A stretch of 64,000 bases of DNA from assembly GCF_003725695.1 (NCBI RefSeq), contig NZ_RJSE01000007.1, positions 186,001 to 250,000 of the forward strand, written 5' to 3'. This stretch comes from Nocardioides marmoriginsengisoli (GTDB taxonomy: Bacteria; Actinomycetota; Actinomycetes; Propionibacteriales; Nocardioidaceae). The notes beneath the pieces are model-generated. The model did no database searches. It was not told the DNA's origin and saw nothing but the letters and a program-made list of their open reading frames with translations. Of the stretch, positions 1 to 64,000 are shown piece by piece. The translations under genes and the position numbers were made by a program. Position 1 is the first letter of the stretch. Every line of letters begins with the position of its first letter.

Positions 1-158
1 CGGGTGACCGTCTCGACGGCGACGTCGATCGGTTCGGGGGCGACCGCGACGATCGCGCCGACGATCACCTCGGACGGGACGCCGGCACCGATCAGGGCGC
101 CGAGGACCATGTCGCCGCTGATCCCCGACGAGGCGTCGAACCAGCCGACCCTGCTCAT
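1..158 (-). CDS. larC: LarC N-terminus (nickel insertion protein), cut by the window edge
   Basis: Reading the minus strand from an ATG at 158 gives MSRVGWFDASSGISGDMVLG followed by ALIGAGVP, and the frame runs open to base 1. The GISGDM-x-LGAL signature is the conserved N-terminus of LarC, the CTP-dependent cyclometallase that inserts nickel into the pincer nucleotide cofactor of lactate racemase-type enzymes. The ATG overlaps the larB stop (ATGA at 155-158), so the two genes are translationally coupled. Only about 52 residues lie in the window. Identity rests on the motif plus the larB neighbour. Confidence 0.85.
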   Translation of the reverse strand, partial: MSRVGWFDASSGISGDMVLGALIGAGVPSEVIVGAIVAVAPEPIDVAVETVT

Positions 159-841
159 CGGCGCGGCCTGGCGTTGCGGGCGACCCGGGCCGCGAAGACG
201 CCGGCGCCGTACCCGTTGTCGATGTTGACGACGCTGATCCCGGGCGCGCAGGAGTTGAGCATCCCGAGGAGCGCCGCGAGTCCGCCGAACGACGCGCCGT
301 ACCCGACGCTGGTGGGGACGGCCACCAGCGGCACCCCGGTCAGGCCGCCGACGACGCTCGGCAGCGCGCCCTCCATCCCGGCGACCACGATCAGGCAGTC
401 GGCGTCGGCGAACCGGTCGCGGGCCTCGAGCAGGCGGTGGATGCCGGCGACGCCGACGTCGTCGATCCGGCGTACCTCGGCGCCGTGCACCTGGACGGTG
501 AGCGCGGCTTCGGCGGCGACGGGCGCATCGCTGGTGCCGGCCGCGATCACGGCGACCAGCCCCTGCGCGATCGGCAGCGGGCCGAGGGTCGCGGCGCGGG
601 CGGTCTCGTCGATGCGCGCCCCGTCGAGCTCGGCGGCGACCAGGGCGATCGCGTCGTCCGCGAGCCGGGTCGCCAGCACCGCGCGCTCGGGTTGCCGCTC
701 GTGCAGGGTGCGGAGGATGTCGACGACCTGGCGTGCGGTCTTGCCGGCGCCATACACGACCTCCGGGTCGCCGGTACGCCGGGCACGGTCGAGGTCGACC
801 TGGGCGAAGCCGAGATCCGCCGTCCGCTCACCGTCATCCAT
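155..841 (-). CDS. larB: Nickel pincer cofactor biosynthesis protein LarB
   Basis: This 228-residue protein belongs to the LarB/AIR-carboxylase-like family. In the lar pathway LarB carboxylates and hydrolyses nicotinic acid adenine dinucleotide, the first step to the nickel-pincer cofactor. The C-terminal half (about 125-225) carries the family block: VVAGMEGALPSVVGGL, then VPTSVGYGASFGGLAALLGM, then NIDNGYGAG. An N-terminal segment (about 5-40) has the GDPEVVYGAGKT element typical of LarB. The ATG at 841 opens the frame, and the stop overlaps the larC start. No larA or larE is visible, so the client enzyme is unknown. Confidence 0.9.
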   Translation of the reverse strand: MDDGERTADLGFAQVDLDRARRTGDPEVVYGAGKTARQVVDILRTLHERQPERAVLATRLADDAIALVAAELDGARIDETARAATLGPLPIAQGLVAVIAAGTSDAPVAAEAALTVQVHGAEVRRIDDVGVAGIHRLLEARDRFADADCLIVVAGMEGALPSVVGGLTGVPLVAVPTSVGYGASFGGLAALLGMLNSCAPGISVVNIDNGYGAGVFAARVARNARPRR

Positions 842-949
842 GGCGCCAACCTAACCCGTTCATCCACCGTTGGGTTGTCGCTGTCGGTGGCGGGGAGTAG
901 GACTAGGGGTGTCCATGAAGCCGGGGTCGATCCACGAGAAGAGAGCGCC

Positions 950-1735
950 ATGCCGAAGTTTGAGAAGTACCAGCAGGCCACGCCGAACTACGTCGAGCTG
1001 ACGACCCCGGACCCCGAGGCAGGAGCGGCCTTCTACGCCGGTCTGTTCGGCTGGGACATCGAGGAGATGCCGCTGCCCGCGGAGGCCGGCGGCGGGGTCT
1101 ACCGGCAGAGCAAGCTGGACGGGGACACCGTGACCGGGATCAGCGGCCAGATGCCCGGGATGGAAGGGCACCCGGCGTTCTGGGGCGTCTACCTCGCGGT
1201 CGACGACGTCGACGCGGCGGCGGCCAAGGTCGAGCCGGCCGGCGGCAAGGTCGAGGCCGGCCCGTTCGACGTGATGGACGCCGGCCGGATGGTGGCGATC
1301 CAGGACCCGACCGGAGCCCGCGTCAACCTGTGGCAGGCGGCCGCATCGATCGGCACCGAGCGCGCCAACGAGCCGGGCACCCCGATCTGGAACGAGGTGA
1401 TCACCCCCGACGTGCCGAAGGCGCTCGCCTTCTACGCCGACGTGGTCGGCCTGGGCACCGAGGTGATGGAGATGCCCGAGGGCGAGTACACGACGATCAA
1501 GAACGTCGCCGGCGACGTCGTCGGCGGGGCGATGCTCCCGATGATGGAGGGCATCCCGCCGCACTGGAACGTCTACTTCAACGTCGAGGACGCCGACGCC
1601 AGCGGTGCCAGGGCCGTCGAGCTCGGCGGCAAGGTGGTCGCGCCGAACTTCGACGTCCAGGGCGTCGGCCGGATGGGGTTCTACAGCGACCCGCAGGGCG
1701 GGATGTTCGCGCTGATGCAGAACCCGCCGGCCTAG
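950..1735 (+). CDS. VOC family protein with two tandem glyoxalase-like domains
   Basis: The 261-residue protein has two vicinal-oxygen-chelate modules, about residues 12-120 (NYVELTTPDPEAGAAFYAGL) and 138-258 (WNEVITPDVPKALAFYADVV). Each has the beta-alpha-beta-beta-beta pattern and a PxG-x-R end. The ATG at 950 follows an AGAAGAGAG-type ribosome site, so I chose it over the longer upstream open frame. Such double-VOC proteins are common in actinomycetes and are usually annotated as glyoxalase or hydroxylase-like (CFP-30B family). The substrate cannot be told. Its stop shares CTAG (1732-1735) with the convergent pheA. Confidence 0.85.
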   Translation: MPKFEKYQQATPNYVELTTPDPEAGAAFYAGLFGWDIEEMPLPAEAGGGVYRQSKLDGDTVTGISGQMPGMEGHPAFWGVYLAVDDVDAAAAKVEPAGGKVEAGPFDVMDAGRMVAIQDPTGARVNLWQAAASIGTERANEPGTPIWNEVITPDVPKALAFYADVVGLGTEVMEMPEGEYTTIKNVAGDVVGGAMLPMMEGIPPHWNVYFNVEDADASGARAVELGGKVVAPNFDVQGVGRMGFYSDPQGGMFALMQNPPA

Positions 1736-2589
1736 ACGTCCGAGCGGAAGGCGTCCGCCGGGTAGACCCCGAGGATCTTCACCTCGGTCGTGAAGAACGC
1801 CAGCTCCTCGAGCGCGTTCTTCAGGGCCGGGTCCTCGGGGTGCCCGTCGACCTCGGCCAGGAACTGGGTGGCGGCGAAGTGCCCGCCGACCATGTAGCTC
1901 TCCAGCTTGGTCATGTTCACGCCGTTGGTGGCGAACCCGCCGAGCGCCTTGTAGAGCGCGGCGGGCAGGTTCCGCACGTTGAAGATGAAACTCGTGACGA
2001 CCGGGCCGTTGCCGCGGGGCGCCTCCACGTAGTCGGGGGAGAGCACCACGAACCGGGTGGTGTTGTCGTCCTCGTCCTCGACGTCGCGCGCCAGGATCTC
2101 CAGGTCGTAGATCTCGGCGGCCAGCGGCGGCGCGATCGCTGCCTGGGTCGGGTCGGAGGCCTCGGCGACCTCGCGCGCTGCCCCCGCGGTGTCGCCGGAG
2201 ATCAGCGGGACCAGGTGGTGCTCGCGGATGATCCGGCGGCACTGGCCGAGCGCGTGCACGTGGCTGTGCACCGTCTTGATGGTGTCGAGGGTCGCGCCCG
2301 GCGTCGCCATCAGGTGGAACTGGATCCGCAGGAAGTGCTCGCCGATGATGTGCAGGTTCGACGCCGGCAGGAAGTGGTGGATGTCCGCGACCCGGCCGGC
2401 GATCGAGTTGTCGATCGGGATCATCGCGAGCTCGGCGATCGGGGCGATCCCGTCAGCCCCCTCCACCGCGGCGAAGACGTCCTCGAAGGAGGCGCACGGG
2501 ATCGGCTCCCAGTCCGGGTAGTGCTGCTTGCACACGATGTGGGAGTTGGATCCGGGTTCGCCCTGGTAGGCGATGCGTCGCGAGGTCAC
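1732..2589 (-). CDS. pheA: Prephenate dehydratase
   Basis: A 285-residue monofunctional prephenate dehydratase converts prephenate to phenylpyruvate in phenylalanine synthesis. The catalytic domain (about 3-185) begins IAYQGEPGSNSHIVCKQHYP and holds IPIDNSIAGRV and the TRF motif (DNTTRFVVLS). A C-terminal ACT domain (about 200-280) carries the effector region (ALGGFATNGVNMTKLESYMV), so phenylalanine feedback inhibition is expected. I chose GTG at 2589 because conservation starts at the next few residues and nothing upstream resembles the family. Its 3' end overlaps the VOC gene by four bases, and the DUF4446 gene diverges 64 bp away. Confidence 0.93.
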   Translation of the reverse strand: MTSRRIAYQGEPGSNSHIVCKQHYPDWEPIPCASFEDVFAAVEGADGIAPIAELAMIPIDNSIAGRVADIHHFLPASNLHIIGEHFLRIQFHLMATPGATLDTIKTVHSHVHALGQCRRIIREHHLVPLISGDTAGAAREVAEASDPTQAAIAPPLAAEIYDLEILARDVEDEDDNTTRFVVLSPDYVEAPRGNGPVVTSFIFNVRNLPAALYKALGGFATNGVNMTKLESYMVGGHFAATQFLAEVDGHPEDPALKNALEELAFFTTEVKILGVYPADAFRSDV

Positions 2590-2653
2590 GCGATGAGTTT
2601 CCCATGAGCGAGCCTGCGCCTCGACGGGGTTTCGTCCGCCTACCGTTTCACCG

Positions 2654-3052
2654 GTGAGCACTGCTGTCTCGGTCCTGGCCCTGCTGGTCGCCCTCGGAGC
2701 CCTGGGGGTGGTGCTGCTCGACCGCCGCCGGGCCGGGTCCGGTGACCTCGCCGACGTCGCCGACCTGCCCGAGGACGCCCTCGGGCTCCGGCACGAGGTG
2801 GCCGCGCTGCGAGCCGAGGCGGCGATGGCGCTGCGCAACCTCGCGGTGGTCCGGTACGACGCCTTCGGTGACACCGGCGGCGGGCTGTCCTGGTCGCTGG
2901 CGCTGCTCGACGACCACGGCAACGGGACGGTGCTCACCTCGATCCACGGGCGGACCGAGGCGCGCACCTACGCCAAGTCGATCAGCGCCTGGACCTGCGA
3001 GCAGCCGCTCTCCCCGGAGGAGTCCGACGCGGTGTCCCGGGCCCGGGGGTGA
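2654..3052 (+). CDS. DUF4446 family membrane-anchored protein
   Basis: The 132-residue protein has one N-terminal membrane helix (about 5-22, VSVLALLVALGALGVVLLD), then a hydrophilic segment with a possible short coiled coil (LGLRHEVAALRAEAAMAL). The conserved DUF4446 core follows, around VVRYDAFGDTGGGLSWSLALLDDHGNG, with TSIHGRTEARTYAKSI. The family is uncharacterised and occurs in Firmicutes and Actinobacteria. GTG 2654 is the only sensible start. It is transcribed away from pheA. Function unknown. Confidence 0.85.
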   Translation: MSTAVSVLALLVALGALGVVLLDRRRAGSGDLADVADLPEDALGLRHEVAALRAEAAMALRNLAVVRYDAFGDTGGGLSWSLALLDDHGNGTVLTSIHGRTEARTYAKSISAWTCEQPLSPEESDAVSRARG

Positions 3053-3082
3053 GGGTCGCCTGATTACGTACTCGTTCCTCGG

Positions 3083-3565
3083 TCAGGCCGGATCGAGCAG
3101 GAAGACTGGGATCAGCCGGTCGGTGCGGACGGCGTACTTGGCGTAGTTCGGCCACGTCTTGAGCATGTGCTCCCAGATCGCGTCGCGCTCGGGACCGGGT
3201 TGGATCTCACGCGGCACCGCCTGGTGCGCGACCCGGTTGACGACCAGGTCGACCGGGACGTCGGCCTCCTGCGCCGCCCGGACGTTCAGCACCCAGACCG
3301 GCGCCTTGACCCCGCCGAAGTTGGAGCCGGCGATCAGGAAGCCGCCCTGGTACGGGACGGTGAGGACCGGTGTCGTGCGGGCGATGCCGGACTTCCGGCC
3401 GACCACGGTGAGCATCATGCTCGGCAGGCCGGCCAGGCCCAGCAGCGAGATCCGGCCGCCGGAGATCCGCTGCAGGAACTTGTCGATCGCGGTGATCTGG
3501 CGCAGGTAGCGCGGCAGCCACGGGATGCCGCCGATCCGAATCGCCAGCGGTGTGAAGACGCCCAT
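3083..3565 (-). CDS. Deazaflavin (F420)-dependent nitroreductase-family protein
   Basis: This 160-residue protein is a Ddn-type split-barrel protein of the nitroreductase family deazaflavin-dependent oxidoreductases. The diagnostic stretch is about residues 48-95: MMLTVVGRKSGIARTTPVLTVPY and GGFLIAGSNFGG, then PVWVLNVRA. That stretch forms the F420-phosphate site in Ddn relatives. Members reduce quinones, nitroimidazoles or furanocoumarins with reduced F420. The physiological substrate here is unknown. It stands alone, 24 bp downstream of the next gene's 3' end on the same strand. Confidence 0.85.
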   Translation of the reverse strand: MGVFTPLAIRIGGIPWLPRYLRQITAIDKFLQRISGGRISLLGLAGLPSMMLTVVGRKSGIARTTPVLTVPYQGGFLIAGSNFGGVKAPVWVLNVRAAQEADVPVDLVVNRVAHQAVPREIQPGPERDAIWEHMLKTWPNYAKYAVRTDRLIPVFLLDPA

Positions 3566-3589
3566 GGCGGGGATCCTAGTGGTCCGGGC

Positions 3590-5176
3590 TCAGCGCGGAA
3601 CGCGCACCAGCAACCGGCCGTGGTCGCACTCGGCGCGGAGCTCCTTGCCGGGCTCGATCAGGTCGCCGTCGAGCTGGCGCGGCGCCGCCGTCGGAGTCCG
3701 TACGACGACGCTCCGGCCGGTCATCCGGGTGATCGTCGCGTCGGTGCGCCGGTTCCTGGTCAGCACCCGGGCGGCCAGCGGCAACCAGGAGAGGAACCGT
3801 CGCGGGTAGAGCAGCACCACGTCGAGCTGGCCGTCGTCGATCTCGGCGTCCGGGATCAGCGGCATCCCGGCCTGCAGGCTGCCGACGTTGCCGATCACGA
3901 TCGTCCGGGCCCGGTGCTTGGTGAACTCGCCGCCGTCGACGGAGACCTCGACCCGGATCGCCGGGAACATCAGCGCCTTGAGGCCGGACCAGGCGTAGGC
4001 CAGCCAGCCGACCTTCTTCTTGAAGTCCTCGTTGACGCCCTCCATGATCGCGGCGTCGAAGCCCATCCCGGCCATCACCAGGAAGGTGGCGTCGTCCATG
4101 GCGTCGCCGGAGACCCGGACCATGTCGATCGCCCGGTCCTGGCCGTTGAGCCCGACGTCGACCGCGGCCCGCAGGTAGAGCGGGATGGAGAGGTTGCGGG
4201 CCAGCAGGTTGCCGGTCCCGGCGGGCACGATGCCGACCGGGATGCCGGTGCCGGCCAGTTCCTCGCAGACGGCCCGGATGGTGCCGTCGCCGCCGATCGC
4301 GATCACCACGTCGGCGCCGGAGACGGCCGCCTCGTGCGCCATCCGGTAGCCGGTGTCCTCCTCGGTGGTCTCCCACCAGACGACCTCGGCCCAGCCGGAC
4401 TCGACGGCCATCCGGTCGACCATCGCCCGGAAGCCGGCCGGGTCGTCGACCTTGATCGGGTTGAGGATCGCGGCCACCTTGCGGCGGCTCGGCGGCACGG
4501 TGTCCGGGGGCAGCTCGTCGACCAGGGCGATCGAGCGGGGGCGCGGGTCGAAGAAGAGCAGCGAGACCAGCACGACGACGGCGCCGAGCAGGTAGCCGCC
4601 GGCAACGTCGGACAGGTTGTGCACGCCCAGGAAGATCCGGTCGGCACCGACCAGGAGCACGGCCCCGATCGCGAGCGTCGCGGCCAGCCGGCGGAGGCCG
4701 CGCCGGCGTACCAGCATCGCGGTCAGCACGATCGCGATCCCGGCGGCGGCCGTGATCGCGCTGGAGTGCCCGGAGGGGAACGAGTAGGTCTTCAGCGTCT
4801 GGATCGGGTGGTCCCACTCGGGACGGTCCCGGGCGACAACTACCTTGAGCACGGTGTTCAGCACCGCGGTGCCGGCCATCACCAGCACCGCCCAGGCGGC
4901 GGCCCGTCGGTAGTTCTTCACGATCAGCGCGATCGCCACCACGGCGGTCAGCCCGGTCATCGCCCAGGTGCCGGTCAGGTGCCCGATCCAGACGAACGTC
5001 GTGCGGGCCCAGTCGTGGTCGCTGGTGAACTCGTGCGGCCAGCGGCCGACGTCGGAATCCAGGTCCAGGACAGCCTGGGCCCGGCCGGACACCAGTGCCG
5101 CCAGCAGCGCGAAGGCCGCGATGCAGAAGACGGCCCAGAGCTGGGCCGCGAGCCGCTGGCGTGGTGTCTCGTTCAC
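3590..5176 (-). CDS. Fused PAP2-type phosphatase and diacylglycerol/lipid kinase
   Basis: The 528-residue protein joins two lipid enzymes. Residues about 15-205 form a multi-span PAP2 domain with the three phosphatase motifs: KVVVARDRP, the catalytic FPSGHSSA, and GVHNLSDVAGGYL. Residues about 222-528 form a DAGK-catalytic/YegS-like kinase domain with the nucleotide-binding GGDGTIRAVCEEL and GIVPAGTGNLLARNL. Such bifunctional fusions are common in actinomycetes and are thought to interconvert phosphatidate-type lipids at the membrane; direction and substrate are inferred only. Its ATG overlaps the stop of the upstream molybdoenzyme (5173-5176), so the two are co-translated. Confidence 0.9.
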   Translation of the reverse strand: MNETPRQRLAAQLWAVFCIAAFALLAALVSGRAQAVLDLDSDVGRWPHEFTSDHDWARTTFVWIGHLTGTWAMTGLTAVVAIALIVKNYRRAAAWAVLVMAGTAVLNTVLKVVVARDRPEWDHPIQTLKTYSFPSGHSSAITAAAGIAIVLTAMLVRRRGLRRLAATLAIGAVLLVGADRIFLGVHNLSDVAGGYLLGAVVVLVSLLFFDPRPRSIALVDELPPDTVPPSRRKVAAILNPIKVDDPAGFRAMVDRMAVESGWAEVVWWETTEEDTGYRMAHEAAVSGADVVIAIGGDGTIRAVCEELAGTGIPVGIVPAGTGNLLARNLSIPLYLRAAVDVGLNGQDRAIDMVRVSGDAMDDATFLVMAGMGFDAAIMEGVNEDFKKKVGWLAYAWSGLKALMFPAIRVEVSVDGGEFTKHRARTIVIGNVGSLQAGMPLIPDAEIDDGQLDVVLLYPRRFLSWLPLAARVLTRNRRTDATITRMTGRSVVVRTPTAAPRQLDGDLIEPGKELRAECDHGRLLVRVPR

Positions 5177-7446
5177 GGCGTGATGCTAGCCGTGCTCGCC
5201 TCGAGGCGGACCACCACGCTCTTCGACGCCGGGGTGTTCGACACCTTGGCGACGGCGTCCAGGGGGACGAGCACGTTGGTCTCCGGGAAGTACGCGGCGG
5301 CGCACCCGCGGGCGGTCTCGTAGGCCACCACCCGGAAGCGCTCGGCCCGCCGCTCGCCGTCGCTCCAGACGCTGATCAGGTCGACGTGGTCACCGTCGGC
5401 GAAGCCGAGCTCGGCCAGGTCGTCGGGGTTCACGAACACCACCCGCCGGCCCGCCTTGATGCCGCGGTAGCGGTCGTCGAGGCCGTAGATGGTGGTGTTG
5501 AACTGGTCGTGGCTGCGCAGCGTCTGCAGGATCAGGTGCCCGGCCGGGACCTCGATCCCGCTCAGCTCGTTGACGGTGAACCGGGCCTTGCCGGTCGCCG
5601 TCGGGAACACCCGCTCGTCGCGCGGCGGGTGCGGCAGCGCGAAGCCGCCCGGTGCCTGGACCCGGGTGTTGAAGTCCTCGAAGCCCGGCACCACCCGGGC
5701 GATGTGGTCCCGGATCCGGTCGTAGTCGCCGCGGAGCGCCGCCCAGTCGACCTCGCCGGCCGGCAGCAGCTTCTCGGCCAGCCGGGTCACGATCGCGACC
5801 TCGGAGAGGAGCTCCTCGCCGGCCGGGTCCAGCCGGCCGCGGGAGACGTGCACCATCCCCATCGAGTCCTCGACGCTGACCACCTGCGGCCCGGCCGCCT
5901 GGTCGTCGCGCTCGGTGCGGCCGAGGCAGGGCAGGATCAGCGCCTCCTGCCCGCAGATCGCGTGCGACTTGTTGAGCTTGGTGGAGACCTGCACGGTCAG
6001 GTCCAGGGCGGACATCGCCGCCGCAGTGGCCGCGGTATCGGGCGTGGCCGCGACGAAGTTGCCGCCGAGCCCGAAGAAGACCCGGACGTCACCGGATCGC
6101 ATCGCCCGGATCGTGTCGACGGCGTCGAGCCCGTGGTCGGCCCGCGGCGTGAACCCGAACTCGGTGCCGAGCGCGTCCAGGAACGACTGCGGTGCCTTCT
6201 CCCAGATCCCCATCGTCCGGTCGCCCTGGACGTTGGAGTGGCCGCGCACCGGGCAGAGGCCAGCGCCGGGCTTGCCGATGTTGCCGCGGAGCAGCATCAG
6301 GTTGGTGATCTCCTGGATCGCGGCGACGGCGTCCCGGTGCTGGGTCAGCCCCATCGCCCAGCAGACGATCACCCGCTCGGAGTTCCGGTAGCGCTCGGCG
6401 AGCGCCTCGATCTGCGCGCGGTCGAGGCCGGTGGTCGCGACCACCTGGTCCCAGTCGAGGTCGCCGAGGTGCTCGACGTACTCCTCGTACTCCGAGCAGT
6501 AGGTCGCCACGAACTCCTCGTCGACCGCGCCGGCGTCGACGGTCAGCTTGGCCAGGGCCGCGAACAGCGCCTGGTCGCCGGCCAGCCGGACCTGCAGGAA
6601 TTCGTCGGAGAGCTCGGTGCCCCGGAGCAGGCCGACCGGCGACTGCGGGTTCCGGAAGCGGCGCAACCCGGCCTCGTCGAGCGGGTTGATCGTGACGATG
6701 TGGGCGCCGTTCTTCTTGGCCTTCTCCAGCGCGCTCAGCATCCGCGGGTGGTTGGTGCCGGGGTTCTGCCCGACGACCATGATCAGGTCGGCGGCGTACA
6801 GGTCCTCCAGCGAGACCGAGCCCTTGCCGATCCCGATCGAGTGCGAGAGCGCCGATCCGCTGGACTCGTGGCACATGTTCGAGCAGTCGGGCAGGTTGTT
6901 GGTGCCGAAGCGTCGCACCATCAGCTGGTAGAGGAATGCGGCCTCGTTCGACGTACGGCCGGAGGTGTAGAAGGACGCGGCGTCGGCGGTGGGCAGCGCG
7001 CGGAGCCGGTCGGCGATCAAGGTGAAGGCGGCGTCCCAGCCGATCGGCTCGTAGTGGGTCGCGCCGCGGGGGCGGTACATCGGCTCGACCAGCCGACCCT
7101 GCTGGCCCAGCCAGTAGTCGGAGCGCTCGGCCAGGTCGGCGATCGCGTGCTCGGCGAAGAACTCCGGCGTGACCCGGCGCAGCGTCGCCTCCTCGGCGAC
7201 GGCCTTGGCGCCGTTCTCGCAGAACTCGGCGGCGTTGCGGTGATCGGGGTCCGGCCAGGCGCAGCCGGGGCAGTCGAAGCCGTGCTTCTGGTTGACCCGG
7301 GCAAGCGTCAGTGCGGTCCGGCGTACACCCATCTGCTCGTGGGACATCTTCAGCGCCTTGGCCACCGCGGTGATCCCGGCGGCTCCGTGCTTCTGCGGGC
7401 CGACCTCGAGGTCGGAATCGCCTGGGTCGTCGACCGATCGCTTCAC
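5173..7446 (-). CDS. FdhF/YdeP-family molybdopterin oxidoreductase
   Basis: This 757-residue protein is the alpha-subunit-like member of the DMSO-reductase superfamily (FdhF/YdeP type). An N-terminal CPGCAWPD (about 57-64) replaces the usual Fe-S Cys set. The molybdopterin region has YTSGRTSNEAAFLYQLM, then CSNMCHESSGSALSHSIG and MVVGQNPGTNHPRML. A C-terminal molydopterin-dinucleotide-binding domain (about 640-750) contains LQTLRSHDQFNTTIYG. The substrate of the family is unsettled. The first methionine fits known family ends. A MobA-like gene at 15.6 kb could supply the guanine-dinucleotide cofactor. It overlaps the PAP2/kinase gene by 4 bp. Confidence 0.88.
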   Translation of the reverse strand: MKRSVDDPGDSDLEVGPQKHGAAGITAVAKALKMSHEQMGVRRTALTLARVNQKHGFDCPGCAWPDPDHRNAAEFCENGAKAVAEEATLRRVTPEFFAEHAIADLAERSDYWLGQQGRLVEPMYRPRGATHYEPIGWDAAFTLIADRLRALPTADAASFYTSGRTSNEAAFLYQLMVRRFGTNNLPDCSNMCHESSGSALSHSIGIGKGSVSLEDLYAADLIMVVGQNPGTNHPRMLSALEKAKKNGAHIVTINPLDEAGLRRFRNPQSPVGLLRGTELSDEFLQVRLAGDQALFAALAKLTVDAGAVDEEFVATYCSEYEEYVEHLGDLDWDQVVATTGLDRAQIEALAERYRNSERVIVCWAMGLTQHRDAVAAIQEITNLMLLRGNIGKPGAGLCPVRGHSNVQGDRTMGIWEKAPQSFLDALGTEFGFTPRADHGLDAVDTIRAMRSGDVRVFFGLGGNFVAATPDTAATAAAMSALDLTVQVSTKLNKSHAICGQEALILPCLGRTERDDQAAGPQVVSVEDSMGMVHVSRGRLDPAGEELLSEVAIVTRLAEKLLPAGEVDWAALRGDYDRIRDHIARVVPGFEDFNTRVQAPGGFALPHPPRDERVFPTATGKARFTVNELSGIEVPAGHLILQTLRSHDQFNTTIYGLDDRYRGIKAGRRVVFVNPDDLAELGFADGDHVDLISVWSDGERRAERFRVVAYETARGCAAAYFPETNVLVPLDAVAKVSNTPASKSVVVRLEASTASITP

Positions 7447-7529
7447 CCTGCCATTGTCGCTGGGTGCCCGGCCGGCCGCGAGGGGGGTCTCGGTTCACCC
7501 TTTTCTGGCACACTCGGAGGTGGTCGAGG

Positions 7530-8498
7530 ATGCAGGGGGTTGCGGTGCGAGTGCGGACGAAGGGCCTCCGTGTCCTCGGGGCGCTGGTCACGGTCGGGGC
7601 GCTGCTGCTGGCTGCCGGCTGCGGGTCCGGCGATCCGGACGCGACTCCGTCCGCGGGGTCCTCGTCGGACGCTCCGGAGGGGGCGGACCTGGTGGGGGGC
7701 GACTGGCTGCTGCGGTTCACCGTGGAGAGCGGCGGCGAGGGCGAGCTCACGGCCGCCGTGTACGTCGCCTACAACCCGAGCACCGGGACCGCCACCGCGC
7801 GACGGCTGCCCACGGCGCTCAACCCGGACACCTACTCCGACGGCGTCGCCGTGCTCGTCAGCGGCGACCAGAAGGTGGCCCTGCAGGACACGGGCGTTCC
7901 GCGTTCCCAGGGGCGTCAGGGCCGGCTGACCGTCTACTCGACGACCACGGACGCGAAGCGCGTGGTCGACGTCCGGGCGCTGACCGGCCGCCCTGACCTG
8001 ATCGCCGTCGGTGCGGCCTTCGACCCGAAGGAGCCGGAGGTCCTCCGGGTCGTCGACACCGAGCGCGCGGTCTGGCGGCTGGACCTGGTCGCCGGCACTG
8101 GCGCGCGGGACGGCAGCCTGCCGCGGCACCGGGGCTGGATCTTCGCCAACGGTTTCGACAAGAACACCGGGCTGCCCTACATCGAGGACACCGATTCCGA
8201 GGCGACCCTGCCGGCCGGCAACGGGATCGGCGACGTCCGGCCGGTGCAGCGTCGGGGCGGCGAGATCCGGGTCGACGACGGCACCGAGAAGCCGGGCGAA
8301 CCGGCGACGCCGTGCGGGTTCTCCGGAGGCTTCGTCGCCGAGGACGGCACGACCTGGCTCTTCTGCGCCGACACGGCTCGGATCTCGGCGTACCGGTTGC
8401 TCAAGGGCGGTACGACGTGGGAGCCGGTCGGCAAGGCGTCACCGCCGATCGTGCCGGGATCCGCAGTCGAGCTGCCGGTGGTCCTTCCGCCGGTGTAA
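7530..8498 (+). CDS. Secreted lipoprotein of unknown function
   Basis: The 322-residue product has a basic N-terminus, a hydrophobic stretch and a lipobox LLAAGC (about residues 28-33), so it should be a lipid-anchored extracytoplasmic protein. The body is beta-rich with many D/G/T residues and looks like a beta-propeller-type fold, but no family is recognised. ATG 7530 is chosen because GGAGG at 7516-7520 sits 9 bases upstream; GTG 7545 is an in-frame alternative. It lies between the divergent molybdoenzyme and serS with 30 bp to serS. Confidence 0.75.
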   Translation: MQGVAVRVRTKGLRVLGALVTVGALLLAAGCGSGDPDATPSAGSSSDAPEGADLVGGDWLLRFTVESGGEGELTAAVYVAYNPSTGTATARRLPTALNPDTYSDGVAVLVSGDQKVALQDTGVPRSQGRQGRLTVYSTTTDAKRVVDVRALTGRPDLIAVGAAFDPKEPEVLRVVDTERAVWRLDLVAGTGARDGSLPRHRGWIFANGFDKNTGLPYIEDTDSEATLPAGNGIGDVRPVQRRGGEIRVDDGTEKPGEPATPCGFSGGFVAEDGTTWLFCADTARISAYRLLKGGTTWEPVGKASPPIVPGSAVELPVVLPPV

Positions 8499-8528
8499 AC
8501 CGGTATCCACGACCGATATCCTCGCCAG

Positions 8529-9818
8529 GTGATCGATCCCCGTGTGCTCCGTGAGAACCCCGACCTGATCCGTGCTGCCCAGGCGAAGCGCGGTCTCTCC
8601 GGTGAGGTGGTCGATCAGGCGCTGGCCGCGGACGAGTCCCGGCGGGCCGCGATCGCCGCGTTCGAGTCGCTGCGGGCCGAGCAGAAGGAGCTCGGCAAGC
8701 TGATCCCGAAGGCGCAGGGCGACGAGAAGGCCGCGCTGCTGGAGAAGACCAAGACGCTCTCCGCCGAGGTGAAGACCGCCGAGGCCGCCAAGAACGACGC
8801 CGAGCAGGCCTGGCAGGACGCGATCCTCAGCATCCCGAACCCGGCCGCCGCCGCGACGCCGGCCGGCGGCGAGGACGACTTCGTCGTGCTCGAGACGGTC
8901 GGTACGCCGCGCGACTTCGCCGCCGAGGGCTTCGAGCCCCGCGACCACATCGAGCTCGGCAAGCTCCTCGGCGCGATCGACATCGAGCGCGGCGCGAAGG
9001 TCTCCGGATCGCGGTTCTACTTCCTCACCGGCGTCGGTGCCGAGCTCGAGTTCGCGCTGATCAACCTGGCGATGGAGCAGGCCCGCGAGGCCGGCTTCAC
9101 CCAGGTGATCGCGCCCTCGCTGGTGAAGCCGGAGGCGATGGCCGGGACCGGCTTCCTCGGGCAGGCGGCCGACGACGTCTACCGGATCGAGGGCCAGGAC
9201 CTCTACCTGGTCGGCACCTCGGAGGTGCCGATGGCGGCGTACCACTCCGACGAGATCCTGGACGGCGACGCACTGCCGCTGCGCTACGCCGCGTTCAGCC
9301 CGTGCTTCCGCAAGGAGGCCGGCTCGCACGGCAAGGACACCAAGGGCATCATCCGGGTGCACTGGTTCGACAAGGTGGAGATGTTCGTCTACGCCGCGCC
9401 GGAGGACGCCGAGGCCGAGCACCTGCGGCTGCTGGAGTGGGAGAAGGAGTTCCTGAACAAGCTCGAGCTGGCCTACCAGGTGATCGACGTGGCGGCCGGG
9501 GACCTCGGTCTCTCGGCGATCCGGAAGTTCGACTGCGAGGCGTGGATCCCGACCCAGGGCAAGTACCGCGAGCTCACCTCGACCTCGAACTGCACCGAGT
9601 TCCAGACCCGGCGGCTCGACACTCGCGCGCGGTACGCCGGCGCGGGGGCCAGCGAGGTCGGCCCGGTGGCGACGCTGAACGGCACGCTCTGCGCGATGAC
9701 CCGGACGATCGTCGCGATCCTGGAGACCCACCAGCAGGCCGACGGCTCGGTCCGGGTGCCCAAGGCGCTGCAGAAGTGGCTGGGTCGCGAGGTCCTCGAA
9801 CCGGTTGTCGGAGGTTGA
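8529..9818 (+). CDS. serS: Seryl-tRNA synthetase
   Basis: This 429-residue class II synthetase charges tRNA-Ser. The N-terminal antiparallel coiled-coil arm (about 25-105) is rich in K/E/A. The catalytic core carries [10 protein letters not shown], motif 2 ([17 protein letters not shown], then [10 protein letters not shown]) and motif 3 ([18 protein letters not shown]). It begins with GTG 8529 ([10 protein letters not shown]). Two of its substrate tRNAs, Ser-UGA and Ser-GCU, lie 10-12 kb downstream. Its stop TGA lies inside a dispersed repeat that also provides the next gene's likely start. Confidence 0.97.
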
Positions 9819-9833
9819 GCTTGTCGAAACCTG
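9806..9833. repeat. Dispersed palindromic repeat spanning the serS stop
   Basis: The core GGTTGAGCTTGTCGAAACC (9814-9832) is an imperfect palindrome. It matches in pattern the GTCGAGCCTGTCGAGAC cores at 40.08 and 59.97 kb. It covers the last serS codons, the serS stop and the probable TTG start of the HAD gene. Confidence 0.65.
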
Positions 9834-10672
9834 GTGAGCCCGGCTGGGTCCCAGCCCTGGTCGCGCTCGACATCGACGGCACCCTGCTGATCCCCGACCT
9901 GGAGAACGGCTTCAGCTCCGAGGTCGTCACCGATGCGGTGACCGAGGCGGTCCTGGCGGCGGCCCGCAGCGGGGCGCACGTGGTCCTGGCCTCCGGGCGC
10001 GCACCGCTGAGCATGGCGGGCGTCGCCGACCGGCTCGGCCTGACCGACCTGGTTCGCGAGGTCCGCAGCGACCGGTTGCACGTCGTCGCCTCGAACGGCT
10101 CGGTCGTCGTCCGGTACGCGCCGCTGGAGATGGTGCACGAGGTGACCTTCGACGCGAGCGCCGCGGTCCGCACCGTGCTCGAGCACGTGCCGGGGGCGGC
10201 GGTGGCCGTCGAGGAGCACGGTGTCGGCTACCGGGTGAACCGGCTCTTCCCGCCGGGCGAGCTGGACGGCGAGATGATCATCTGCGACATCGACGAGATG
10301 ATCGCCGGGCCGGTGAGCCGGGTGATCATCCGCGACCCGGACTCCACCTCCGAGGACTTCGTGAACCTCGCCAAGCAGCTCGGCCTGCACGGCACCAACT
10401 ACTTCATCGGCTGGACCGCCTGGCTGGACCTGGCGCCCGAGGGCGTCAGCAAGGCGAGCGGACTGGAGTGGGTCTGCCGCGAGCTCGGCATCGACGCCGC
10501 CGACGTCCTGGCGATCGGCGACGGCCGCAACGACATCGAGATGCTCACCTGGGCCGGCCGGGGGGTGGCGATGGGCCAGGGGCCGCAGGTCGTCCGGGAC
10601 GCGGCCGACCACGTCACCGCCCCGGTTGACGAGGACGGCGCGGCGGTCGAGCTCCGACGCTGGTTCCGGTGA
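9815..10672 (+). CDS. HAD-superfamily (Cof-type) phosphatase
   Basis: The 285-residue protein starts conservation at [10 protein letters not shown] (motif I with the nucleophile Asp). It has motif [10 protein letters not shown], a lysine in the [10 protein letters not shown] region, and motif [14 protein letters not shown]. This is a Cof/IIB hydrolase, likely acting on sugar phosphates or similar metabolites. The start is TTG 9815, with GGAG just upstream, overlapping the serS stop as TTGA; TTG 9821 is the alternative and no ATG or GTG is available in frame near the family start. It overlaps the next gene by one base (TGATG). Confidence 0.85.
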
Positions 10673-11187
10673 TGGATCTTCCGGACGTCGTCAGCACCGT
10701 GCGGTTGCGCCTCGAGCTGGTCAGCCCCGCCGAGGCCAGGGCGATGCTCGGCGGCGGTCGCGGGCCGGCCTTCCACCCGGACTACCCCCGCAAGGACGAC
10801 CTCGACGCGCTCTCGATGATCGGCGAGACCGGCAGCAGCTGGTCCCCGCGGCACGTGGTCCGGGCGTTCGACGGACTGGTGGTCGGGTCGATCGGCTTCT
10901 ACGGTCCGCCGGAGCCCGCCGACGACGGCGTGCCCGAGGCGGAGGTCGGGTACGGGCTGGTCGCCGACGCCCGCGGGCACGGCGCCGCGACCGAGGCGCT
11001 GCGCGGTCTCCTCGAGCAGACCGACCAGCTCGGCGTCCGGGTCCGGGCGAGCACCGAGCCCGGCAACAAGGCCAGCGTCCGGGTGCTCGCCAAGTGCGGC
11101 TTCACCTCGCTGCGCGGCAGCGACGCGGACGGGAACCTGGTGATGGCGCGGCCGGTCAGCTCCAGGCCTGCGGATCCCGGCCGATGA
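10672..11187 (+). CDS. GNAT-family N-acetyltransferase
   Basis: The 171-residue protein has the RimJ/RimL-like GNAT arrangement: VRLRLELVSPAEARAML at the N-terminus, the acetyl-CoA loop region EVGYGLVADARGHGAATEAL (about 87-106), and the C-terminal NKASVRVLAKCGF. The substrate is unknown. ATG 10672 overlaps the HAD stop, suggesting translational coupling; GTG 10669 is an alternative. The 3' end overlaps the convergent DinB-like gene by 32 bp. Confidence 0.85.
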   Translation: MDLPDVVSTVRLRLELVSPAEARAMLGGGRGPAFHPDYPRKDDLDALSMIGETGSSWSPRHVVRAFDGLVVGSIGFYGPPEPADDGVPEAEVGYGLVADARGHGAATEALRGLLEQTDQLGVRVRASTEPGNKASVRVLAKCGFTSLRGSDADGNLVMARPVSSRPADPGR

Positions 11188-11731
11188 ACCCCATCAGCCG
11201 GCTCTGCGCGTCGGCCCCCGCCGGTACGTCGATCCGCGGGCCGTACTGACCGCTCTGCCGCAGCACCTCGTCCATCGGCTCCATCCCGGCGAGCATCGCG
11301 GCGCACCGGTCCTCGTCGAGCGCGACCGGCTGCCCGGTCGCCCGGGCCAGGTCCCAGGTGTGCAGGAAGACGTCGCTGGTGTAGAAGTTCGCGATCGCCT
11401 GGTCGAGCGGCACCTCGCCCAGGTGCGGGTTGGTGAGCACCTTGCCCGCGGTGGTGGGGTCGTCGAGGACCGCCTGCACCGCAGCGGCGTGGTGCCGCCA
11501 GGCGCCGACCGGGTCGTCGGCGGCGGACGGGCCGGCCGGCAGGGTGATCCCGGCGCCGGACTCCAGGAACCCGGGGAACCACTCGACGAGGTGGCCGACG
11601 ACGTCCCGGGCCTTCCACTCCCGGACCGGCGACTGGTTGTCCCAGGCCAGCGGGACGGTGGTGCCGACCAGGTCGGAGAAGAGGCCGGCGACGGCGCGGT
11701 GGTCGTCGGCGGCGGAGGGGGTCGTGGGCAT
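11156..11731 (-). CDS. TIGR03086 / mycothiol-dependent isomerase-like DinB protein
   Basis: The 191-residue protein matches the actinobacterial TIGR03086/maleylpyruvate-isomerase-like DinB fold: helix 1 with a VAGLFSDLV region, WKARDVVGHLVEWFPGFL containing the first metal His, and FYTSDVFLHTWDLARATGQ containing the second. Relatives bind a divalent metal and may use mycothiol. The start at 11731 is preferred because GGAGA lies 5-9 bases upstream; ATG 11752 would place the start inside the palindrome. Function is unassigned beyond the family. Confidence 0.82.
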   Translation of the reverse strand: MPTTPSAADDHRAVAGLFSDLVGTTVPLAWDNQSPVREWKARDVVGHLVEWFPGFLESGAGITLPAGPSAADDPVGAWRHHAAAVQAVLDDPTTAGKVLTNPHLGEVPLDQAIANFYTSDVFLHTWDLARATGQPVALDEDRCAAMLAGMEPMDEVLRQSGQYGPRIDVPAGADAQSRLMGFIGRDPQAWS

Positions 11732-11745
11732 CGCGTCTCCTGATG

Positions 11746-11767
11746 TATTCAACTGACTGGTTGAATA
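11746..11767. promoter_or_regulatory. Perfect 8-6-8 palindrome, likely repressor operator
   Basis: TATTCAAC and GTTGAATA flank a 6-base TGACTG spacer. It lies 15 bp upstream of the DinB-like gene start and 50 bp from the divergent HAD gene, in an AT-rich patch of an otherwise GC-rich region. It resembles ArsR/MarR/TetR-type operators, but no such regulator is adjacent. Confidence 0.55.
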
Positions 11768-11816
11768 AGACTAGCCCCGGCCCGGCGGGAAGGGAAGTGC
11801 TGGCTAAGGTCGCCTT

Positions 11817-12629
11817 GTGAGCGTGCGACTAGTGGCGACCGACCTCGACGGCACGCTGGTGCACTCGGACGGCTCGATCACCGCGCGCACGCGGGCAGCG
11901 CTGGTCGCGGCCGAGAACGCCGGGGTCGACGTCGTCTTCGTCACCGGACGTCCGCTGCGCTGGGCCGAGGACGTCTTCGAGCACGTCGGCGGCCACGGGT
12001 TCGCGATCGTCTCCAACGGCGCGCTGCTCTGGGACGTCACCGCCGCCGCTCCGGCGCTCGAACGGCCGATCCCGGTCGCGACGATCCTCGAGGTGGCGGC
12101 TCTGCTGCGAGCCGCCGTCCCGGGGTCGCACTTCGCGGTCGAGACCGTGGACGGGATCGCGCTGGAGACCGGCTTCCTGGAGCGCTACCCGGTGCCCGAC
12201 GGGGCCCGCCGCGGTCCCCTCGACGAGATCGCCCGGGTGCCGGCGTACAAGCTGCTGGTGCGGCACGAGGAGCTCGGACCGCAGGAGTTCTGGGATGCCG
12301 CCGAGCTGGCCGTCGGCCACCTCGTCGAGATCGTCTGGTCCTCCACGACGACCATGCTGGAGGTGAGCGCGCGCGGGGTGACCAAGGCGTCGACCCTCGA
12401 ACGCTTCTGCGGCGAGCGCGGGATCGCCGCCGCCGAGGTGGTCGCGTTCGGCGACATGCCCAACGACATCCCGATGCTGGCGTGGGCCGGGACGTCGTAC
12501 GCGATGGCGAACGCGCACCCGACGGTCCAGGCGATCGCCACTCGCCTCGCACCGCCGAGCGACGAGGACGGTGTGGCCCAGGTCATCGAGTCGATCCTCG
12601 ACAGCCGGTCGAGCACGCCTGCAGGATGA
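11817..12629 (+). CDS. HAD-superfamily Cof-type phosphatase
   Basis: This 270-residue Cof/IIB HAD phosphatase is a paralogue in style of the one after serS. Motif I is VATDLDGTLVHSDG, motif II FVTGRP, the lysine motif GVTKASTLERF and motif IV AFGDMPNDIPML. It probably dephosphorylates a small metabolite. It begins at GTG 11817. The stop overlaps the next start (ATGA, 12626-12629). Confidence 0.88.
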   Translation: MSVRLVATDLDGTLVHSDGSITARTRAALVAAENAGVDVVFVTGRPLRWAEDVFEHVGGHGFAIVSNGALLWDVTAAAPALERPIPVATILEVAALLRAAVPGSHFAVETVDGIALETGFLERYPVPDGARRGPLDEIARVPAYKLLVRHEELGPQEFWDAAELAVGHLVEIVWSSTTTMLEVSARGVTKASTLERFCGERGIAAAEVVAFGDMPNDIPMLAWAGTSYAMANAHPTVQAIATRLAPPSDEDGVAQVIESILDSRSSTPAG

Positions 12630-13195
12630 AGGGCATGGCCGCGCTGCGCACCCTGCTCGTCCTCGCCGTCGCGGCGGGGATCCTGGTGCTCACCCCGTCG
12701 GCGTCCTGGGCGTGCAGCTGCGCCATGGTCCCGACCGCGGCCAGCGTGAAGCACGCCGAGACGGTCGTCGACGGGACCTTGAAGTGGGTGGCGTCGAACG
12801 GGGTGGAGACCACGTACAGCGTCAGTGTCGACAAGGTCTACAAGGGTAGGGCGGCCGCCCGGGAGAAGCTGGTCGGCCCGGCGGACGAGGCCGCCTGCGG
12901 GCTGGGGTCGCTGGCGACCGACGAGCGCTACCTGTTCTTCATCAACGGCACGCACCCCGGCCGGATGCGGGTCTCCCTCTGCGGCGGCACGGTCCCGTAC
13001 GACGCCCGCACGGCAGCGGAGATCCAAGCCGTGACCGGCGTTCCCCGAGGACCGATGGCGCCGCCGGTCGTGAGCGGTCCGGTCACTAAGGATCCGGACG
13101 AGGGCACCCGGTGGCTTCCGGTGGTCGGGTCGAGCTTGGCCGTCGGCCTGGTGCTGGGCGGTTTGCTGCTGCTGGCCCGGCGGTTCCGGAGCTAG
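12626..13195 (+). CDS. Secreted, membrane-anchored protein with TIMP/netrin-like cysteine pattern
   Basis: The 189-residue protein has a signal peptide (about 1-30, LLVLAVAAGILVLTPSASWA) cleaved directly before Cys-Ser-Cys. This matches tissue-inhibitor-of-metalloproteinase domains, whose mature N-terminus starts CxC. A beta-rich domain follows (VVDGTLKWVASNGVETTYSV, then VDKVYKG) with further cysteines in AACGLG and SLCGGT. The C-terminus has a membrane helix (about 163-183) and a basic RRFRS tail, giving a cell-surface anchor. Metalloprotease inhibition is possible but unproven. ATG 12626 overlaps the HAD stop; ATG 12635 is also possible. Confidence 0.7.
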   Translation: MKGMAALRTLLVLAVAAGILVLTPSASWACSCAMVPTAASVKHAETVVDGTLKWVASNGVETTYSVSVDKVYKGRAAAREKLVGPADEAACGLGSLATDERYLFFINGTHPGRMRVSLCGGTVPYDARTAAEIQAVTGVPRGPMAPPVVSGPVTKDPDEGTRWLPVVGSSLAVGLVLGGLLLLARRFRS

Positions 13196-13199
13196 GCCC

Positions 13200-13733
13200 C
13201 TACAGGTACATCCCGCCGGAGCTGCTCTCCCCGGGTGCCGGAGCGCCTTCCGGCGCCATCGGCATCGAGCCCGGCGGCAATGCCTTCCGCATCTGCTCGA
13301 GCTGGGCCCGGGCCGCCATCTGCTGGGCGTAGATCGCCGTCTGGATGCCATGGAACAGGCCCTCGAGCCAGCCGACCAGCTGGGCCTGGGCGATCCGCAG
13401 CTCGGACTCGGACGGGGTGCTGTCGCCGAACGGGTCGATCAACCGGTCCAGCTCCTCGCCGAGCTCGGGCGCCAGGCCCTCCTTGAGCTCGTCGATCGAG
13501 GTCTTGAGGACCGAGGCGAGCCGGGTGCGGCCGGCCTCGTCCACGGGAGCGGCCTTCACCTCCTCGAGCAGCATCCGGATCATGCTGCCGATCCGCATCA
13601 CCTTGGCGGGCTCCTCGACGAGGTCGGTGACCTGGTCGTTGTCCTCCCCGACGAGCTCGGCGGCAGGGGTGCCCTCCGAGTCGACGATCATGATCCGCGG
13701 GTCCTGGCCCTCTTCGGGTTGCTGGCTCGTCAT
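13200..13733 (-). CDS. bpa: Bacterial proteasome activator Bpa
   Basis: The 177-residue protein matches the Bpa/PafE family (M. tuberculosis Rv3780 type, DUF2587), an ATP-independent ring that opens the 20S proteasome and recruits unfolded substrates. A helical core (about 30-150: VEEPAKVMRIGSMIRMLLEEV, ELRIAQAQLVGWLEGLFHGIQ) is flanked by a flexible N-terminus and a Pro/Gly-rich tail. The extreme C-terminus reads GMYL where the known proteasome-docking motif is GQYL, so docking is probably kept with one substitution. It converges with the TIMP-like gene, leaving only 4 bp between stops. Confidence 0.9.
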   Translation of the reverse strand: MTSQQPEEGQDPRIMIVDSEGTPAAELVGEDNDQVTDLVEEPAKVMRIGSMIRMLLEEVKAAPVDEAGRTRLASVLKTSIDELKEGLAPELGEELDRLIDPFGDSTPSESELRIAQAQLVGWLEGLFHGIQTAIYAQQMAARAQLEQMRKALPPGSMPMAPEGAPAPGESSSGGMYL

Positions 13734-13787
13734 GCCTACGACCCTATCCGCTGGTTCCCCGCCACCGGTTCGCCGAGGACTGGTTCA

Positions 13788-14282
13788 ATGCCGCCCATGA
13801 GGACAACGGTGCGGAGTTTGGCGGTGGCGGTGCTCGTGGTCGCGGGTCTCGGTTTGGCCGGGTGCGGTGACGACGAGACGGTCACGATGCCGGACGGCAC
13901 CAAGGTGTCGGCCGACAGCGACGGCAAGAGCGCGTCGATCAAGACCGACGAGGGCACCATCACCGTCGGCAAGGGGCTCCCGGAAGGCTTCCCGTCCGAC
14001 GACGTCCCGGTCGTCGACGGCAAGGTCATCGGCGGGGCGAAGGGGACCGAGGGCGGTCCGTACGCCTGGTCGGTGATCCTCCAGGCCGAGGGAAGCGCCG
14101 AGGACGTCTTCACCCAGATCAGCGAGAAGCTCAAGAACGCCGGCTTCTCCTCGGACGAGGGCATGCAGATGGGGTCGGTCTACACGGGCTCGTTCAAGGG
14201 CGAGAAGTACGAGGTCAGCGTGAACGCCGCGAAGGTCGCCGACGGGATCAGCGTCACCTACCTGGTCCGCGACGTCGCCTAG
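13788..14282 (+). CDS. Small secreted lipoprotein
   Basis: The 164-residue protein has a signal peptide and lipobox LGLAGC (about 22-27), then an acidic, Gly/Asp/Lys-rich domain containing DGTKVSADSDGKSASIKTDE and GKGLPEGFPSDDVPV. No enzyme motif is seen; related lipoproteins are common in Nocardioidaceae. ATG 13788 has GAGG 8 bases upstream; ATG 13797 (MRTTVRS) is equally possible. Its TAG stop shares CTAG (14279-14282) with the convergent quinone oxidoreductase gene. Confidence 0.75.
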   Translation: MPPMRTTVRSLAVAVLVVAGLGLAGCGDDETVTMPDGTKVSADSDGKSASIKTDEGTITVGKGLPEGFPSDDVPVVDGKVIGGAKGTEGGPYAWSVILQAEGSAEDVFTQISEKLKNAGFSSDEGMQMGSVYTGSFKGEKYEVSVNAAKVADGISVTYLVRDVA

Positions 14283-15247
14283 GTCCGCAGCAGGATCTTG
14301 CCGCTGTGCTCGCCGGCGTCCATCAGCGCGTGCGCTGCGGCGACCTCGTCGAGGGAGAACTCCGCCTGCACCATCGGCTTGATCCGGCCGGCTTCGACCA
14401 GCGGCCAGACGTGCTCCTCGACGGCGCGGCAGATCGCCGCCTTCTCGGCGACCGGCCGTGATCGCAGCGACGTCGCGATCACCGCGCCCCGCTTGCCGAG
14501 CAGCGCGGCGATGTCGAGCTCGGCCTTGATGCCGCCCTGCATGCCGATGATCACCAACCGGCCCTCGGTGGCGAGCGCCCGCACGTTCGGGCCGAGGTAC
14601 TTCGCGCCCATGTTGTCGAGGACGACGTCGGCCCCGCCGGCCTCGCTGACGACCTGGACGAAGTCCTCGTCCCGGTAGTTGATGGCGCGCTCGGCGCCGA
14701 GGTCGAGGCAGAGCTGCTGCTTCTCCGGCGTACCGGCGGTGGTGAAGACCCGGGCGCCGAGAGCGGCCGCGGCCTGGATGGCGAAGGTGCCGATGCCACC
14801 GGCGCCGCCGTGCACGAGGAAGAGCTCACCCGGCTGCAGGTTCGCGATCATGAAGACGTTGGACCAGACCGTGCTGGCGACCTCGGGCAGTGCCGCGGCG
14901 GTGGCGAGCGGGACGCCGGCCGGCACCCGCATCAGCTGCCCCGCGGGGACCAGCACCTGCTCGGCGTACCCGCCGCCGGCGAGGAGCGCGCACGCCTCGT
15001 CGCCGACCGACCAGCCGGTGACGTCCGCGCCGACGCTGCGGACCGTCCCGGAGCACTCCAGGCCGAGCACGTCGCTGGCGCCCGGCGGGGGCGGGTAGAA
15101 GCCCATCCGCTGGAGGGTGTCGGCACGGTTGACCGCGCTCGCCACCACGTCCAGGACGACCTCGCCGGGACCGGGTTCGAGATCGGGAAGGTCGGCGATG
15201 ACGAGGGAGTCGGGTCCGCCGGGGCTGGGTGCGATGACTGCGCGCAT
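14279..15247 (-). CDS. NAD(P)H-quinone oxidoreductase, PIG3-type MDR family
   Basis: The 322-residue zinc-free medium-chain reductase has an N-terminal GroES-like domain (AVNRADTLQRMGFYPPPPGA is the PIG3/TED2 signature) and a Rossmann domain with LVHGGAGGIGTFAIQ-type NADPH binding (about 142-156). The C-terminus has GRIKPMVQAEFSLDEVAAAH. It is expected to reduce quinones with NADPH. It begins at ATG 15247. It overlaps the lipoprotein gene by four bases at the 3' end. Confidence 0.92.
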   Translation of the reverse strand: MRAVIAPSPGGPDSLVIADLPDLEPGPGEVVLDVVASAVNRADTLQRMGFYPPPPGASDVLGLECSGTVRSVGADVTGWSVGDEACALLAGGGYAEQVLVPAGQLMRVPAGVPLATAAALPEVASTVWSNVFMIANLQPGELFLVHGGAGGIGTFAIQAAAALGARVFTTAGTPEKQQLCLDLGAERAINYRDEDFVQVVSEAGGADVVLDNMGAKYLGPNVRALATEGRLVIIGMQGGIKAELDIAALLGKRGAVIATSLRSRPVAEKAAICRAVEEHVWPLVEAGRIKPMVQAEFSLDEVAAAHALMDAGEHSGKILLRT

Positions 15248-15256
15248 GGAGCCAGG

Positions 15257-15562
15257 CTAGGCCTCGAGAGCTTCGAGCTCCTCCTCGACCTCGGGGTCGT
15301 CGTCCTCGTGCGCGATCGCGTCCGCGGACTTGTCCCAGCGCTGCGCCAGGTCGGCCGCGACGGCAGCCAGCCGCTCGGTCTGGTCGGGGTCGGCGTCGTG
15401 GCGAGCGGCGGCGTACCCGAGCAGGAACGTGGTGATCGGCGCGGCCGGCCGTGCCACGTTGTGGGCAGCGTCCCGAGCCAGGTCGAGGATCAGTGCCTCG
15501 TCGAGGTCCACGTCGACGTCCAGCGCGTCCGACAACTCGTCGATCCAGTCGTGCAGGTTCAC
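15257..15562 (-). CDS. DUF6457 small protein next to mobA
   Basis: The 101-residue acidic protein starts VNLHDWIDELSDALDVDVDLDE and has DAAHNVARPAAPITTFLLGYAA followed by an acidic C-terminus. This matches DUF6457, a small helical domain found fused to or beside actinobacterial MobA-like proteins. GTG 15562 is the only start that fits. It follows mobA by 59 bp, so both probably belong to molybdenum-cofactor maturation, but its own role is unknown. Confidence 0.8.
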   Translation of the reverse strand: MNLHDWIDELSDALDVDVDLDEALILDLARDAAHNVARPAAPITTFLLGYAAARHDADPDQTERLAAVAADLAQRWDKSADAIAHEDDDPEVEEELEALEA

Positions 15563-15621
15563 CCGTCCACGATCACCCAGCCGCCGCCCCCCGCGCAAGT
15601 GCAGAATCTCAACTGCCGGGC

Positions 15622-16197
15622 CTACTCCCCGAACGTCTCGCGGAGGTCGCGCAGATCGGACCAGGTGTCGATGTCCCGGGTCTCCGGACCGAACGCGGGC
15701 ACCTGGTCGAGACGGAGCCGGCCGACGAGCCGGCGCATCGACATCCCGTACTCCTCCTCGTACGACGGCCCGACCGCGAGCAGCGCCGCGGTCCGGTAGG
15801 CGGCGCACAGGTACTGCACCCGCTGGCCGTCGTCGATCAGCACCGCGCCGTCGTGCTCCAGCCCCAGGGTCAGCCGCCGTACCGTCGAGCTCGTCACCAG
15901 CGGCATGTCCACGGCGAGGACGACCAGCACGTCGGGTTTGCGGGCGAAGGCGCGCAGTCCGGCGAGCACTCCCGCGGCCGGACCGCCTCCGCGCGGGTCC
16001 TCGCGGGTGAACGTCACCGGTCGGGTGGTGGGCACCGGATCGCCGACCACGACGACCTCGTCGATGTCGAGGAGCGCGCCGAGCGCGTGCTCGAGCAGGG
16101 TCAGCCCACCGAGCTCTATCGACGCCTTGTCGGCCCCGTCGAGCCGGACGGCGCTGCCCCCGGTGAGGACAACCGCTCCGATCCTGTCGGTCTCCAC
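15622..16197 (-). CDS. mobA: MobA-like molybdenum cofactor guanylyltransferase
   Basis: The 191-residue NTP-transferase has the MobA signature LTGGSAVRLDGADKASIELG (GGxSxRxGxDK variant, about 11-30) and the DMPLV metal-binding loop (about 99-103). It would transfer GMP to molybdopterin to form the dinucleotide cofactor used by DMSO-reductase-type enzymes such as the FdhF/YdeP protein at 5.2-7.4 kb. It starts at ATG 16197 and is divergent from the nitrilase-family gene. Confidence 0.85.
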   Translation of the reverse strand: METDRIGAVVLTGGSAVRLDGADKASIELGGLTLLEHALGALLDIDEVVVVGDPVPTTRPVTFTREDPRGGGPAAGVLAGLRAFARKPDVLVVLAVDMPLVTSSTVRRLTLGLEHDGAVLIDDGQRVQYLCAAYRTAALLAVGPSYEEEYGMSMRRLVGRLRLDQVPAFGPETRDIDTWSDLRDLRETFGE

Positions 16198-16265
16198 GGG
16201 CCGAGGTTACGCGAAGGAGAGGGCGGTGCGCCGGGGGCGATGGAGCGGTCTGACATCCTGGGGGG

Positions 16266-17039
16266 ATGGGTGAGGCGCTGACGGTCGCGGTGTGGCAGCA
16301 CGCTGCTGCCCTCGATCCGGCCGGCAACCGTGCGGCGCTGGAGACCGTCGACCCGGCTCCGGGCACCGACCTGATCGTGCTGCCGGAAGCGTTCGCCCGC
16401 GACTTCGGCGAGCCCGGGTCGGAGCTCGCTCCGTACGCCGAGCCGCTGGACGGCCCGTTCGTGCAGGCGCTGGACGGCGTGGCCCGGCGTACCGGGGCGT
16501 CGGTCCTGGGCGGGATGTTCGAGCAGGGCGACGACCCGGCGCGTCCGTTCAACACCCTGGTGCTGACCGACGGAGCCAGCCGGACGACGTACCGCAAGAT
16601 CCACCTCTACGACTCGTTCGGCCAGCGCGAGACCGACCTGGTCACGCCCGGTCCGACGGAGCCGGTGACCGCCGACCTCGGCGGCCTGCGGCTCGGGCTG
16701 ATGACCTGCTACGACCTGCGCTTTCCGGAGCTGGCCCGGGCGCTCTCGGCCCGGGGTGCGGAGGCGCTGGTGCTCCCGGCGGCCTGGGTGGCCGGTCCGG
16801 GCAAGCTCGACCACTGGCTGACTCTGCTGCGCGCGCGGGCGATCGAGAACGTCTGCTGGGTGGTCGCGGCCGGGCAGCCCGGTCCGCGGTACACGGGGCA
16901 CTCGGTGGCGATCGCGCCGACCGGTGACGTGGTCGCCGAGCTGGACGACGCCGCCGGCTGGTTCTCGGTCGATCTCGACCCGGAGGTCGTCCGCACGGCC
17001 CGCGAACGGAACCCGTCGTTGAGCAACCGGCGGATGTGA
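16266..17039 (+). CDS. Carbon-nitrogen hydrolase (nitrilase superfamily amidase)
   Basis: The 257-residue nitrilase-superfamily enzyme has the catalytic triad Glu41 (VLPEAFARDF), Lys111 (TYRKIHLYDSF) and Cys148 (MTCYDLRFPELARAL). This RFPEL context is typical of omega-amidase/Nit2- or deaminated-glutathione-amidase-like proteins. It likely hydrolyses a small amide. Its start is ATG 16266. It lies alone between mobA (divergent) and the large membrane protein. Confidence 0.87.
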   Translation: MGEALTVAVWQHAAALDPAGNRAALETVDPAPGTDLIVLPEAFARDFGEPGSELAPYAEPLDGPFVQALDGVARRTGASVLGGMFEQGDDPARPFNTLVLTDGASRTTYRKIHLYDSFGQRETDLVTPGPTEPVTADLGGLRLGLMTCYDLRFPELARALSARGAEALVLPAAWVAGPGKLDHWLTLLRARAIENVCWVVAAGQPGPRYTGHSVAIAPTGDVVAELDDAAGWFSVDLDPEVVRTARERNPSLSNRRM

Positions 17040-17095
17040 CTGGTTGGTAGTCTCGGTGGTCGATCCCGTGAGCACTCCAGACGAAGGTGGCACAG

Positions 17096-18925
17096 GTGTC
17101 TGGCCCTGACGGCACCCCAGAACCCAGCCCCGGTTCGAGCCCAGATTCAGGCCGGGAACCGACGCCGGACAAGGCGCCCGGTCGGCGTCGCGCTGTCCCC
17201 GAGCGGGCCTCCCGGGCGAGCGGCGGCGTTCCCGGGCCGGCGTACAGCCGGGCCCGCCCGGCGGCCCGCCCGGCCTCGCGGCCGCCGTCGGCCACCGCCT
17301 ATCCGGTGCTGCCCGCCTCGGAGCGACCGGCCGCGCGCCCGGCGCGACGCCGTGCCGACACCCCTCGCTTTCCGTACGGCTCCGACCCGCTGACGGACCC
17401 GTACGGGATCCCGGCGATCACGACGCCGCACGCGCCCCGACACGCGGCAGCCCGTCCGCTCGCGGACGTCGGCCCGCCGGAGGTCGCGCCCGCGCCCGTC
17501 CCGGAGGCGGCCCCGATCGAGGCCCAGGTCGAGGCCCCGTTCGAAGCACAGGTCGAGGCACCGGTCGTCGAGCCGGAGGCGACGATCGCGCACGCCGAGC
17601 CGGAGCCTGCTGTCCAGGAATCGGCCCAGGAACCGGCCCCTGGGCCCGCCCACGAGCCGGCCCCCGAGCCCGCCCCGGTCCTGAGGACCCGGGTGAAGCC
17701 GGCGCCGGCCCGGTTGCGCCGTCGCGGCGAGGGCCGGGTCAAGCCCGCGGTCGCTCCGCCCGTCGCGGCGCCGCTGACCGATCGTGCCGCGGCCCCGGCC
17801 GCGCCGGCTGTGAAGGCTCCGCGGACCACCCGGAAGCAGGACCGGGCCCCGGCCCCGCCGCGCGTCCCGGCGACCAATCCCTCGGCCTCGCGGGTGAGCA
17901 GCCCGGCGAAGCCGGCGACCACCGTCGTGGCCGACCCGCACGCCGCCCGGCCGACCGATCGCGAGTGGTGGGTGATCCTGCTCCTCGCCGGAGCGGTGGG
18001 CATCGCCCTGGTGCGGATCGCCCCCGACCTTCCCGACGTGATCCGCCAGGTCGGTGCCGTCCTTGTCTCCGGAGCGCTCGCCTGGGGCCTCGCGGTCCGG
18101 ACCGGCGGACGGCCGATATGGGCGACCGGCCTGGCCAGCGCCCTGGCGATCGGCGCCGTGGTCTCCGACTGGCAACCGCTGACCGCGGGAGCGGCGGTCG
18201 GGACCGGTGTGCTCGCGGCGACGCTCGCCATCATGGTCACCCGGCCGGCCGCCAACTTCGGGATCGCGATCCGCGAGGTGCTGATCGCCACCGGGGTCGC
18301 CTGGCTGGGCGCGCTGGGCGTGGTCGGCTACGGGCCGGCGGAGAGCCCGGACGTGGACGTCGAGAAGTTCGAGTACGCCGTCCTGGCGCTCGCGCTCGTC
18401 GGCGCGTTCGCGCTGGTGTACCGCCTCGGCGCCGGTCTGCACGGCCTCGGCCGGCGCGGGTACGTCGTCGCCGGCGGGGCCGTGCTGATGCTGGTCTTCG
18501 CGCTCGCGTACAGCGAGGCGATCGCGCAGTGGGGGTCGCGCGACATTGTCGGGGTGGGCGACGACATCCGGGACTGGACCAAGTCGACCCTCGGCGCGGT
18601 GCCGCACCCGATCGTGGCGCTCCTCGGCTACCCGGCCCTGGTCTGGGGCGTCTTCATGCGGGCCCGGCGCCGGCAGGGCTGGTGGGTGTGCGCGTTCGGC
18701 GTGGCCGCGACCGCGCCGTCGACGACGCGCCTGCTGGCCGCGAACGTCGATGTCTCGAACGTGACTCTCGGCGCGCTCTACAGCTTCCTCGTCGGCATCG
18801 CCGTCGGGTACCTGGTGATCCGGGTCGAGCAGTCGTTCACCGGCACCCACGGTCGCCGGGCACGTCGCGACGAGGAGGCCGAGGCGCACCGGCCGGAGCC
18901 GCGTCGGACCCGCCCGCTGCACTGA
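17096..18925 (+). CDS. Large membrane protein with a disordered Pro/Ala/Glu-rich N-terminus
   Basis: The 609-residue product has about 290 N-terminal residues of low-complexity Pro/Ala/Glu/Arg sequence, including the imperfect repeat APFEAQVEAPV and EPAPGPAHEPAPEPAP. About ten hydrophobic helices follow (about 295-580), starting WWVILLLAGAVGIALVRIAP, and then a charged tail. No transport or enzyme family is recognised. GTG 17096 is preferred because GAAGGTGG sits just upstream; GTG 17087 is an in-frame alternative. Confidence 0.7.
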   Translation: MSGPDGTPEPSPGSSPDSGREPTPDKAPGRRRAVPERASRASGGVPGPAYSRARPAARPASRPPSATAYPVLPASERPAARPARRRADTPRFPYGSDPLTDPYGIPAITTPHAPRHAAARPLADVGPPEVAPAPVPEAAPIEAQVEAPFEAQVEAPVVEPEATIAHAEPEPAVQESAQEPAPGPAHEPAPEPAPVLRTRVKPAPARLRRRGEGRVKPAVAPPVAAPLTDRAAAPAAPAVKAPRTTRKQDRAPAPPRVPATNPSASRVSSPAKPATTVVADPHAARPTDREWWVILLLAGAVGIALVRIAPDLPDVIRQVGAVLVSGALAWGLAVRTGGRPIWATGLASALAIGAVVSDWQPLTAGAAVGTGVLAATLAIMVTRPAANFGIAIREVLIATGVAWLGALGVVGYGPAESPDVDVEKFEYAVLALALVGAFALVYRLGAGLHGLGRRGYVVAGGAVLMLVFALAYSEAIAQWGSRDIVGVGDDIRDWTKSTLGAVPHPIVALLGYPALVWGVFMRARRRQGWWVCAFGVAATAPSTTRLLAANVDVSNVTLGALYSFLVGIAVGYLVIRVEQSFTGTHGRRARRDEEAEAHRPEPRRTRPLH

Positions 18926-18928
18926 TCG

Positions 18929-18963
18929 CTTCTCTGGCCATTTCTCTGGCCGCTTCTCTGGCC
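18929..18963 (+). repeat. Three tandem copies of a TTCTCTGGCC unit
   Basis: Between the membrane-protein stop and the biotinyl-carrier gene, TTCTCTGGCC recurs three times at about 12-base spacing. It is non-coding and too short and few for a CRISPR; probably a slippage product. Confidence 0.6.
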
Positions 18964-19012
18964 GCCGTACCGAACGCGCGGGTAACCGGACGCGACGGCT
19001 AAGGTCAGGAGC

Positions 19013-19240
19013 ATGGCTGTGACGACCACCGAGATCCTCGCCGAGATGGTCGCCAGCGTGCTGTCGATCGCCGTGTCCCCCGGGGACAGCGTCGAAGCCG
19101 GCGGCACGGTGATGCTGCTGGAGTCGATGAAGATGGAGATCCCGGTGCTCGCCGAGGCGGCCGGTGTCGTCCGCGAGGTCCGGGTGGTCCCGGGCGACGT
19201 CATCCAGGAGGGCGACGTCCTGGCCGTTCTGGAGCACTGA
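19013..19240 (+). CDS. Biotin/lipoyl-binding carrier protein
   Basis: The 75-residue protein is a stand-alone biotinyl domain. ESMKMEIPV (about 42-50) holds the Lys that would be biotinylated, flanked by conserved glycines (SPGDSVEAGGTVMLLE, VVPGDVIQEGDVLAVLE). Such free-standing BCCP-like proteins occur in actinomycetes, usually linked to acyl-CoA carboxylases, but no carboxylase gene lies nearby, so the partner is unknown. ATG 19013 sits just downstream of an AGGAGC ribosome site. Confidence 0.9.
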   Translation: MAVTTTEILAEMVASVLSIAVSPGDSVEAGGTVMLLESMKMEIPVLAEAAGVVREVRVVPGDVIQEGDVLAVLEH

Positions 19241-19261
19241 GGCTCTAGACTCGACCCCGGC

Positions 19262-19278
19262 AACGGGCCTGGCCCGTT
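19262..19278 (+). terminator. Hairpin after the biotinyl-carrier gene
   Basis: AACGGGCC-T-GGCCCGTT is a perfect inverted repeat (practical stem six with a short loop) 21 bp past the stop and directly before the tRNA. No U tract follows. Confidence 0.45.
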
Positions 19279-19283
19279 CACCT

Positions 19284-19368
19284 GGAGGGGTGCCGGAGCG
19301 GCCGATCGGAATCGCCTTGAAAGCGATCGTAGGGAAACCTACCGGGGGTTCGAATCCCTCCCCCTCTG
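19284..19368 (+). tRNA. tRNA-Ser (anticodon UGA)
   Basis: This 85-nt class II tRNA has acceptor GGAGGGG paired with CCCCTCT, anticodon stem TCGC/GCGA around CTTGAAA (anticodon TGA, reads UCA), an extended variable arm GTAGGGAAACCTAC and T-arm GGGGGTTCGAATCCC-type. The discriminator is G and CCA is not encoded. Confidence 0.95.
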
Positions 19369-19401
19369 CGGATGGTCGGGTAGGCGGCTGCTGTTGAACC
19401 C

Positions 19402-20112
19402 CTAGAGAGCCGGTGGCGGCGCGGTCGCGCGCAGTGTCGACGACGCCGCGCTCACCGGCGGTCGCACGACCTCGATCCGCGCGGCCGCGAGCACCTCGGT
19501 CACGGGGACGGACGCTCCCGCGGGCCGGCGCCTCGACGGCACCCCGCTCGGCCCGAACACCGCCAGCGAGCGGGCGCTGCGCCCGAGGGTGAAGCGCGGC
19601 GGGTAGACGATGCTGTCGAAGCCGGCCCGGTCGAAAGCCGCCGCCCAGTCCTGGGTGATCGAGTAGATCCCGGTCCCGGACCAGAGCGACCGGGTGATCC
19701 AGCGGTCGGCCGCCTTGACCGGGAGGTTCGCGGATCGCGTCGTGCTCACTCCGGCCTCGGTGACCACAACCGGCCCATCCTGGGTCGTCAGCACCGCCTC
19801 GAGCACCGACATCCGCCCCGCACGCTTCACGACCTGGGTCCCCAGTCGCTCCCGCACGGCCGCCTCCCGGGTGTTCGCGACGTAGCAGGTCCCGCGCGGC
19901 GCGGGCAGGTCGAAGCGCCCGAACGCCGCCGGGGGATCGCCGGCGGACGAGAAGTACCAGCATCCGTGGTCCGCTCCGCCGCGGTCGGCGTGGCATCGGT
20001 ACCAGGTCCCGCTGATCCGACGAGCCGGGAACCCGGCGAGCCCCGACGGGTCGAGTGGCTGCTCGTGGTGCGTGTCGCCGCGGTCGGCTCGTGCGGTCAC
20101 CGAGCCGGTCAA
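19402..20112 (-). CDS. RES-domain protein, probable NAD-degrading toxin
   Basis: The 236-residue protein has the layout of RES-domain toxins (MbcT/ParT-like): an early Arg in GTWYRCHADRG, an aromatic/Gly segment CWYFSSAGDPPAAFGRFDLP, then CYVANTREAAVRERLG with the Glu, and a later Ser-bearing region SGTGIYSITQDWAAAFDRAG. Known members phosphorolyse NAD+ or ADP-ribosylate targets. Its ATG overlaps the antitoxin-like gene stop (20109-20112), the usual antitoxin-then-toxin order. It ends 33 bp from the tRNA-Ser gene. Toxin activity is inferred from family and context. Confidence 0.75.
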   Translation of the reverse strand: MTGSVTARADRGDTHHEQPLDPSGLAGFPARRISGTWYRCHADRGGADHGCWYFSSAGDPPAAFGRFDLPAPRGTCYVANTREAAVRERLGTQVVKRAGRMSVLEAVLTTQDGPVVVTEAGVSTTRSANLPVKAADRWITRSLWSGTGIYSITQDWAAAFDRAGFDSIVYPPRFTLGRSARSLAVFGPSGVPSRRRPAGASVPVTEVLAAARIEVVRPPVSAASSTLRATAPPPAL

Positions 20113-20702
20113 GCCGCCAACGCCGCCATGTCGTGCGCCGCCAGCGCGGCGACCGTGTGCGGGTCGGTGCCCTCGCGGAGCGCCGTACGGGGTGACCGGC
20201 CGTCCAGGTCCGGGTGCTCCGAGGTCAGCCAGACACCAGCCACCCAGCCGTCCGATCCGCGCAGGGCCTTGAGCACCGGTGCGAGCGCGGGGTGGATACG
20301 ACCGTCGCCGGTGAACTGCCAGGCGGGATACAACCAGGGGCCGTCGCCCGACCGCATCGCCAGGACGGTCTCGGATCGGCGGCGATCGGCGAGAGCCTGC
20401 TTGCTGATCCCGCCCAGCTGCCTGATCGCCCCGTCGGAGGCGTAGAACGGCGCGAGGTCCGCGAAGTGCGGATCCAGCTCGTCGGGCACGTCCGGGAGGG
20501 TCTGGGCCAGCAGATCGGCGAGCGCCTCGGGGGACGGCAGCGTCGCACCGGTCGCGGCGATCCGCTCAATGCGCCGCCGCAGCGTCTCCCGGAGGTCGGC
20601 GACGACCTCCTCGGCGTACTTGTCCGCGGTGGACCGCCGAGTCGTGGCGCGACGCGCGGTCGCCCGGCCCGTGTTCTGGAACGACACGACGTACTGGCTC
20701 AT
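20109..20702 (-). CDS. Xre/MbcA-type antitoxin partner of the RES protein
   Basis: The 197-residue protein has a helix-turn-helix-like stretch (about 95-125, LGGISKQALADRRRSETVLA). Its C-terminal domain (about 150-195, WLTSEHPDLDGRSPRTALREG) matches the MbcA/ParS toxin-binding (DUF2384) pattern, in which WL...P...L.G.SP..L...G is conserved. It is therefore a likely autorepressing antitoxin. AGGAGG lies 6 bases upstream of ATG 20702. Iterated repeats at 20733-20794 upstream may be its operator. Confidence 0.75.
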   Translation of the reverse strand: MSQYVVSFQNTGRATARRATTRRSTADKYAEEVVADLRETLRRRIERIAATGATLPSPEALADLLAQTLPDVPDELDPHFADLAPFYASDGAIRQLGGISKQALADRRRSETVLAMRSGDGPWLYPAWQFTGDGRIHPALAPVLKALRGSDGWVAGVWLTSEHPDLDGRSPRTALREGTDPHTVAALAAHDMAALAA

Positions 20703-20732
20703 CGCTGACCTCCTCTCTCGCCGTCACGACGC

Positions 20733-20794
20733 ACCCGGTCAAGGTGGTCAAGGTTCGAGACCAGGGTATCAACCCGGTCAAGGCGGTCAAGGTT
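20733..20794 (-). promoter_or_regulatory. Two 23-bp direct repeats (four CCTTGACC units), likely TA operator/promoter
   Basis: Near-identical copies lie at 20733-20755 and 20772-20794 (one mismatch), 39 bp apart. On the minus strand each reads AACCTTGACCRCCTTGACCG, that is two CCTTGACC units at 9-bp spacing. TTGACC resembles a -35 box, with GATACC as a possible -10. The array lies 31-92 bp upstream of the antitoxin start. It looks like the binding array of the antitoxin. Confidence 0.6.
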
Positions 20795-20851
20795 GGCGTC
20801 GCCGGCGCAGGCGAACGCCACCGGCCGGTACGGCCGGGTGCTGCGCCGGAC

Positions 20852-21208
20852 CTACTCCGAGCCGCCGATCTCCATCGACACCGAGTCGTAGACCAGGTCG
20901 TGGACCTTCTGCCGGTAGTGCTCGACGTCGAGCAGCAGTCGCTTCACCTCGGTCGCCACCCGTTCGGTGTCGAGCCGGTCCAGCAGGCCGTTCCCGAGCG
21001 CGGTGATCCGCCCGATGAGCTGCTGGCGCTCGCGATCGCTGGCCCCGCTGCGTGCGGCCAGCCAGCCGTCCCAGGAGGCGAAGCGTTCATCGCTCAGCGC
21101 TTCGCGGACGGCGGCGAGCTGTTGTCGTGCCATCAGCCGCCAGCTGGCCGCGTTCCGGCTGGCCCGCAGTGTTCCCTGCAGGTCTGCGATTGCGGTCTCA
21201 AGCGTCAT
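20852..21208 (-). CDS. Small helical hypothetical protein upstream of the TA pair
   Basis: The 118-residue protein is predicted to be nearly all helix, with many Arg/Glu/Leu residues (MTLETAIADLQGTLRASRNA, then ERVATEVKRLLLDVEHYRQK) and an ending SVSMEIGGSE. No family is recognised. ATG 21208 is preferred over the longer frame at 21241 because GGAGG lies 9 bases upstream. It is co-oriented with the RES/Xre pair, 149 bp upstream of it, with the repeats between. It could be an accessory component or unrelated. Confidence 0.65.
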   Translation of the reverse strand: MTLETAIADLQGTLRASRNAASWRLMARQQLAAVREALSDERFASWDGWLAARSGASDRERQQLIGRITALGNGLLDRLDTERVATEVKRLLLDVEHYRQKVHDLVYDSVSMEIGGSE

Positions 21209-21359
21209 GAGCCACCACCTCCACGAGGATCGTCCGTGCACAGTGGGAGTCTTGAGTGTGACTCAGGGCACACCCGGAGACAAGGCCTGGGACGTGATTG
21301 AAGAGTCAAGGTCCTGACCCGGTGGGCGAGCGGCGCCGCGGACCCGATGTAATCGGGGG

Positions 21360-21821
21360 ATGAGCACCTCGACCCAGCGCGACTACGGGCTTGCCCCGCA
21401 ACTCCGGGCCCGCCTGATGGGGGCGTTCCTCGCCGTCATCGGCGTCGTCCTGCTGGTGATGACGGTGGTCGTGCTGGCCTTCTCGCTGCCCGGCGACGTG
21501 CTCAGCGGGCTGGTGATCCTGATCGTGATCGGGATCTTCACCCTTGGCTTCCTGCTCGGGAAGCGCTGGTACGTCGTCCGCCTGGACGAGGTCGGCTACC
21601 AGGTGCGCTTCGTCCGCGGCGTCGGTACGGCGACCGCCCGCTGGGTCGAGGTCGAGGACCTGGCGACGACGTACGTGCACGAGGAGGAGTGCGTGCTCCT
21701 CCGGCTCCGGGACGGCCGCTCGACGACGATCCCGGTAAACCTGATCGAGGGCGACCGCGAGGAGTTCGTCGATGAACTCCGGGCCCGGCTCGGCGGCGCG
21801 AACCGCCGGCGACCCGCCTGA
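21360..21821 (+). CDS. Small membrane protein with C-terminal PH-like cytoplasmic domain
   Basis: The 153-residue protein has two adjacent membrane helices (about 20-42 LMGAFLAVIGVVLLVMTVVV and 47-66) and a beta-rich cytoplasmic region (about 68-145: YVVRLDEVGYQVRFVRGVG, RSTTIPVNLIEGDREEFVDE) resembling bacterial PH-like domains. Function unknown. It starts at ATG 21360 after GGGGG. It lies just before tRNA-Ser(GCU). Confidence 0.7.
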   Translation: MSTSTQRDYGLAPQLRARLMGAFLAVIGVVLLVMTVVVLAFSLPGDVLSGLVILIVIGIFTLGFLLGKRWYVVRLDEVGYQVRFVRGVGTATARWVEVEDLATTYVHEEECVLLRLRDGRSTTIPVNLIEGDREEFVDELRARLGGANRRRPA

Positions 21822-21878
21822 TTCCGGGGTCGATTTCCTCAGCCGGTCCCCGGGTGGGTAACCTGTCCCTCGCGTTCT

Positions 21879-21970
21879 GGAGGCGTCGCCTAGTCCGGTT
21901 TATGGCGCCCGCCTGCTAAGCGGGTTCAGGTTAATCCCTGTCGGGGGTTCAAATCCCCCCGCCTCCGCCA
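21879..21970 (+). tRNA. tRNA-Ser (anticodon GCU)
   Basis: This class II tRNA has acceptor GGAGGCG perfectly paired with CGCCTCC, anticodon stem CCCGC/GCGGG around CTGCTAA (anticodon GCT), a long variable arm, T-loop GTTCAAA, discriminator G and an encoded CCA. Confidence 0.96.
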
Positions 21971-21978
21971 GATGCACC

Positions 21979-22012
21979 GAGAACCCCGCCCAGGAGTCTG
22001 AGCGGGGTTCTC
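21979..22012 (+). terminator. Rho-independent-type hairpin after tRNA-Ser
   Basis: GAGAACCCCGC and GCGGGGTTCTC form a perfect 11-bp stem with a 12-base loop, 9 bases after the tRNA CCA. Confidence 0.8.
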
Positions 22013-22035
22013 TGCTTCCCGCCGATTGCATGAAC

Positions 22036-22048
22036 TTGCAGGAAGGTG
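22036..22048 (+). promoter_or_regulatory. TTGCAGG-N3-GTG motif upstream of the secreted peptide gene
   Basis: TTGCAGGAAGGTG lies about 115 bp upstream of the peptide start. The same TTGCAGG-N3-GTG pattern recurs on the minus strand at 23539-23551 just upstream of the facing LuxR-type regulator. It sits within an imperfect inverted repeat (TTGCATGAA ... TTCATGAGGCAA). Shared control is a hypothesis. Confidence 0.35.
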
Positions 22049-22161
22049 CAGTGCATCTTCATGAGGCAACTGGTCTACTACCCCGCCCAGCCCGGAACAG
22101 GGAGGATAAGGACATCCGGCTGCGTCCCCCGAGTGGCCGGCACAATTGAAGGACACCACCC

Positions 22162-22368
22162 ATGAGAAAGCCGAAGTACCTCGCCCGCCTTGCGGTGGCC
22201 GCGATCCTCACCACCAGTGCCTTCGCAGGGATGTCGGGCCCCGCGAATGCTGCTGATGACAGCTCGACCGCCGATACCGCCACCACCAGTTGGAGCATTC
22301 CGAAGGGCGACGGCGGCACCAAGGGTGGTGGATACACCACCTTCCGATGGGACACCGGCTGGGGCTGA
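22162..22368 (+). CDS. Small secreted peptide precursor
   Basis: The 68-residue precursor has a classic signal peptide (basic MRKPKY, hydrophobic LAVAAILTTSAFAG, AxA site at PANA/ADD), leaving about 38 residues. The mature part is polar (ADDSSTADTATT) and then ends in an aromatic/glycine-rich tail, SWSIPKGDGGTKGGGYTTFR then WDTGWG. There are no cysteines, so no disulfide or lanthionine rings. A GAAGGA ribosome site lies 9 bases upstream of ATG 22162. It faces the LuxR-type regulator across a shared terminator. A signalling or modified peptide is possible; no family is recognised. Confidence 0.65.
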   Translation: MRKPKYLARLAVAAILTTSAFAGMSGPANAADDSSTADTATTSWSIPKGDGGTKGGGYTTFRWDTGWG

Positions 22369-22453
22369 CCCGGCGCACAACTGAAGACTCGAGACGAGGA
22401 CTTACGTCACCCCCCAGATCGTTTGTCACGCCTTCTCGGCCCGTCTCGTGACC

Positions 22454-22485
22454 AAGAGCGGAGAGCACCCCCACTCTCCGCTCTT
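22454..22485. terminator. Bidirectional terminator between peptide and regulator genes
   Basis: AAGAGCGGAGAG and CTCTCCGCTCTT form a perfect 12-bp stem with an 8-base loop, placed between the convergent genes at 22162-22368 and 22512-23525. Confidence 0.85.
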
Positions 22486-22511
22486 GTCATGTCCGGAGGC
22501 GGGTGCGGCCG

Positions 22512-23525
22512 TCAGTGGTCGGGGGAGTTCTTGGCGCGGGACTTCTCGCGGATCTCCTGCTGCGCGATCGCGTACCCGAGCTGGAACCGGGTCTCGACGC
22601 CGTACTCGGCCTTCAAGGACGCGATGTACCCGGCGTAGGTCCGGGTGCTGACTCCCACCCGCTTCGCGCTGGCGTTGTCGCTGTGCCCCTCGACCAGCAT
22701 CCGCACCGTCATGTTGTGGACGTCGTCGGCGATCTCGCGCTCGGTGGTCGACTCGCGGTCGGTGAAGACGTGCGCCCGCTCCCAGAACCGCTCGAAGATG
22801 TCGGCGAGGTAGGCGACCAGGCCGGGGTCGTGGATCACGACGGCGACATCGGTGCCGACCGCTCCGGGCACGATCGCCAGCCTCCGGTCGATCACGATCA
22901 GCCGGTTGAAGAACTCGTCCAGGGTGCGGACCTCGGCGCCCGACCGGGTGACCGCGTCCACGTAGTCGCGGGTGGCAACGCTCCGCCGCGCCGAGTGCTG
23001 GTAGAGCGTGCGCATCCGCACGCCCCGGCTCAACGCACGCTTGTCCCGCTCCAGGGCGACGTCCAGGATCTCCGGCGAGCGGGCGCCGTCGGGCTGGGCG
23101 GTGAGCAGCTCGTCCTCGGCGTCGCCGACGGCGGCGGTCAGGAAGCGGTTGATGTTCGGCAGCCCCCGGAGCTCGACGATCGGCAGGTCGCTGGGGGCGG
23201 TACGGCGGAACGCCAGCCCCAGCTCGGCGAAGGTGGTCGCCCAGCCGGTCGACTCGGCCAGGAGCTCGGCGGCGCGCTGACCCATCGGCGCGACCACGCG
23301 GGACTGCACGATCGCCGGGTCGACCGGGAGGTAGCGGTCGGTCGACGGGTCCAGGGCGAGCAGGCCCAGGTCGAGGAGGAACGCGAACGAGTCGTGGTCA
23401 CCGGCGCCCTCGGCGATCCGCCGGTCGTCACGCGCGATCGAGCCTTCGACGACGATCTTCTGGTAGAGGTCGCCTGCATCGTTCTGCAACAGCTCGCGGT
23501 GGCGGGCATCGAACTCAGCGCTCAT
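22512..23525 (-). CDS. LuxR-type HTH regulator with N-terminal TrmB/PLD-like sensor region
   Basis: The 337-residue protein has an N-terminal helical/winged-helix-like part (about 35-110), then a central phospholipase-D-like, TrmB-style region (about 130-245: VALERDKRALSRGVRMRTLY, then RLIVIDRRLAIVPG). A C-terminal LuxR-type HTH follows (about 270-325: MTVRMLVEGHSDNASAKRVG, STRTYAGYIASLKAEYG). This architecture is typical of an actinomycete regulator group with unknown ligands. It faces the secreted peptide gene across a shared terminator and carries the same TTGCAGG-N3-GTG motif in its promoter. Confidence 0.75.
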   Translation of the reverse strand: MSAEFDARHRELLQNDAGDLYQKIVVEGSIARDDRRIAEGAGDHDSFAFLLDLGLLALDPSTDRYLPVDPAIVQSRVVAPMGQRAAELLAESTGWATTFAELGLAFRRTAPSDLPIVELRGLPNINRFLTAAVGDAEDELLTAQPDGARSPEILDVALERDKRALSRGVRMRTLYQHSARRSVATRDYVDAVTRSGAEVRTLDEFFNRLIVIDRRLAIVPGAVGTDVAVVIHDPGLVAYLADIFERFWERAHVFTDRESTTEREIADDVHNMTVRMLVEGHSDNASAKRVGVSTRTYAGYIASLKAEYGVETRFQLGYAIAQQEIREKSRAKNSPDH

Positions 23526-23538
23526 CTGTCCGATTATT

Positions 23539-23551
23539 CACAAACCTGCAA
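23539..23551 (-). promoter_or_regulatory. TTGCAGG-N3-GTG motif in the regulator promoter
   Basis: Minus-strand TTGCAGGTTTGTG lies 14-26 bp upstream of the regulator ATG, followed by an AT-rich GAATAAT that may be the -10. It matches the motif at 22036-22048. Confidence 0.35.
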
Positions 23552-23595
23552 CGCGTGGGTATCGACTAACCGGACAAGACCCGGTTCCACACGGA

Positions 23596-23630
23596 AACGA
23601 GGGCGGCATCCCCGGGATGCCGCCCTCGTT
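23596..23630. terminator. Strong terminator after pckG
   Basis: A 35-base perfect palindrome (17-bp arms, single central base) beginning AACGAGGGCGGCATCC lies 22 bp past the pckG stop. It separates pckG from the divergently transcribed regulator. Confidence 0.85.
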
Positions 23631-23651
23631 CCGGGTGCTCGGTCGTGCGAC

Positions 23652-25463
23652 CTAGAGGCCCAGGCGGGCCTTGAGGCCGTCGAGCTCGGTCCACAGCACG
23701 CTCGGCAGGTCGTCGCCGAACTTCTCGAACCACTCGGTGATCTGCGGGATCTCGGCCTTCCACTCCTCGACGTCGACCTTCAGCGCCTGCTCGAGCTGAG
23801 CCTCGGTCATGTCCAGGCCGTCGATGTCGAACGAGCCCGGCGCCGGGACGTGGCCGATCGGGGTCTCGACCGCGGCGGCCTGGCCGTCGATGCGCTCGAT
23901 GATCCACTTGAGCACCCGGCTGTTCTCACCGAAGCCCGGCCACAGGAACTTGCCGTCCTCGTCGAGCCGGAACCAGTTCACGTAGAAGATCTTGGGCATC
24001 TTGGACGCGTCGTTGTCCTTGCCCATGTTGATCCAGTGACCGAAGTAGTCGCCGGCGTTGTAGCCGATGAACGGGATCATCGCCATCGGGTCGCGGCGGA
24101 CGACACCGACCGCGCCGACCGCGGCGGCGGTGGTCTCCGAGGAGAGCGTCGCGCCGAGGAAGGTGCCGTGGGTCCAGTCCCGGGCCTCGGAGACCAGCGG
24201 GATCGTGGTCTTGCGGCGGCCGCCGAACAGGATCGCGTCGATCGGGACGCCGCGCGGGTCGTCGTACTCCGGGGCGAGCATGTCGCACTGCTTGATCGGG
24301 GTGCAGTAGCGGCTGTTCGGGTGGCTGGAGAGCTCGGTGGACTCCGGGGTCCAGGGCTCGCCCTTCCAGGAGGTCGCGCGCGCGGGCGGGTTCTCCAGGC
24401 CCTCCCACCAGACGTCGCCGTCCTCGGTGAGCGCGACGTTGGTGAAGACCGAGTTGCCCTTGTTGATGGTCTTCATCGCGTTCGGGTTGGTGTGCTCGTT
24501 GGTGCCCGGCGCGACACCGAAGAACCCGTACTCGGGGTTGACAGCCCACAGCCGGCCGTCCTCGCCGATCCGCATCCAGGCGATGTCGTCGCCGATGGCC
24601 TCGACCTTCCAGCCCGGGATCGTGGGGGAGAGCATCGCCAGGTTGGTCTTGCCGCACGCGGACGGGAACGCGGCGGCGACGTACTTGGTGACGCCGACCG
24701 GCGAGGTGAGCTTGAGGATCAGCATGTGCTCGGCCATCCAGCCCTCGTCGCGCGCCATCACGCTCGCGATCCGCAGCGCGTAGCACTTCTTGCCGAGCAG
24801 GGCGTTGCCGCCGTAGCCCGAGCCGAAGCTCCAGATCATCCGCTCCTCGGGGAACTGGACGATGTACTTGGTGTCGTTGCACGGCCAGGCGACGTCGGCC
24901 TGGCCCTCGGCGAGCGGGTGCCCGACGGAGTGCAGCGCGGGCACGAAGTCCGCACCGGTCTCCTCCATCTTGCGGAGCACGTTGGTGCCCATCCGAGCCA
25001 TCACGCGCATCGAGGCGACGACGTACGCCGAGTCGGTGATCTCCACGCCGAACATCGGCTTGTCGGCCTCCAGGTGGCCCATCACGAACGGGATCACGTA
25101 CATCGTCCGGCCCTTCATGCACCCCGCGTAGAGGTCGCGCATGAGGGTCTTCATCTCGTTCGGGTCCATCCAGTTGTTGGTGGGCCCGCAGTCCTTCTCG
25201 TCCACCGAGCAGATGAACGTCTTGTCCTCGACACGCGCCACGTCGGTGGGGTCGGAGGCGGCGTAGAACGAGTTCGGCTTCTTGCTCTCGTCCAGCTTGA
25301 CGAAGGTGCCGGTGCCGACCAGGAAGTCGGTGAGCTCGGTCCACTCGTCGTCGGAGCCGGTGCACCAGTGGATGGCGTCGGGCTGGGTCATCGCGGCGAC
25401 TTCGTCGACCCAGTCGAGGATGCCCTCGTGGGTGGTCGGCGCGGTCGTGATCTCGGCAGTCAT
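23652..25463 (-). CDS. pckG: Phosphoenolpyruvate carboxykinase (GTP)
   Basis: The 603-residue GTP-dependent PEPCK interconverts oxaloacetate and PEP in gluconeogenesis and anaplerosis. Visible signatures include the P-loop [12 protein letters not shown] (about 280-291), metal-site [13 protein letters not shown], and [14 protein letters not shown] followed by HPNSRY. Length fits the family. ATG 25463 is chosen because GAAAGGAA lies 8 bases upstream and [20 protein letters not shown] matches family N-termini; the much longer open frame upstream is not supported. Confidence 0.97.
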
Positions 25464-25781
25464 GCAGGTGTTCCTTTCGATCGCGGTCGCCTTCCGGGAA
25501 AGGCGGACCGGCCGTCGAGCGCATCGACGGATCTTGGCAGGACCCTGTGGTGCAGGGGGCTGATGCACGATCGCCGCACCGTTGGAGCGATCTCTGAAGC
25601 CGAGGCGAACGCCGGAGGAAACGGCGATCGAGAACGGCTGCATCGAATGTAACCCTGGGCCGGTGGCGTTCCTATTGGATCGATCAAGGATCACCAGGAA
25701 GCCCCGATTCGAACCCGTCGCCAGACTCGGCTAACATATGCCAGTCCTCTTGACCGACTCCCGCAGTCGCCTGGAGGACAT
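25464..25781. promoter_or_regulatory. 318-bp intergenic region upstream of pckG
   Basis: No gene is supported here. It must hold the pckG promoter on the minus strand and the tRNA-Arg promoter on the + strand. Visible elements are a TTGGATCGATCAA near-palindrome (about 25676-25688), an upstream TGCA-N9-TGCA pair and several AT-richer patches. I cannot assign specific factors. Confidence 0.4.
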
Positions 25782-25857
25782 GCGGCTGTAGCTCAACGGA
25801 TAGAGCATCTGACTACGGATCAGAAGGTTCGGGGTTCGAATCCCTGCAGCCGCACCA
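25782..25857 (+). tRNA. tRNA-Arg (anticodon ACG)
   Basis: This 76-nt class I tRNA has acceptor GCGGCTG/CAGCCGC, anticodon stem TCTGA/TCAGA around CTACGGA (anticodon ACG, wobble A expected to be inosine), T-loop GTTCGAA, discriminator A and an encoded CCA. Confidence 0.97.
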
Positions 25858-25861
25858 ACGC

Positions 25862-25897
25862 GAAAGCCCCGGGCCGGTTCACCGACCTGGGGCTTCC
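25862..25897. terminator. Hairpin between tRNA-Arg and the ABC ATPase gene
   Basis: GAAAGCCCC and GGGGCTTC form an outer stem, with GGCCGGT/ACCGACC pairing inside. It can serve both converging transcripts. Confidence 0.65.
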
Positions 25898-25914
25898 TGC
25901 TTCTCGGGTTCGCG

Positions 25915-26766
25915 TCAGCCGGCGGTGGCGTAGTCGCCGGCGTCCGGCGGTCCCGGTCGTCGTACGTCGGCGGTGACCGCGCGTGCGCTCCACCGGCCGC
26001 CCTGCCGCTCGACCTCGATCGGGAGCTCGAAGGCCCGGCTCACGGTGGCGGTGGTGATCGCGCGGTCGATCTCCCCGGCGGCGACCACCGCGCCGCGGGC
26101 GATCAGCAGCGCGTGGCTGGTGGTGCGCGGCAGCTCCTCGAGGTGGTGGGTCACCACGACGGTCGCCAGCCGCGGCCGGATCCGGGTGAGTTCGTCCAGG
26201 GTGGTCAACAGCTGTTCGCGCGCCGCCAGGTCCAGGCCGGTGGACGGCTCGTCGAGGAGCAGCAGCTGCGGGTCGTTGACCAGGGCGCGGGCGATCAGCG
26301 CGCGGCCGCGCTCGCCCTGGGAGAGGGTGGGCCAGCGCTCCTCGGCGATCCTGCCGAGGCCGAGCAGGTCGAGCAGGACCGCTGCCTTGGCGACCTGCTC
26401 CTCGCTGGCCCGCCAGCGAGGCGGAAGCGCGACGGTGCCGGCGAAGCCGGTCAGCACCACCTCGCGGACGGTGAGCGGCGAGTCCAGCGGGTGCCGTGGG
26501 TTCACGTGCCCGATCAGCCGGCGCAGTGCCTGGAGCTCGACGCGGCCGAGGGTCTCGCCGAGCACCCGCACCGTCCCGGAGGTCGGATGGCTGACCGCGC
26601 CGCAAAGGCTCAGGATGGTGCTCTTCCCGGCACCGTTCGGGCCGAGCAGGGCCCACTGCTCGCCGGGCCGGACCGCCATCGAGACCTCGTCCAGGATCAC
26701 CTTGCCGTCCCGCCGGAAGCTCACCTGGCTCAGTTCCAGCAGAGGCTCGTCGGTCGTGGTGGTCAT
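25915..26766 (-). CDS. ABC transporter ATP-binding protein (stand-alone)
   Basis: The 283-residue ATPase has Walker A GPNGAGKST (about 41-49), signature LSQGERGR, Walker B LLLLDEPSTGLD and the switch histidine in VTHHLEELP. The sequence resembles the YlmA/ModF-like group (GHVNPRHPLDSPLTVREVV), which often lacks a cognate permease gene. ATG 26766 has GAGAGG 9 bases upstream; ATG 26775 is possible. No permease or binding protein lies nearby, so the transported substrate is unknown. Confidence 0.87.
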   Translation of the reverse strand: MTTTTDEPLLELSQVSFRRDGKVILDEVSMAVRPGEQWALLGPNGAGKSTILSLCGAVSHPTSGTVRVLGETLGRVELQALRRLIGHVNPRHPLDSPLTVREVVLTGFAGTVALPPRWRASEEQVAKAAVLLDLLGLGRIAEERWPTLSQGERGRALIARALVNDPQLLLLDEPSTGLDLAAREQLLTTLDELTRIRPRLATVVVTHHLEELPRTTSHALLIARGAVVAAGEIDRAITTATVSRAFELPIEVERQGGRWSARAVTADVRRPGPPDAGDYATAG

Positions 26767-27047
26767 GCCCACCATCCTCTCGGCTGCAGCCGCGACCGCG
26801 CCGACTGGGTCCGCCGGGGGCGATGGTGTCGGCGTCCTCACGGAGTCGGTCGTGCGGCCGGCGTCGTCGCAGTCGGGGTCCGGGGCGTTCCGGGGCCGGC
26901 CCCGCTTCCGGGTGTGAGCGGTCCGTAACACGGCGTTCAATCGCCGTACTCGGGGGCAATCGTCGAGCAACATTCCAGTAATGGCGCGTCTCTAATCTGA
27001 GCCGGCTTGGTCGAATCCCGGCCGGCAGAAGAGAGACAGGAGTACCG

Positions 27048-30000
27048 GTGAAGGTACGAACCGCTAAGCGCTGGTCATTGTTGGCGCCGCTTCCCTTGTT
27101 GGCAGCCTTCCTCATCCCCGGCCTGACGCCGGTCGCCGCGATCGCGACTCCGGAGGCGGCCGACACCGCTCTTCCCGACCCGATGGCCCGCGGCAGCTAC
27201 ACGCCGGTGACGGTCCAGGAGACCAAGCTCGGCCTGGCCGCCCTCCAGGAGCCGAACTCGTCGGGAGCCGCACCGACGGCCGGGACCGCGCAGGCCGCGG
27301 AGAACCTCCAGATCCGCGGACAACTCTTCTACCCGGGTGACCGGGCCGAGCCGTCGCCCTTGATCGTGCTCGTCCACGGGAACCACGGGTCCTGCGACTC
27401 CGGCCAGGACAGCGCCAACGTGACCTGCGCGGCGTTCAAGCGCAACGAGGCCGGCTACGCCTACCTCGGCGAGAACCTGGCGACGTGGGGCTACACGACC
27501 TTCTCGCTCTCCCAGGACCAGCTGATGATGCGCCAGGACGGCAACAAGGGGAAGGGCATGCACCAGCGCCGCAAGCTGATCGCCGCCGCCCTGGACGCCC
27601 TCAGCGCGGCGAACGCGCCCGGCGGTCTCGCGGTCGACGCGAACACGACCATCGGGACGACGCTGGTCGGCAAGCTCGACCTGACCCGGATCGGCCTGAT
27701 GGGGCACTCCCGCGGCGGTGACGCGGTGACCAGCTTCATCGACTACAACCGGCTGCGCACCGACGGCCCGCGCTACCCGTTGCGCGGCGTGATCTCGCTG
27801 GCGCCGGTCGACTACGAGCGGAAGGCGCCGTACGGGACGCCGTACATGACGATCCTGCCGTTCTGCGACGGTGACGTCTCGAACCTGCAGGGCGCGCGGT
27901 TCTACGAGCGCAGCCAGTACATCAACCCGAACGACCCGTTCCCGCGGATCCAGTCGTCCCAGCTGGGCGCGATCCACAACTGGTACAACACCGTCTGGTA
28001 CGCCGACGGCGGTGCGGACGGTCAGTCCAACAACGACGCCGCCTGCGGCAACTCGGCACCGTTCGCGGCCACCAACGTGCACCCGAACAACCTGCGGCTC
28101 TCGGGTGCGGCCAGCTACACCGACGACGCGAAGAACTACAAGATCGACAACTCCGACACCTTCAACCCGCTGGTGAACACCAAGATCTCCGGCGACCCGG
28201 CGCGGATGGGTGACCAGGAGAAGATCGGCCTGGCCACGATGTCGGCGTTCTTCCGGCGCTACGTCGGCGGTGAGGGCGCGTTCGAGCCGTACCTGACCGG
28301 TGAGCTCTCGGACACCGCCTCGCACCTGCAGATCCCCGAGACGGCGTGCCCGACCAGCACGTCCGGGACCCGGATCGCCTGCAAGGAGTACGTCTCCACG
28401 AGCTACTTCCCGGCCAAGGGTGAGCGCGTCGACGTGATCCGTCCCGAGGTGCAGAACCCGTTGGGTCTCAACGCCCTCGGCGGGACCTTGAGCGGCAGCG
28501 GCTTCGCCTACCCGTACCTCGACAACGGCGCGGTCTCGCTGCCGAAGAAGACGGCCGGCGGCTACGACTGGTGCAACCCGGAGCCGGACGACTTCGCGCC
28601 GGCCCAGCTCGGCAAGAGCAGCCAGCCGACCGGTGCCAAGGCCTGCCCGCTTCCGGCCAAGGCCGCCCTCGGCGGACAGAACGCCGTTCGCGAGAACGCT
28701 CCCGTCAACCACTCCTACGGCCGCCAGCTGGCGCTCGCGTGGGAGGCGGACAAGGACGCGGAGCTGACCGCCGACATCCCGGCCGCGTCGAAGGACGTCT
28801 CGGGCCTGAAGGCGCTCTCGATGGGGGCCGACGTGAACTTCTTCGACCTCCGCAACCCGGGAGCCGACAACCGCGGTGACAACACCCGGACCGGTACGTC
28901 GCCCGACTTCGTGTGGCCCAACGAGCTGCCGACGTCGTACGACCCCGCGTCCACCACGCAGGACTTCATCATCGCGCTGAAGGACACCAAGGGGAACGAA
29001 GGAATCGTCCACGCCGGTGACGAGCGCTGGGGCAACGCCCTGCACATGTCCACCGGCACCAACACCCCGAACACGCACATCGTGCTCGACCAGATCCGGG
29101 TGCCGCTCTCCGAGTTCGCCACCCAGGGCGTCGACCTCACCTCGCTGGACAAGCTGACCCTGCGGTTCGGTGCCGAGGGCACGCCGCAGACCGGGTCGAT
29201 CCAGCTGGCGGACGTCCGTTTCCAGGAGGCGGCCGTGGCCGACCCGCTGGTGCTCTCGGACGGCAACCAGGCCGACGGCGCCGGCAGCGGCCCGCCGTCT
29301 ACCGGTCCGGACCCGGCCGACCTGCTCGAGTCCTACGACGTCAGCGCCGGCAAGGTGGCGCTGATCGACGCCGTCGCGGACAAGTACTCGAACACGAGCT
29401 GGCTGGTCGACGACGACAAGGCGCAGTGCCCGACGGCCAACTTCACCTCCATCCAGGAGGCGGTCGACTACGCCGCGCCGTGGGACACGATCGTGGTCTG
29501 CGCCGGCACGTACGAGGAGTCCTCGACGCCGGTCTTCCACGCGAGCAACCCGGTCGCGACCGGAGCGACGAACGGCCTGACCATCACCAAGCCGCTCAAG
29601 ATCAAGGGCGCCGGTGCCGACAAGGTCACCATCGAGCCGGACCAGTCCCTCGACACGCTGGCCGGGGTCAAGCCGTACCTGCGCGACGGTGGCGGCAACG
29701 TGATCACCGTCTCCCGGCAGTCCCTGGGATCCACCGACACCAACGAGATGTTCGTCGACATCTCCGGGGTCACGGTGACCGCGGGCAGCACGTACGCCGA
29801 GGCGGGCATCGCCTTCTTCGGCGCGGCGGGCCGGGTCTCGGAGAGCGTGGTCGGCCCGATGAAGGTCGCCGGTTCGGCTGCCGAGCTCGCGGAGAACCCG
29901 CACGGCTGGGGCATCGTCAAGACCGGGATGATCCTCGGCGCGGGTGCCGGCACGGTCGAGAACGAGGTGACGGTCGCGAACAGCGTGGTCACCGGCTACC

Positions 30001-31142
30001 AGTCCGGCGGGATCCTGTTCGACGGAGCCCGCGGTGCTGACGGGAGTGCGGACAACGTGGTCCGGACCAACGTCAAGCAGCACGGCTACGTCACCGGCAC
30101 CGTGGTCAGGGGCAAGCCGAACAGCGTGTACCCGCAGGCCGGCATCAAGTACGCCAGCGGCGCGGACGGGTTCGTGAAGGGCAGCCGGATCACCGGCAAC
30201 TACTTCAAGCCCGACCCGTCCAAGTCGTACGGCCTGCTGCTGGCCGACGCCGGCATCGAGGCACCCGGTTCGCTGACCGCGAGCGGCAACATCGTCACCG
30301 GGAACGGGTTCGCGGCCTTCAACGCGAACGCCGACAACACGGCGGTCCGCCAGGGCGCCCCGTTCGCGCTGACCGGCAGCTTCCTCGGTCAGGGCAACCC
30401 GGTGGCCGGTGGTCCGGCCGACCCGAACGCGGGGACGGAGGCGATCTCCGGGCCGGACAGCACGCCCGCGGCGACGGTCACCACCGCAGGTCGGCTCTCG
30501 TCGCCCCCCGCGGGTGTGCCCACCGGGGTCGGCGCGGTCGAGGACGAGTCGCCGTCGGCGGCGCTGATCGACCCGGGGACCGGGCTGACGCTCAAGGTCG
30601 GCGAGACGGTGTTCCCGTTCGTCAGCGGTCATGACGACTTCGCGGTGAAGGCGGCCAGCCTGCTGGTCGACGGCGCGAGCGTCGGGACGTCCACGGAGGC
30701 ACCGTACGGGTTCAGCTGGACGCCGGCCGCGGCCGACGCCGGCAAGACGGTCACCCTGACCGCGGTCGTCACCGATTCATCGGGTCAGGCGACGACGTCG
30801 GACGGGCTGACGATCAAGGTGGCCAAGCCGTCGGTGCCCCCGATCGCCCCGAAGGTGACGCTCGGCAAGGTCGTGAAGAACACCAAGGCCGGTACGGCGA
30901 CCATCGCGGTCACCGTCAACACGCCGGGGACGATCACCCTGGCCGGCGGCCGGGTCGTTCCGGTGACGGTCAAGGCGAAGGGAGCGACCACCGTGAAGGT
31001 GCCGCTCAAGGCCAAGGTTGCGTACCGGAAGTCGCTCACCAAGCGGCACAAGCTGGTGGTCCCCTTCAAGGTCACGTTCAAGGGTGCCAACGGCGGCACC
31101 GTGACCGCGACCAGGACGGTGACGCTGATCAAGAAGAGGTAG
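27048..31142 (+). CDS. Large secreted alpha/beta-hydrolase with beta-helix and Ig-like domains
   Basis: The 1364-residue protein has a signal peptide (about 1-32). Residues about 90-420 form an alpha/beta-hydrolase: LIVLVHGNHGSC oxyanion region and nucleophile Ser221 in LMGHSRGGDAV. A carbohydrate-binding-like stretch follows (about 555-740). Residues about 795-1120 form a right-handed parallel beta-helix (ANFTSIQEAVDYAAPWDTIV, many GN/TG turns). One Ig-like module (about 1180-1255) and a basic Thr/Lys-rich tail follow. It is probably an exported polymer- or ester-degrading enzyme. GTG 27048 follows AGGAGTACCG. Confidence 0.8.
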   Translation: MKVRTAKRWSLLAPLPLLAAFLIPGLTPVAAIATPEAADTALPDPMARGSYTPVTVQETKLGLAALQEPNSSGAAPTAGTAQAAENLQIRGQLFYPGDRAEPSPLIVLVHGNHGSCDSGQDSANVTCAAFKRNEAGYAYLGENLATWGYTTFSLSQDQLMMRQDGNKGKGMHQRRKLIAAALDALSAANAPGGLAVDANTTIGTTLVGKLDLTRIGLMGHSRGGDAVTSFIDYNRLRTDGPRYPLRGVISLAPVDYERKAPYGTPYMTILPFCDGDVSNLQGARFYERSQYINPNDPFPRIQSSQLGAIHNWYNTVWYADGGADGQSNNDAACGNSAPFAATNVHPNNLRLSGAASYTDDAKNYKIDNSDTFNPLVNTKISGDPARMGDQEKIGLATMSAFFRRYVGGEGAFEPYLTGELSDTASHLQIPETACPTSTSGTRIACKEYVSTSYFPAKGERVDVIRPEVQNPLGLNALGGTLSGSGFAYPYLDNGAVSLPKKTAGGYDWCNPEPDDFAPAQLGKSSQPTGAKACPLPAKAALGGQNAVRENAPVNHSYGRQLALAWEADKDAELTADIPAASKDVSGLKALSMGADVNFFDLRNPGADNRGDNTRTGTSPDFVWPNELPTSYDPASTTQDFIIALKDTKGNEGIVHAGDERWGNALHMSTGTNTPNTHIVLDQIRVPLSEFATQGVDLTSLDKLTLRFGAEGTPQTGSIQLADVRFQEAAVADPLVLSDGNQADGAGSGPPSTGPDPADLLESYDVSAGKVALIDAVADKYSNTSWLVDDDKAQCPTANFTSIQEAVDYAAPWDTIVVCAGTYEESSTPVFHASNPVATGATNGLTITKPLKIKGAGADKVTIEPDQSLDTLAGVKPYLRDGGGNVITVSRQSLGSTDTNEMFVDISGVTVTAGSTYAEAGIAFFGAAGRVSESVVGPMKVAGSAAELAENPHGWGIVKTGMILGAGAGTVENEVTVANSVVTGYQSGGILFDGARGADGSADNVVRTNVKQHGYVTGTVVRGKPNSVYPQAGIKYASGADGFVKGSRITGNYFKPDPSKSYGLLLADAGIEAPGSLTASGNIVTGNGFAAFNANADNTAVRQGAPFALTGSFLGQGNPVAGGPADPNAGTEAISGPDSTPAATVTTAGRLSSPPAGVPTGVGAVEDESPSAALIDPGTGLTLKVGETVFPFVSGHDDFAVKAASLLVDGASVGTSTEAPYGFSWTPAAADAGKTVTLTAVVTDSSGQATTSDGLTIKVAKPSVPPIAPKVTLGKVVKNTKAGTATIAVTVNTPGTITLAGGRVVPVTVKAKGATTVKVPLKAKVAYRKSLTKRHKLVVPFKVTFKGANGGTVTATRTVTLIKKR

Positions 31143-31151
31143 CCGATCCGG

Positions 31152-31187
31152 CGGCCCGGTCTCGAACTCCGGTTCGGGGCCGGGCCG
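31152..31187 (+). terminator. Terminator hairpin after the large hydrolase gene
   Basis: CGGCCCGG and CCGGGCCG form the outer stem with partial inner pairing (CGAAC/GTTCG), 9 bp after the stop. Confidence 0.7.
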
Positions 31188-31192
31188 TTCGG

Positions 31193-31543
31193 CTACGTCG
31201 GCAGCTCGTCGGCGCGGGCCGTCACCAGGCGCTCGGGTGCGCTCAGCCGCCAGGCCTCGAAGGTGAGCTCGGCCAGCTCGTCGCGCTCCACCCGGTCGAG
31301 GTGGACGACGACCCAGCCGAACGCGCCCGAGGTGTACTGGATCTCGAACGCCTCCGGACGCTCGGCCACCAGCATCAGCTGCTCGGCGATGGTCTGCTTG
31401 AGGCCGACGGTGTTGGTCGCCGGCCACAGGTAGCCGAAGGCCTGGTCGGCCACGCCGAACCGGACCCACTTGCCGGAGTCGCGCTGCCCGACCTCGGGCA
31501 GCTGCTCGGCGAGCTCGACGAAGTCAGTGATCTCGCAGGGCAT
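31193..31543 (-). CDS. MmcQ/YjbR family protein
   Basis: The 116-residue protein has the MmcQ/YjbR (CyaY-like fold) pattern: an N-terminal helix FVELAEQLPEV, a FGVADQAFGYLWPATNTVGL strand region, and the C-terminal FGWVVVHLDRVERDELAELT-type segment. Family members are small DNA-binding-like proteins with no firm role. ATG 31543 is the family start. It converges with the secreted hydrolase. Confidence 0.8.
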   Translation of the reverse strand: MPCEITDFVELAEQLPEVGQRDSGKWVRFGVADQAFGYLWPATNTVGLKQTIAEQLMLVAERPEAFEIQYTSGAFGWVVVHLDRVERDELAELTFEAWRLSAPERLVTARADELPT

Positions 31544-31607
31544 GCGGAGATCATGGCAGGGGCCACGGACAGGTGAGCACGCGTACGGGAGAGGCGGGCC
31601 CCGCAGA

Positions 31608-32852
31608 TCACCGATAGCTGACCGGCAGGTCCTTGATCCCGTTGAGCCAGCCCGAGCGCAGCCGGGACTCGGGGCCGGTCCGCTTGATGTCCGGAGCGAG
31701 GTCCGCGATCGCCTCGAAGATCAGGCTGACCTCGCGCCGGGCGAGGTTGGCGCCGATGCAGTAGTGCGCGCCGTGGCCGCCGAACGCCAGGTGCGGGTTC
31801 GGGTCGCGGGTGATGTCGAACGTGAACGGGTCGGTGAAGACGTCCTCGTCGTGGTTGGCGCTGGCGTAGAAGAGTGCGACGCGCTGGCCGGCCTTGATCG
31901 GGACGCCGCTGATCTCGGTGTCCTCCAGGGCGGTGCGCTGGAAGGAGGTGACCGGGGTCGCCCAGCGGATGACCTCGTCGACCATCGTGCTCGGCCGCTC
32001 GCGCTTCCAGAGCTCCCACTGCTCGGGGTGGTCGAGGAACGCCTTCATGCCGTGGGTGGTGGCGTTGCGGGTGGTCTCGTTGCCGGCCACCGCGAGCGCG
32101 ATCACGAAGAAGCCGAACTCGTCGTCGGTCAGACCGCGGCCGTCGACGTCGGCATTGACGAGCTTGGTGACGATGTCGTCGCGGGGGTTGGCCTTCCGGT
32201 CCGCCGCGAGTCCCATCGAGTACATCAGCACCTCGGCCGCAGCGGCTTCCGGGTCGTTGTCCTCGCGGGCGAGGTCCTCGTCCTCGGCGCCGGTCATCTG
32301 GTTCGTCCAGTCGAAGATCTTCTGCCGGTCCTCGGCGGGGATGCCCAGCATGTCGCCGATCACCTCGAGCGGGAACTGGGAGGCGATCTGGTCGACGAAG
32401 TTGCCGGACCCGGACGCGACCGCCTCGCTGACGATCCGGCGGGCGACGAGCTCGAGCCCCTCTTCCAGGGCACCGATCGCCCGCGGGGTGAAGCCGCGGC
32501 TGATGATGGTGCGGAGCTGGGTGTGCTCGGGGGCGTCCTGGTTGATGATGACGACCTTGGTCATCTCCACGGAGTCGCGCGTCGCGGTCTCGGGCAACCG
32601 GATGATCACGCCGTTCTCGCGGCTGGAGAAGACCTTGCTGTTCTTCGAGACCGCGGCGATGTCGGCGTGCTTGGTCACCGCCCAGTAGCCGGTGCCGGAC
32701 TCCTCGGACATCCCGGCGCGGGCCGGTTCGGTCTGCTCCACCCAGGTGATCGGCGAGGTCAGTCGCAGCGCGGTGAACTGGTCGTGCGGGACGCCCTCGA
32801 GGTTCACGTCCGGGTCGGTGAAGTCGAAGCCGGTCGGCAGGGTGGCGGTCAT
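31608..32852 (-). CDS. Cytochrome P450, CYP125/CYP142-like
   Basis: The 414-residue P450 has the I-helix AGNETTRNATTHGM, the ExxR in DEVIRW, and the heme-thiolate loop FGGHGAHYCIGANLARRE followed by SGWLNGIKDLPVSY. These features, especially GxGxHYCIGANLAR and RSGWLNGIK, resemble the CYP125/142/124 sterol and branched-lipid hydroxylases. Steroid or lipid omega-oxidation is a reasonable guess, not shown. ATG 32852 has GGAGGAG just upstream. It is divergent from a TetR gene that probably controls it. No ferredoxin gene is adjacent. Confidence 0.9.
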   Translation of the reverse strand: MTATLPTGFDFTDPDVNLEGVPHDQFTALRLTSPITWVEQTEPARAGMSEESGTGYWAVTKHADIAAVSKNSKVFSSRENGVIIRLPETATRDSVEMTKVVIINQDAPEHTQLRTIISRGFTPRAIGALEEGLELVARRIVSEAVASGSGNFVDQIASQFPLEVIGDMLGIPAEDRQKIFDWTNQMTGAEDEDLAREDNDPEAAAAEVLMYSMGLAADRKANPRDDIVTKLVNADVDGRGLTDDEFGFFVIALAVAGNETTRNATTHGMKAFLDHPEQWELWKRERPSTMVDEVIRWATPVTSFQRTALEDTEISGVPIKAGQRVALFYASANHDEDVFTDPFTFDITRDPNPHLAFGGHGAHYCIGANLARREVSLIFEAIADLAPDIKRTGPESRLRSGWLNGIKDLPVSYR

Positions 32853-32901
32853 GGTGCTCCTCCAGAGGTGGGCATACAGATCAGTAAGTCTGGATGAACA
32901 G

Positions 32902-32917
32902 AAACACGAAAGTGTAT
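32902..32917. promoter_or_regulatory. Palindrome in the P450/TetR intergenic region
   Basis: ACAC-GAAA-GTGT lies within a larger CATACA ... TGTATG arrangement (about 32872-32918) between the divergent P450 and TetR genes. It is the best candidate TetR operator. Confidence 0.5.
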
Positions 32918-32949
32918 GATCGTCAAGAGACGCGAACGAGGGAGTCCGG

Positions 32950-33573
32950 ATGAGGTCGCACGGGTGGGGCGGAGAGCCGCCCGCGGATGCCGACGAGGCA
33001 CGCGCCCGGATCCTGGCTGCCACCCGGGCGCGCCTGGCCGAGGCCGGGACGACGAACACCTCCGAGATCGCCGAGGCGATCGGTGTCACCCGGCAGACCG
33101 TCTACCGCTACTACCCGACCACCGAGGAGCTGCTCAACGCGGCCGCCCTCGACGCCGTCGCGGACCTCGTCGACCAGCTCGCCGTTCACGTCCGCAAGCA
33201 CCTGGTCGCGACCTCCGGGGACGCCGCCGATGCCGTCGTCGAAGTGGTCGCCTACGTCTACGAGCACCTCCGCGACGACCCGGCGCTCAACCGGCTGATC
33301 GCCCCGGGGCGGATCAGCAGCACGCTGTCCGGACTGACCGCGCAGTCCTCGATCGCCCTCGGTGGCAAGCTGCTCGCCGGGTTCGGGATCGACTGGTCCG
33401 AGGTCGGTCTGGCCGAGGACGACCAGCTCGACCTGGTCGAGCACCTGCTCCGGATCCTGCAGTCCTTCGTCCTCGATCCCGGTGAGCCCGCGCGCACCGG
33501 CGACGAGGTGCGGGCGTACCTACGCCGCTGGGTCGCGCCCGCGGTGCGTGACGGGCGGGCCCGACAGTCCTAG
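32950..33573 (+). CDS. TetR-family transcriptional regulator
   Basis: The 207-residue TetR protein has an N-terminal HTH (about 20-62: ARILAATRARLAEAG, TSEIAEAIGVTRQTVYRYYP) and a C-terminal ligand domain with no recognised specificity. It is transcribed away from the P450, with a palindrome between them, so local repression of the P450 is likely. Its ATG is 32950. Confidence 0.9.
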   Translation: MRSHGWGGEPPADADEARARILAATRARLAEAGTTNTSEIAEAIGVTRQTVYRYYPTTEELLNAAALDAVADLVDQLAVHVRKHLVATSGDAADAVVEVVAYVYEHLRDDPALNRLIAPGRISSTLSGLTAQSSIALGGKLLAGFGIDWSEVGLAEDDQLDLVEHLLRILQSFVLDPGEPARTGDEVRAYLRRWVAPAVRDGRARQS

Positions 33574-33604
33574 GCTCCTCTGCAGGACCACGAGAGGAGT
33601 CACG

Positions 33605-33859
33605 ATGGACGACGAGCTCGAACGAACCCCGAAGGTGACCGAGGAAGCCCGCGGTGTCAGTCCGAAGCTGATCTTCGGTGGCGTGATCGCGGTGCTCGCC
33701 CTGATCCTCGTCTTCCAGAACACCCGCGACAGCCGGGTCGACGCCCTGTTCTGGACCTGGACGATGCCGCTGTGGATCTGGCTGCTGGTGCTCTTCGCCG
33801 CCGGGCTCCTGGTCGGCTCGATCTTCCCGTGGTTGCGTCCGCGCAAGAAGAAGGAGTGA
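33605..33859 (+). CDS. Small LapA-domain membrane protein
   Basis: The 84-residue protein has two membrane helices (about 22-40 LIFGGVIAVLALILVFQNTR, and 54-76 WIWLLVLFAAGLLVGSIFPW) and a basic KKKE tail. The QNTR and GLLVGS features match LapA/DUF1049 proteins, linked in other bacteria to lipopolysaccharide assembly; in actinomycetes the role is unknown. ATG 33605 follows GAGAGGAG. Confidence 0.82.
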   Translation: MDDELERTPKVTEEARGVSPKLIFGGVIAVLALILVFQNTRDSRVDALFWTWTMPLWIWLLVLFAAGLLVGSIFPWLRPRKKKE

Positions 33860-33862
33860 CGC

Positions 33863-34636
33863 CTAGCCGCCGGCACCAACCACGGACAGGTTCCCGTCGG
33901 CGTCGGTCGTGAACAGCTCGACGCCCTCGGTCACCGTGGCCGCGTCGGCGCCGAGCGCGACCGCGATCTTGTTGGCGGCGTTGCGCATCACGTCGAGGAC
34001 GACCTCGACGACCTGCTCGTCGGTGAGGTGGTTCCGGGCTGCGTCGACCACGTCGGCGGGGACGTCGTACGGCGTCAGGATCAGCGCGTCGGTCAGGGCG
34101 AGAGCGGCCTTGGCCTGGTCGGAGAGGTCGCTGGTGCGGTGCTCGTCGACCGCGGCGAAGGCGTCGTCGTCCGCACCGGCAGTGATCGCGTCCTGGCTCC
34201 GGCGGGACTTGCAGACGGCGCAGTCGTGCAGGCGAGCTCCGCGGAGGCGGACCAGCTCGGTGGTGATCGGGTCCAGGGCGCGCAGTCGGGCGACCGCGAC
34301 CATGAACTCCTCGAGGACGGGCCAGGTGTCGCCGTCGTACGACGCCGGGTCGGGCTCGGTGGGGGAGGCGCCGAAGACGGCGTCCAGCACCGAACGCACC
34401 CGTGGGGCGAAGTCGGCGGCGTAGATCCGCTGCACCACCGCGAAGGCCTGATCCCCGGTCGCGGCGAAGAAGGCAGACCGCTGCACGTCGTCGATCGACG
34501 AGACGTCGAGGGCGAACTGCTCCGCGAACTCGGCCACGGCCGGGTTGCTCAGGTCGGGAGCCGGGAACGCGGCGATCCGATCGAGCGTCCCGCAGGCCTC
34601 CGCGCCGGCGGCGACCAGGGCGTCGCGTCCGCTCAC
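33863..34636 (-). CDS. Carboxymuconolactone decarboxylase (AhpD-like) family protein
   Basis: The 257-residue protein contains an AhpD-like CMD domain (about 115-235) with LVRLRGARLHDCAVCKSRRS, the CxxC redox pair at about 140-143. The His usually following CxxC is not in its normal place. Members act as peroxidase-like thiol enzymes or decarboxylases. GTG 34636 overlaps the aldehyde dehydrogenase stop (GTGA), so the two are co-translated. The preceding 110 residues are unusual for a short AhpD. Confidence 0.8.
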   Translation of the reverse strand: MSGRDALVAAGAEACGTLDRIAAFPAPDLSNPAVAEFAEQFALDVSSIDDVQRSAFFAATGDQAFAVVQRIYAADFAPRVRSVLDAVFGASPTEPDPASYDGDTWPVLEEFMVAVARLRALDPITTELVRLRGARLHDCAVCKSRRSQDAITAGADDDAFAAVDEHRTSDLSDQAKAALALTDALILTPYDVPADVVDAARNHLTDEQVVEVVLDVMRNAANKIAVALGADAATVTEGVELFTTDADGNLSVVGAGG

Positions 34637-36129
34637 ACCCCGCGCCGCTTCGCGTAGCGCATCTTCACCATCTTGCGGACCTGGTCGAAGTCCTCGGGGC
34701 GGCGGGGGAAGGACTGCATGTCCGGGCCGAGCTGGAACTTCTTGGTGGTGGTCGCCTTCGGGGCGGCGAACTCGCGCAGGCCGTCGTCGCCGTGGAAGCG
34801 GCCGAAGCCGGAGTCGCCGATACCGCCGAACGGGACCGAGGGCATTCCGACGAACGTGAGCACCGAGTTGATCGTGGTGCCGCCGGCCTGCAGCCGCGCC
34901 GCGATCTCCTTGCCGCGCTTGGCGGAGAAGACCGAGGAGCCGAGGCCGAACTTGGTGGCGTTCGCCTTGGTCAGCGCCTCCTCGACGTCGGCGACGGTGT
35001 TGATCACGATCACCGGGCCGAAGGTCTCCTCCTGCACGGCCGAGCAGTTCTCGGGCACGTCGACCAGCACGATCGGGTCCACGAACGGAGCCCGGATCGA
35101 GTCCACCCCGCCGACCAGGGCGGTCGCGCCCTGGTCGATCGCGTCGGTGACGTGCCGGCGTACCAGGTCGATCTGGGCGGGGACGATCATCGGCCCGTAC
35201 GACGCGCCCTCGTCGAGTCCCGCGGTGACCTGCGACGCGACCTCCTTGACCTTCGCGAGGAAGGGGTCCCGCACCGCGCGGGTGACGTAGACCCGCTCGA
35301 TGCCGACGCACGCCTGCCCGCCGTTGAAGAACCCGCCCCAGACCACTGCGGTCGCGGCCTTCTCGACGTCGGCGTCCTCGGCGACGATGGTGACGTCCTT
35401 GCCGCCGAGCTCGAGCAGCACCGGGGTCAGGTTCTCGGCGCAGGCCGCCATCACCTTGCGACCGGTCGGCACCGAGCCGGTGAAGGCGATCTTGTCCAGG
35501 CCGGCCGTGCAGAGTGCCGATCCCGTCTCGGCGAAGCCGGTCACCCAGCTGATCAACCCCTTCGGGGCGTCCGGGTTGGCGGTGTAGAACGCGTCCATCA
35601 CCAGCACCGAGCTGGCCGGGGCGTACTCGCTCGGCTTCACGATCGCGGCGTTCCCGGCGGCCAGTGCGTAGGCCAGGCCGCAGAGCACGGTGTAGATCGG
35701 CACGTTCCACGGCGCGATCACGCCGACCACGCCGAGCGGGGGATAGGAGACCGTCGCGCCGAAGTTGAAGAGCGCCATCCCCGGCGCGACCCGGCGCTCC
35801 TTGAGCACCCGGCCGGCGTGTGCGGCCGCCCAGCGGATGTCCTCCAGCCCGGCGATCAGCTCGAACTGGACGTCGCCGCGCGGCCGGCCGGTCTCGGCGA
35901 AGCCCAGGTCGCAGAGCTCGTCGGACTGCTGCCCGATCGCCGCGATCCAGCGGTTGAGGCGGCGCTTGCGCTCGACGTACCCGAGTCCCGCCCACCAGAC
36001 CTGCGCGGTGCGCGCCTCGGCAGCACGTGCGGCGATGTCCTCGGCGGTGTGCACCGGGAAGGTTCCGACGGACTCCCCGGTGGCGGGGTTGGTCACGGTG
36101 AAGGTGGTCGGCGCCGCGGTCTGGGTCAT
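34633..36129 (-). CDS. NAD(P)+-dependent aldehyde dehydrogenase
   Basis: The 498-residue ALDH-superfamily enzyme has the NAD-site IAPWNVPIYTVL and GSVPTGRKV, the general-base Glu in LLELGGKD, catalytic Cys in GGFFNGGQACVGIERVYV and C-terminal EETFGPVIVINTV. The likely role is aldehyde oxidation downstream of the P450 or another oxidation. ATG 36129 gives the normal length; upstream ATGs lack family similarity. It is coupled to the CMD-family gene. Confidence 0.92.
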   Translation of the reverse strand: MTQTAAPTTFTVTNPATGESVGTFPVHTAEDIAARAAEARTAQVWWAGLGYVERKRRLNRWIAAIGQQSDELCDLGFAETGRPRGDVQFELIAGLEDIRWAAAHAGRVLKERRVAPGMALFNFGATVSYPPLGVVGVIAPWNVPIYTVLCGLAYALAAGNAAIVKPSEYAPASSVLVMDAFYTANPDAPKGLISWVTGFAETGSALCTAGLDKIAFTGSVPTGRKVMAACAENLTPVLLELGGKDVTIVAEDADVEKAATAVVWGGFFNGGQACVGIERVYVTRAVRDPFLAKVKEVASQVTAGLDEGASYGPMIVPAQIDLVRRHVTDAIDQGATALVGGVDSIRAPFVDPIVLVDVPENCSAVQEETFGPVIVINTVADVEEALTKANATKFGLGSSVFSAKRGKEIAARLQAGGTTINSVLTFVGMPSVPFGGIGDSGFGRFHGDDGLREFAAPKATTTKKFQLGPDMQSFPRRPEDFDQVRKMVKMRYAKRRGV

Positions 36130-36352
36130 GCCGCAACGGTAGTCCGCGAGACCGAAAAGTGGAACAGGTTCTAGCGGCGGCGTCCGGGTCCGTCCATGCT
36201 CACTCGGCATGGGCTCGGGAGCCCAGGGCCGGGTCGGCATCGGTAGCCGTCGTCCCTACACGCGACCTTCCCCTCGGGTTCACGATCCGTTCGCTTCGCA
36301 CTGTGAGGTTCGCCTTGCCCTGCTGGACACCTGGACATTCGAGGTCGCACCG

Positions 36353-39300
36353 ATGCACCCCTCCCGCACCCGTTCCGCACTGCTCGCCGTCGCCTCGCTG
36401 CTGGCCCTGGTCGTGGCCGGCCTGGCCCTCGCGGCCCCGGCTACCGCGGCCAGCACCGACGTGAAGATCAACGAGTTCTCCTCGAACAGCCCGGACTTCA
36501 TCGAGCTGATCAACACCGGCAGCTCGACGGTCGACCTGACCGGCTGGGTGCTCAAGGACAGCACCGAGAACAACTCCTACACGTTCCCGTCCGGCAGCAG
36601 CATCGCCGCGGGTGCGATCAAGGGCGTCAGCGGCGAGAACGTCGAGTTCGCGTTCGGGCTGGGCAACGGCGACGCGGTCCGGTTCTACGCCCCGGGCGGC
36701 GTCCTGATCGACTCGTTCACCTACCCGGCGCACCCGCCGGCCGGGAAGTCCTACGGCCGCTGCCCCGACGGCAGCGGCGAGATCGGGATCACCACGGCCG
36801 CCTCCAAGGGCGCGCCGAACGTCTGCACCACCCCGAACACCGCGGTCAGGATCAACGAGTTCTCCTCGAACAGCCCCGACTTCATCGAGCTCTACAACAC
36901 CGCGACCGGCAGCGTCGACCTGTCCGGCTGGGTACTCAAGGACAACTCGGAGAACAACTCCTACACCTTCCCCGCGGGCAGCAGCATCGCCGGCGGCGCC
37001 TACAAGGCGATCAGCGGCGAGAACGTCGAGTTCGCCTTCGGGCTGGGCAACGGCGACGCGGTCCGGCTCTACGCCCCCGGCGCGGTGCTGATCGACTCGT
37101 ACACCTACCCGGCGCACCCGCCCGCCGGGAAGAGCTACGGCCGCTGCCCCGCCGGCACCGGCGACTTCGTGATCACCGCCGCCGCGACCAAGGGCGCTGC
37201 CAACGACTGCCCGGTCCCGGCCGGCGCCGCGAACATCAAGGTCAACGAGATCGAGTCGGACCCCAACGACCTGGTCGAGCTCACCAACATCGGTGACGCC
37301 CCGGTCGACATCTCCGGCTACAAGCTCAAGGACAACGACGACACCCACGTGTTCACGATCGCGGCCGGGACGACGCTCGGCGCGCACGACTACCTGGTGC
37401 TCGACGTGAACCCGTCGTTCGGTCTCGGCAAGGGCGACTCGGTGCGGCTCTACACCCCCGACGGCGCCAACCTGCTCGACTCCACGACGTACCCCGCCGA
37501 CACCCACGCCACCACCTGGGGACGCTGCCCCGACGGCACCGGCACCTTCGGCGTCACCACCTCGACGCTCGGTGCGGCCAACTCCTGCGGCGGCACCACC
37601 CCGGTGGTCCCGGACGTGAAGATCAACGAGGTCGAGTCCAACGGCGACCAGGTCGCCGACTGGGTCGAGCTGAAGAACCTCGGTACGACGGCCGCCAACG
37701 TCTCCGGCTGGAAGATCGTCGACGGCGACGCCAGCCACGCGGCCACCCCGGTCGTGGTCCCGGCCAACACGATCATCCCGGCCGGCGGCTACTACGCGAT
37801 CTACACCGAGATCAACCAGTCGCCCGGCTTCGGCCTCGGCGTCGGCGACTCGGTGAACCTGTTCCTCCCGGACGGCACCACCCAGGTCGACACCACGACC
37901 TGGGGCGCGCACGCCGCGACCACCTGGGGCCGCTGCCCCGACGGGACCGGAGTCTTCGGCGACACCACCACCTCGACCCGCGGCCTGCCGAACGCCTGCA
38001 GCCCGATCCGGATCAACGAGATCGAGTCCGACCTCGGCACCCCGGGGGACTGGGTGGAGCTGAAGAACATCAGCGCCGCCTCGGTCGACGTCTCCGGCTG
38101 GACGATCAAGGACAGCGCCGACACCAGCGGCTACGCGATCCCGGCCGGCACCTCGATCGCGGCGAACGGCTACCTGGTCGTCGAAGGGGCCGACCTCGGC
38201 TTCGGGCTCGGCGGGGCGGACGCGGTCCGGCTCTACGACGCCGGCAGCGCCCTGGTCGAGTCCTACGCCTGGACCGCGCACGCCACCCAGACCTACGGTC
38301 GCTGCAAGGACGGCGTCGGCGACTTCAAGGACACCAAGGCGCCGACCAAGGGTGCCGCCAACAGCTGCCCCGGCCTGGAGACCTCGCCGTGGCCGGGCGC
38401 CCAGACGGTGACCACCGCCGACCTGCTCGGTACCTTCCTGCAGGACCTCTCCGGCCTGGTCTTCGACCCGGCGGACCCGGACGTGCTCTGGGCCGCGCAG
38501 AACAAGAAGGGCACCCTCTTCAAGCTGGTCCGGGACGGCGACAACTTCGTGCCGGCCAGCGGCTGGCCCAAGGACCCGAAGTACCTCGGCGGCACCGGTG
38601 CGCCGGACACCGAGGGCATCACCATCGGCCCGGACGGATTCGTCTACCTCGCCTCCGAGCGCAACAACGACGCCAGCGGTGTCAGCCGGATGTCGATCCT
38701 GCGCTACGACCCGGCCGCGACCGGGACGACGCTGACCCCGACCAACGAGTGGAACCTGACCAGCCAGATCCCGGCGGCCGGCGCCAACCTCGGCCTCGAG
38801 GGCGTCACCTACGTTCCGGACTCGTTCCTCACCGGCGGCGGCTTCGTCGACCAGAGCACGAACGCGCCCTACAACCCGGCCGGCTACCCGGCCCACGGCA
38901 ACGGCGTCTACTTCGTCGCGGTCGAGGACACCGGTGACCTGATCGGCTTCGTCCTCGACGAGGACGGCGTCACCTCGCACAAGGTCGCCACCATCGACAG
39001 CGGCTTCGAGCACCTGGCCGACGTCGACTTCGACCCCGAGCTCAACCGGCTCCGGGCCGTCACCGACGACACCCACGACGGCAAGACCTCGCTGCTCAAG
39101 CTCGACGCCGGCGCCTTCGTCGTCGACGCGGCGTACGACCGGCCGCTGGGGATGCCGAACCTGAACAACGAGGGCCTCGCGGTCGCGCCGCAGTCCCGCT
39201 GCGTCGACGGCAAGAAGGAAGTCCTCTGGTCCGACGACGGAGACACCGACGGGCACTCGCTGCGCCGTGGATCGATCAACTGCACGCCTGCCAAGTCGGC

Positions 39301-40021
39301 GACGACGACCAGTGTCGCCGTCACCGCCACCCGGCTCACCGCGACCGTGACGGCGCCCGGATCGGCCGTGCCCAGTGGCACGGTGGAGTTCCGGGTGGAC
39401 GACGTCCTCGTCGGCACGGCGCCGGTCATCCTCGGTACGGCGATCCTCGACCACGTCGTCCCGACCGGAGCCGAGCACCAGGTCGTCGCGACGTACGGCG
39501 GCAACGACGAGCTCCTCGGTTCGACGGGCTCAGTGGCCCGCAAGGACCCGACGATCACCGCCGCGGTGAGCAGCGCCGTACCGAAGAACGCCGCCGGTTG
39601 GTACCGGACGCCGGTCACGGTCACGTTCACCTGCACGCCGAACGGTTCCGCACTGGCCGGTCCCTGCCCGGCGCCGGTGACGCTCACCGCGGACGGGGTC
39701 GACCAGGTGGTCAGCCGTTCGATCGCGGCCCAGGACGGCGGCGCGGCCTCGGCCACCGTCACCGACCTGGACATCGACACCACGGCGCCGACCGCCGCGC
39801 TGACCCGGGTGCGGCAGAACTTCGTCTACATCTTCGGCGGCGACAAGCCCCCGGCCGAGTGCGTCCCCGCCGACGCCCTCTCCGGGATCGCGTCGTGCAC
39901 CGTCACCCACACCCGCTCCGGTTCCCGCTGGACCTCGACCGCCGTCGCGACCGACAAGGCCGGCAACACCACCGCCTTCGCCGTCAGCTACACCGCCCTG
40001 GTCCTGTTCGCCAAGGATTGA
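36353..40021 (+). CDS. Secreted protein with five lamin-tail domains and a phytase-like propeller
   Basis: The 1222-residue protein has a signal peptide (about 1-34, LLAVASLLALVVAGLALAA). Five lamin-tail domains follow, starting near 36464, 36845, 37238, 37615 and 38010, each opening with INE(F/V/I) and carrying GW-LKD, SYTFP-like and GLGxGDxVRLY elements. Repeats 1 and 2 are nearly identical. Residues about 690-980 form an esterase-like-activity-of-phytase propeller (PDTEGITIGPDGFVYLASER). Two Ig-like modules end the protein. ATG 36353 is chosen for the signal peptide. Probably a surface or matrix nuclease/phosphatase-associated protein. Confidence 0.82.
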   Translation: MHPSRTRSALLAVASLLALVVAGLALAAPATAASTDVKINEFSSNSPDFIELINTGSSTVDLTGWVLKDSTENNSYTFPSGSSIAAGAIKGVSGENVEFAFGLGNGDAVRFYAPGGVLIDSFTYPAHPPAGKSYGRCPDGSGEIGITTAASKGAPNVCTTPNTAVRINEFSSNSPDFIELYNTATGSVDLSGWVLKDNSENNSYTFPAGSSIAGGAYKAISGENVEFAFGLGNGDAVRLYAPGAVLIDSYTYPAHPPAGKSYGRCPAGTGDFVITAAATKGAANDCPVPAGAANIKVNEIESDPNDLVELTNIGDAPVDISGYKLKDNDDTHVFTIAAGTTLGAHDYLVLDVNPSFGLGKGDSVRLYTPDGANLLDSTTYPADTHATTWGRCPDGTGTFGVTTSTLGAANSCGGTTPVVPDVKINEVESNGDQVADWVELKNLGTTAANVSGWKIVDGDASHAATPVVVPANTIIPAGGYYAIYTEINQSPGFGLGVGDSVNLFLPDGTTQVDTTTWGAHAATTWGRCPDGTGVFGDTTTSTRGLPNACSPIRINEIESDLGTPGDWVELKNISAASVDVSGWTIKDSADTSGYAIPAGTSIAANGYLVVEGADLGFGLGGADAVRLYDAGSALVESYAWTAHATQTYGRCKDGVGDFKDTKAPTKGAANSCPGLETSPWPGAQTVTTADLLGTFLQDLSGLVFDPADPDVLWAAQNKKGTLFKLVRDGDNFVPASGWPKDPKYLGGTGAPDTEGITIGPDGFVYLASERNNDASGVSRMSILRYDPAATGTTLTPTNEWNLTSQIPAAGANLGLEGVTYVPDSFLTGGGFVDQSTNAPYNPAGYPAHGNGVYFVAVEDTGDLIGFVLDEDGVTSHKVATIDSGFEHLADVDFDPELNRLRAVTDDTHDGKTSLLKLDAGAFVVDAAYDRPLGMPNLNNEGLAVAPQSRCVDGKKEVLWSDDGDTDGHSLRRGSINCTPAKSATTTSVAVTATRLTATVTAPGSAVPSGTVEFRVDDVLVGTAPVILGTAILDHVVPTGAEHQVVATYGGNDELLGSTGSVARKDPTITAAVSSAVPKNAAGWYRTPVTVTFTCTPNGSALAGPCPAPVTLTADGVDQVVSRSIAAQDGGAASATVTDLDIDTTAPTAALTRVRQNFVYIFGGDKPPAECVPADALSGIASCTVTHTRSGSRWTSTAVATDKAGNTTAFAVSYTALVLFAKD

Positions 40022-40031
40022 CGCCGCACCG

Positions 40032-40072
40032 GGTTTCGAGGCTCGCGCAAACGCTCGCACCTCAACCACCGG
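40032..40072. repeat. Dispersed REP-like element, type A
   Basis: An imperfect hairpin opens GGTTTCGAGGCTCGCGC and closes GCTCGCACCTCAACCACCGG. It lies between two convergent genes. Elements of this style are widespread in actinobacterial intergenic regions. Confidence 0.55.
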
Positions 40073-40102
40073 CCGGACGTCGAGCCTGTCGAGACGCGGT
40101 GA
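40073..40102. repeat. Dispersed 30-bp repeat, copy 1
   Basis: A 30-base segment starting CCGGACGTCGAGCCTGTCGA is identical to 59958-59987. The core GTCGAGCCTGTCGAGAC is palindromic. Both copies sit between convergent genes. Confidence 0.8.
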
Positions 40103-40144
40103 CGTGGGCGCGGAGTCACACCGGGTGACCCGAGCGCGGCAACC

Positions 40145-41599
40145 TCAGCCGACGGTCTGATCCACCCAAGCCCCGGCCGGCGCCACCGCGTGCAGCGCGG
40201 AGTTCTGGTTGCCGGCCCGGGGGACGTCGAATGTCGACCCGATCGCCGTACAGGCGGCCGGTGCGGCGGCGAAGGTCACCGGCGGGGTCACCGTCCAGGT
40301 CCCGCCGTCCTCGCACGCTGCCGGGTGCACCTCGGTGCACGGCGCCGCGACCCACCGACCGTCGGCACCCTGCAAGGCGCAGCCGCCGCCGGTCGCGCTC
40401 GGTTCGTCGGGAGCCCAGCTCCAGAGCGTGGACTGGATCCGGCCGTCCTCGGGAAGCAGCTGGTCGAGGCCGAAGACGTTCACTCCGCAGTTCGTCATCG
40501 CCTGCACCTTCGCCGGGGTCAGCGCCTCCGGGTCGACCGGCTTCCGGGTCGGGTTCAGCAGGGTCGAGACCAGGGTGGTGTCCTCGAAGTAGCGGACCAG
40601 CTTGGTCGCGTAGACGCTCGGCCCGTACGTCGCGTCGCAGGTCGGGAAGTCCCGGTAACCGGAGGTCGAGCCGCTCTCGACGTGGACGGCGTTCCAGTCG
40701 AAGACGTTGCCGGACCAGCCCGGGGCGCACGATCCGACGAGAACCACGCGGGCGCCGCTGGCGCGGACGTCGTCACGGGAGACCGACGTCGGCAGCGGGA
40801 CGCACCCGTTCGCCGCCTTCTGGGAGGCGTCCGGCTTGTAGATCAGGCTGGATCCGTTCGGGCGCTTGAGCACCTGGTCGAGGGTGCTGATCGTCGAGGC
40901 GTAGGCGGCGGCGTTCTTCAGGTTGTCCTCGAGGTAGAGCAGCACGACCTCGTCGTCGTTGCCGGGGGCGTTCAGCCAGGTGGCGATCTCCGGGAGCACC
41001 TTCGCGAACGTCGGTTCGGTGGTGCAGCCGAGGTCGTACGCGGTCGGCGGCTGGCCGTGGCAGACGGTGACCGCGCGGCTGCCCAGCAGGCCGAGGATCC
41101 GCGGGATGTAGTGCAGGTCGAGCTCCAGGGCCCGGACGTCGATGTCGAGCTGCTGGGTCAGGGTCAGCTGCTGGTTGGAGTCGGCGTGCGAGAGCGTCAG
41201 CGAGTTGGCCAGACTGTTGAACGAGTTGTGGGTGCCCAGCCACTGCGCGTCCCCGAACGGCAGCGAGTCGCCGAGCCGGTACTGGAACTGCGCGGTCCGG
41301 TGCACCCACGAGGCGCGGTAGGCGTCGCGGGCGGCCTGGGTGACCCGGTGCGCGAGCGGCAGCACGCAGAGCGCGTCCGGGATGCCGACCCGCCGGCACT
41401 CGGTCGCGAGTGCGTCACCGACCTTGCCGAGGGCGACGCAGGGGATCGCGATCGGGCTGATCGCGTCGCAGGGGGCCGTCGGCGAGGGGGCTGTCGGCGG
41501 TGGTGCGGTCGCCCCGGCGCTTCCGGTCGACAGCGCGATGGTGACCAACGATCCGACCGCGATCGCGGCGGCGGCACTCTTCATCCGGGTCCAGGGCAT
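40145..41599 (-). CDS. Secreted PI-PLC X-domain-like phosphodiesterase
   Basis: The 484-residue protein has a signal peptide (about 1-32). Its catalytic domain has QWLGTHNSFNSL with His124 and VTVCHGQP with His181, the two expected histidines of bacterial phosphatidylinositol-specific phospholipase C, and the DIDVRALELDLHYI acidic cluster between them. A C-terminal region (about 395-484) has paired cysteines and resembles a lectin-like or cell-wall-binding module. It is probably a secreted phosphodiesterase acting on inositol or other lipid headgroups. ATG 41599 follows AAGGTGA. Confidence 0.82.
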   Translation of the reverse strand: MPWTRMKSAAAAIAVGSLVTIALSTGSAGATAPPPTAPSPTAPCDAISPIAIPCVALGKVGDALATECRRVGIPDALCVLPLAHRVTQAARDAYRASWVHRTAQFQYRLGDSLPFGDAQWLGTHNSFNSLANSLTLSHADSNQQLTLTQQLDIDVRALELDLHYIPRILGLLGSRAVTVCHGQPPTAYDLGCTTEPTFAKVLPEIATWLNAPGNDDEVVLLYLEDNLKNAAAYASTISTLDQVLKRPNGSSLIYKPDASQKAANGCVPLPTSVSRDDVRASGARVVLVGSCAPGWSGNVFDWNAVHVESGSTSGYRDFPTCDATYGPSVYATKLVRYFEDTTLVSTLLNPTRKPVDPEALTPAKVQAMTNCGVNVFGLDQLLPEDGRIQSTLWSWAPDEPSATGGGCALQGADGRWVAAPCTEVHPAACEDGGTWTVTPPVTFAAAPAACTAIGSTFDVPRAGNQNSALHAVAPAGAWVDQTVG

Positions 41600-41721
41600 G
41601 GGTCACCTTGGCACCGACGCACCCCTGGGAACGGGTAAATCCGGGAAGTGCAGAACGTGGGGATTAGTCGTGTAACGAAGGTTTCGTCGAACCTCTTGAC
41701 CACGGGATGTGACCCACGTTA

Positions 41722-41755
41722 CCGTTCCATTGTAATCGATTGGATGTATATACAA
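41722..41755. promoter_or_regulatory. Palindromic promoter region upstream of the ABC/IclR operon
   Basis: TGTATATACA (41745-41754) is a perfect 10-bp palindrome 13 bases before the substrate-binding-protein ATG. Just upstream, TCCATTGTAATCGATTGGA (about 41726-41744) is an imperfect palindrome with TCCA/TGGA ends. The AT-rich patch contrasts with the flanking DNA. It is the best place for control by the operon's IclR protein. Confidence 0.55.
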
Positions 41756-41766
41756 CCGGAGGCAAC

Positions 41767-42888
41767 ATGCGACGCAACCGTCTCGTGCTCGGGGTCAGCG
41801 CGCTGTCCGTGCTGGCCGTCACCGCAGCGGGGTGTGGTTCGGATTCAACCTCGGACGCCGACGGCGCCGAGTTCGAGATCAAGCCCGTTGCGGGGTGCAC
41901 GACGGGGTGGACCGACCCTGCCGACCTGTCGCCGACCCGGAAGGCCGCCCGGTGCGACGCCGGAGCGCCGGCGCCGCAGCCGCTGGAGAAGTCGACGAAG
42001 CTGACGATCGCGATCACCAACAAGTCCGCCGAGCTGATCGCGCCGCTGGTCTGGGGTCAGAAGCACGGCGAGTTCGAGAAGGAGAACCTGACGCTCGACA
42101 TCAAGGTGATCCCGCCGGCGGACGCGCTCAACCTGCTGGCCAGCGAGAAGATCGACGCCTGGCTGTCCTCGCCGGACGCCTCCTTCCACAACGCGCTCTC
42201 CCAGGACTACGACCTCAAGTGGGTCAGCGGCAACTACTTCGAGTCGTCCGAGTCCAAGAGCGGGCTCTGGGCCAAGGCCGAGAACGCCACCAAGCTCGAC
42301 GGCGCCAGCGTCGGCTCCGCAGCCGGACCCGGCAGCGTCATCATGCTGCCGATCGCGACCGCGCTCGAGGAGGCCGGCGTGTCCATCAAGGACGTCAAGG
42401 TCCAGCAGCTCCCTTCGGCCGACCAGATCACCGCACTCCAGAACGGCGGCACCGACGCCTCCTGGCTGCTGACCCCGACCTGGGCGCAGGTCGCCGACGA
42501 CCCGGCGTACACGTTCATCGGCGGCCAGCCGGCCGGCGAGCCGCTCGGCGGATTCATCTACGGCAAGGAGCTCCTCAAGGAGAACCCGGACGTCGGCCGC
42601 GCTCTGCTGCGGGCCTACATCCGCACGGTCAACACCACGTTCTCCGGCGACTACAAGAAGGACCCGGCCCTGGTGGCCGAGCTCGCCGAGCTGCTCGAGG
42701 TGCCCGCGGAGACGCTGTCCGCGTCGCCGTCGCTGATCATCGACTGGGAGATCCGGAAGGGCACCTCGGAGCGGTTGCAGGAGATCTGGCACGACCTCGA
42801 CGCGCTCAGCTACGACGACACCATCCCCGAGTCCGAGGTCGTGGACCGTTCCTTCTACGAGGCCGCCGTCGGCCACCAGGGGAGCTAG
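41767..42888 (+). CDS. ABC transporter substrate-binding lipoprotein (SsuA/NMT1-like)
   Basis: The 373-residue lipoprotein has lipobox VTAAGC (about 17-22) and a type II periplasmic-binding fold of the SsuA/TauA/NMT1 group (KSTKLTIAITNKSAELIAPL; AWLSSPDASFHNALSQDYDL; GASVGSAAGPGSVIMLPI). This group binds sulfonates, nitrate, taurine or pyrimidine precursors. GGAGG lies 4 bases upstream of ATG 41767. Gene 1 of the operon; its ATPase and permease come about 2.8 and 3.6 kb later. Confidence 0.87.
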   Translation: MRRNRLVLGVSALSVLAVTAAGCGSDSTSDADGAEFEIKPVAGCTTGWTDPADLSPTRKAARCDAGAPAPQPLEKSTKLTIAITNKSAELIAPLVWGQKHGEFEKENLTLDIKVIPPADALNLLASEKIDAWLSSPDASFHNALSQDYDLKWVSGNYFESSESKSGLWAKAENATKLDGASVGSAAGPGSVIMLPIATALEEAGVSIKDVKVQQLPSADQITALQNGGTDASWLLTPTWAQVADDPAYTFIGGQPAGEPLGGFIYGKELLKENPDVGRALLRAYIRTVNTTFSGDYKKDPALVAELAELLEVPAETLSASPSLIIDWEIRKGTSERLQEIWHDLDALSYDDTIPESEVVDRSFYEAAVGHQGS

Positions 42889-43785
42889 GTGCCACGCCGA
42901 TCCGGAACGACCGCGCGCGTCGTCGCGGTCCTGGAGTTCCTCACCGATCGCCCGGACGAGACCTTCGGGCTCTCCGAGCTCGCCCGTGAGCTCGACATCA
43001 ACAAGGCGACCCTGCTGACCGTGGTGACCACGCTCATCGACGCGGGCTGGTTGCTGCAGCACCCGAAGCGGAAGACCTACGGGCTCGGGCCCCGGGTCAT
43101 CGCCGCCGGTGCCGCGGCGAGGCAGCGGTTCCCGGACACCACGCTCGCCCGCCCGCACCTGGAGCGGGTCGCGGCCGACCTGGGCTGCGGCTGCGTGATC
43201 GTGGGGGTCTCCGACGCCCAGATGGTCGTGCTCGACCGGGCCGGCTTCGCGGACCCGCTGCACGGGCTCACCCGGCTCGGCGTCCGGATGTCGTTCGCGC
43301 CGCCGTACGGGCTGGCGCTGGCGGCGTGGTTTCCGCCGGAGCGGTACGAGGTGTGGCAGGCCAACGCCACCCCGTCGGTCGAGTCCGCCGAGCGGGCGGT
43401 CCTGCGCGAAGCGGTGCGGCTGGCCCACGAGCGCGGGTTCGTGATCGGCGGCGACCTGCCCGCCGGCCACGAGCTGGACCGGTCGGTGCACGACCTGCGG
43501 CTCTCCTCGCACGACACCGACCCGGCGCTGCTCGCCGAGCTCGGCCGCGCGCTGCGGGCGACCGGCTACTACCTCGGTGAGCTCCAGGACGACGACAGCT
43601 ATCGCGCCAACCACGTGTCGGCGCCGGTGCGGACCACGACCGGGGTGCCGGAGATCGCCCTGATGGTGCCGCTCTACTCGGGGGAGACGAAGGGTTCGCA
43701 GCTGGCGGCGATCGGCGCGCGTCTGGCGGAAGCCGGCGCGCAGATCGCCGAGGAGATGGCCGCGGAGGCGGCGGAGGGACGATGA
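42889..43785 (+). CDS. IclR-family transcriptional regulator
   Basis: The 298-residue protein has an N-terminal winged HTH (about 5-65, VVAVLEFLTDRPDETFGLSE, INKATLLTVVTTLIDAGWLL) and an IclR effector domain (about 75-290, GVSDAQMVVLDRAGFA; GGDLPAGHELDRSVHDLRLS). Such regulators bind small catabolic intermediates. GTG 42889 directly follows the binding-protein TAG. It probably controls this operon. The unusual internal place suggests tight co-expression. Confidence 0.88.
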   Translation: MPRRSGTTARVVAVLEFLTDRPDETFGLSELARELDINKATLLTVVTTLIDAGWLLQHPKRKTYGLGPRVIAAGAAARQRFPDTTLARPHLERVAADLGCGCVIVGVSDAQMVVLDRAGFADPLHGLTRLGVRMSFAPPYGLALAAWFPPERYEVWQANATPSVESAERAVLREAVRLAHERGFVIGGDLPAGHELDRSVHDLRLSSHDTDPALLAELGRALRATGYYLGELQDDDSYRANHVSAPVRTTTGVPEIALMVPLYSGETKGSQLAAIGARLAEAGAQIAEEMAAEAAEGR

Positions 43786-45404
43786 CGGTGCACGAGACAG
43801 GGCAGCTGATCGAGACGGGGATCGACGTGGTGAGCCCGCTGGGCATGGTGGCGCGCGAGGCATCCAGCGTCGCGCCGTCCCCGCCCGGGCGGGAGGGCCT
43901 GCAGGTCGCGCTGGTGAGCAACGGGAAGGCGAACGCGACCGAGCTGCTGGACGCGGTCGCGCTCCGGTTGGCCGACCTGCTGCCCGGCCTCCGGGTGGTG
44001 CACTACCGCAAGCCGTCGGTGAGCGTGGCGCCCACGGACGAGGACCTCGAGCAGATCATCGCGACGGCCGATGCCGCGGTCGCCGCGATCGGGGACTGCG
44101 GCTCGTGCTCCTCGCGGACGATGCGGGACGCGATCGAGCTCGAGTGGAGCGGGGTCCCGTCGGTCGCGATCGTGGCCGACGCCCTGCTCGGACCGGTCGA
44201 GTTCATGCGCAAGCTGTCGGGGATGCCCGACTACCCGTTCTGCGTGACCGAGTTCCCGGTCGGCAACCTGACGCCCGAGGAGCTCGGCGAGCGTGCCCGG
44301 GTGCTGGCGCCGCGGATCGTCGAGCTGCTCTTCGAGGGGCGCCCGGACGGAGACTCCGCGCGGCCCCGGGGAGCCGTCGAGCCGGTGCCGGCCGTGCCGC
44401 CCGCCGACAGCACCCGGTCCTACCGCGGTCACGAACCCGCCCTCACCGACTTCTACCAGCAGGGCTGGACCGACGGCCTCCCGGTGGTGGTCCCGACCGT
44501 CGAGCGGGTCGAGGAGATGCTCGCCGGAGCGGGGCTGACCGGTGACGAGGTGATCTTCCAGGTGCCGACCCGCAACAGCCTGACGGTCACGACCCGGCTC
44601 GCGGCCGCCAACGCCGTGATGGCCGGCTGTGGCCCCGAGCACTTCCAGCTCGTGCTGGCCGCTGCTCGCGCGCTCGGCCGGCCGCAGTACAACCTGCACG
44701 GGCACACCGCCACCCTCTCCGGGGCTCAGCAGGTGATGGTGGTCAACGGACCGATCCGCCACCGCCTCGGAATCAACAGCGGCGAGGGTGCGCTCGGGCC
44801 GGGCACGCGCGCCAACAACGCCGTCGGGCGGGCGCTGCGGCTGATCATCCGCAACGGCTGCCGATCGGTGCACGGGCAGTTCGACCGGTCCACCTTCGGC
44901 CATCCCGGCCGGTTCTCCTGGTGCTTCGGCGAGGCCGAGGAGAAGAGCCCGTGGCCGTCCCTGGCTGTCGAGCTCGGCCAACCCGCCGGGACCGACACGG
45001 TCTCGCTCTTCGCCTCGGTCTGGCAGGCCTCGACGATCAGCCACACCCGGGACGCCGAGCAGCTGCTCGACGAGATCGGCCTCGGCGCCCGGACCGGCTG
45101 CCACGTGAACTGGCTGCACCAGGAGGTCGCGAACGACTCCAGCTTCTTCGCGGTCCGGCCGTTCGTCTTCGTCGTCGGCCACCAGCACGCCCAGGTCCTC
45201 GTCGACGGCGGGTACGACGACAAGCCCCGGCTCAGCGCCGCGATCTACGACCGGCTGGTCCGGCCCGACGACACCCTCCGGCCGGCCTCGATCGCCGACC
45301 CGGACAACGTCCGGATCGTCTACGTGCACGGCACCGGGATGCAGCAGACCTGGTTCTTCGCGCCGTTCCAGAGCCACGAGCTGACCCTGGAGCCGGTCGG
45401 ATGA
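43782..45404 (+). CDS. Fused CGSC (UGSC-family Cys homologue) and uncharacterised catabolic-cluster domain
   Basis: The 540-residue protein has two parts. Residues about 35-205 resemble the UGSC selenoprotein family: AIGDCGSCSSRTMRDAIELE, with Cys106 (codon TGC) where Sec stands in UGSC, and Cys109. Residues about 215-540 form another domain beginning FYQQGWTDGLPVVVPTVERV, with TRLAAANAVMAGCGPEHFQL and GINSGEGALGPGTRANNAVG; I know similar uncharacterised proteins next to ABC transporters but no activity. A thiol-redox or thiol-adduct chemistry role is inference. It overlaps the IclR gene by 4 bp and the CxxC gene by ATGA. Confidence 0.7.
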   Translation: MTVHETGQLIETGIDVVSPLGMVAREASSVAPSPPGREGLQVALVSNGKANATELLDAVALRLADLLPGLRVVHYRKPSVSVAPTDEDLEQIIATADAAVAAIGDCGSCSSRTMRDAIELEWSGVPSVAIVADALLGPVEFMRKLSGMPDYPFCVTEFPVGNLTPEELGERARVLAPRIVELLFEGRPDGDSARPRGAVEPVPAVPPADSTRSYRGHEPALTDFYQQGWTDGLPVVVPTVERVEEMLAGAGLTGDEVIFQVPTRNSLTVTTRLAAANAVMAGCGPEHFQLVLAAARALGRPQYNLHGHTATLSGAQQVMVVNGPIRHRLGINSGEGALGPGTRANNAVGRALRLIIRNGCRSVHGQFDRSTFGHPGRFSWCFGEAEEKSPWPSLAVELGQPAGTDTVSLFASVWQASTISHTRDAEQLLDEIGLGARTGCHVNWLHQEVANDSSFFAVRPFVFVVGHQHAQVLVDGGYDDKPRLSAAIYDRLVRPDDTLRPASIADPDNVRIVYVHGTGMQQTWFFAPFQSHELTLEPVG

Positions 45405-45655
45405 GCGCCGACGTCGCCCTGGTCGACGACGCGGTCCGCAGCATCGCCGACGCGTTCGCCGCCGACGGCTACCAGCTGAAGGTGCTGGCCGCCGATCCCG
45501 CGGTCAGCCTGCGCATCGACGCCCTCGGGGACGTCTGCGCCGACTGCCTGGTGCCCGAGCCGGTGCTCGTCGCGATGGTCAGCCAGGCCCTCGCCGAGAC
45601 GCCCGCGGCCGGCCGTCCGATCCAGATCCAGTACCCCGGGGAGGGAGTCCAGTGA
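45401..45655 (+). CDS. Small CxxC protein
   Basis: The 84-residue protein has a helix-strand pattern and one CxxC pair (Cys46, Cys49 in GDVCADCLVPEPVLVAMVSQ), somewhat like a NifU C-terminal or thiol-carrier fold. No firm family. ATG 45401 overlaps the preceding stop (ATGA), and the following GTG overlaps its own TGA. The position directly behind the CGSC protein suggests a redox or metal partner of that protein. Confidence 0.65.
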   Translation: MSADVALVDDAVRSIADAFAADGYQLKVLAADPAVSLRIDALGDVCADCLVPEPVLVAMVSQALAETPAAGRPIQIQYPGEGVQ

Positions 45656-46488
45656 CCACCACGCTGTCCCGTACGGCGGAGCGGACCGGCAGCGTCCAGG
45701 TCCGCGACGTGCGCCGGACCTTCGGTCGCGGCCGCAAACAGGTCGAGGCCTTGGGCCCGGTCGACCTGGACGTCCGCGCCGGGGAGTTCGTCTCGATCGT
45801 CGGGCCGTCCGGCTGCGGCAAGTCGACGTTGCTGCGCGCGATCGGCGGCCTGATCCGTCCGACCTCGGGACGGATCGAGCTCGACGTCGTCGGGGACCAT
45901 CCGCTGGCGATGATCTTCCAGGACTACGGCATCTACCCGTGGAAGCGCGTCCTGGACAACGTCCGCTTCGGCCTCGACATCCAGGGCGTGCCCCGCCGCG
46001 AGGGTGACCTCCGTGCCCGGGACTGGCTGGAGCGCCTCGGCCTCGGGGACTTCGCCGGCTCCTGGCCGCACGAGCTCTCCGGCGGCATGCGTCAGCGGGT
46101 CTCGATCGCGCGGGCGATGACCGCCGACCCGGAGATCCTGCTGATGGACGAGCCGTTCGCGGCGCTCGACGCCCAGCTGCGCGCCCTCCTCCAGGAGGAG
46201 CTGCTCCAGATCAGCCAGCGCGATCCGCGCACGGTGCTCTTCGTGACGCACAGCCTGGCGGAGGCGATCCTGCTCGCCGACCGGGTCGTCGTGATGAGCG
46301 CCCGCCCCGGCCGGATCCTGCTCGACCGGCAGGTGCCGTTCGGCCGCCCGCGCACCCCCGACATCCGTCGCTCGCCGGAGTTCGCCGAGCTCGAGGACGA
46401 GCTCTGGCAGACGTTGCGGGCGGAGGTCACCGAGCAGCTCGGGACCCAGCGCGAAGCCCTGGGAGGTGCCTCCGATGGCAGTCGTTGA
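45652..46488 (+). CDS. ABC transporter ATPase, SsuB/TauB type
   Basis: The 278-residue ATPase has Walker A GPSGCGKST, Q-loop FQDYGIYPWKRVLDNVRFGL (the PW of nitrate/sulfonate/taurine ATPases), signature LSGGMRQRVSIARA, Walker B ILLMDEPFAALD and switch His in VTHSLAEAILL. It energises the importer formed with the lipoprotein and the following permease. GTG 45652 overlaps the preceding stop. Confidence 0.92.
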   Translation: MTTTLSRTAERTGSVQVRDVRRTFGRGRKQVEALGPVDLDVRAGEFVSIVGPSGCGKSTLLRAIGGLIRPTSGRIELDVVGDHPLAMIFQDYGIYPWKRVLDNVRFGLDIQGVPRREGDLRARDWLERLGLGDFAGSWPHELSGGMRQRVSIARAMTADPEILLMDEPFAALDAQLRALLQEELLQISQRDPRTVLFVTHSLAEAILLADRVVVMSARPGRILLDRQVPFGRPRTPDIRRSPEFAELEDELWQTLRAEVTEQLGTQREALGGASDGSR

Positions 46489-47356
46489 CCAGGCCAGTCC
46501 GACCTCGACGCCGGCCCGCGGCCGCACCATCGTGCGGCAGCCGAGCCGCGCCGAGCTGGACCCGGAGCGCACCCACCGACGGCGCCGCCTCCTCGAGACC
46601 GCGCTCGCGATCGGCGTCCCGGTCTGCCTGCTGCTGCTCTGGCAGGCCGCTTCCGCATGGAACTGGATCGACGGCCGGCTCTACCCGGCGCCGACCGAGA
46701 TCGGCCGGCGCGGCTGGGACCTGATCACCGAGGGCACCCTGTGGCACGACCTGTTCAGCACGTCGCGGAGGGTCCTTCTCGGGTGGGCCCTCGGCAGTGC
46801 TGCGGGCGCGGTCCTCGGAGTCCTGATGGGGTCGTCCTCGCTGCTGCGCAAGGCGCTCGAGCCGACCCTCGACGCCCTGTACGTCGTCCCCAAGCTCGCG
46901 CTGCTGCCGATCCTGTTCAACATCTTCGGCCTCGGCGAGGGCTCGCAGATCGCCCTGGTCGCGATCACGGTGTTCTTCTTCGTCTGGATCGCCACGATGG
47001 CCGCGATCATGTCGGTGCCCGAGGGCTACCGCGACGGCGGCCACGTCTTCGGGGCGGGCCGGTGGCAGATGTTCCGGCACGTGGTCTTCCCGGCGGCCGC
47101 ACCGCAGATGATGGTCGGGGCGCGAGTCGCCGCCGGTGTCGCGGTGCTGGTGATCGTCGCGGCCGAGTTCCTGGTCGGCGAGGACGGTCTCGGCTACCTG
47201 ATCTTCAGCTCGCGGAACCTCTTCATCAACGACGCGATGTTCGTCGGCATCGTGGTGGTGGCCCTGCTCGGCGTCCTCTTCGCGCAGGTGCTCCGCCTGC
47301 TCGAACGGGTACTGCTGCCCTGGGTCGACCACCGTGACGGAGGCTCCGGGCAGTGA
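46475..47356 (+). CDS. ABC transporter permease, SsuC/TauC type
   Basis: The 293-residue protein has about six membrane helices (about 40-285) and the EAA loop region (PEGYRDGGHVFGAGRWQMFR, VFPAAAPQMMVGARVA), typical of BPD_transp_1 permeases for sulfonate, nitrate or taurine-like solutes. ATG 46475 has GGGAGG about 9 bases upstream; GTG 46466 is alternative. It overlaps the ATPase gene slightly. Confidence 0.92.
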   Translation: MAVVDQASPTSTPARGRTIVRQPSRAELDPERTHRRRRLLETALAIGVPVCLLLLWQAASAWNWIDGRLYPAPTEIGRRGWDLITEGTLWHDLFSTSRRVLLGWALGSAAGAVLGVLMGSSSLLRKALEPTLDALYVVPKLALLPILFNIFGLGEGSQIALVAITVFFFVWIATMAAIMSVPEGYRDGGHVFGAGRWQMFRHVVFPAAAPQMMVGARVAAGVAVLVIVAAEFLVGEDGLGYLIFSSRNLFINDAMFVGIVVVALLGVLFAQVLRLLERVLLPWVDHRDGGSGQ

Positions 47357-49449
47357 CCCTCGACCACTTCTTCCGACCACGCTCCGTCGCCGTGGTCGGA
47401 GCCTCGGACACGCCCGGACGACCGGCGGTGATGAACTGGCGGATGCTCCGTCGCTGGGCTGAGGCGGTCGGCGCCGACATCCATCCGGTCAACCCGAACC
47501 GCGAGACCGTGGACGGGATCCGCTGCGTTCCCGACCTCGACGCGCTCGACGCCCCGGTGGACGTGGTGGCCGTGCTGGCGCCGGATCCCGAGGAGAGCGT
47601 GCTCGCGGCCGGACGCAACGGGGCGGGCTTCGTCGTCGTCTTCAGCGCCGGGTACGCCGAGACCGGTCCGGACGGGGCGGCGGCCCAGGAACGGCTGGCC
47701 GAGCTGGCCCGGAAGGCCGGCGTACGACTGCTCGGTCCGAACACGAACCTGAACGCCTTCGAGCTCTTCCGGACCGATCTCGACGGGCCGAGCATCGCGT
47801 TGATCTCGCAGAGCGGCCACCAGGGCCGGCCGCTCTTCCTGCTCCAGGAGAACAACGTCGCGGTGTCGCACTGGGCACCGACCGGCAACGAGGCCGACCT
47901 GGAGTTTGCCGACTTCGCGCACTGGTTCGCCGGGCGCCCCGAGATCGGTGCGATCGCCGCCTACGTCGAGGGCTTCAAGAGCGGCGAGTCGCTGGCCGCG
48001 GCTGCACGTCGCTGCACCGAGACCGACACCCCGCTGGTGCTCGTCAAGGTCGGCCGTTCCGAGGTCGGAGCCCGTGCGGCCGGCAGCCACACCGGCAAGC
48101 TCGGCGGTTCGGACCGGGTCGCCGAGGGGTTCTTCCGTCAGCACGGCATCATCCGCGTCGACGCGCTCGACCAGCTCGGCGACACCGCGACAATGCTCGC
48201 GCGAGCCACCGCGCCCCGCAGCGACGGGGTGGCGATCTACTCGATCTCCGGCGGCACCAATGCGCACCTGGCGGACCTCTGCGCGGACGCCGGGCTGCGG
48301 CTGGCGCAGCTGTCGGAGGAGACCGTGCGGCTGCTGCGCCAGTGGATCCCGGACTACCTCGAGGTCGCGAACCCGGTCGACTGCGGCGGTCACCCGGTCG
48401 GCGACGAGCGCGGCATCCAGATCCTCGACGCGCTGGCGGCCGATCCCGACGTCGGCGTCCTGGTCTGCGCGATCGCGGGGCCGTTCGCCCCGCTCAGCGA
48501 TCTCCTGGTGGCCGACCTGGTCGCGCTGGCGGACCGGGTCGAGATCCCGGTCTGCGTGATCTGGGGCTCGCCGGTCGGCACCGAGCCGGCGCTGCGCGAC
48601 GTGCTCTACGGCTCGTCCCGGGTGGTCACCTTCCGGACCTCCGGCAACTGCGTCCGGGCGCTGGTCGCCTGGCGGGACTGGCACCACCACCGTGTCCGGT
48701 ACGCCGGCACCGCGCAGCCTGCGCACGCCCCGGCTCGTCCGGAGGCACCCGGGCCGACCACCCGGCGGGTGCTCTCCGAGCACGCCTCGAAGGCCCTGGT
48801 CGCGGCAGCCGGGATCCCGGTACCGCGCGAGGTGCTGGCCCGGAGCGCCGACGAGGCGGTGGCCGCCGCCGCTAGCCTCGGTGGACCGGTCGTCCTCAAG
48901 GGGTGCGCCGAGGGGCTGGCGCACAAGAGCGAGCTCGGCCTGGTCCGCCTCGGCATCGCCGGTGCCGAGGAGCTGCGTGCCGAGGCGATCCGGATGAACG
49001 CCGTGCTCGCCGACGGGTACGCCGGCCCGGACACAGGGCTCCTGGTCGCCGCGCAGGTCGACGGCGGTGTCGAGCTGGCGATCGGCCTGGTCCGGGACCC
49101 GGTCTTCGGGGCCGCGGTGATGGTCGCGGCCGGTGGTGTGCTGATCGAGCTGGTCGACGACGTCGCCTTCCGGGTCGCGCCGTTCGGCCGCGACGATGCC
49201 GCCGCGATGGTCGACGAGCTGCGCAGCGCCGTCCTGCTGCACGGGCACCGCGGGTCCGCTGCCGTCGACGTGGAGGCGTTGCTCGACGCGATCATGGCGG
49301 TGCAGGCGCTCGCCGGCGACCGCCCCGACCTGGTCGAGCTGGACCTCAACCCGGTGCTGGTGCGTGCCGAGGGCGTGGTCGCGCTCGACGCGGTGGCGAC
49401 GGTCGCCGAGCCGGTCGCGCGGACGACCCCGGCGGAGGCGCGCCGATGA
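47353..49449 (+). CDS. NDP-forming acyl-CoA synthetase (fused alpha and beta)
   Basis: The 698-residue protein has an N-terminal CoA-binding domain (FFRPRSVAVVGASDTPGRPA), two succinyl-CoA-ligase-like flavodoxin domains (ALISQSGHQGRPLFLLQENN; RAAGSHTGKLGGSDRVAEGF) and a C-terminal ATP-grasp domain (about 470-690, LGGPVVLKGCAEGLAHKSEL and LDLNPVLV). It should form or cleave an acyl-CoA with nucleotide diphosphate and phosphate. GTG 47353 overlaps the permease stop, and the end overlaps the CoA-transferase ATG. It probably activates the imported acid or recovers energy at pathway end. Confidence 0.87.
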   Translation: MTLDHFFRPRSVAVVGASDTPGRPAVMNWRMLRRWAEAVGADIHPVNPNRETVDGIRCVPDLDALDAPVDVVAVLAPDPEESVLAAGRNGAGFVVVFSAGYAETGPDGAAAQERLAELARKAGVRLLGPNTNLNAFELFRTDLDGPSIALISQSGHQGRPLFLLQENNVAVSHWAPTGNEADLEFADFAHWFAGRPEIGAIAAYVEGFKSGESLAAAARRCTETDTPLVLVKVGRSEVGARAAGSHTGKLGGSDRVAEGFFRQHGIIRVDALDQLGDTATMLARATAPRSDGVAIYSISGGTNAHLADLCADAGLRLAQLSEETVRLLRQWIPDYLEVANPVDCGGHPVGDERGIQILDALAADPDVGVLVCAIAGPFAPLSDLLVADLVALADRVEIPVCVIWGSPVGTEPALRDVLYGSSRVVTFRTSGNCVRALVAWRDWHHHRVRYAGTAQPAHAPARPEAPGPTTRRVLSEHASKALVAAAGIPVPREVLARSADEAVAAAASLGGPVVLKGCAEGLAHKSELGLVRLGIAGAEELRAEAIRMNAVLADGYAGPDTGLLVAAQVDGGVELAIGLVRDPVFGAAVMVAAGGVLIELVDDVAFRVAPFGRDDAAAMVDELRSAVLLHGHRGSAAVDVEALLDAIMAVQALAGDRPDLVELDLNPVLVRAEGVVALDAVATVAEPVARTTPAEARR

Positions 49450-50684
49450 GCGCGGTGCTGGCCACCAGTGTGGACCCGGCGGCGCTCCGCGGACCGCTCA
49501 GCGGCCTTCGCGTCCTCGCCGTCGAGGGCATGCAGGCGCTGCCGTACGCGACCCAGCTGCTCGCCCGGCTCGGCGCCGACGTGATCAAGATCGAGCGACC
49601 CGGGACCGGGGACACCGGGCGGGCCTCCACCCCGGGCATCACCGACCCCGAGGACCGGTGGGTCGGGGCGACGTACCTGCGCAACAACCTGAACAAGCGC
49701 AGCCTCGCCCTGGACCTCCAGTCCGAACGCGGGCGCGAGCTGTTCCTCGAGCTCGCCGGCCGGGTGGACGTCGTCGCGGAGAACCTGCGCCCCGGCGCGC
49801 TGGAGCGGCTCGGCCTCGGGCCGGCGGCGTTGTGCGACCGGCTTCCCGGACTGGTCTACCTCTCGGTCTCCGGGTTCGGCGCGGACCCGGCGTCGCCGTA
49901 CCGGTTGCGGCCGGCGTACGCCCCGGTGGTCGAGGCGATGTCCGGGATCTACGACTACGCGGCCGCCGACGGGAGGCCGCCGCGGGTCAGCCCGATGGGC
50001 GGCGTCGGCGACATCGGGGCCGGGCTGTTCGCGGTCGTCGGCGTCCTTGCGGCGCTGCGCGAGCGGGACCGGACCGGAGCAGGCGGCGTGGTGGACGTGG
50101 CGATGTTCGACTCGATCGTCGCGATCACCGACATCGTCACGAACTTCTGGTCGCTGGGTCTCGAGGGCGGTGGACCCGAGCTGATCTCGCAGTCGTGCCG
50201 CGCGGTCGACGGCTGGTTCGTGATCCAGGTCGGCCGGGAGCAGCAGTTCGCCGCGCTCGCTCGTGCGGTCGGCCGCCCGGAGTGGCTCGAGGACCCGCGC
50301 CTGGCCGACCGGAGCGGCTGGGTCCGGTACTTCGAGGACCTGCTGCGACCGGCGATCGAGCACTGGGCCGCGGAGCTCACCCGGGCGCAGGCCTGCGCGC
50401 TCCTCTCCGAGGTGGGCGTCGCGTCGGGGCCGTGCCTGCGGGCCGACGAGGTTGCTGACGACGAGCACCTCCGGGTGCGGGACATGCATGCGTCGTACCG
50501 GCACCCGGGTGAGGACCGGCCGGTCCTCGTCCCCGGCAACCCGATCAAGTACGACGGCTTCGCGCCGGAGCCCGACGCCCGGGTGCCGTGGCTCGGCGAG
50601 CACACCGACCACCTGCTGCGGACCGAGCTCGGCCTGACCGAGGACGAGCTGGTCGCGCTGCGCGACGAAGGAGTCATCGGATGA
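49446..50684 (+). CDS. Class III (CaiB/BaiF) CoA-transferase, catalytic type
   Basis: The 412-residue class III CoA-transferase has the N-terminal LLARLGADVIKIERPGTGDT, KRSLALDL, and the catalytic-Asp region GVGDIGAGLFAVVGVLAALR with Asp189. It would move CoA between carboxylates through an aspartyl-CoA intermediate. ATG 49446 overlaps the preceding stop (ATGA) and its end overlaps the next ATG. A second, Asp-lacking paralogue follows two genes later, which suggests a heteromeric enzyme. Confidence 0.88.
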   Translation: MSAVLATSVDPAALRGPLSGLRVLAVEGMQALPYATQLLARLGADVIKIERPGTGDTGRASTPGITDPEDRWVGATYLRNNLNKRSLALDLQSERGRELFLELAGRVDVVAENLRPGALERLGLGPAALCDRLPGLVYLSVSGFGADPASPYRLRPAYAPVVEAMSGIYDYAAADGRPPRVSPMGGVGDIGAGLFAVVGVLAALRERDRTGAGGVVDVAMFDSIVAITDIVTNFWSLGLEGGGPELISQSCRAVDGWFVIQVGREQQFAALARAVGRPEWLEDPRLADRSGWVRYFEDLLRPAIEHWAAELTRAQACALLSEVGVASGPCLRADEVADDEHLRVRDMHASYRHPGEDRPVLVPGNPIKYDGFAPEPDARVPWLGEHTDHLLRTELGLTEDELVALRDEGVIG

Positions 50685-51205
50685 CGACCGTCCTGGAGGA
50701 TCACGGTTTCCCGTACGACGTCGAGCTGTTCGAGGAGGACGGCCCGGTCCTGATCGAGCGCGGGCAGGTGCAGACGCTGTGCGCTGCCGTCGAGAACGGG
50801 AACCCGCTGTTCTGGGACGACGAGGTCGCGGCCGGGCTGACCGGCGGCCCGGTCGCCCCGCTGACGATGCTGTCGGCCTGGTTCCGCCCGCACCACTGGG
50901 AGCCGGGTGCCGCGGAACCGCTCGTCCCGCTGGCGCTGCACTTCGCGCTGAAGGAGCGGCTCGGGCTGCCGGAGTCGGTGGTCGCCGCCAACACCCTGAC
51001 CTTCCACGACCCGGTCCGTCCGGGGGACCGGTTGCGCACCTGCCAGGTGCTCAAGTCGGTCAGCGACGTCAAGCGCACCCAGCTCGGCCAGGGCCGGTTC
51101 TGGGTGATCGAGGTGCGCTACCGCAACCAGGACGACGCCCTGGTCGGCACGGACACCTACACGATGTTCAGCTACCGGACGCCGACCGGAGCCGACCATG
51201 ACTGA
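50681..51205 (+). CDS. MaoC-like / FAS1-type dehydratase, N-terminal half
   Basis: The 174-residue hot-dog protein resembles the MaoC-N (FAS1-like) half of split enoyl-CoA hydratases: AAVENGNPLFWDDEVAAGLT with GGPVAPLTMLSAWFRPHHW, then VVAANTLTFHDPVRPGDRLR. In ChsH1/H2 or HtdXY-like enzymes this half supports a catalytic partner. It precedes and overlaps the second MaoC gene by 8 bp, so the two probably form a heterodimeric hydratase. Confidence 0.82.
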   Translation: MTTVLEDHGFPYDVELFEEDGPVLIERGQVQTLCAAVENGNPLFWDDEVAAGLTGGPVAPLTMLSAWFRPHHWEPGAAEPLVPLALHFALKERLGLPESVVAANTLTFHDPVRPGDRLRTCQVLKSVSDVKRTQLGQGRFWVIEVRYRNQDDALVGTDTYTMFSYRTPTGADHD

Positions 51206-51671
51206 CCTGTACGCCGGCCAGGTGAGCGTCGAGGACCGGCTGCCCGAGCTGCGCCACCAGGTCACCGCCAGCACGGTCGTCCTCGGCGCGCTGGCGACCC
51301 GGGACTGGCGGCCGATGCACCACGACCGCGACTTCGCGATCCACCACAACGGCATCCGCGACATCTTCCTGAACACCCCGAGCCAGGCGGCCTGGTTCGA
51401 GCGCTACCTGACCGACTGGACGGGACCGCGCGGACGCTTGGCCCGGCTCACCTTCGCGATGAAGGACTCGGTCTTCCCCGGGGACCTGATGACGTTGAGC
51501 GGGCGGGTGACAGGTCTTGCCACCGACCCGGTCGGGTGCGCCTGGGCCGAGGTGGAGCTCGCACTCTCGGTGTCGGGAGCGGTGCGCACGAGTGCCAGCG
51601 CGCGGATCGCGTTGCCGGTCGACCGGTCCGACAACCCGTGGGCACGGCGCGGGGAGCGGTGGTGTCCATGA
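51198..51671 (+). CDS. MaoC-like hydratase, catalytic half
   Basis: The 157-residue hot-dog protein has the hydratase-type region RDWRPMHHDRDFAIHHNGIR with Asp and His near the expected catalytic positions, and VFPGDLMTLSGRV. With the previous gene it should hydrate a trans-enoyl-CoA. The stop overlaps the next ATG. Confidence 0.82.
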   Translation: MTDLYAGQVSVEDRLPELRHQVTASTVVLGALATRDWRPMHHDRDFAIHHNGIRDIFLNTPSQAAWFERYLTDWTGPRGRLARLTFAMKDSVFPGDLMTLSGRVTGLATDPVGCAWAEVELALSVSGAVRTSASARIALPVDRSDNPWARRGERWCP

Positions 51672-52849
51672 GTGCCGGCCTCCTCGCCGGCGTACGGGTT
51701 CTGGAGAGCTCGCTCCTCGAGCCGGCCGCCCTCGGGATGCTCCTCGCGGAGCTGGGCGCCGACGTGATCAAGGTCGAGCCTCCCGGCGGTGACTACGTCC
51801 GGGAGATGGCGTGGCCGATCGTCGAGGGGGTCTCGCTGCTGCACTGGCACGTGAACCGCGGCAAGCGCAGCGTCGAGCTCGACCTGCGCACCCCCGAGGC
51901 CGTCGAGACCTACCTCTCCCTGGTGGAACGCAGCGACGTGGTGATCGAGGCGATGCGTCCGGGCGCGCTCGACCGACGAGGCATCACCCGGGAGGTCCTC
52001 TTCGAGCGCAATCCGTCGCTGGTGATCTGCCGGGTCTCCGGCTGGGGAGCCAGCGGCCCGAACCGGGACCTTCCCGCGCACGGCATCGGCTTCGACGCCT
52101 GGGCCGGACTCGCACCGCCGCAGACGGGTGCCGACGGCTTCGTCCGGATCCCCGAGCACACCACGGTCGGCATCCGGGTCACGCCCGTCTGGGGAGCGTT
52201 CGCGGTCAGCGCCGCCCTGCAACGCGCGGCCCGCACCGGTCAGGGGGCCGAGCTCGACCTCGCCCAGGGAGACGTCGCCGCAGCCACCAACTGGTACGCC
52301 GTCGAAGGAATGCGCGCGTACCTACGCCCCGAGTCCGAGGTCACCGGCAACCCGGCCGACGGTGGCGAGCGCCGCGCTCCCGGCACCGCGGGGATGTCCG
52401 AGTCGGTGCGCTACCAGTACTACCGCTCGTCCGACGGGCACGTGCTGCTGATGGCGTCCGAGCAGGAGTTCTGGCGCAACTTCTGCGTCGCGGTCGACCG
52501 TGCCGACCTCTACGAACGCCACCCCGGACGCCGGTACGCCGACCACGCCCGAGGTGATGTCGGCCTCCAGCGCGAGCTGCAGGAAGTTTTCGAGAGCCGG
52601 ACCACCGCCGAGTGGGTCGCCCTCGGCGCCGCCGCCGACTGCCCGATCGCCGCTGTCAACGACGCACTGTCCCTCGCCGAGGACGCCCACTTCCAGGACC
52701 GGTTCGACTGGCTCCCGTCGGAGCGGATGGGGGCCGACCTGCTCTCCAACCCGATCCACGTGCTGGGTGAGGAGGCGCCGGAGGTCCGGGTCGCGCCGGG
52801 AGTCGGTCAGCACACCGACGAAGTCCTCGCCGAACTGCGCCTGACCTAA
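51668..52849 (+). CDS. Class III CoA-transferase paralogue lacking the catalytic Asp
   Basis: The 393-residue protein keeps the family N-terminus (ESSLLEPAALGMLLAELGAD, VIKVEPPGGDYVREM) and KRSVELDLRTP. In the segment aligned to the catalytic loop of the other paralogue (VGIRVTPVWGAFAVSAALQ), Ile169 stands where Asp189 does in that one. It may be a non-catalytic subunit, as BbsE is in BbsEF, or a different catalyst. ATG 51668 overlaps the MaoC stop. It is the last gene of the operon. Confidence 0.8.
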   Translation: MSAGLLAGVRVLESSLLEPAALGMLLAELGADVIKVEPPGGDYVREMAWPIVEGVSLLHWHVNRGKRSVELDLRTPEAVETYLSLVERSDVVIEAMRPGALDRRGITREVLFERNPSLVICRVSGWGASGPNRDLPAHGIGFDAWAGLAPPQTGADGFVRIPEHTTVGIRVTPVWGAFAVSAALQRAARTGQGAELDLAQGDVAAATNWYAVEGMRAYLRPESEVTGNPADGGERRAPGTAGMSESVRYQYYRSSDGHVLLMASEQEFWRNFCVAVDRADLYERHPGRRYADHARGDVGLQRELQEVFESRTTAEWVALGAAADCPIAAVNDALSLAEDAHFQDRFDWLPSERMGADLLSNPIHVLGEEAPEVRVAPGVGQHTDEVLAELRLT

Positions 52850-52926
52850 GCCGTCGTGACAACACGAGAGTTTGCTGGTTGCCTGAGCGAATCCTTGAGT
52901 TCAGTGCGGACCTGGTCGGAGGACAC

Positions 52927-53358
52927 ATGTCAGAAGGTCGAAGCTCCCGAACGGGCGACGTTCACGCTGTCATACACGACATCGAGGTATTCGACATCCA
53001 TGAACCAGGCGACTCCGGCACCGAAGGAGGATGCTTCTGCTACGAGGTGACCGCCACGGTCGGACATGTCGGTTCGCGCGGCGGAGACCACTTCATCGTG
53101 CGGGTCTGTTCGCCGAAATACGTCGCCAATCACTGGCAGGAGGTCAAGGGCATGTGGGGCCTGGTGCCGATGGTCAAGGGTGACGGCGAGGTCGTCTCGG
53201 GCACCGGCTTGTGGTTGACGGAGCAGTGGGACGAGGACGCGGTCACCGAGGCGATCAGGGCACTGGTGGCGCGGTCGAGCCCGGGTTCGACCTGGGCGGA
53301 GATCGGCGCCCGTATCGGCAGGTCGACGACCTGGGAGTTCGAGTACTACCGCGACTAG
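52927..53358 (+). CDS. Imm8-like immunity protein, orphan
   Basis: The 143-residue protein fits Immunity protein 8: an N-terminal HAVIHDIEVFDIHEP, central FCYEVTATVGHVGSRGGDHF and VRVCSPKYVANHWQEV, and the C-terminal TWAEIGARIGRSTTWEFEYY. Such proteins neutralise polymorphic or contact-delivered toxins. GGAGGA sits 4 bases upstream of ATG 52927. Codon use and base composition of the 5' part are less GC-rich than neighbours, consistent with transfer. No toxin gene lies next to it. Confidence 0.72.
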   Translation: MSEGRSSRTGDVHAVIHDIEVFDIHEPGDSGTEGGCFCYEVTATVGHVGSRGGDHFIVRVCSPKYVANHWQEVKGMWGLVPMVKGDGEVVSGTGLWLTEQWDEDAVTEAIRALVARSSPGSTWAEIGARIGRSTTWEFEYYRD

Positions 53359-53381
53359 CTCGTCGGCGGAGGTGACGAACC

Positions 53382-53729
53382 TCAGCCGGCGGGTTCAGGG
53401 ACGACCGCCGCGGGAGCGACCCCCAGCAACCCCTTGCGATCCGCGACAACCTCGAAGATCGCCGTGGCGAACGGCGGGATGCTCGCCGCGAACGCCAGCA
53501 GCGTCGTCTTCCAAGACCAGCCGAAAGCGTTCCGCGCGGTCAGCGAGACCAGCAGGTACGCGATGAAGATGCCGCCGTGGATCGGGCCGAAGATCTTCAC
53601 GCCCAGCTCGGTCGTCTCGGGGACGTACTTGATGTACATCCCGATCAGCAGGCCGAGCCAGGAGCAGGCCTCGGCGAAGGCGACGATGCGGAACCAGGTG
53701 CGTACGCGTGCGGGGTCGGTCACGGCCAC
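53382..53729 (-). CDS. DUF3817 small membrane protein
   Basis: The 115-residue protein has three to four membrane helices (WFRIVAFAEACSWLGLLIGM; FGPIHGGIFIAYLLVSL; TTLLAFAASIPPFATAIFEV) and the DUF3817 features YVPE and GPIHGGxFIAYL. Function unknown. GTG 53729 or 53723 is the likely start; the longer frame from 53789 lacks similarity. Confidence 0.82.
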   Translation of the reverse strand: MAVTDPARVRTWFRIVAFAEACSWLGLLIGMYIKYVPETTELGVKIFGPIHGGIFIAYLLVSLTARNAFGWSWKTTLLAFAASIPPFATAIFEVVADRKGLLGVAPAAVVPEPAG

Positions 53730-53745
53730 ACCGTAGCCGGGACGA

Positions 53746-55032
53746 TCAAGCGCGCTGGTCGGCAGGGGCTGCCCCGGGAAGGGCGGCAACTCCCAGCCAG
53801 CGGCAGGCGATCAGCGCCAGCTCCAGGTCGAGCCGATCCTCGTCCAGCGGTCGCCCGCGGGCCTCGACGGCACGATCGACCCGGTACTTCACGGTGTTCT
53901 TGTGCAGGTGGATCAGGGCGGCGGTGGCGGCGAAGCTGTTCCGTGTCGCGAGGAAGACGCGCAACGTGTCCCGCAACCGCTCCGCCCCCTCGGTGTCCTC
54001 GGCGAGCGCGCCGAGCGCCGAGCCGACCAGCCGACGGGTGCCGTCGAGATCGGCAGCGAGCAGTGCCGCGGCGCGGACCTCGGCGTCGCCGTACGCGGTC
54101 ACGGTCCCGGCGCGGTCCTGCGCCACCATCGCCACGGTCTGCGCACGGAGGGCGTCGAGGTGCGAGCGCCGGAAGCCGTCGGCGCCGGCGGCCGGGGTGC
54201 CGAGCGCGACGCGCAGCCCGTGGCTCTCCAGGTCCCCGAGCTCCTCGACGGCCGGTACGGCGCTGGTGCGTCCGAGCGGGATCCATCCCCAGGCCAGGGC
54301 GCGGTCCTGGGCGACGAAGAGCGGCGGGGCGGTGCTGCCGAGGGCGCGGCCGAGCCGGGCCAGCAGCTGCTCGAGGTCGCGCAGCTCGGAGCCGGACGCG
54401 CGTCCGTCCGGCCGCCACAGGACGGCGCCCACGTGGTGCTGCCGCAACCGGTAGCCGAGGGCGCTCTCCGCCGCCGACACGTCCGGTCCGGAGCCGTCGA
54501 GCAGGTCGCTGAGGACCGCCGCGCGCACCGTGTTGCGGTTGGCCAGCCAGCGTTCGCGCTCGGCCTCGTAGACGATCAGCACCTGCTCCGAGACGGCGTC
54601 GATGTAGCGGAAGGTGATCGCGATGAACGCCTGCCCAGCCGCGAGCGCGACCTGCGGGTCCGACTCCTCGGCGGCGATCCGGTCGAGGCTCCAGGCGGTC
54701 GCGTTCTCCTGGCCGAGTCGGTAGGCGCGCAGCAGCGCGCTCGACGAGATCCCGCGCTGGGCCAGCCGGCGGGCGTACTCGACAGCCGGCGGCGGTGCCT
54801 TCACCTCGGAGACCGGGATGTCGTACCGCACGACCTGCGCGATCGTCTCCAGGTTGCCCTCGATGCTGGCCCGGAGCAGCTCCAGGATCACCGGGTCGCC
54901 CTGGAGCTCGGTGATCGCGCCGGCGAGCGCGGTGTGCAGGTCTCCGGTGAGCGCGGCCAGGTTCTCGGTCATCCGGTCGGCGGTCGCGCCGACCCGTTCC
55001 GTCGTCCGGCGCTCGAAGTCGGGATCTGGCAT
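53746..55032 (-). CDS. PucR-family transcriptional regulator
   Basis: The 428-residue protein has an N-terminal sensory region (about 25-180, YDIPVSEVKAPPPAVEYARR), a GGDEF-like/CdaR middle and a C-terminal PucR-type HTH (about 350-405: TLRVFLATRNSFAATAALIH, KNTVKYRVDRAVEARG). ATG 55032 fits family starts. It is divergent from the acyl-CoA synthetase operon and probably regulates it. The ligand is unknown. Confidence 0.88.
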   Translation of the reverse strand: MPDPDFERRTTERVGATADRMTENLAALTGDLHTALAGAITELQGDPVILELLRASIEGNLETIAQVVRYDIPVSEVKAPPPAVEYARRLAQRGISSSALLRAYRLGQENATAWSLDRIAAEESDPQVALAAGQAFIAITFRYIDAVSEQVLIVYEAERERWLANRNTVRAAVLSDLLDGSGPDVSAAESALGYRLRQHHVGAVLWRPDGRASGSELRDLEQLLARLGRALGSTAPPLFVAQDRALAWGWIPLGRTSAVPAVEELGDLESHGLRVALGTPAAGADGFRRSHLDALRAQTVAMVAQDRAGTVTAYGDAEVRAAALLAADLDGTRRLVGSALGALAEDTEGAERLRDTLRVFLATRNSFAATAALIHLHKNTVKYRVDRAVEARGRPLDEDRLDLELALIACRWLGVAALPGAAPADQRA

Positions 55033-55153
55033 GGATTCATGGTCGCAGACCAACGGGGAACCCGAAACTGTGCACGTGAACCCCAATTCGGGAGCATTTG
55101 TTGGTCTCTGAGCACAATGTGGCCGGAAGGTGTGCGGGCCTAGCGTCACGGCC

Positions 55154-56635
55154 ATGAATCTTGACTACCTCCCCTGGCGGCGGGCCGCGAGCCTCGGAGA
55201 CCGGCCCTGCGTCCGCGACGAGCGGCAGCAGCTCAGCTACGACCAGTTCGCCTCCCGGGTCGATGCCGCGGCAGCGCAGTTCTCCGGTCTCGGCGTCGGT
55301 CCCGGATCGGTGGTCGCGGTGATGCTGCCGAACCGGGTCGAGCTGCTGGTCTCGATCGTCGCGGCCTGGCGGCTCGGTGCGGCGGCGACGCCGGTGAACC
55401 CGGCCCTGACCGCGGGCGAGGCCGATCACCAGATCGCGGATTCCGGGGCGGCCCTGGTGATCAACCTCGGCCCGGACGCGCCGCGTGCCGGGCGCACCGC
55501 GCTCGCTGTCGACGACCTGGCGACGGACGGGGGATCGGACCTCCCGCCCGCCAGCACCGGCGAGGGCGACCTGGCACTGCTGATCTACACCAGCGGCTCG
55601 ACCGGCCGGCCCAAGGGCGTGATGCTCAGCCACGGGAACCTCGGGTCGATGGCGCGGATGATGGTCGACCACATCGCCATCACCGAGGGCGACCACTGCC
55701 TGCTGGTGCTGCCGCTCTTCCACGCCAACGCGATCTGCGTCAGCTTCCTGTCGCCGATGCTCGCGGGCGCCCAACTCTCGATCCTGGCGGGCTTCCGGCC
55801 GACGGAGTTCCTGACCGCGATCGAGACCCTGCGGCCGACCTTCTTCTCCGCCGTACCGACGATCTACTCGATCCTGGCCAACCTGCCCGAGGACGTGGTC
55901 GCCGACACCTCGTCGGTCCGAGTGGCGATCTGCGGTGCCGCTCCGGCGCCGGCCACCCTGCTCGACCAGACCGAGCGGCGCTTCGGCTTCCCGATGATCG
56001 AGGGCTACGGCCTCTCCGAAGGCACCTGCGCCTCGACCTGCAACCCGCTCGACGGTCCGCGCAAGGCCGGCACCGTCGGGGTCGCGCTGCCCGGCCAGCT
56101 GGTCGCGGTGATGGGCCCGGACGGCGAGCTGCTCCCGGCCGGCGAGCGCGGCGAGGTGGTGATCCAGGGTGCCAACGTGATGCAGGGCTACCTGAACCGT
56201 CCCGAGGAGACGGCGGAGACGCTCGGCGACGGCTGGCTGCACACCGGCGACGTCGGCATCCTCGACGAGGACGGCTACCTGCGGCTGGTCGACCGGATCA
56301 AGGACCTGATCATCCGCGGCGGCGAGAACCTGTACCCCAAGGAGATCGAGGCGGCGCTGCTCAGCCACCCGGGCGTGGTCGAGGCCGCCGTCATCGGAGC
56401 CCCCGATCCCGTCTACGGCGAGGTCCCGGTCGCGTACGTCGGCCTGGCCCCGGGAGTGACCGTCGAGGTCGATGCCCTGACCAAGATCTGCACCGAGCAG
56501 CTGACCCGGGTCAAGGTCCCGATCAGCATCACCATCCTCGACAGCCTGCCGAAGAACGCCGTCGGCAAGATCGACAAACCAGCGGTCCGTGCCCAGCATG
56601 CCCTTGCTGCCGCCGTACCGGGACTAGGAGACTGA
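55154..56635 (+). CDS. AMP-forming acyl-CoA synthetase
   Basis: The 493-residue ANL-superfamily ligase has LLIYTSGSTGRPKGVMLSHG (P-loop), EGYGLSEGTCASTCNP, the DGWLHTGDVGILDEDGYLRL hinge and the C-terminal catalytic Lys in LPKNAVGKIDKP. It activates a carboxylic acid to its CoA thioester. ATG 55154 gives the normal family N-terminus. It is gene 1 of a three-gene operon; its TGA is 3 bp before the next ATG. Confidence 0.92.
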   Translation: MNLDYLPWRRAASLGDRPCVRDERQQLSYDQFASRVDAAAAQFSGLGVGPGSVVAVMLPNRVELLVSIVAAWRLGAAATPVNPALTAGEADHQIADSGAALVINLGPDAPRAGRTALAVDDLATDGGSDLPPASTGEGDLALLIYTSGSTGRPKGVMLSHGNLGSMARMMVDHIAITEGDHCLLVLPLFHANAICVSFLSPMLAGAQLSILAGFRPTEFLTAIETLRPTFFSAVPTIYSILANLPEDVVADTSSVRVAICGAAPAPATLLDQTERRFGFPMIEGYGLSEGTCASTCNPLDGPRKAGTVGVALPGQLVAVMGPDGELLPAGERGEVVIQGANVMQGYLNRPEETAETLGDGWLHTGDVGILDEDGYLRLVDRIKDLIIRGGENLYPKEIEAALLSHPGVVEAAVIGAPDPVYGEVPVAYVGLAPGVTVEVDALTKICTEQLTRVKVPISITILDSLPKNAVGKIDKPAVRAQHALAAAVPGLGD

Positions 56636-56638
56636 GTC

Positions 56639-58483
56639 ATGGGCTTCCTCGCGTTCAGCGATCCGCCGGTCGAGCCGGCGGAGTACTTCCGCAAGCCGTT
56701 CCTGGAGCGGATGCGGATCCTGACCACGGACTGGGTCGAGAACGGTTTCGGCACCCCGCGCTACATCCACTTGATCTACATCGCGAAGGTGCTGTTCCTC
56801 TACATCGGCCTCGGCCTGTTCCTGATCTCGCGGACCTCGGACCTCGGCTCGGTCTGGGACTTCAACGAGTGGTGGAACGAGCCGATCGTCTACCAGAAGC
56901 TGCTGGCCTGGACGATGTTCCTGGAGGCATTCGGGCTGGCCGGTACCTGGGGTCCGCTCTGCGGTCACTTCAAGCCGATGACCGGCGCGATCACCTACTG
57001 GGTCCGTCCCGGCACCATCCGGCTGGCGCCGTGGCCGGGCAAGGTGCCGCTGACCTCCGGTGACTCCCGGACCGTCGTCGACGTGCTCCTGTACGTCGGG
57101 CTGCTGGCGGCGCTGCTGACGGCATTCGTCCTCCCGGGCGTCGACAACGCCTCGATCCCGGCGTCGGTGCACGCGGAGGGCGGCCTGGTCCGGCCGTGGA
57201 TCCTGCTCACGGTGATCGGCCTGGCGGTGGCGCTCGGCCTGCGCGACAAGGTGATCTTCCTGGCGGCCCGCAGCGAGCAGTACCTGCCGGCGATGTTCTT
57301 CTGCGCCACCCTCGGCTTCACCGACATGATCATCGCGCTGAAGATGACGATCGTGATGGTGTGGCTCGGTGCCGGGGTCTCCAAGTTCGGCAACCACTTC
57401 GTCAACGTGGTCCCGACGATGGTGGCCAACGGGCCGTTCGTCCCACTCAAGAGCATCAGTCGTGCGCACTTCAAGGACGCGCCGAACGACCTGCGCCCCT
57501 CCGGCCTGGCCTGGTTCATGGCGCACATCGGCGGCACCACCGTCGAGCTGCTGATCCCGCTGACCCTGCTGCTCACCACCAACACCACGGTGGCGCTGCT
57601 GGGGGCGATCGCGATGGTGACCTTCCACCTCTTCATCACGTCGCTGTTCCCGCTGGCGGTGCCGCTGGAGTGGAACATCTTCTACGCCTTCGCCGCGGTC
57701 TTCCTCTTCGTCGGCTTCGACGCCGGCGACGGCTACGCGGTCTGGGACTTCTCGCACGGCTGGATGCTCCCGGTGATCGCGGTCGGGCTGGCGTTCTTCC
57801 CGGTGCTCGGCAACCTGCGTCCCGACCTGGTGTCGTTCCTGCCCTCGATGCGCCAGTACGCCGGCAACTGGGCGTCGGCGACCTGGGTGATGGCTCCCGG
57901 CGTCGAGGAGCGGCTCAACGAGCTGCCCAAGCCGGCCCCGAACCAGACCGACCAGCTGGTCGCGATGGGGTACGACGACGACTTCTCCGAGATCATGATC
58001 CAGAAGGCGATGGCCTGGCGGGCGATGCACAGCCAGGGGCGCGGCCTGTACTCGGTGATGATCCGGGAGTACGGGGACGACCTGGAGCGGTACACGTTGC
58101 GCGAGGCCGAGTTCGTCTGCAACACGTTGGTCGGCTGGAACTTCGGTGACGGGCACCTGCACGACGAGGGGCTGATCAGTGCGGTGCAGAAGCGGTTGCG
58201 GTTCGCGCCCGGCGAGCTGGTGGTGATCTTCGTGGAGTCGCAGCCGATCCACAAGAAGACCCAGGACTACCGGATCATCGACGCCGCGGTCGGAGTCGTC
58301 GAGCGCGGCACCTGGCTGGTCACCGACGCGGTCGCCGAGCAGCCGTGGCTGCCGAACGGGCCGATTCCGCTTGAGGTCACCTGGCGCGATCCGGCGTACG
58401 TCCGGCCGGCGGTAGCTGCGGTCGCCTCGGTACCCTCGGTGGGAGAGGCCTCGAAACCCCCCACTCCCGAGGCAGGACAGTGA
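56639..58483 (+). CDS. DUF3556 membrane protein
   Basis: The 614-residue protein has about nine membrane helices (about 45-420) and the DUF3556 hallmarks (FRKPFLERMRILTTDWVENG, YIHLIYIAKVLFLYIGLGLF) with a C-terminal cytoplasmic domain. It is widespread in mycobacteria and nocardioforms; function unknown, though association with acyl-CoA synthetase and desaturase-like genes suggests lipid work. The following GTG overlaps its stop. Confidence 0.85.
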   Translation: MGFLAFSDPPVEPAEYFRKPFLERMRILTTDWVENGFGTPRYIHLIYIAKVLFLYIGLGLFLISRTSDLGSVWDFNEWWNEPIVYQKLLAWTMFLEAFGLAGTWGPLCGHFKPMTGAITYWVRPGTIRLAPWPGKVPLTSGDSRTVVDVLLYVGLLAALLTAFVLPGVDNASIPASVHAEGGLVRPWILLTVIGLAVALGLRDKVIFLAARSEQYLPAMFFCATLGFTDMIIALKMTIVMVWLGAGVSKFGNHFVNVVPTMVANGPFVPLKSISRAHFKDAPNDLRPSGLAWFMAHIGGTTVELLIPLTLLLTTNTTVALLGAIAMVTFHLFITSLFPLAVPLEWNIFYAFAAVFLFVGFDAGDGYAVWDFSHGWMLPVIAVGLAFFPVLGNLRPDLVSFLPSMRQYAGNWASATWVMAPGVEERLNELPKPAPNQTDQLVAMGYDDDFSEIMIQKAMAWRAMHSQGRGLYSVMIREYGDDLERYTLREAEFVCNTLVGWNFGDGHLHDEGLISAVQKRLRFAPGELVVIFVESQPIHKKTQDYRIIDAAVGVVERGTWLVTDAVAEQPWLPNGPIPLEVTWRDPAYVRPAVAAVASVPSVGEASKPPTPEAGQ

Positions 58484-59904
58484 CCACAGCGGTAGTAGTC
58501 GGCAGCGGACCGAACGGTCTCGCCGGCGCGGTCCGGCTCGCGCAGGCCGGGCTCGAGGTCACCGTCCTGGAGGCCGCCGAGACCGCCGGCGGCGGTGCCC
58601 GGACGACGGAACGGATCGTGCCGGGGCTGCTGCACGACGACTGCTCGGCGTTCCACCCGACCGGGATCACCTCGCCGTACTTCTCCACTCTCGGCCTGCA
58701 CGCGCACGGGTTGCGCTGGCTCTGGCCGGAGGTCGACCTCGCGCACCCGCTCGACGACGGCCGGGCCGGAGTGGTCACCCGCGACTTCGCGGACACCGAC
58801 GCGACCCTCGGCGCCGACGCGAAGTCCTGGCGCCGGGTGTTCGAGCCGCTGGCGCGGAACTTCGACAAGATCGTCGTGGACGCGATGGGTCCGGCCGTGC
58901 ACGTGCCGAAGCACCCGATCGCGTTCGGTCGCTTCGGCCCGCAGGCGCTCGCTCCGGCGACCTGGACGATGCGGCACTGGAAGGACGACCCGGCGCGGGC
59001 GCTCTACACCGGCGTCGCCGCGCACGCCTTCGGGAGGCTGGACACGCCGCTCAGCGGATCGGTCGGGCTGATGCTGACGGCGGCCGGGCACCGGGCCGGG
59101 TGGCCGGTCGCGGAGGGCGGCTCGCAGTCGATCGCGAACGCGCTGATCTCGCTGCTGACGAGCCTCGGCGGGACGGTACGGACGGGGACGCGGGTGACCT
59201 CGCGGGCCCAGCTCCGCGACCTGGTCGGCTTCGACCCGGACGTCGTCCTGCTCGACCTGGCCCCGGCCGGAGTCCTGGACGTCCTCGGTGACGAGCTGCC
59301 CGGGCGGGTACGCCGCGCCTTCCGCCGCTACGAGTACGGCCCGGCCGTGCACAAGGTCGACTACGCGATCGAGGGCGACGTCCCGTGGACCAACGAGAAC
59401 TGCCGGCGCGCGGGCACCCTGCACCTGGGCGGCACTGCCGAGGAGATCGTGACGATCGAAGGGGCCACCGCGCGCGGCGAGATGCCGGAGCGCCCGTTCG
59501 CGCTGATCGGTCAGCAGTACCTCGCCGACCCGTCGCGCTCGGCCGGATCGATCAACCCGCTCTGGGCCTACGCGCACGTGCCGGCCGGGTACACCGGTGA
59601 TGCGACCGAGGCCCTGACCGCGCAGATCGAACGCTTCGCCCCGGGGTTCCGCGACCGCATCGTCGGCACCTTCGTCCGCTCGGCGTCCGACATGGCGTCG
59701 TACAACGCGAACTACGTCGGTGGCGACATCGGCGCCGGCGCGAACAACGCCCGCCAGATCCTGTTCCGTCCCCGCGCCGCCCCCAATCCCTACTCGCTCG
59801 GGATCAAGGGCGTGTACCTCTGCTCGTCCGCCGCCGCGCCGGGTGGGGGAGTGCACGGGATGTGCGGGTTCAACGCGGCGGAGACGGCGCTGAAGCGGTT
59901 GTAG
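58480..59904 (+). CDS. FAD-dependent phytoene-desaturase-like oxidoreductase
   Basis: The 474-residue flavoprotein has the Rossmann FAD motif VVVGSGPNGLAGAVRLAQAG (about 5-24), ETAGGGARTTE and the C-terminal GVYLCSSAAAPGGGVHGMCG. This layout is that of the phytoene desaturase/CrtI-like superfamily members that isomerise or oxidise lipids (retinol saturase-type). GTG 58480 overlaps the DUF3556 stop. It is the last gene of the operon. Confidence 0.88.
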   Translation: MTTAVVVGSGPNGLAGAVRLAQAGLEVTVLEAAETAGGGARTTERIVPGLLHDDCSAFHPTGITSPYFSTLGLHAHGLRWLWPEVDLAHPLDDGRAGVVTRDFADTDATLGADAKSWRRVFEPLARNFDKIVVDAMGPAVHVPKHPIAFGRFGPQALAPATWTMRHWKDDPARALYTGVAAHAFGRLDTPLSGSVGLMLTAAGHRAGWPVAEGGSQSIANALISLLTSLGGTVRTGTRVTSRAQLRDLVGFDPDVVLLDLAPAGVLDVLGDELPGRVRRAFRRYEYGPAVHKVDYAIEGDVPWTNENCRRAGTLHLGGTAEEIVTIEGATARGEMPERPFALIGQQYLADPSRSAGSINPLWAYAHVPAGYTGDATEALTAQIERFAPGFRDRIVGTFVRSASDMASYNANYVGGDIGAGANNARQILFRPRAAPNPYSLGIKGVYLCSSAAAPGGGVHGMCGFNAAETALKRL

Positions 59905-59957
59905 CGGCGACGCCGTACCAACCCGAGCGCCGAACCAACCCGGACGTCGAGCTGCCC

Positions 59958-59987
59958 CCGGACGTCGAGCCTGTCGAGACGCGGTGA
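59958..59987. repeat. Dispersed 30-bp repeat, copy 2
   Basis: A 30-base stretch identical to 40073-40102, starting CCGGACGTCGAGCCTGTCGA, again between convergent genes. A partial copy (CGGACGTCGAGC) precedes it at 59941-59952. Confidence 0.8.
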
Positions 59988-59996
59988 GGCACGCGC

Positions 59997-61670
59997 CTAC
60001 CGGACCGCGCGCGCCTTCTTGACGACGCGGACGAGCGTCGCGTAGCCGGGCCGCTTGAGCGTGATCCGGACGCCGATCGACCGCCCCTTGTTGGCCTTCA
60101 CCAGCTTGTAGGTCGCGCTCCTGGCAGCCGGAATCGGCAGCCCTCGTCGCAGCCACTGGTAGGTGACGACCGCGCCAGGGGTGGTCCGCGGCGGGACGGC
60201 GCGCATCGTCCGTCCGACCTTCAAGGTGCCGAGGAGCGACGGCGCGGAGGTGAGCCGGAAGAGTCCGGCTGCGATGGGCGCGGTTGCCGGGCTCGGAACG
60301 GTTGTCGCGGTCAGTCCGGCATGCTGCGCGGTGACGCGGACCGTGATCGTCTTGCCGAGATCGGCGGCAACGAGAGCGTAGGACTTCTGAACGGCTCCCG
60401 GGATGATCGCGCCGTTGCGCAGCCACTGACGAGTCGTGGTTGCGGTGGTCGGCCGCCAGGTGCCGTCGCCGGCGGTCAGGACCGAGCCGACGCGCCGGGT
60501 GCCGCTGATCGAGGGGGCGGTCTTGGTGATCACGTCGACCTGGTCGAGGGTGAGGTCGATGTTCGGGGTGACCTGGTTGGTGCTGACGGTGATTTCCTGC
60601 GCGGCGGCCGCGGTGGTCGCGTCGGGCCAGTACTTGTTCCGGAAGTGGGAGTCCGCCGGGTAGGCGACGAGTCGGTAGGTGCCCTGCTGGGGGGCGAGGA
60701 TCGAGTAGGTGCCGTCGGCCGCAGTTCGAGGCATCTCGTCGAAGGGGCCCAGGCCCTCGTTGACCCAGTTGTTGCCGGCCTTGCGGAAGATGACGATCCG
60801 GGTCCCTTCCACCGGGGTGCCGTCGGTCGCGCTGGTCACCTTTCCGGTGATGCGTCCGAGCGGGAGCAGGCCGGTCGGGTTGATGTCGGCCGTGGTGTTC
60901 GCCGCGGTCACGGTCACCGGCGTGGCCGCCGCGGAGGTCGTCTGTCCTTGCCACCAGCCCTCGACCTTGGAGAGCCGCGTGTAGAAGTGGAGGAGGTAGG
61001 AGCCCGCCGCCAGTCCGTCGATCGTGTAGCTGCCGTCGTCCTCGATCCACGCGGTGTTGGCCAAGAACCTGCCCAACGGGTACGTCGGGTCAGTCACCCA
61101 GGCTTCGACGATGCCGTCGCGGAAGCCGCCGGGAGTGGAGGCCGTTACCTGTGCGACGGTGCCGGTGATCTTGCCTTCCACGGCGAGCTCGGGGTTGAGG
61201 GTGGTCAGCTGGTCGGGCTCGACCGTGACCGTCGTCGAGTCCTGGCGGGTCAGGGAGTCCTGCCACCACTCGCCTGCCCACTGGGTGTAGCCGACCCTGA
61301 AGTACACCTTGTACTCGCCCGACGGGAGCGCGATCGCGAACTTCCCGTTGGCGTCGGTGTTGACGAACCGGCACGCGGCTTCGATCTCACAGGCGTCGCC
61401 GGCGAGTGAGTCGTCGGGAGCAACGACCGTGGGATCGAGCGGGTAGACGGAGACGAAGCTGGCGCCGCCGACTTGGCCCTCGAGGGACACGGTGCCGTCG
61501 ATCCCTTGGGTCACCTCGGGTTCGGGCGCAGCCTGGGACACGCCCGCAGGCACCAGCAGAACGCCGAGGGACACCACCAGCGCGGTGATCAGGCGGAGGG
61601 TCCGGTGGCTGCCACGGGGGTTGCGGTCGGCAGCTCCCGTAGCGGGATTCGCCGGCAGAGCAGTAGCCAT
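59997..61670 (-). CDS. Secreted multi-domain beta-sandwich protein (carboxypeptidase-regulatory-like)
   Basis: The 557-residue protein has a signal peptide (about 25-47, LITALVVSLGVLLVPAGVSQ). Three carboxypeptidase-regulatory-like/CNA-B-type modules follow (about 55-380, GSYLLHFYTRLSKVEGWWQG; GRITGKVTSATDGTPVEGTR). Two tandem bacterial modules come next (about 390-555, APSISGTRRVGSVLTAGDG with GTWRP..TRQWLRNG, and APSLLGTLKVGRTMRAVPP). No catalytic motif is seen. It is likely a surface or matrix protein. The C-terminus is Arg/Lys-rich. Confidence 0.8.
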   Translation of the reverse strand: MATALPANPATGAADRNPRGSHRTLRLITALVVSLGVLLVPAGVSQAAPEPEVTQGIDGTVSLEGQVGGASFVSVYPLDPTVVAPDDSLAGDACEIEAACRFVNTDANGKFAIALPSGEYKVYFRVGYTQWAGEWWQDSLTRQDSTTVTVEPDQLTTLNPELAVEGKITGTVAQVTASTPGGFRDGIVEAWVTDPTYPLGRFLANTAWIEDDGSYTIDGLAAGSYLLHFYTRLSKVEGWWQGQTTSAAATPVTVTAANTTADINPTGLLPLGRITGKVTSATDGTPVEGTRIVIFRKAGNNWVNEGLGPFDEMPRTAADGTYSILAPQQGTYRLVAYPADSHFRNKYWPDATTAAAAQEITVSTNQVTPNIDLTLDQVDVITKTAPSISGTRRVGSVLTAGDGTWRPTTATTTRQWLRNGAIIPGAVQKSYALVAADLGKTITVRVTAQHAGLTATTVPSPATAPIAAGLFRLTSAPSLLGTLKVGRTMRAVPPRTTPGAVVTYQWLRRGLPIPAARSATYKLVKANKGRSIGVRITLKRPGYATLVRVVKKARAVR

Positions 61671-61788
61671 GTGCGTGATTTCCTCAGGTCCGAGAACGAC
61701 GGGTACGTCGCCGCGACCCTAACCTTTTGGGGCGATTCGTGCCGTATTCGATCCACCGGTCGTCCCCGGCAGGACCCGACGTCCGGGC

Positions 61789-62313
61789 TCAGGCCGGCTT
61801 CAGGCCGGTGCGGTGCCGCTGCGCCAGCTCGGCGTAGTACGGCGGGTTCGCGTCCACCCAGAACTGCGCCATCGTGCCCTCGATCGGCTTCTTGACCTGG
61901 GCCGGCGTACCGGCGGCGAGGACGCCCGGCGGGATCTGCGTCTCCGGGCTGACCAGCGATCCGGCGGCGACCATCGAACCGGCGCCGAGCCGGGTGCCGT
62001 CGAGCATGGTGCTGCCGTTGCCGAGCAGCGCCTTCTCCTCGAGCACGCCGCCGTGCAGGATGCAGCTGTGCGCGACGGTGGCACCGGGACCGACCTCGAT
62101 GACCGCGTCGGGGGCACCGTGCAGGACCGAGTTGTCCTGCACGTTCGCGCCCTCGCGGATCACGATCGTGCAGATGTCCGCGCGCAGCACCGCGCCGTAC
62201 CAGACGCTGGCGCCCTTCTCGACGGTGACGTCGCCGATCAGGGTGGCGGTCGGGGCGATGAACGCCTCGGGGTGGACGGTGGGGCGCTTGCCCTCGAAAT
62301 CGAACAGGTTCAC
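61789..62313 (-). CDS. Gamma-class carbonic anhydrase family protein
   Basis: The 174-residue left-handed beta-helix protein has many hexapeptide repeats (TLIGDVTVEKGASVWYGAVL, VQDNSVLHGAPDAVIEVGPG, VAHSCILHGG). The histidines in NSVLHG and VAHSCILHG match the zinc-binding set. It should interconvert CO2 and bicarbonate or be a related acyltransferase-like scaffold. Its start is ATG 62313. Confidence 0.9.
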   Translation of the reverse strand: MNLFDFEGKRPTVHPEAFIAPTATLIGDVTVEKGASVWYGAVLRADICTIVIREGANVQDNSVLHGAPDAVIEVGPGATVAHSCILHGGVLEEKALLGNGSTMLDGTRLGAGSMVAAGSLVSPETQIPPGVLAAGTPAQVKKPIEGTMAQFWVDANPPYYAELAQRHRTGLKPA

Positions 62314-62365
62314 CCCGGGAGGCTACTGCTCCCTCGTACGCCGACCTGCGAATGTCGCGGGTGGG

Positions 62366-63820
62366 TCAGCTGGGATCCTCAGGCGCCTCGGCAGTGACAT
62401 TTGCATGTCCCTGGACGACGGGAGGTACGTCACCGGGCTCGGGGGCCGGCTCCCGCTGCATCGGTACGACGCCGCTGGCAGTCCCCGGGGTGGTGAAGGT
62501 GGGCCGCGCCGCACGGGTGTCCTCGATGGTGACCTCGACCGGCTCGGTGATGCCGCGGAAGGTCAGCATCGTGCGGACCCAGCCGGGGGTCTCCTCCAGG
62601 GCGCGGGCCGTCCCCGGCCCCATCAGGATCTGGCCGTCCTCGGCTCGTCCGCACAACCGTGCGGACAGGTTCACGGTGGTGCCGATGGCGGCGTACTCGA
62701 GCTGGGCGTCGGTGCCGATCGCGCCGACCGCGCACTCGCCGGACGACAACCCGATGCCGACGCCGAGCGGGGTCTCCGGGGTGGCCCACTTGTCGGTGAC
62801 CACCCGGACCCGGGCGATCAGGTGGCGCGCCAGGTTCAGCCCGACGCGCGGGTGGTCCGGCCGCGGGAACGGGGCGCCTACCAGGATCAGCGCGCCGTCG
62901 CCGGCGAAGTCCTTGACGGTGGCGCCGTACTCGGCGGCGGCGTCGATCACGACCGCGTAGTACTCCTGGAGCACCTGCACCATGAACTCGGCGCCGTGCC
63001 GCTGGGTGAAGGTGGTGAAGCCGCGCAGGTCGATGCTGAGCGCGGTCAGGCTGTAGATCTCGGTCCGAACGGCGTCCGGCAGCCCGGAGAGGTGCGCGGT
63101 CTCGGCGATGTCGGGGGAGACGAACCGGGCCATGTTGCTGCGCTCGTCGAAGAGCGCGTCCTGTTGCGAGTCGATGATCAGGTGGTCGACGTAGGTCTGC
63201 CGGGTCAGCCACTCCATCGCGAGGTTGAGCACCATCCCGGAGAGCAGCGCGGTGACCGGGATGAACAGCCCGACCGCGAGCTCCTGGTCGTCGATCCGGC
63301 CGGTCGCGTGCAGGCGCAGGGTGGCCGCGGCGGCGAGGACGACGTACGGGCTCACCGAGAGCAGGGCGAACCGCGGCGGCAGCCGGAACATGGTCAACCC
63401 GAAGTACGCCGCCATCGTCACGCAGGCGCCGATCAGTGCCGGGTTGTCGGTCGGGTAGGTGAGGGCGACCGCGAGGACGCCGCCGATCAGGTTCGCCAGC
63501 CCGCTCCACGGCAGCACCAGGTGCCCCAGGTCGTCGCGGCGGGCGACCACGGCGCCGGCGAGCAGCAGTCCGATCATCGCCGGGATCAGCACCAGGGCGA
63601 GCCCGCGGTACTCGTCCAGTGCCCCCAGCGCGACGGCGACGAAGGCGCACCCGGCCGCACCGGCGGCGCCGTACATCGCGAACTGGGTGAAGGCGCGCAC
63701 GTGCTCGCGGCGCCACGAGACGTAGTCCTGCTCGACGGTGTCGTCGAGGAACCGCAAACCCCAGTGCGTCTCCGGAGACCCGAGCTCAGAAACGACCGGC
63801 CAACCCCCGGGCCTGGTCAT
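62366..63820 (-). CDS. Membrane-anchored class III adenylate/guanylate cyclase
   Basis: The 484-residue protein has an N-terminal set of about six membrane helices (about 40-200) and a class III cyclase domain (about 250-425): ALSIDLRGFTTFTQRHGAEF with the first metal Asp, YGATVKDFAGDGALILVGAP with the second and the Lys, and AAIGTTVNLSARLCGRAEDG near the end with the Asn-x3-Arg transition-state pair. The product should be cAMP or cGMP. Its start is ATG 63820. It lies directly between the carbonic anhydrase and a cNMP-binding-like gene. Confidence 0.9.
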   Translation of the reverse strand: MTRPGGWPVVSELGSPETHWGLRFLDDTVEQDYVSWRREHVRAFTQFAMYGAAGAAGCAFVAVALGALDEYRGLALVLIPAMIGLLLAGAVVARRDDLGHLVLPWSGLANLIGGVLAVALTYPTDNPALIGACVTMAAYFGLTMFRLPPRFALLSVSPYVVLAAAATLRLHATGRIDDQELAVGLFIPVTALLSGMVLNLAMEWLTRQTYVDHLIIDSQQDALFDERSNMARFVSPDIAETAHLSGLPDAVRTEIYSLTALSIDLRGFTTFTQRHGAEFMVQVLQEYYAVVIDAAAEYGATVKDFAGDGALILVGAPFPRPDHPRVGLNLARHLIARVRVVTDKWATPETPLGVGIGLSSGECAVGAIGTDAQLEYAAIGTTVNLSARLCGRAEDGQILMGPGTARALEETPGWVRTMLTFRGITEPVEVTIEDTRAARPTFTTPGTASGVVPMQREPAPEPGDVPPVVQGHANVTAEAPEDPS

Positions 63821-63832
63821 GGCGAGGGTCGG

Positions 63833-64000
63833 TCAGTCACCCTGGTCGCGCTGGCCCCGCTCTGCCGAGGCGCCCGTGATCGCCTCGTTGAAGTGCGGGA
63901 TCTTCGCGTTCAGGGAGGCCACGCTCTCGGCCGTGAAGTGCAGGGCCTCGAGCGGCGTCTCGGTGACGACGGTCGCCGAGCGCAGCTTGTGGTTGACCAG
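63833..64000 (-). CDS. C-terminus of a probable cyclic-nucleotide-binding protein, cut by the window edge
   Basis: The minus-strand frame from 64000 gives LVNHKLRSATVVTETPLEAL followed by HFTAESVASLNAKIPHFNEA and ends after about 55 residues with a TGA at 63833-63835. RSATVVTETPLEALHF is typical of the last strand and helix of a Crp-type cyclic-nucleotide-binding domain. It ends 13 bp before the cyclase start on the same strand, which suggests a coupled sensor/cyclase pair. Only the tail is seen. Confidence 0.65.
   Translation of the reverse strand: MVNHKLRSATVVTETPLEALHFTAESVASLNAKIPHFNEAITGASAERGQRDQGD

Follow-up and report, generated by a model that had tools for sequence, protein, structure and literature searches.

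A secreted DxxW peptide and a convergent TrmB-like regulator in Nocardioides: a putative peptide autoinduction circuit

In Nocardioides marmoriginsengisoli, a gene encoding a small secreted peptide converges on a gene encoding a TrmB-like regulator, and we interpret the two as a peptide autoinduction circuit with a cytoplasmic receptor, a reading to which we would assign a probability of roughly three in four. The computed basis for it consists of the gene pairing, a conserved peptide core and its tandem repetition, an operator, the fold of the sensor domain, and covariation between peptide and regulator. Peptide binding, processing, re-import, contact between the regulator and the operator, and the sign of regulation are all inferred, and no experiment was done. 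The window is the whole stretch of DNA that was analyzed (64,000 nucleotides; contig NZ_RJSE01000007.1, positions 186,001 to 250,000). An initial annotation of it had proposed that the two genes form an undescribed signalling pair, and this proposal is supported, while actual sensing remains inferred. The family extends beyond that pair and reaches Streptomyces.

The peptide precursor and the regulator

The peptide gene (22162 to 22368, plus strand) encodes a precursor of 68 amino acids, and orthologues with a signal peptide and a D-x-[TSG]-W core occupy the equivalent position in about 60 genomes. The precursor reads MRKPKYLARLAVAAILTTSAFAGMSGPANA up to the predicted cleavage site and ADDSSTADTATTSWSIPKGDGGTKGGGYTTFRWDTGWG beyond it and is a typical Sec precursor, with a basic n-region, a hydrophobic core, and a cleavage site between ANA and AD. 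The mature part as read from the sequence, with cleavage only predicted, has 38 residues (22252 to 22365, plus strand) and ends in YTTFRWDTGWG. The initial annotation was therefore right to describe a clean, cysteine-free signal-peptide precursor with a 38-residue mature part that is convergent to the regulator gene (22512 to 23525, minus strand). Its emphasis on an aromatic and glycine-rich tail was misplaced, since the conserved part is instead the DxxW core, which in the window is DTGWG (residues 64 to 68; 22351 to 22365, plus strand) and which is conserved or tandemly repeated in orthologues and paralogues.

Between the two genes lies a perfect 13-bp inverted repeat (22453 to 22486, with arms at 22453 to 22465 and 22474 to 22486) that has an 8-nt loop and a fold z of -6.2. 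The common bidirectional terminator claimed for this site can be graded as probable on these grounds, but a T-tract is absent. The locus is flanked by a tRNA-Ser(GCT) gene (21879 to 21970) and a gene for a small membrane protein upstream of the peptide gene and by a PEP carboxykinase gene on the other side. None of the flanking genes encodes a modification enzyme of the kind looked for by the RiPP/lanthipeptide criterion, and no gene for a dedicated protease or transporter is linked to the pair.

It is conceivable that the secreted peptide has an antimicrobial or antagonistic function and that the regulator is no more than a local regulator of the peptide gene. The mature parts are small and secreted and are sometimes Trp/Gly-rich or cysteine containing (L021, L044, and L045), which would suit such a role, but immunity, transporter, and modification genes are all lacking at the locus. 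A core of only four residues within varying flanks, mature parts that in some cases have about 10 residues, and residue-level covariation with the sensor domain of the regulator also argue against this possibility, which we regard as very unlikely.

The regulator (337 amino acids) was modeled with AlphaFold2 at a mean pLDDT of 85.9. The model comprises an N-terminal winged helix-turn-helix (HTH), a long helix (residues 70 to 108), an alpha/beta domain (113 to 256) that is the putative sensor, and a helical C-terminal HTH-like unit (helices within 259 to 333). Over its whole chain, the regulator is best matched by archaeal TrmBL2 (profile E of 1e-4; Foldseek E of 4e-15), and the middle domain has the PLD/Nuc fold (Z of 18.4; 2.1 Å over 135 residues). 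The assignment to the TrmB type in the initial annotation is thus borne out by the modeled domains as well as by the profile and Foldseek matches, with Pfam TbsP_N and PLDc_2 hits below the cutoff only. The catalytic HxK pattern of PLD enzymes was not seen in the regulator alignment, which would be consistent with a sensing and not an enzymatic role, and the domain make-up of the model predicts a cytoplasmic protein. Like TrmB and TrmBL2, the regulator has a winged HTH followed by a PLD-like effector domain, but it is bacterial, carries an extra C-terminal HTH, and has a neighboring secreted peptide as its probable ligand instead of a sugar. The C-terminal HTH looks similar to that of LuxR-type quorum regulators and LuxR solos. 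However, it is not recognized by Pfam (no GerE match), and no autoinducer-binding domain was found by Pfam at E<1, the corresponding region being PLD-like.

Conservation of the pair and covariation of core and sensor

When 84,980 species genomes were scanned once with the regulator as the query, 67 loci were recovered, almost all of which belong to Nocardioides and Marmoricola; the pair is conserved in about 60 genomes of these genera. At 59 of 63 loci, no more than 400 bp separate the regulator stop codon from a convergent, ATG-started ORF that has a signal-peptide-like N terminus and a D..W core. The identical filter applied elsewhere in the same 655 kb returned two hits, one of which is the L060 peptide itself, displaced by 1.5 kb, leaving about one that is unrelated. 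A peptide gene not conserved with the regulator would have refuted the signalling-pair proposal, and this outcome was not met. In L010, the peptide is present and the regulator frame is shifted. The peptide frames of L038 and L047 keep DTSWG but have seemingly lost the signal peptide, and these may be decaying genes or sequence errors.

Within the mature part, only the core is conserved (DTGWG, DTSWG, DTTWP, DITWG, DYTWG, DTAWE, and others). It often begins directly at the predicted signal-peptidase site in the Nocardioides and Marmoricola orthologues and lies at the extreme C terminus in window-like peptides. Because only the signal peptide and this four-residue core are conserved, nearly all matches in direct searches with the whole peptide were noise, and locus-based searching worked instead; none of the peptides tested belongs to a family in Pfam or NCBIfam. 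The core is repeated two or three times in L012, L014, L019, L023, L024, L026, L039, and L043, with one core type per precursor, as in the Nocardioides precursor L024 (DTSWG x3). Some Nocardioides peptides have two cysteines after the core (DTGWDCHSGC in L021, DTSWGCYSC in L044, and DSSWGCGGSC in L045) that could form a disulphide.

A profile (A1) built from 37 regulators and run on 296 sampled actinomycete genomes detected relatives in 134 of them, with 2 to 7 copies per Streptomyces-like genome listed; L066 is one Streptomyces case. The gene order differs by genus, being convergent in Nocardioides and usually divergent in Streptomyces, where the secreted precursors beside the regulator relatives contain 1 to 10 tandem copies of a single core type each. 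These include DSTW x10 (L164), DSGW x7 (L203), DSSW x5 (L188), DIAW x5 (L172), DVGW x4 (L177), DPGW x3 (L174), DTTW x3 (L207), and DLGW x2 (L189), along with DTVW in L165, L166, and L168 and still other cores. A DxxW precursor was found within 600 bp of 22 of the 35 regulator clusters scoring at least 150 bits, 3 of the 35 at 110 to 150 bits, and 0 of the 12 below; therefore, the pairing follows the subfamily of the regulator. Overall, there were 25 precursor hits in 98 kb near regulators versus 7 in 504 kb away from them. No peptide was detectable at the remaining 13 of the 35 high-scoring clusters or at most of the weaker relatives.

Several Streptomyces arrays (L164 to L169, L186 to L188, and L203) have two to five regulators with one common precursor, and the far end of most of them is occupied by a paralogue (“VLDG...”) that carries Ala as residue 161 and may be a second receptor of different specificity. 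Near an Actinomadura regulator relative, an ORF without a signal peptide (L063:6971) contains TLDSGWD.

The repeated cores also bear on a different account of the pair, in which the regulator recognizes the precursor within the cell that makes it, before processing or export, so that the circuit monitors secretion or dose and not population. A regulator that is cytoplasmic by its predicted domain make-up, the lack of a linked importer, and the survival of the core in L038 and L047 would all be compatible with precursor sensing. However, tandem cores in one precursor are best understood as a source of several short peptides, and signal peptides are retained in nearly all cases. We therefore consider sensing of the precursor to be unlikely, though it remains an outside chance, and prefer the autoinduction circuit.

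Covariation between the peptide and the regulator, a check proposed in the initial annotation, gave a positive result: the signal is concentrated in the PLD-like sensor domain, where residue 161 is the outlier column. When mapped on a tree of 62 regulators, the core shows about 19 changes. In a clade in which core residue 2 changes repeatedly to I, Y, or F, the co-changing regulator columns are located on helices 122 to 134 (23124 to 23162, minus strand) and 151 to 166 (23028 to 23075, minus strand) of this domain. The helix enrichment has a P value of 3e-4 in that clade, on which the regions were picked (post hoc), and, as one of several tests, it was replicated for the full core at P = 0.009 in the set that remained, which is separate from that clade.

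Residue 161, which is Asp in the window (codon at 23043 to 23045, minus strand), is the top column in two separate data sets and is the proposed specificity residue. In the first, Thr at core position 3 is accompanied by Glu in 13 of 15 cases and Ser, Gly, or Ala by Asp in 42 of 45; a likelihood scan for core residue 3 (T versus S/G), on a tree built without the sensor region concerned, gave column 161 an LR of 50.6, compared to 28.8 for the next of 124 columns. In the second, comprising 39 mostly Streptomyces pairs, Ser or Thr at core position 2 occurs with Asp161 in 27 of 27 cases, and P, I, L, V, D, or N occurs with a residue other than Asp in 10 of 12 (Fisher P of 1e-7; the next best of 317 columns, at 1.3e-3, is four orders of magnitude away). 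The obvious reading, which has not been shown, is that Asp161 faces the Ser/Thr hydroxyl and is replaced by V, G, A, S, or C when the ligand residue is hydrophobic. The phylogenetic independence of the covariation is limited, as there are too few supported switches for significance: only three pairs in Nocardioides and five in the Streptomyces set differ in core across well-supported branches, none in the opposite direction (sign-test P of about 0.25). The strength of the result is that the same column wins in two separate sets. A scan for Gly at core residue 3 versus the rest yielded no outlier column, only clade-defining ones.

The TGCA operator

The motif TTGCAGG-N3-GTG, which had been claimed for both promoters, is present at 22036 (plus strand) and 23551 (minus strand), giving two copies in the window versus 0.03 expected. 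Commonness of the motif elsewhere in the genome would have spoken against the pair, and it is not common in other promoters: there are 5 copies in the 4.46-Mb genome, of which the other three are inside long ORFs. Since only the two promoters qualify in the window genome, it was rejected as a regulon marker. Promoter alignment reveals that it is part of a larger TGCA array that belongs to the peptide promoter, with boxes at 22027, 22037, 22047, and 22052. The operator, as defined from orthologous promoters and a whole-genome pattern search, has the form TGCA-N6-TGCA-N6-TGCA-N-TGCA plus a conserved TTCATGAGG (22027 to 22066, plus strand).

The pattern TGCA-N6-TGCA-N-TGCA is found in 45 of 61 orthologous peptide promoters, 28 of which have the four-box form, against a mean of 0.01 per set of shuffled promoters. 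The corresponding motif in the window's regulator promoter is a weak, degenerate single TGCA-N6-TG site (TTGCAGGTTTGTG; 23539 to 23552, minus strand), one copy of which is recognizable in each regulator promoter of the window's own clade only (related form in L001 to L005). Autoregulation of the regulator was rejected as a general feature, as the site was not found in regulator promoters outside this clade and the full pattern occurs in 0 of 62.

In nearly all promoters with the pattern, the operator starts 101 to 125 bp before the peptide ATG, and in 23 orthologues from Nocardioides the distance from the operator start to a GA[CG]AAT-like element resembling a -10 region is exactly 64 bp. The probable -10 region in the window (GAGGATA; 22102 to 22108, plus strand) is identified by inspection of the letters alone. 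The fixed upstream position of the operator suggests activation, although this is an inference, and binding of the regulator to the operator is also inferred and has not been shown. TGCAN6TGCANTGCA has a single exact copy in the whole window genome, and the DNA pattern searched alone in relatives retrieves further DxxW peptides.

A conserved palindromic site, TGCA-N6-TGCA-N-TGCA-N6-TGCA, was found in Kribbella-like genomes (L105, L106, L109, L111, and L112) with neither an A1-type regulator nor a DxxW peptide beside it. We set these sites aside as those of another factor with a similar site.

Such sites, together with the absence of the operator from 16 of the 61 peptide promoters, leave some room for an account in which the operator belongs to another regulator, the TrmB-like protein controls something else, and the neighboring genes are merely syntenic. 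The covariation of core and sensor and the recurrence of the pairing in another genus, where the genes are arranged differently, both argue against it, and we give it very little credence. Mere synteny, precursor sensing, and an antimicrobial role are each less likely than the autoinduction circuit.

Proposed circuit, known systems, and candidate targets

In the proposed autoinduction circuit, the precursor would be exported by Sec and cut by extracellular proteolysis to a short peptide with the D-x-x-W core, which could re-enter the cell through a general oligopeptide permease; the window genome encodes five SBP_bac_5 oligopeptide-binding proteins. The core peptide would then be bound by the PLD-like sensor domain, with residue 161 reading the second or third core residue. 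Once liganded, the regulator may act at the TGCA operator to control the peptide gene, with activation the likeliest outcome; in some relatives, secreted protease genes may be controlled as well. In Streptomyces, the oligopeptide permease BldK and an extracellular signal are required for aerial growth. The BldK-imported signal is only a possible place to look, as no link with DxxW peptides has been shown.

The RRNPP(A) systems of Bacillota (PlcR-PapR, NprR-NprX, Rap-Phr, and Rgg-SHP), like the window pair, have a small Sec-type propeptide beside a cytoplasmic regulator. In these systems, a short signal is released from the mature part, some precursors have tandem signal copies, and the targets of NprR and PlcR include exoproteases. 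The window pair differs in having a D-x-x-W core, in belonging to Actinomycetota, and in its receptor, which combines a TrmB-like winged HTH, a PLD-like domain, and a C-terminal HTH. The RRNPP signature calls for a propeptide of 10 to 100 amino acids adjoining the gene for a receptor of 250 to 500 amino acids with tetratricopeptide repeats (PMC10075063). The secreted 68-amino-acid propeptide, its adjacency, and the 337-amino-acid receptor meet this signature, but no tetratricopeptide repeats were found in the regulator by Pfam or in the AlphaFold2 model (winged HTH, long helix, PLD-like domain, and HTH). By analogy, the circuit would thus share the logic of NprR and PlcR with unrelated parts.

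Signals in Actinomycetota are typically enzyme-made small molecules, oligopeptides being the rule in Bacillota (2023 survey; PMC10075063), and a 2024 study of a Streptomyces isolate reported no strong signalling-peptide candidates (PMC11019849). We found no description of DxxW peptides or of TrmB-like peptide receptors in actinobacteria in the full-text literature searched, which lacked most subscription journals and preprints, so that an earlier report is not excluded. Peptide signalling through intracellular receptors is already known, and we rate the novelty here as one of unrelated parts in a new phylum. We also lean, if only slightly, toward a broader view in which DxxW peptides and TrmB-like receptors are a class-wide, multichannel pheromone language of Actinomycetes without common descent with RRNPP, in which core residues 2 and 3 and receptor residue 161 set the specificity, several insulated channels coexist within a single Streptomyces genome, and extracellular proteolysis, perhaps also development, is controlled. 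A DxxW peptide/receptor family in Nocardioides and Streptomyces would give Actinomycetota a genetically encoded peptide code in which both the signal sequences and the residue governing specificity are predicted, so that synthetic peptides of four to six residues could be tested at once. The family may also provide access to secreted proteases, to silent clusters, and to those developmental signals of Streptomyces that are extracellular and have yet to be identified.

In relatives, the operator pattern is also found just upstream of the start codons of secreted protease genes. It precedes four S53 sedolisins (L122, L245, L247, and L249; kumamolisin by phmmer), an M6 InhA protease (L253), and an HEWHE-containing secreted protein (L123 and L246). 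In one more S53 orthologue, the fifth (G018), the site has two boxes and lies at -151. The upstream regions of nine S53 orthologues from the genus were read, and TGCA-N6-TGCA is present in five of them; three Kribbella-like orthologues have none. No close S53 orthologue was found in the window's own genome, and S53 protease was rejected as a target there; therefore, the protease targets are candidates in relatives only. For the second secreted protein, which resembles a metallopeptidase, G004 was the only genome with a match apart from the G016 query.

Two further operator sites lie near genes of other kinds. A perfect TGCAGGAAGGTGCACTGCA operator (L117:1501, in G011) is located 27 bp upstream of a gene that, judging by eye, we take to be pafA-like (Pup ligase), and it overlaps another ORF. 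At L244:1537 (G007), the operator is in a divergent intergenic region before a gene for a small protein, presumably similar to the B12-binding subunit of methylmalonyl-CoA mutase, again by eye.
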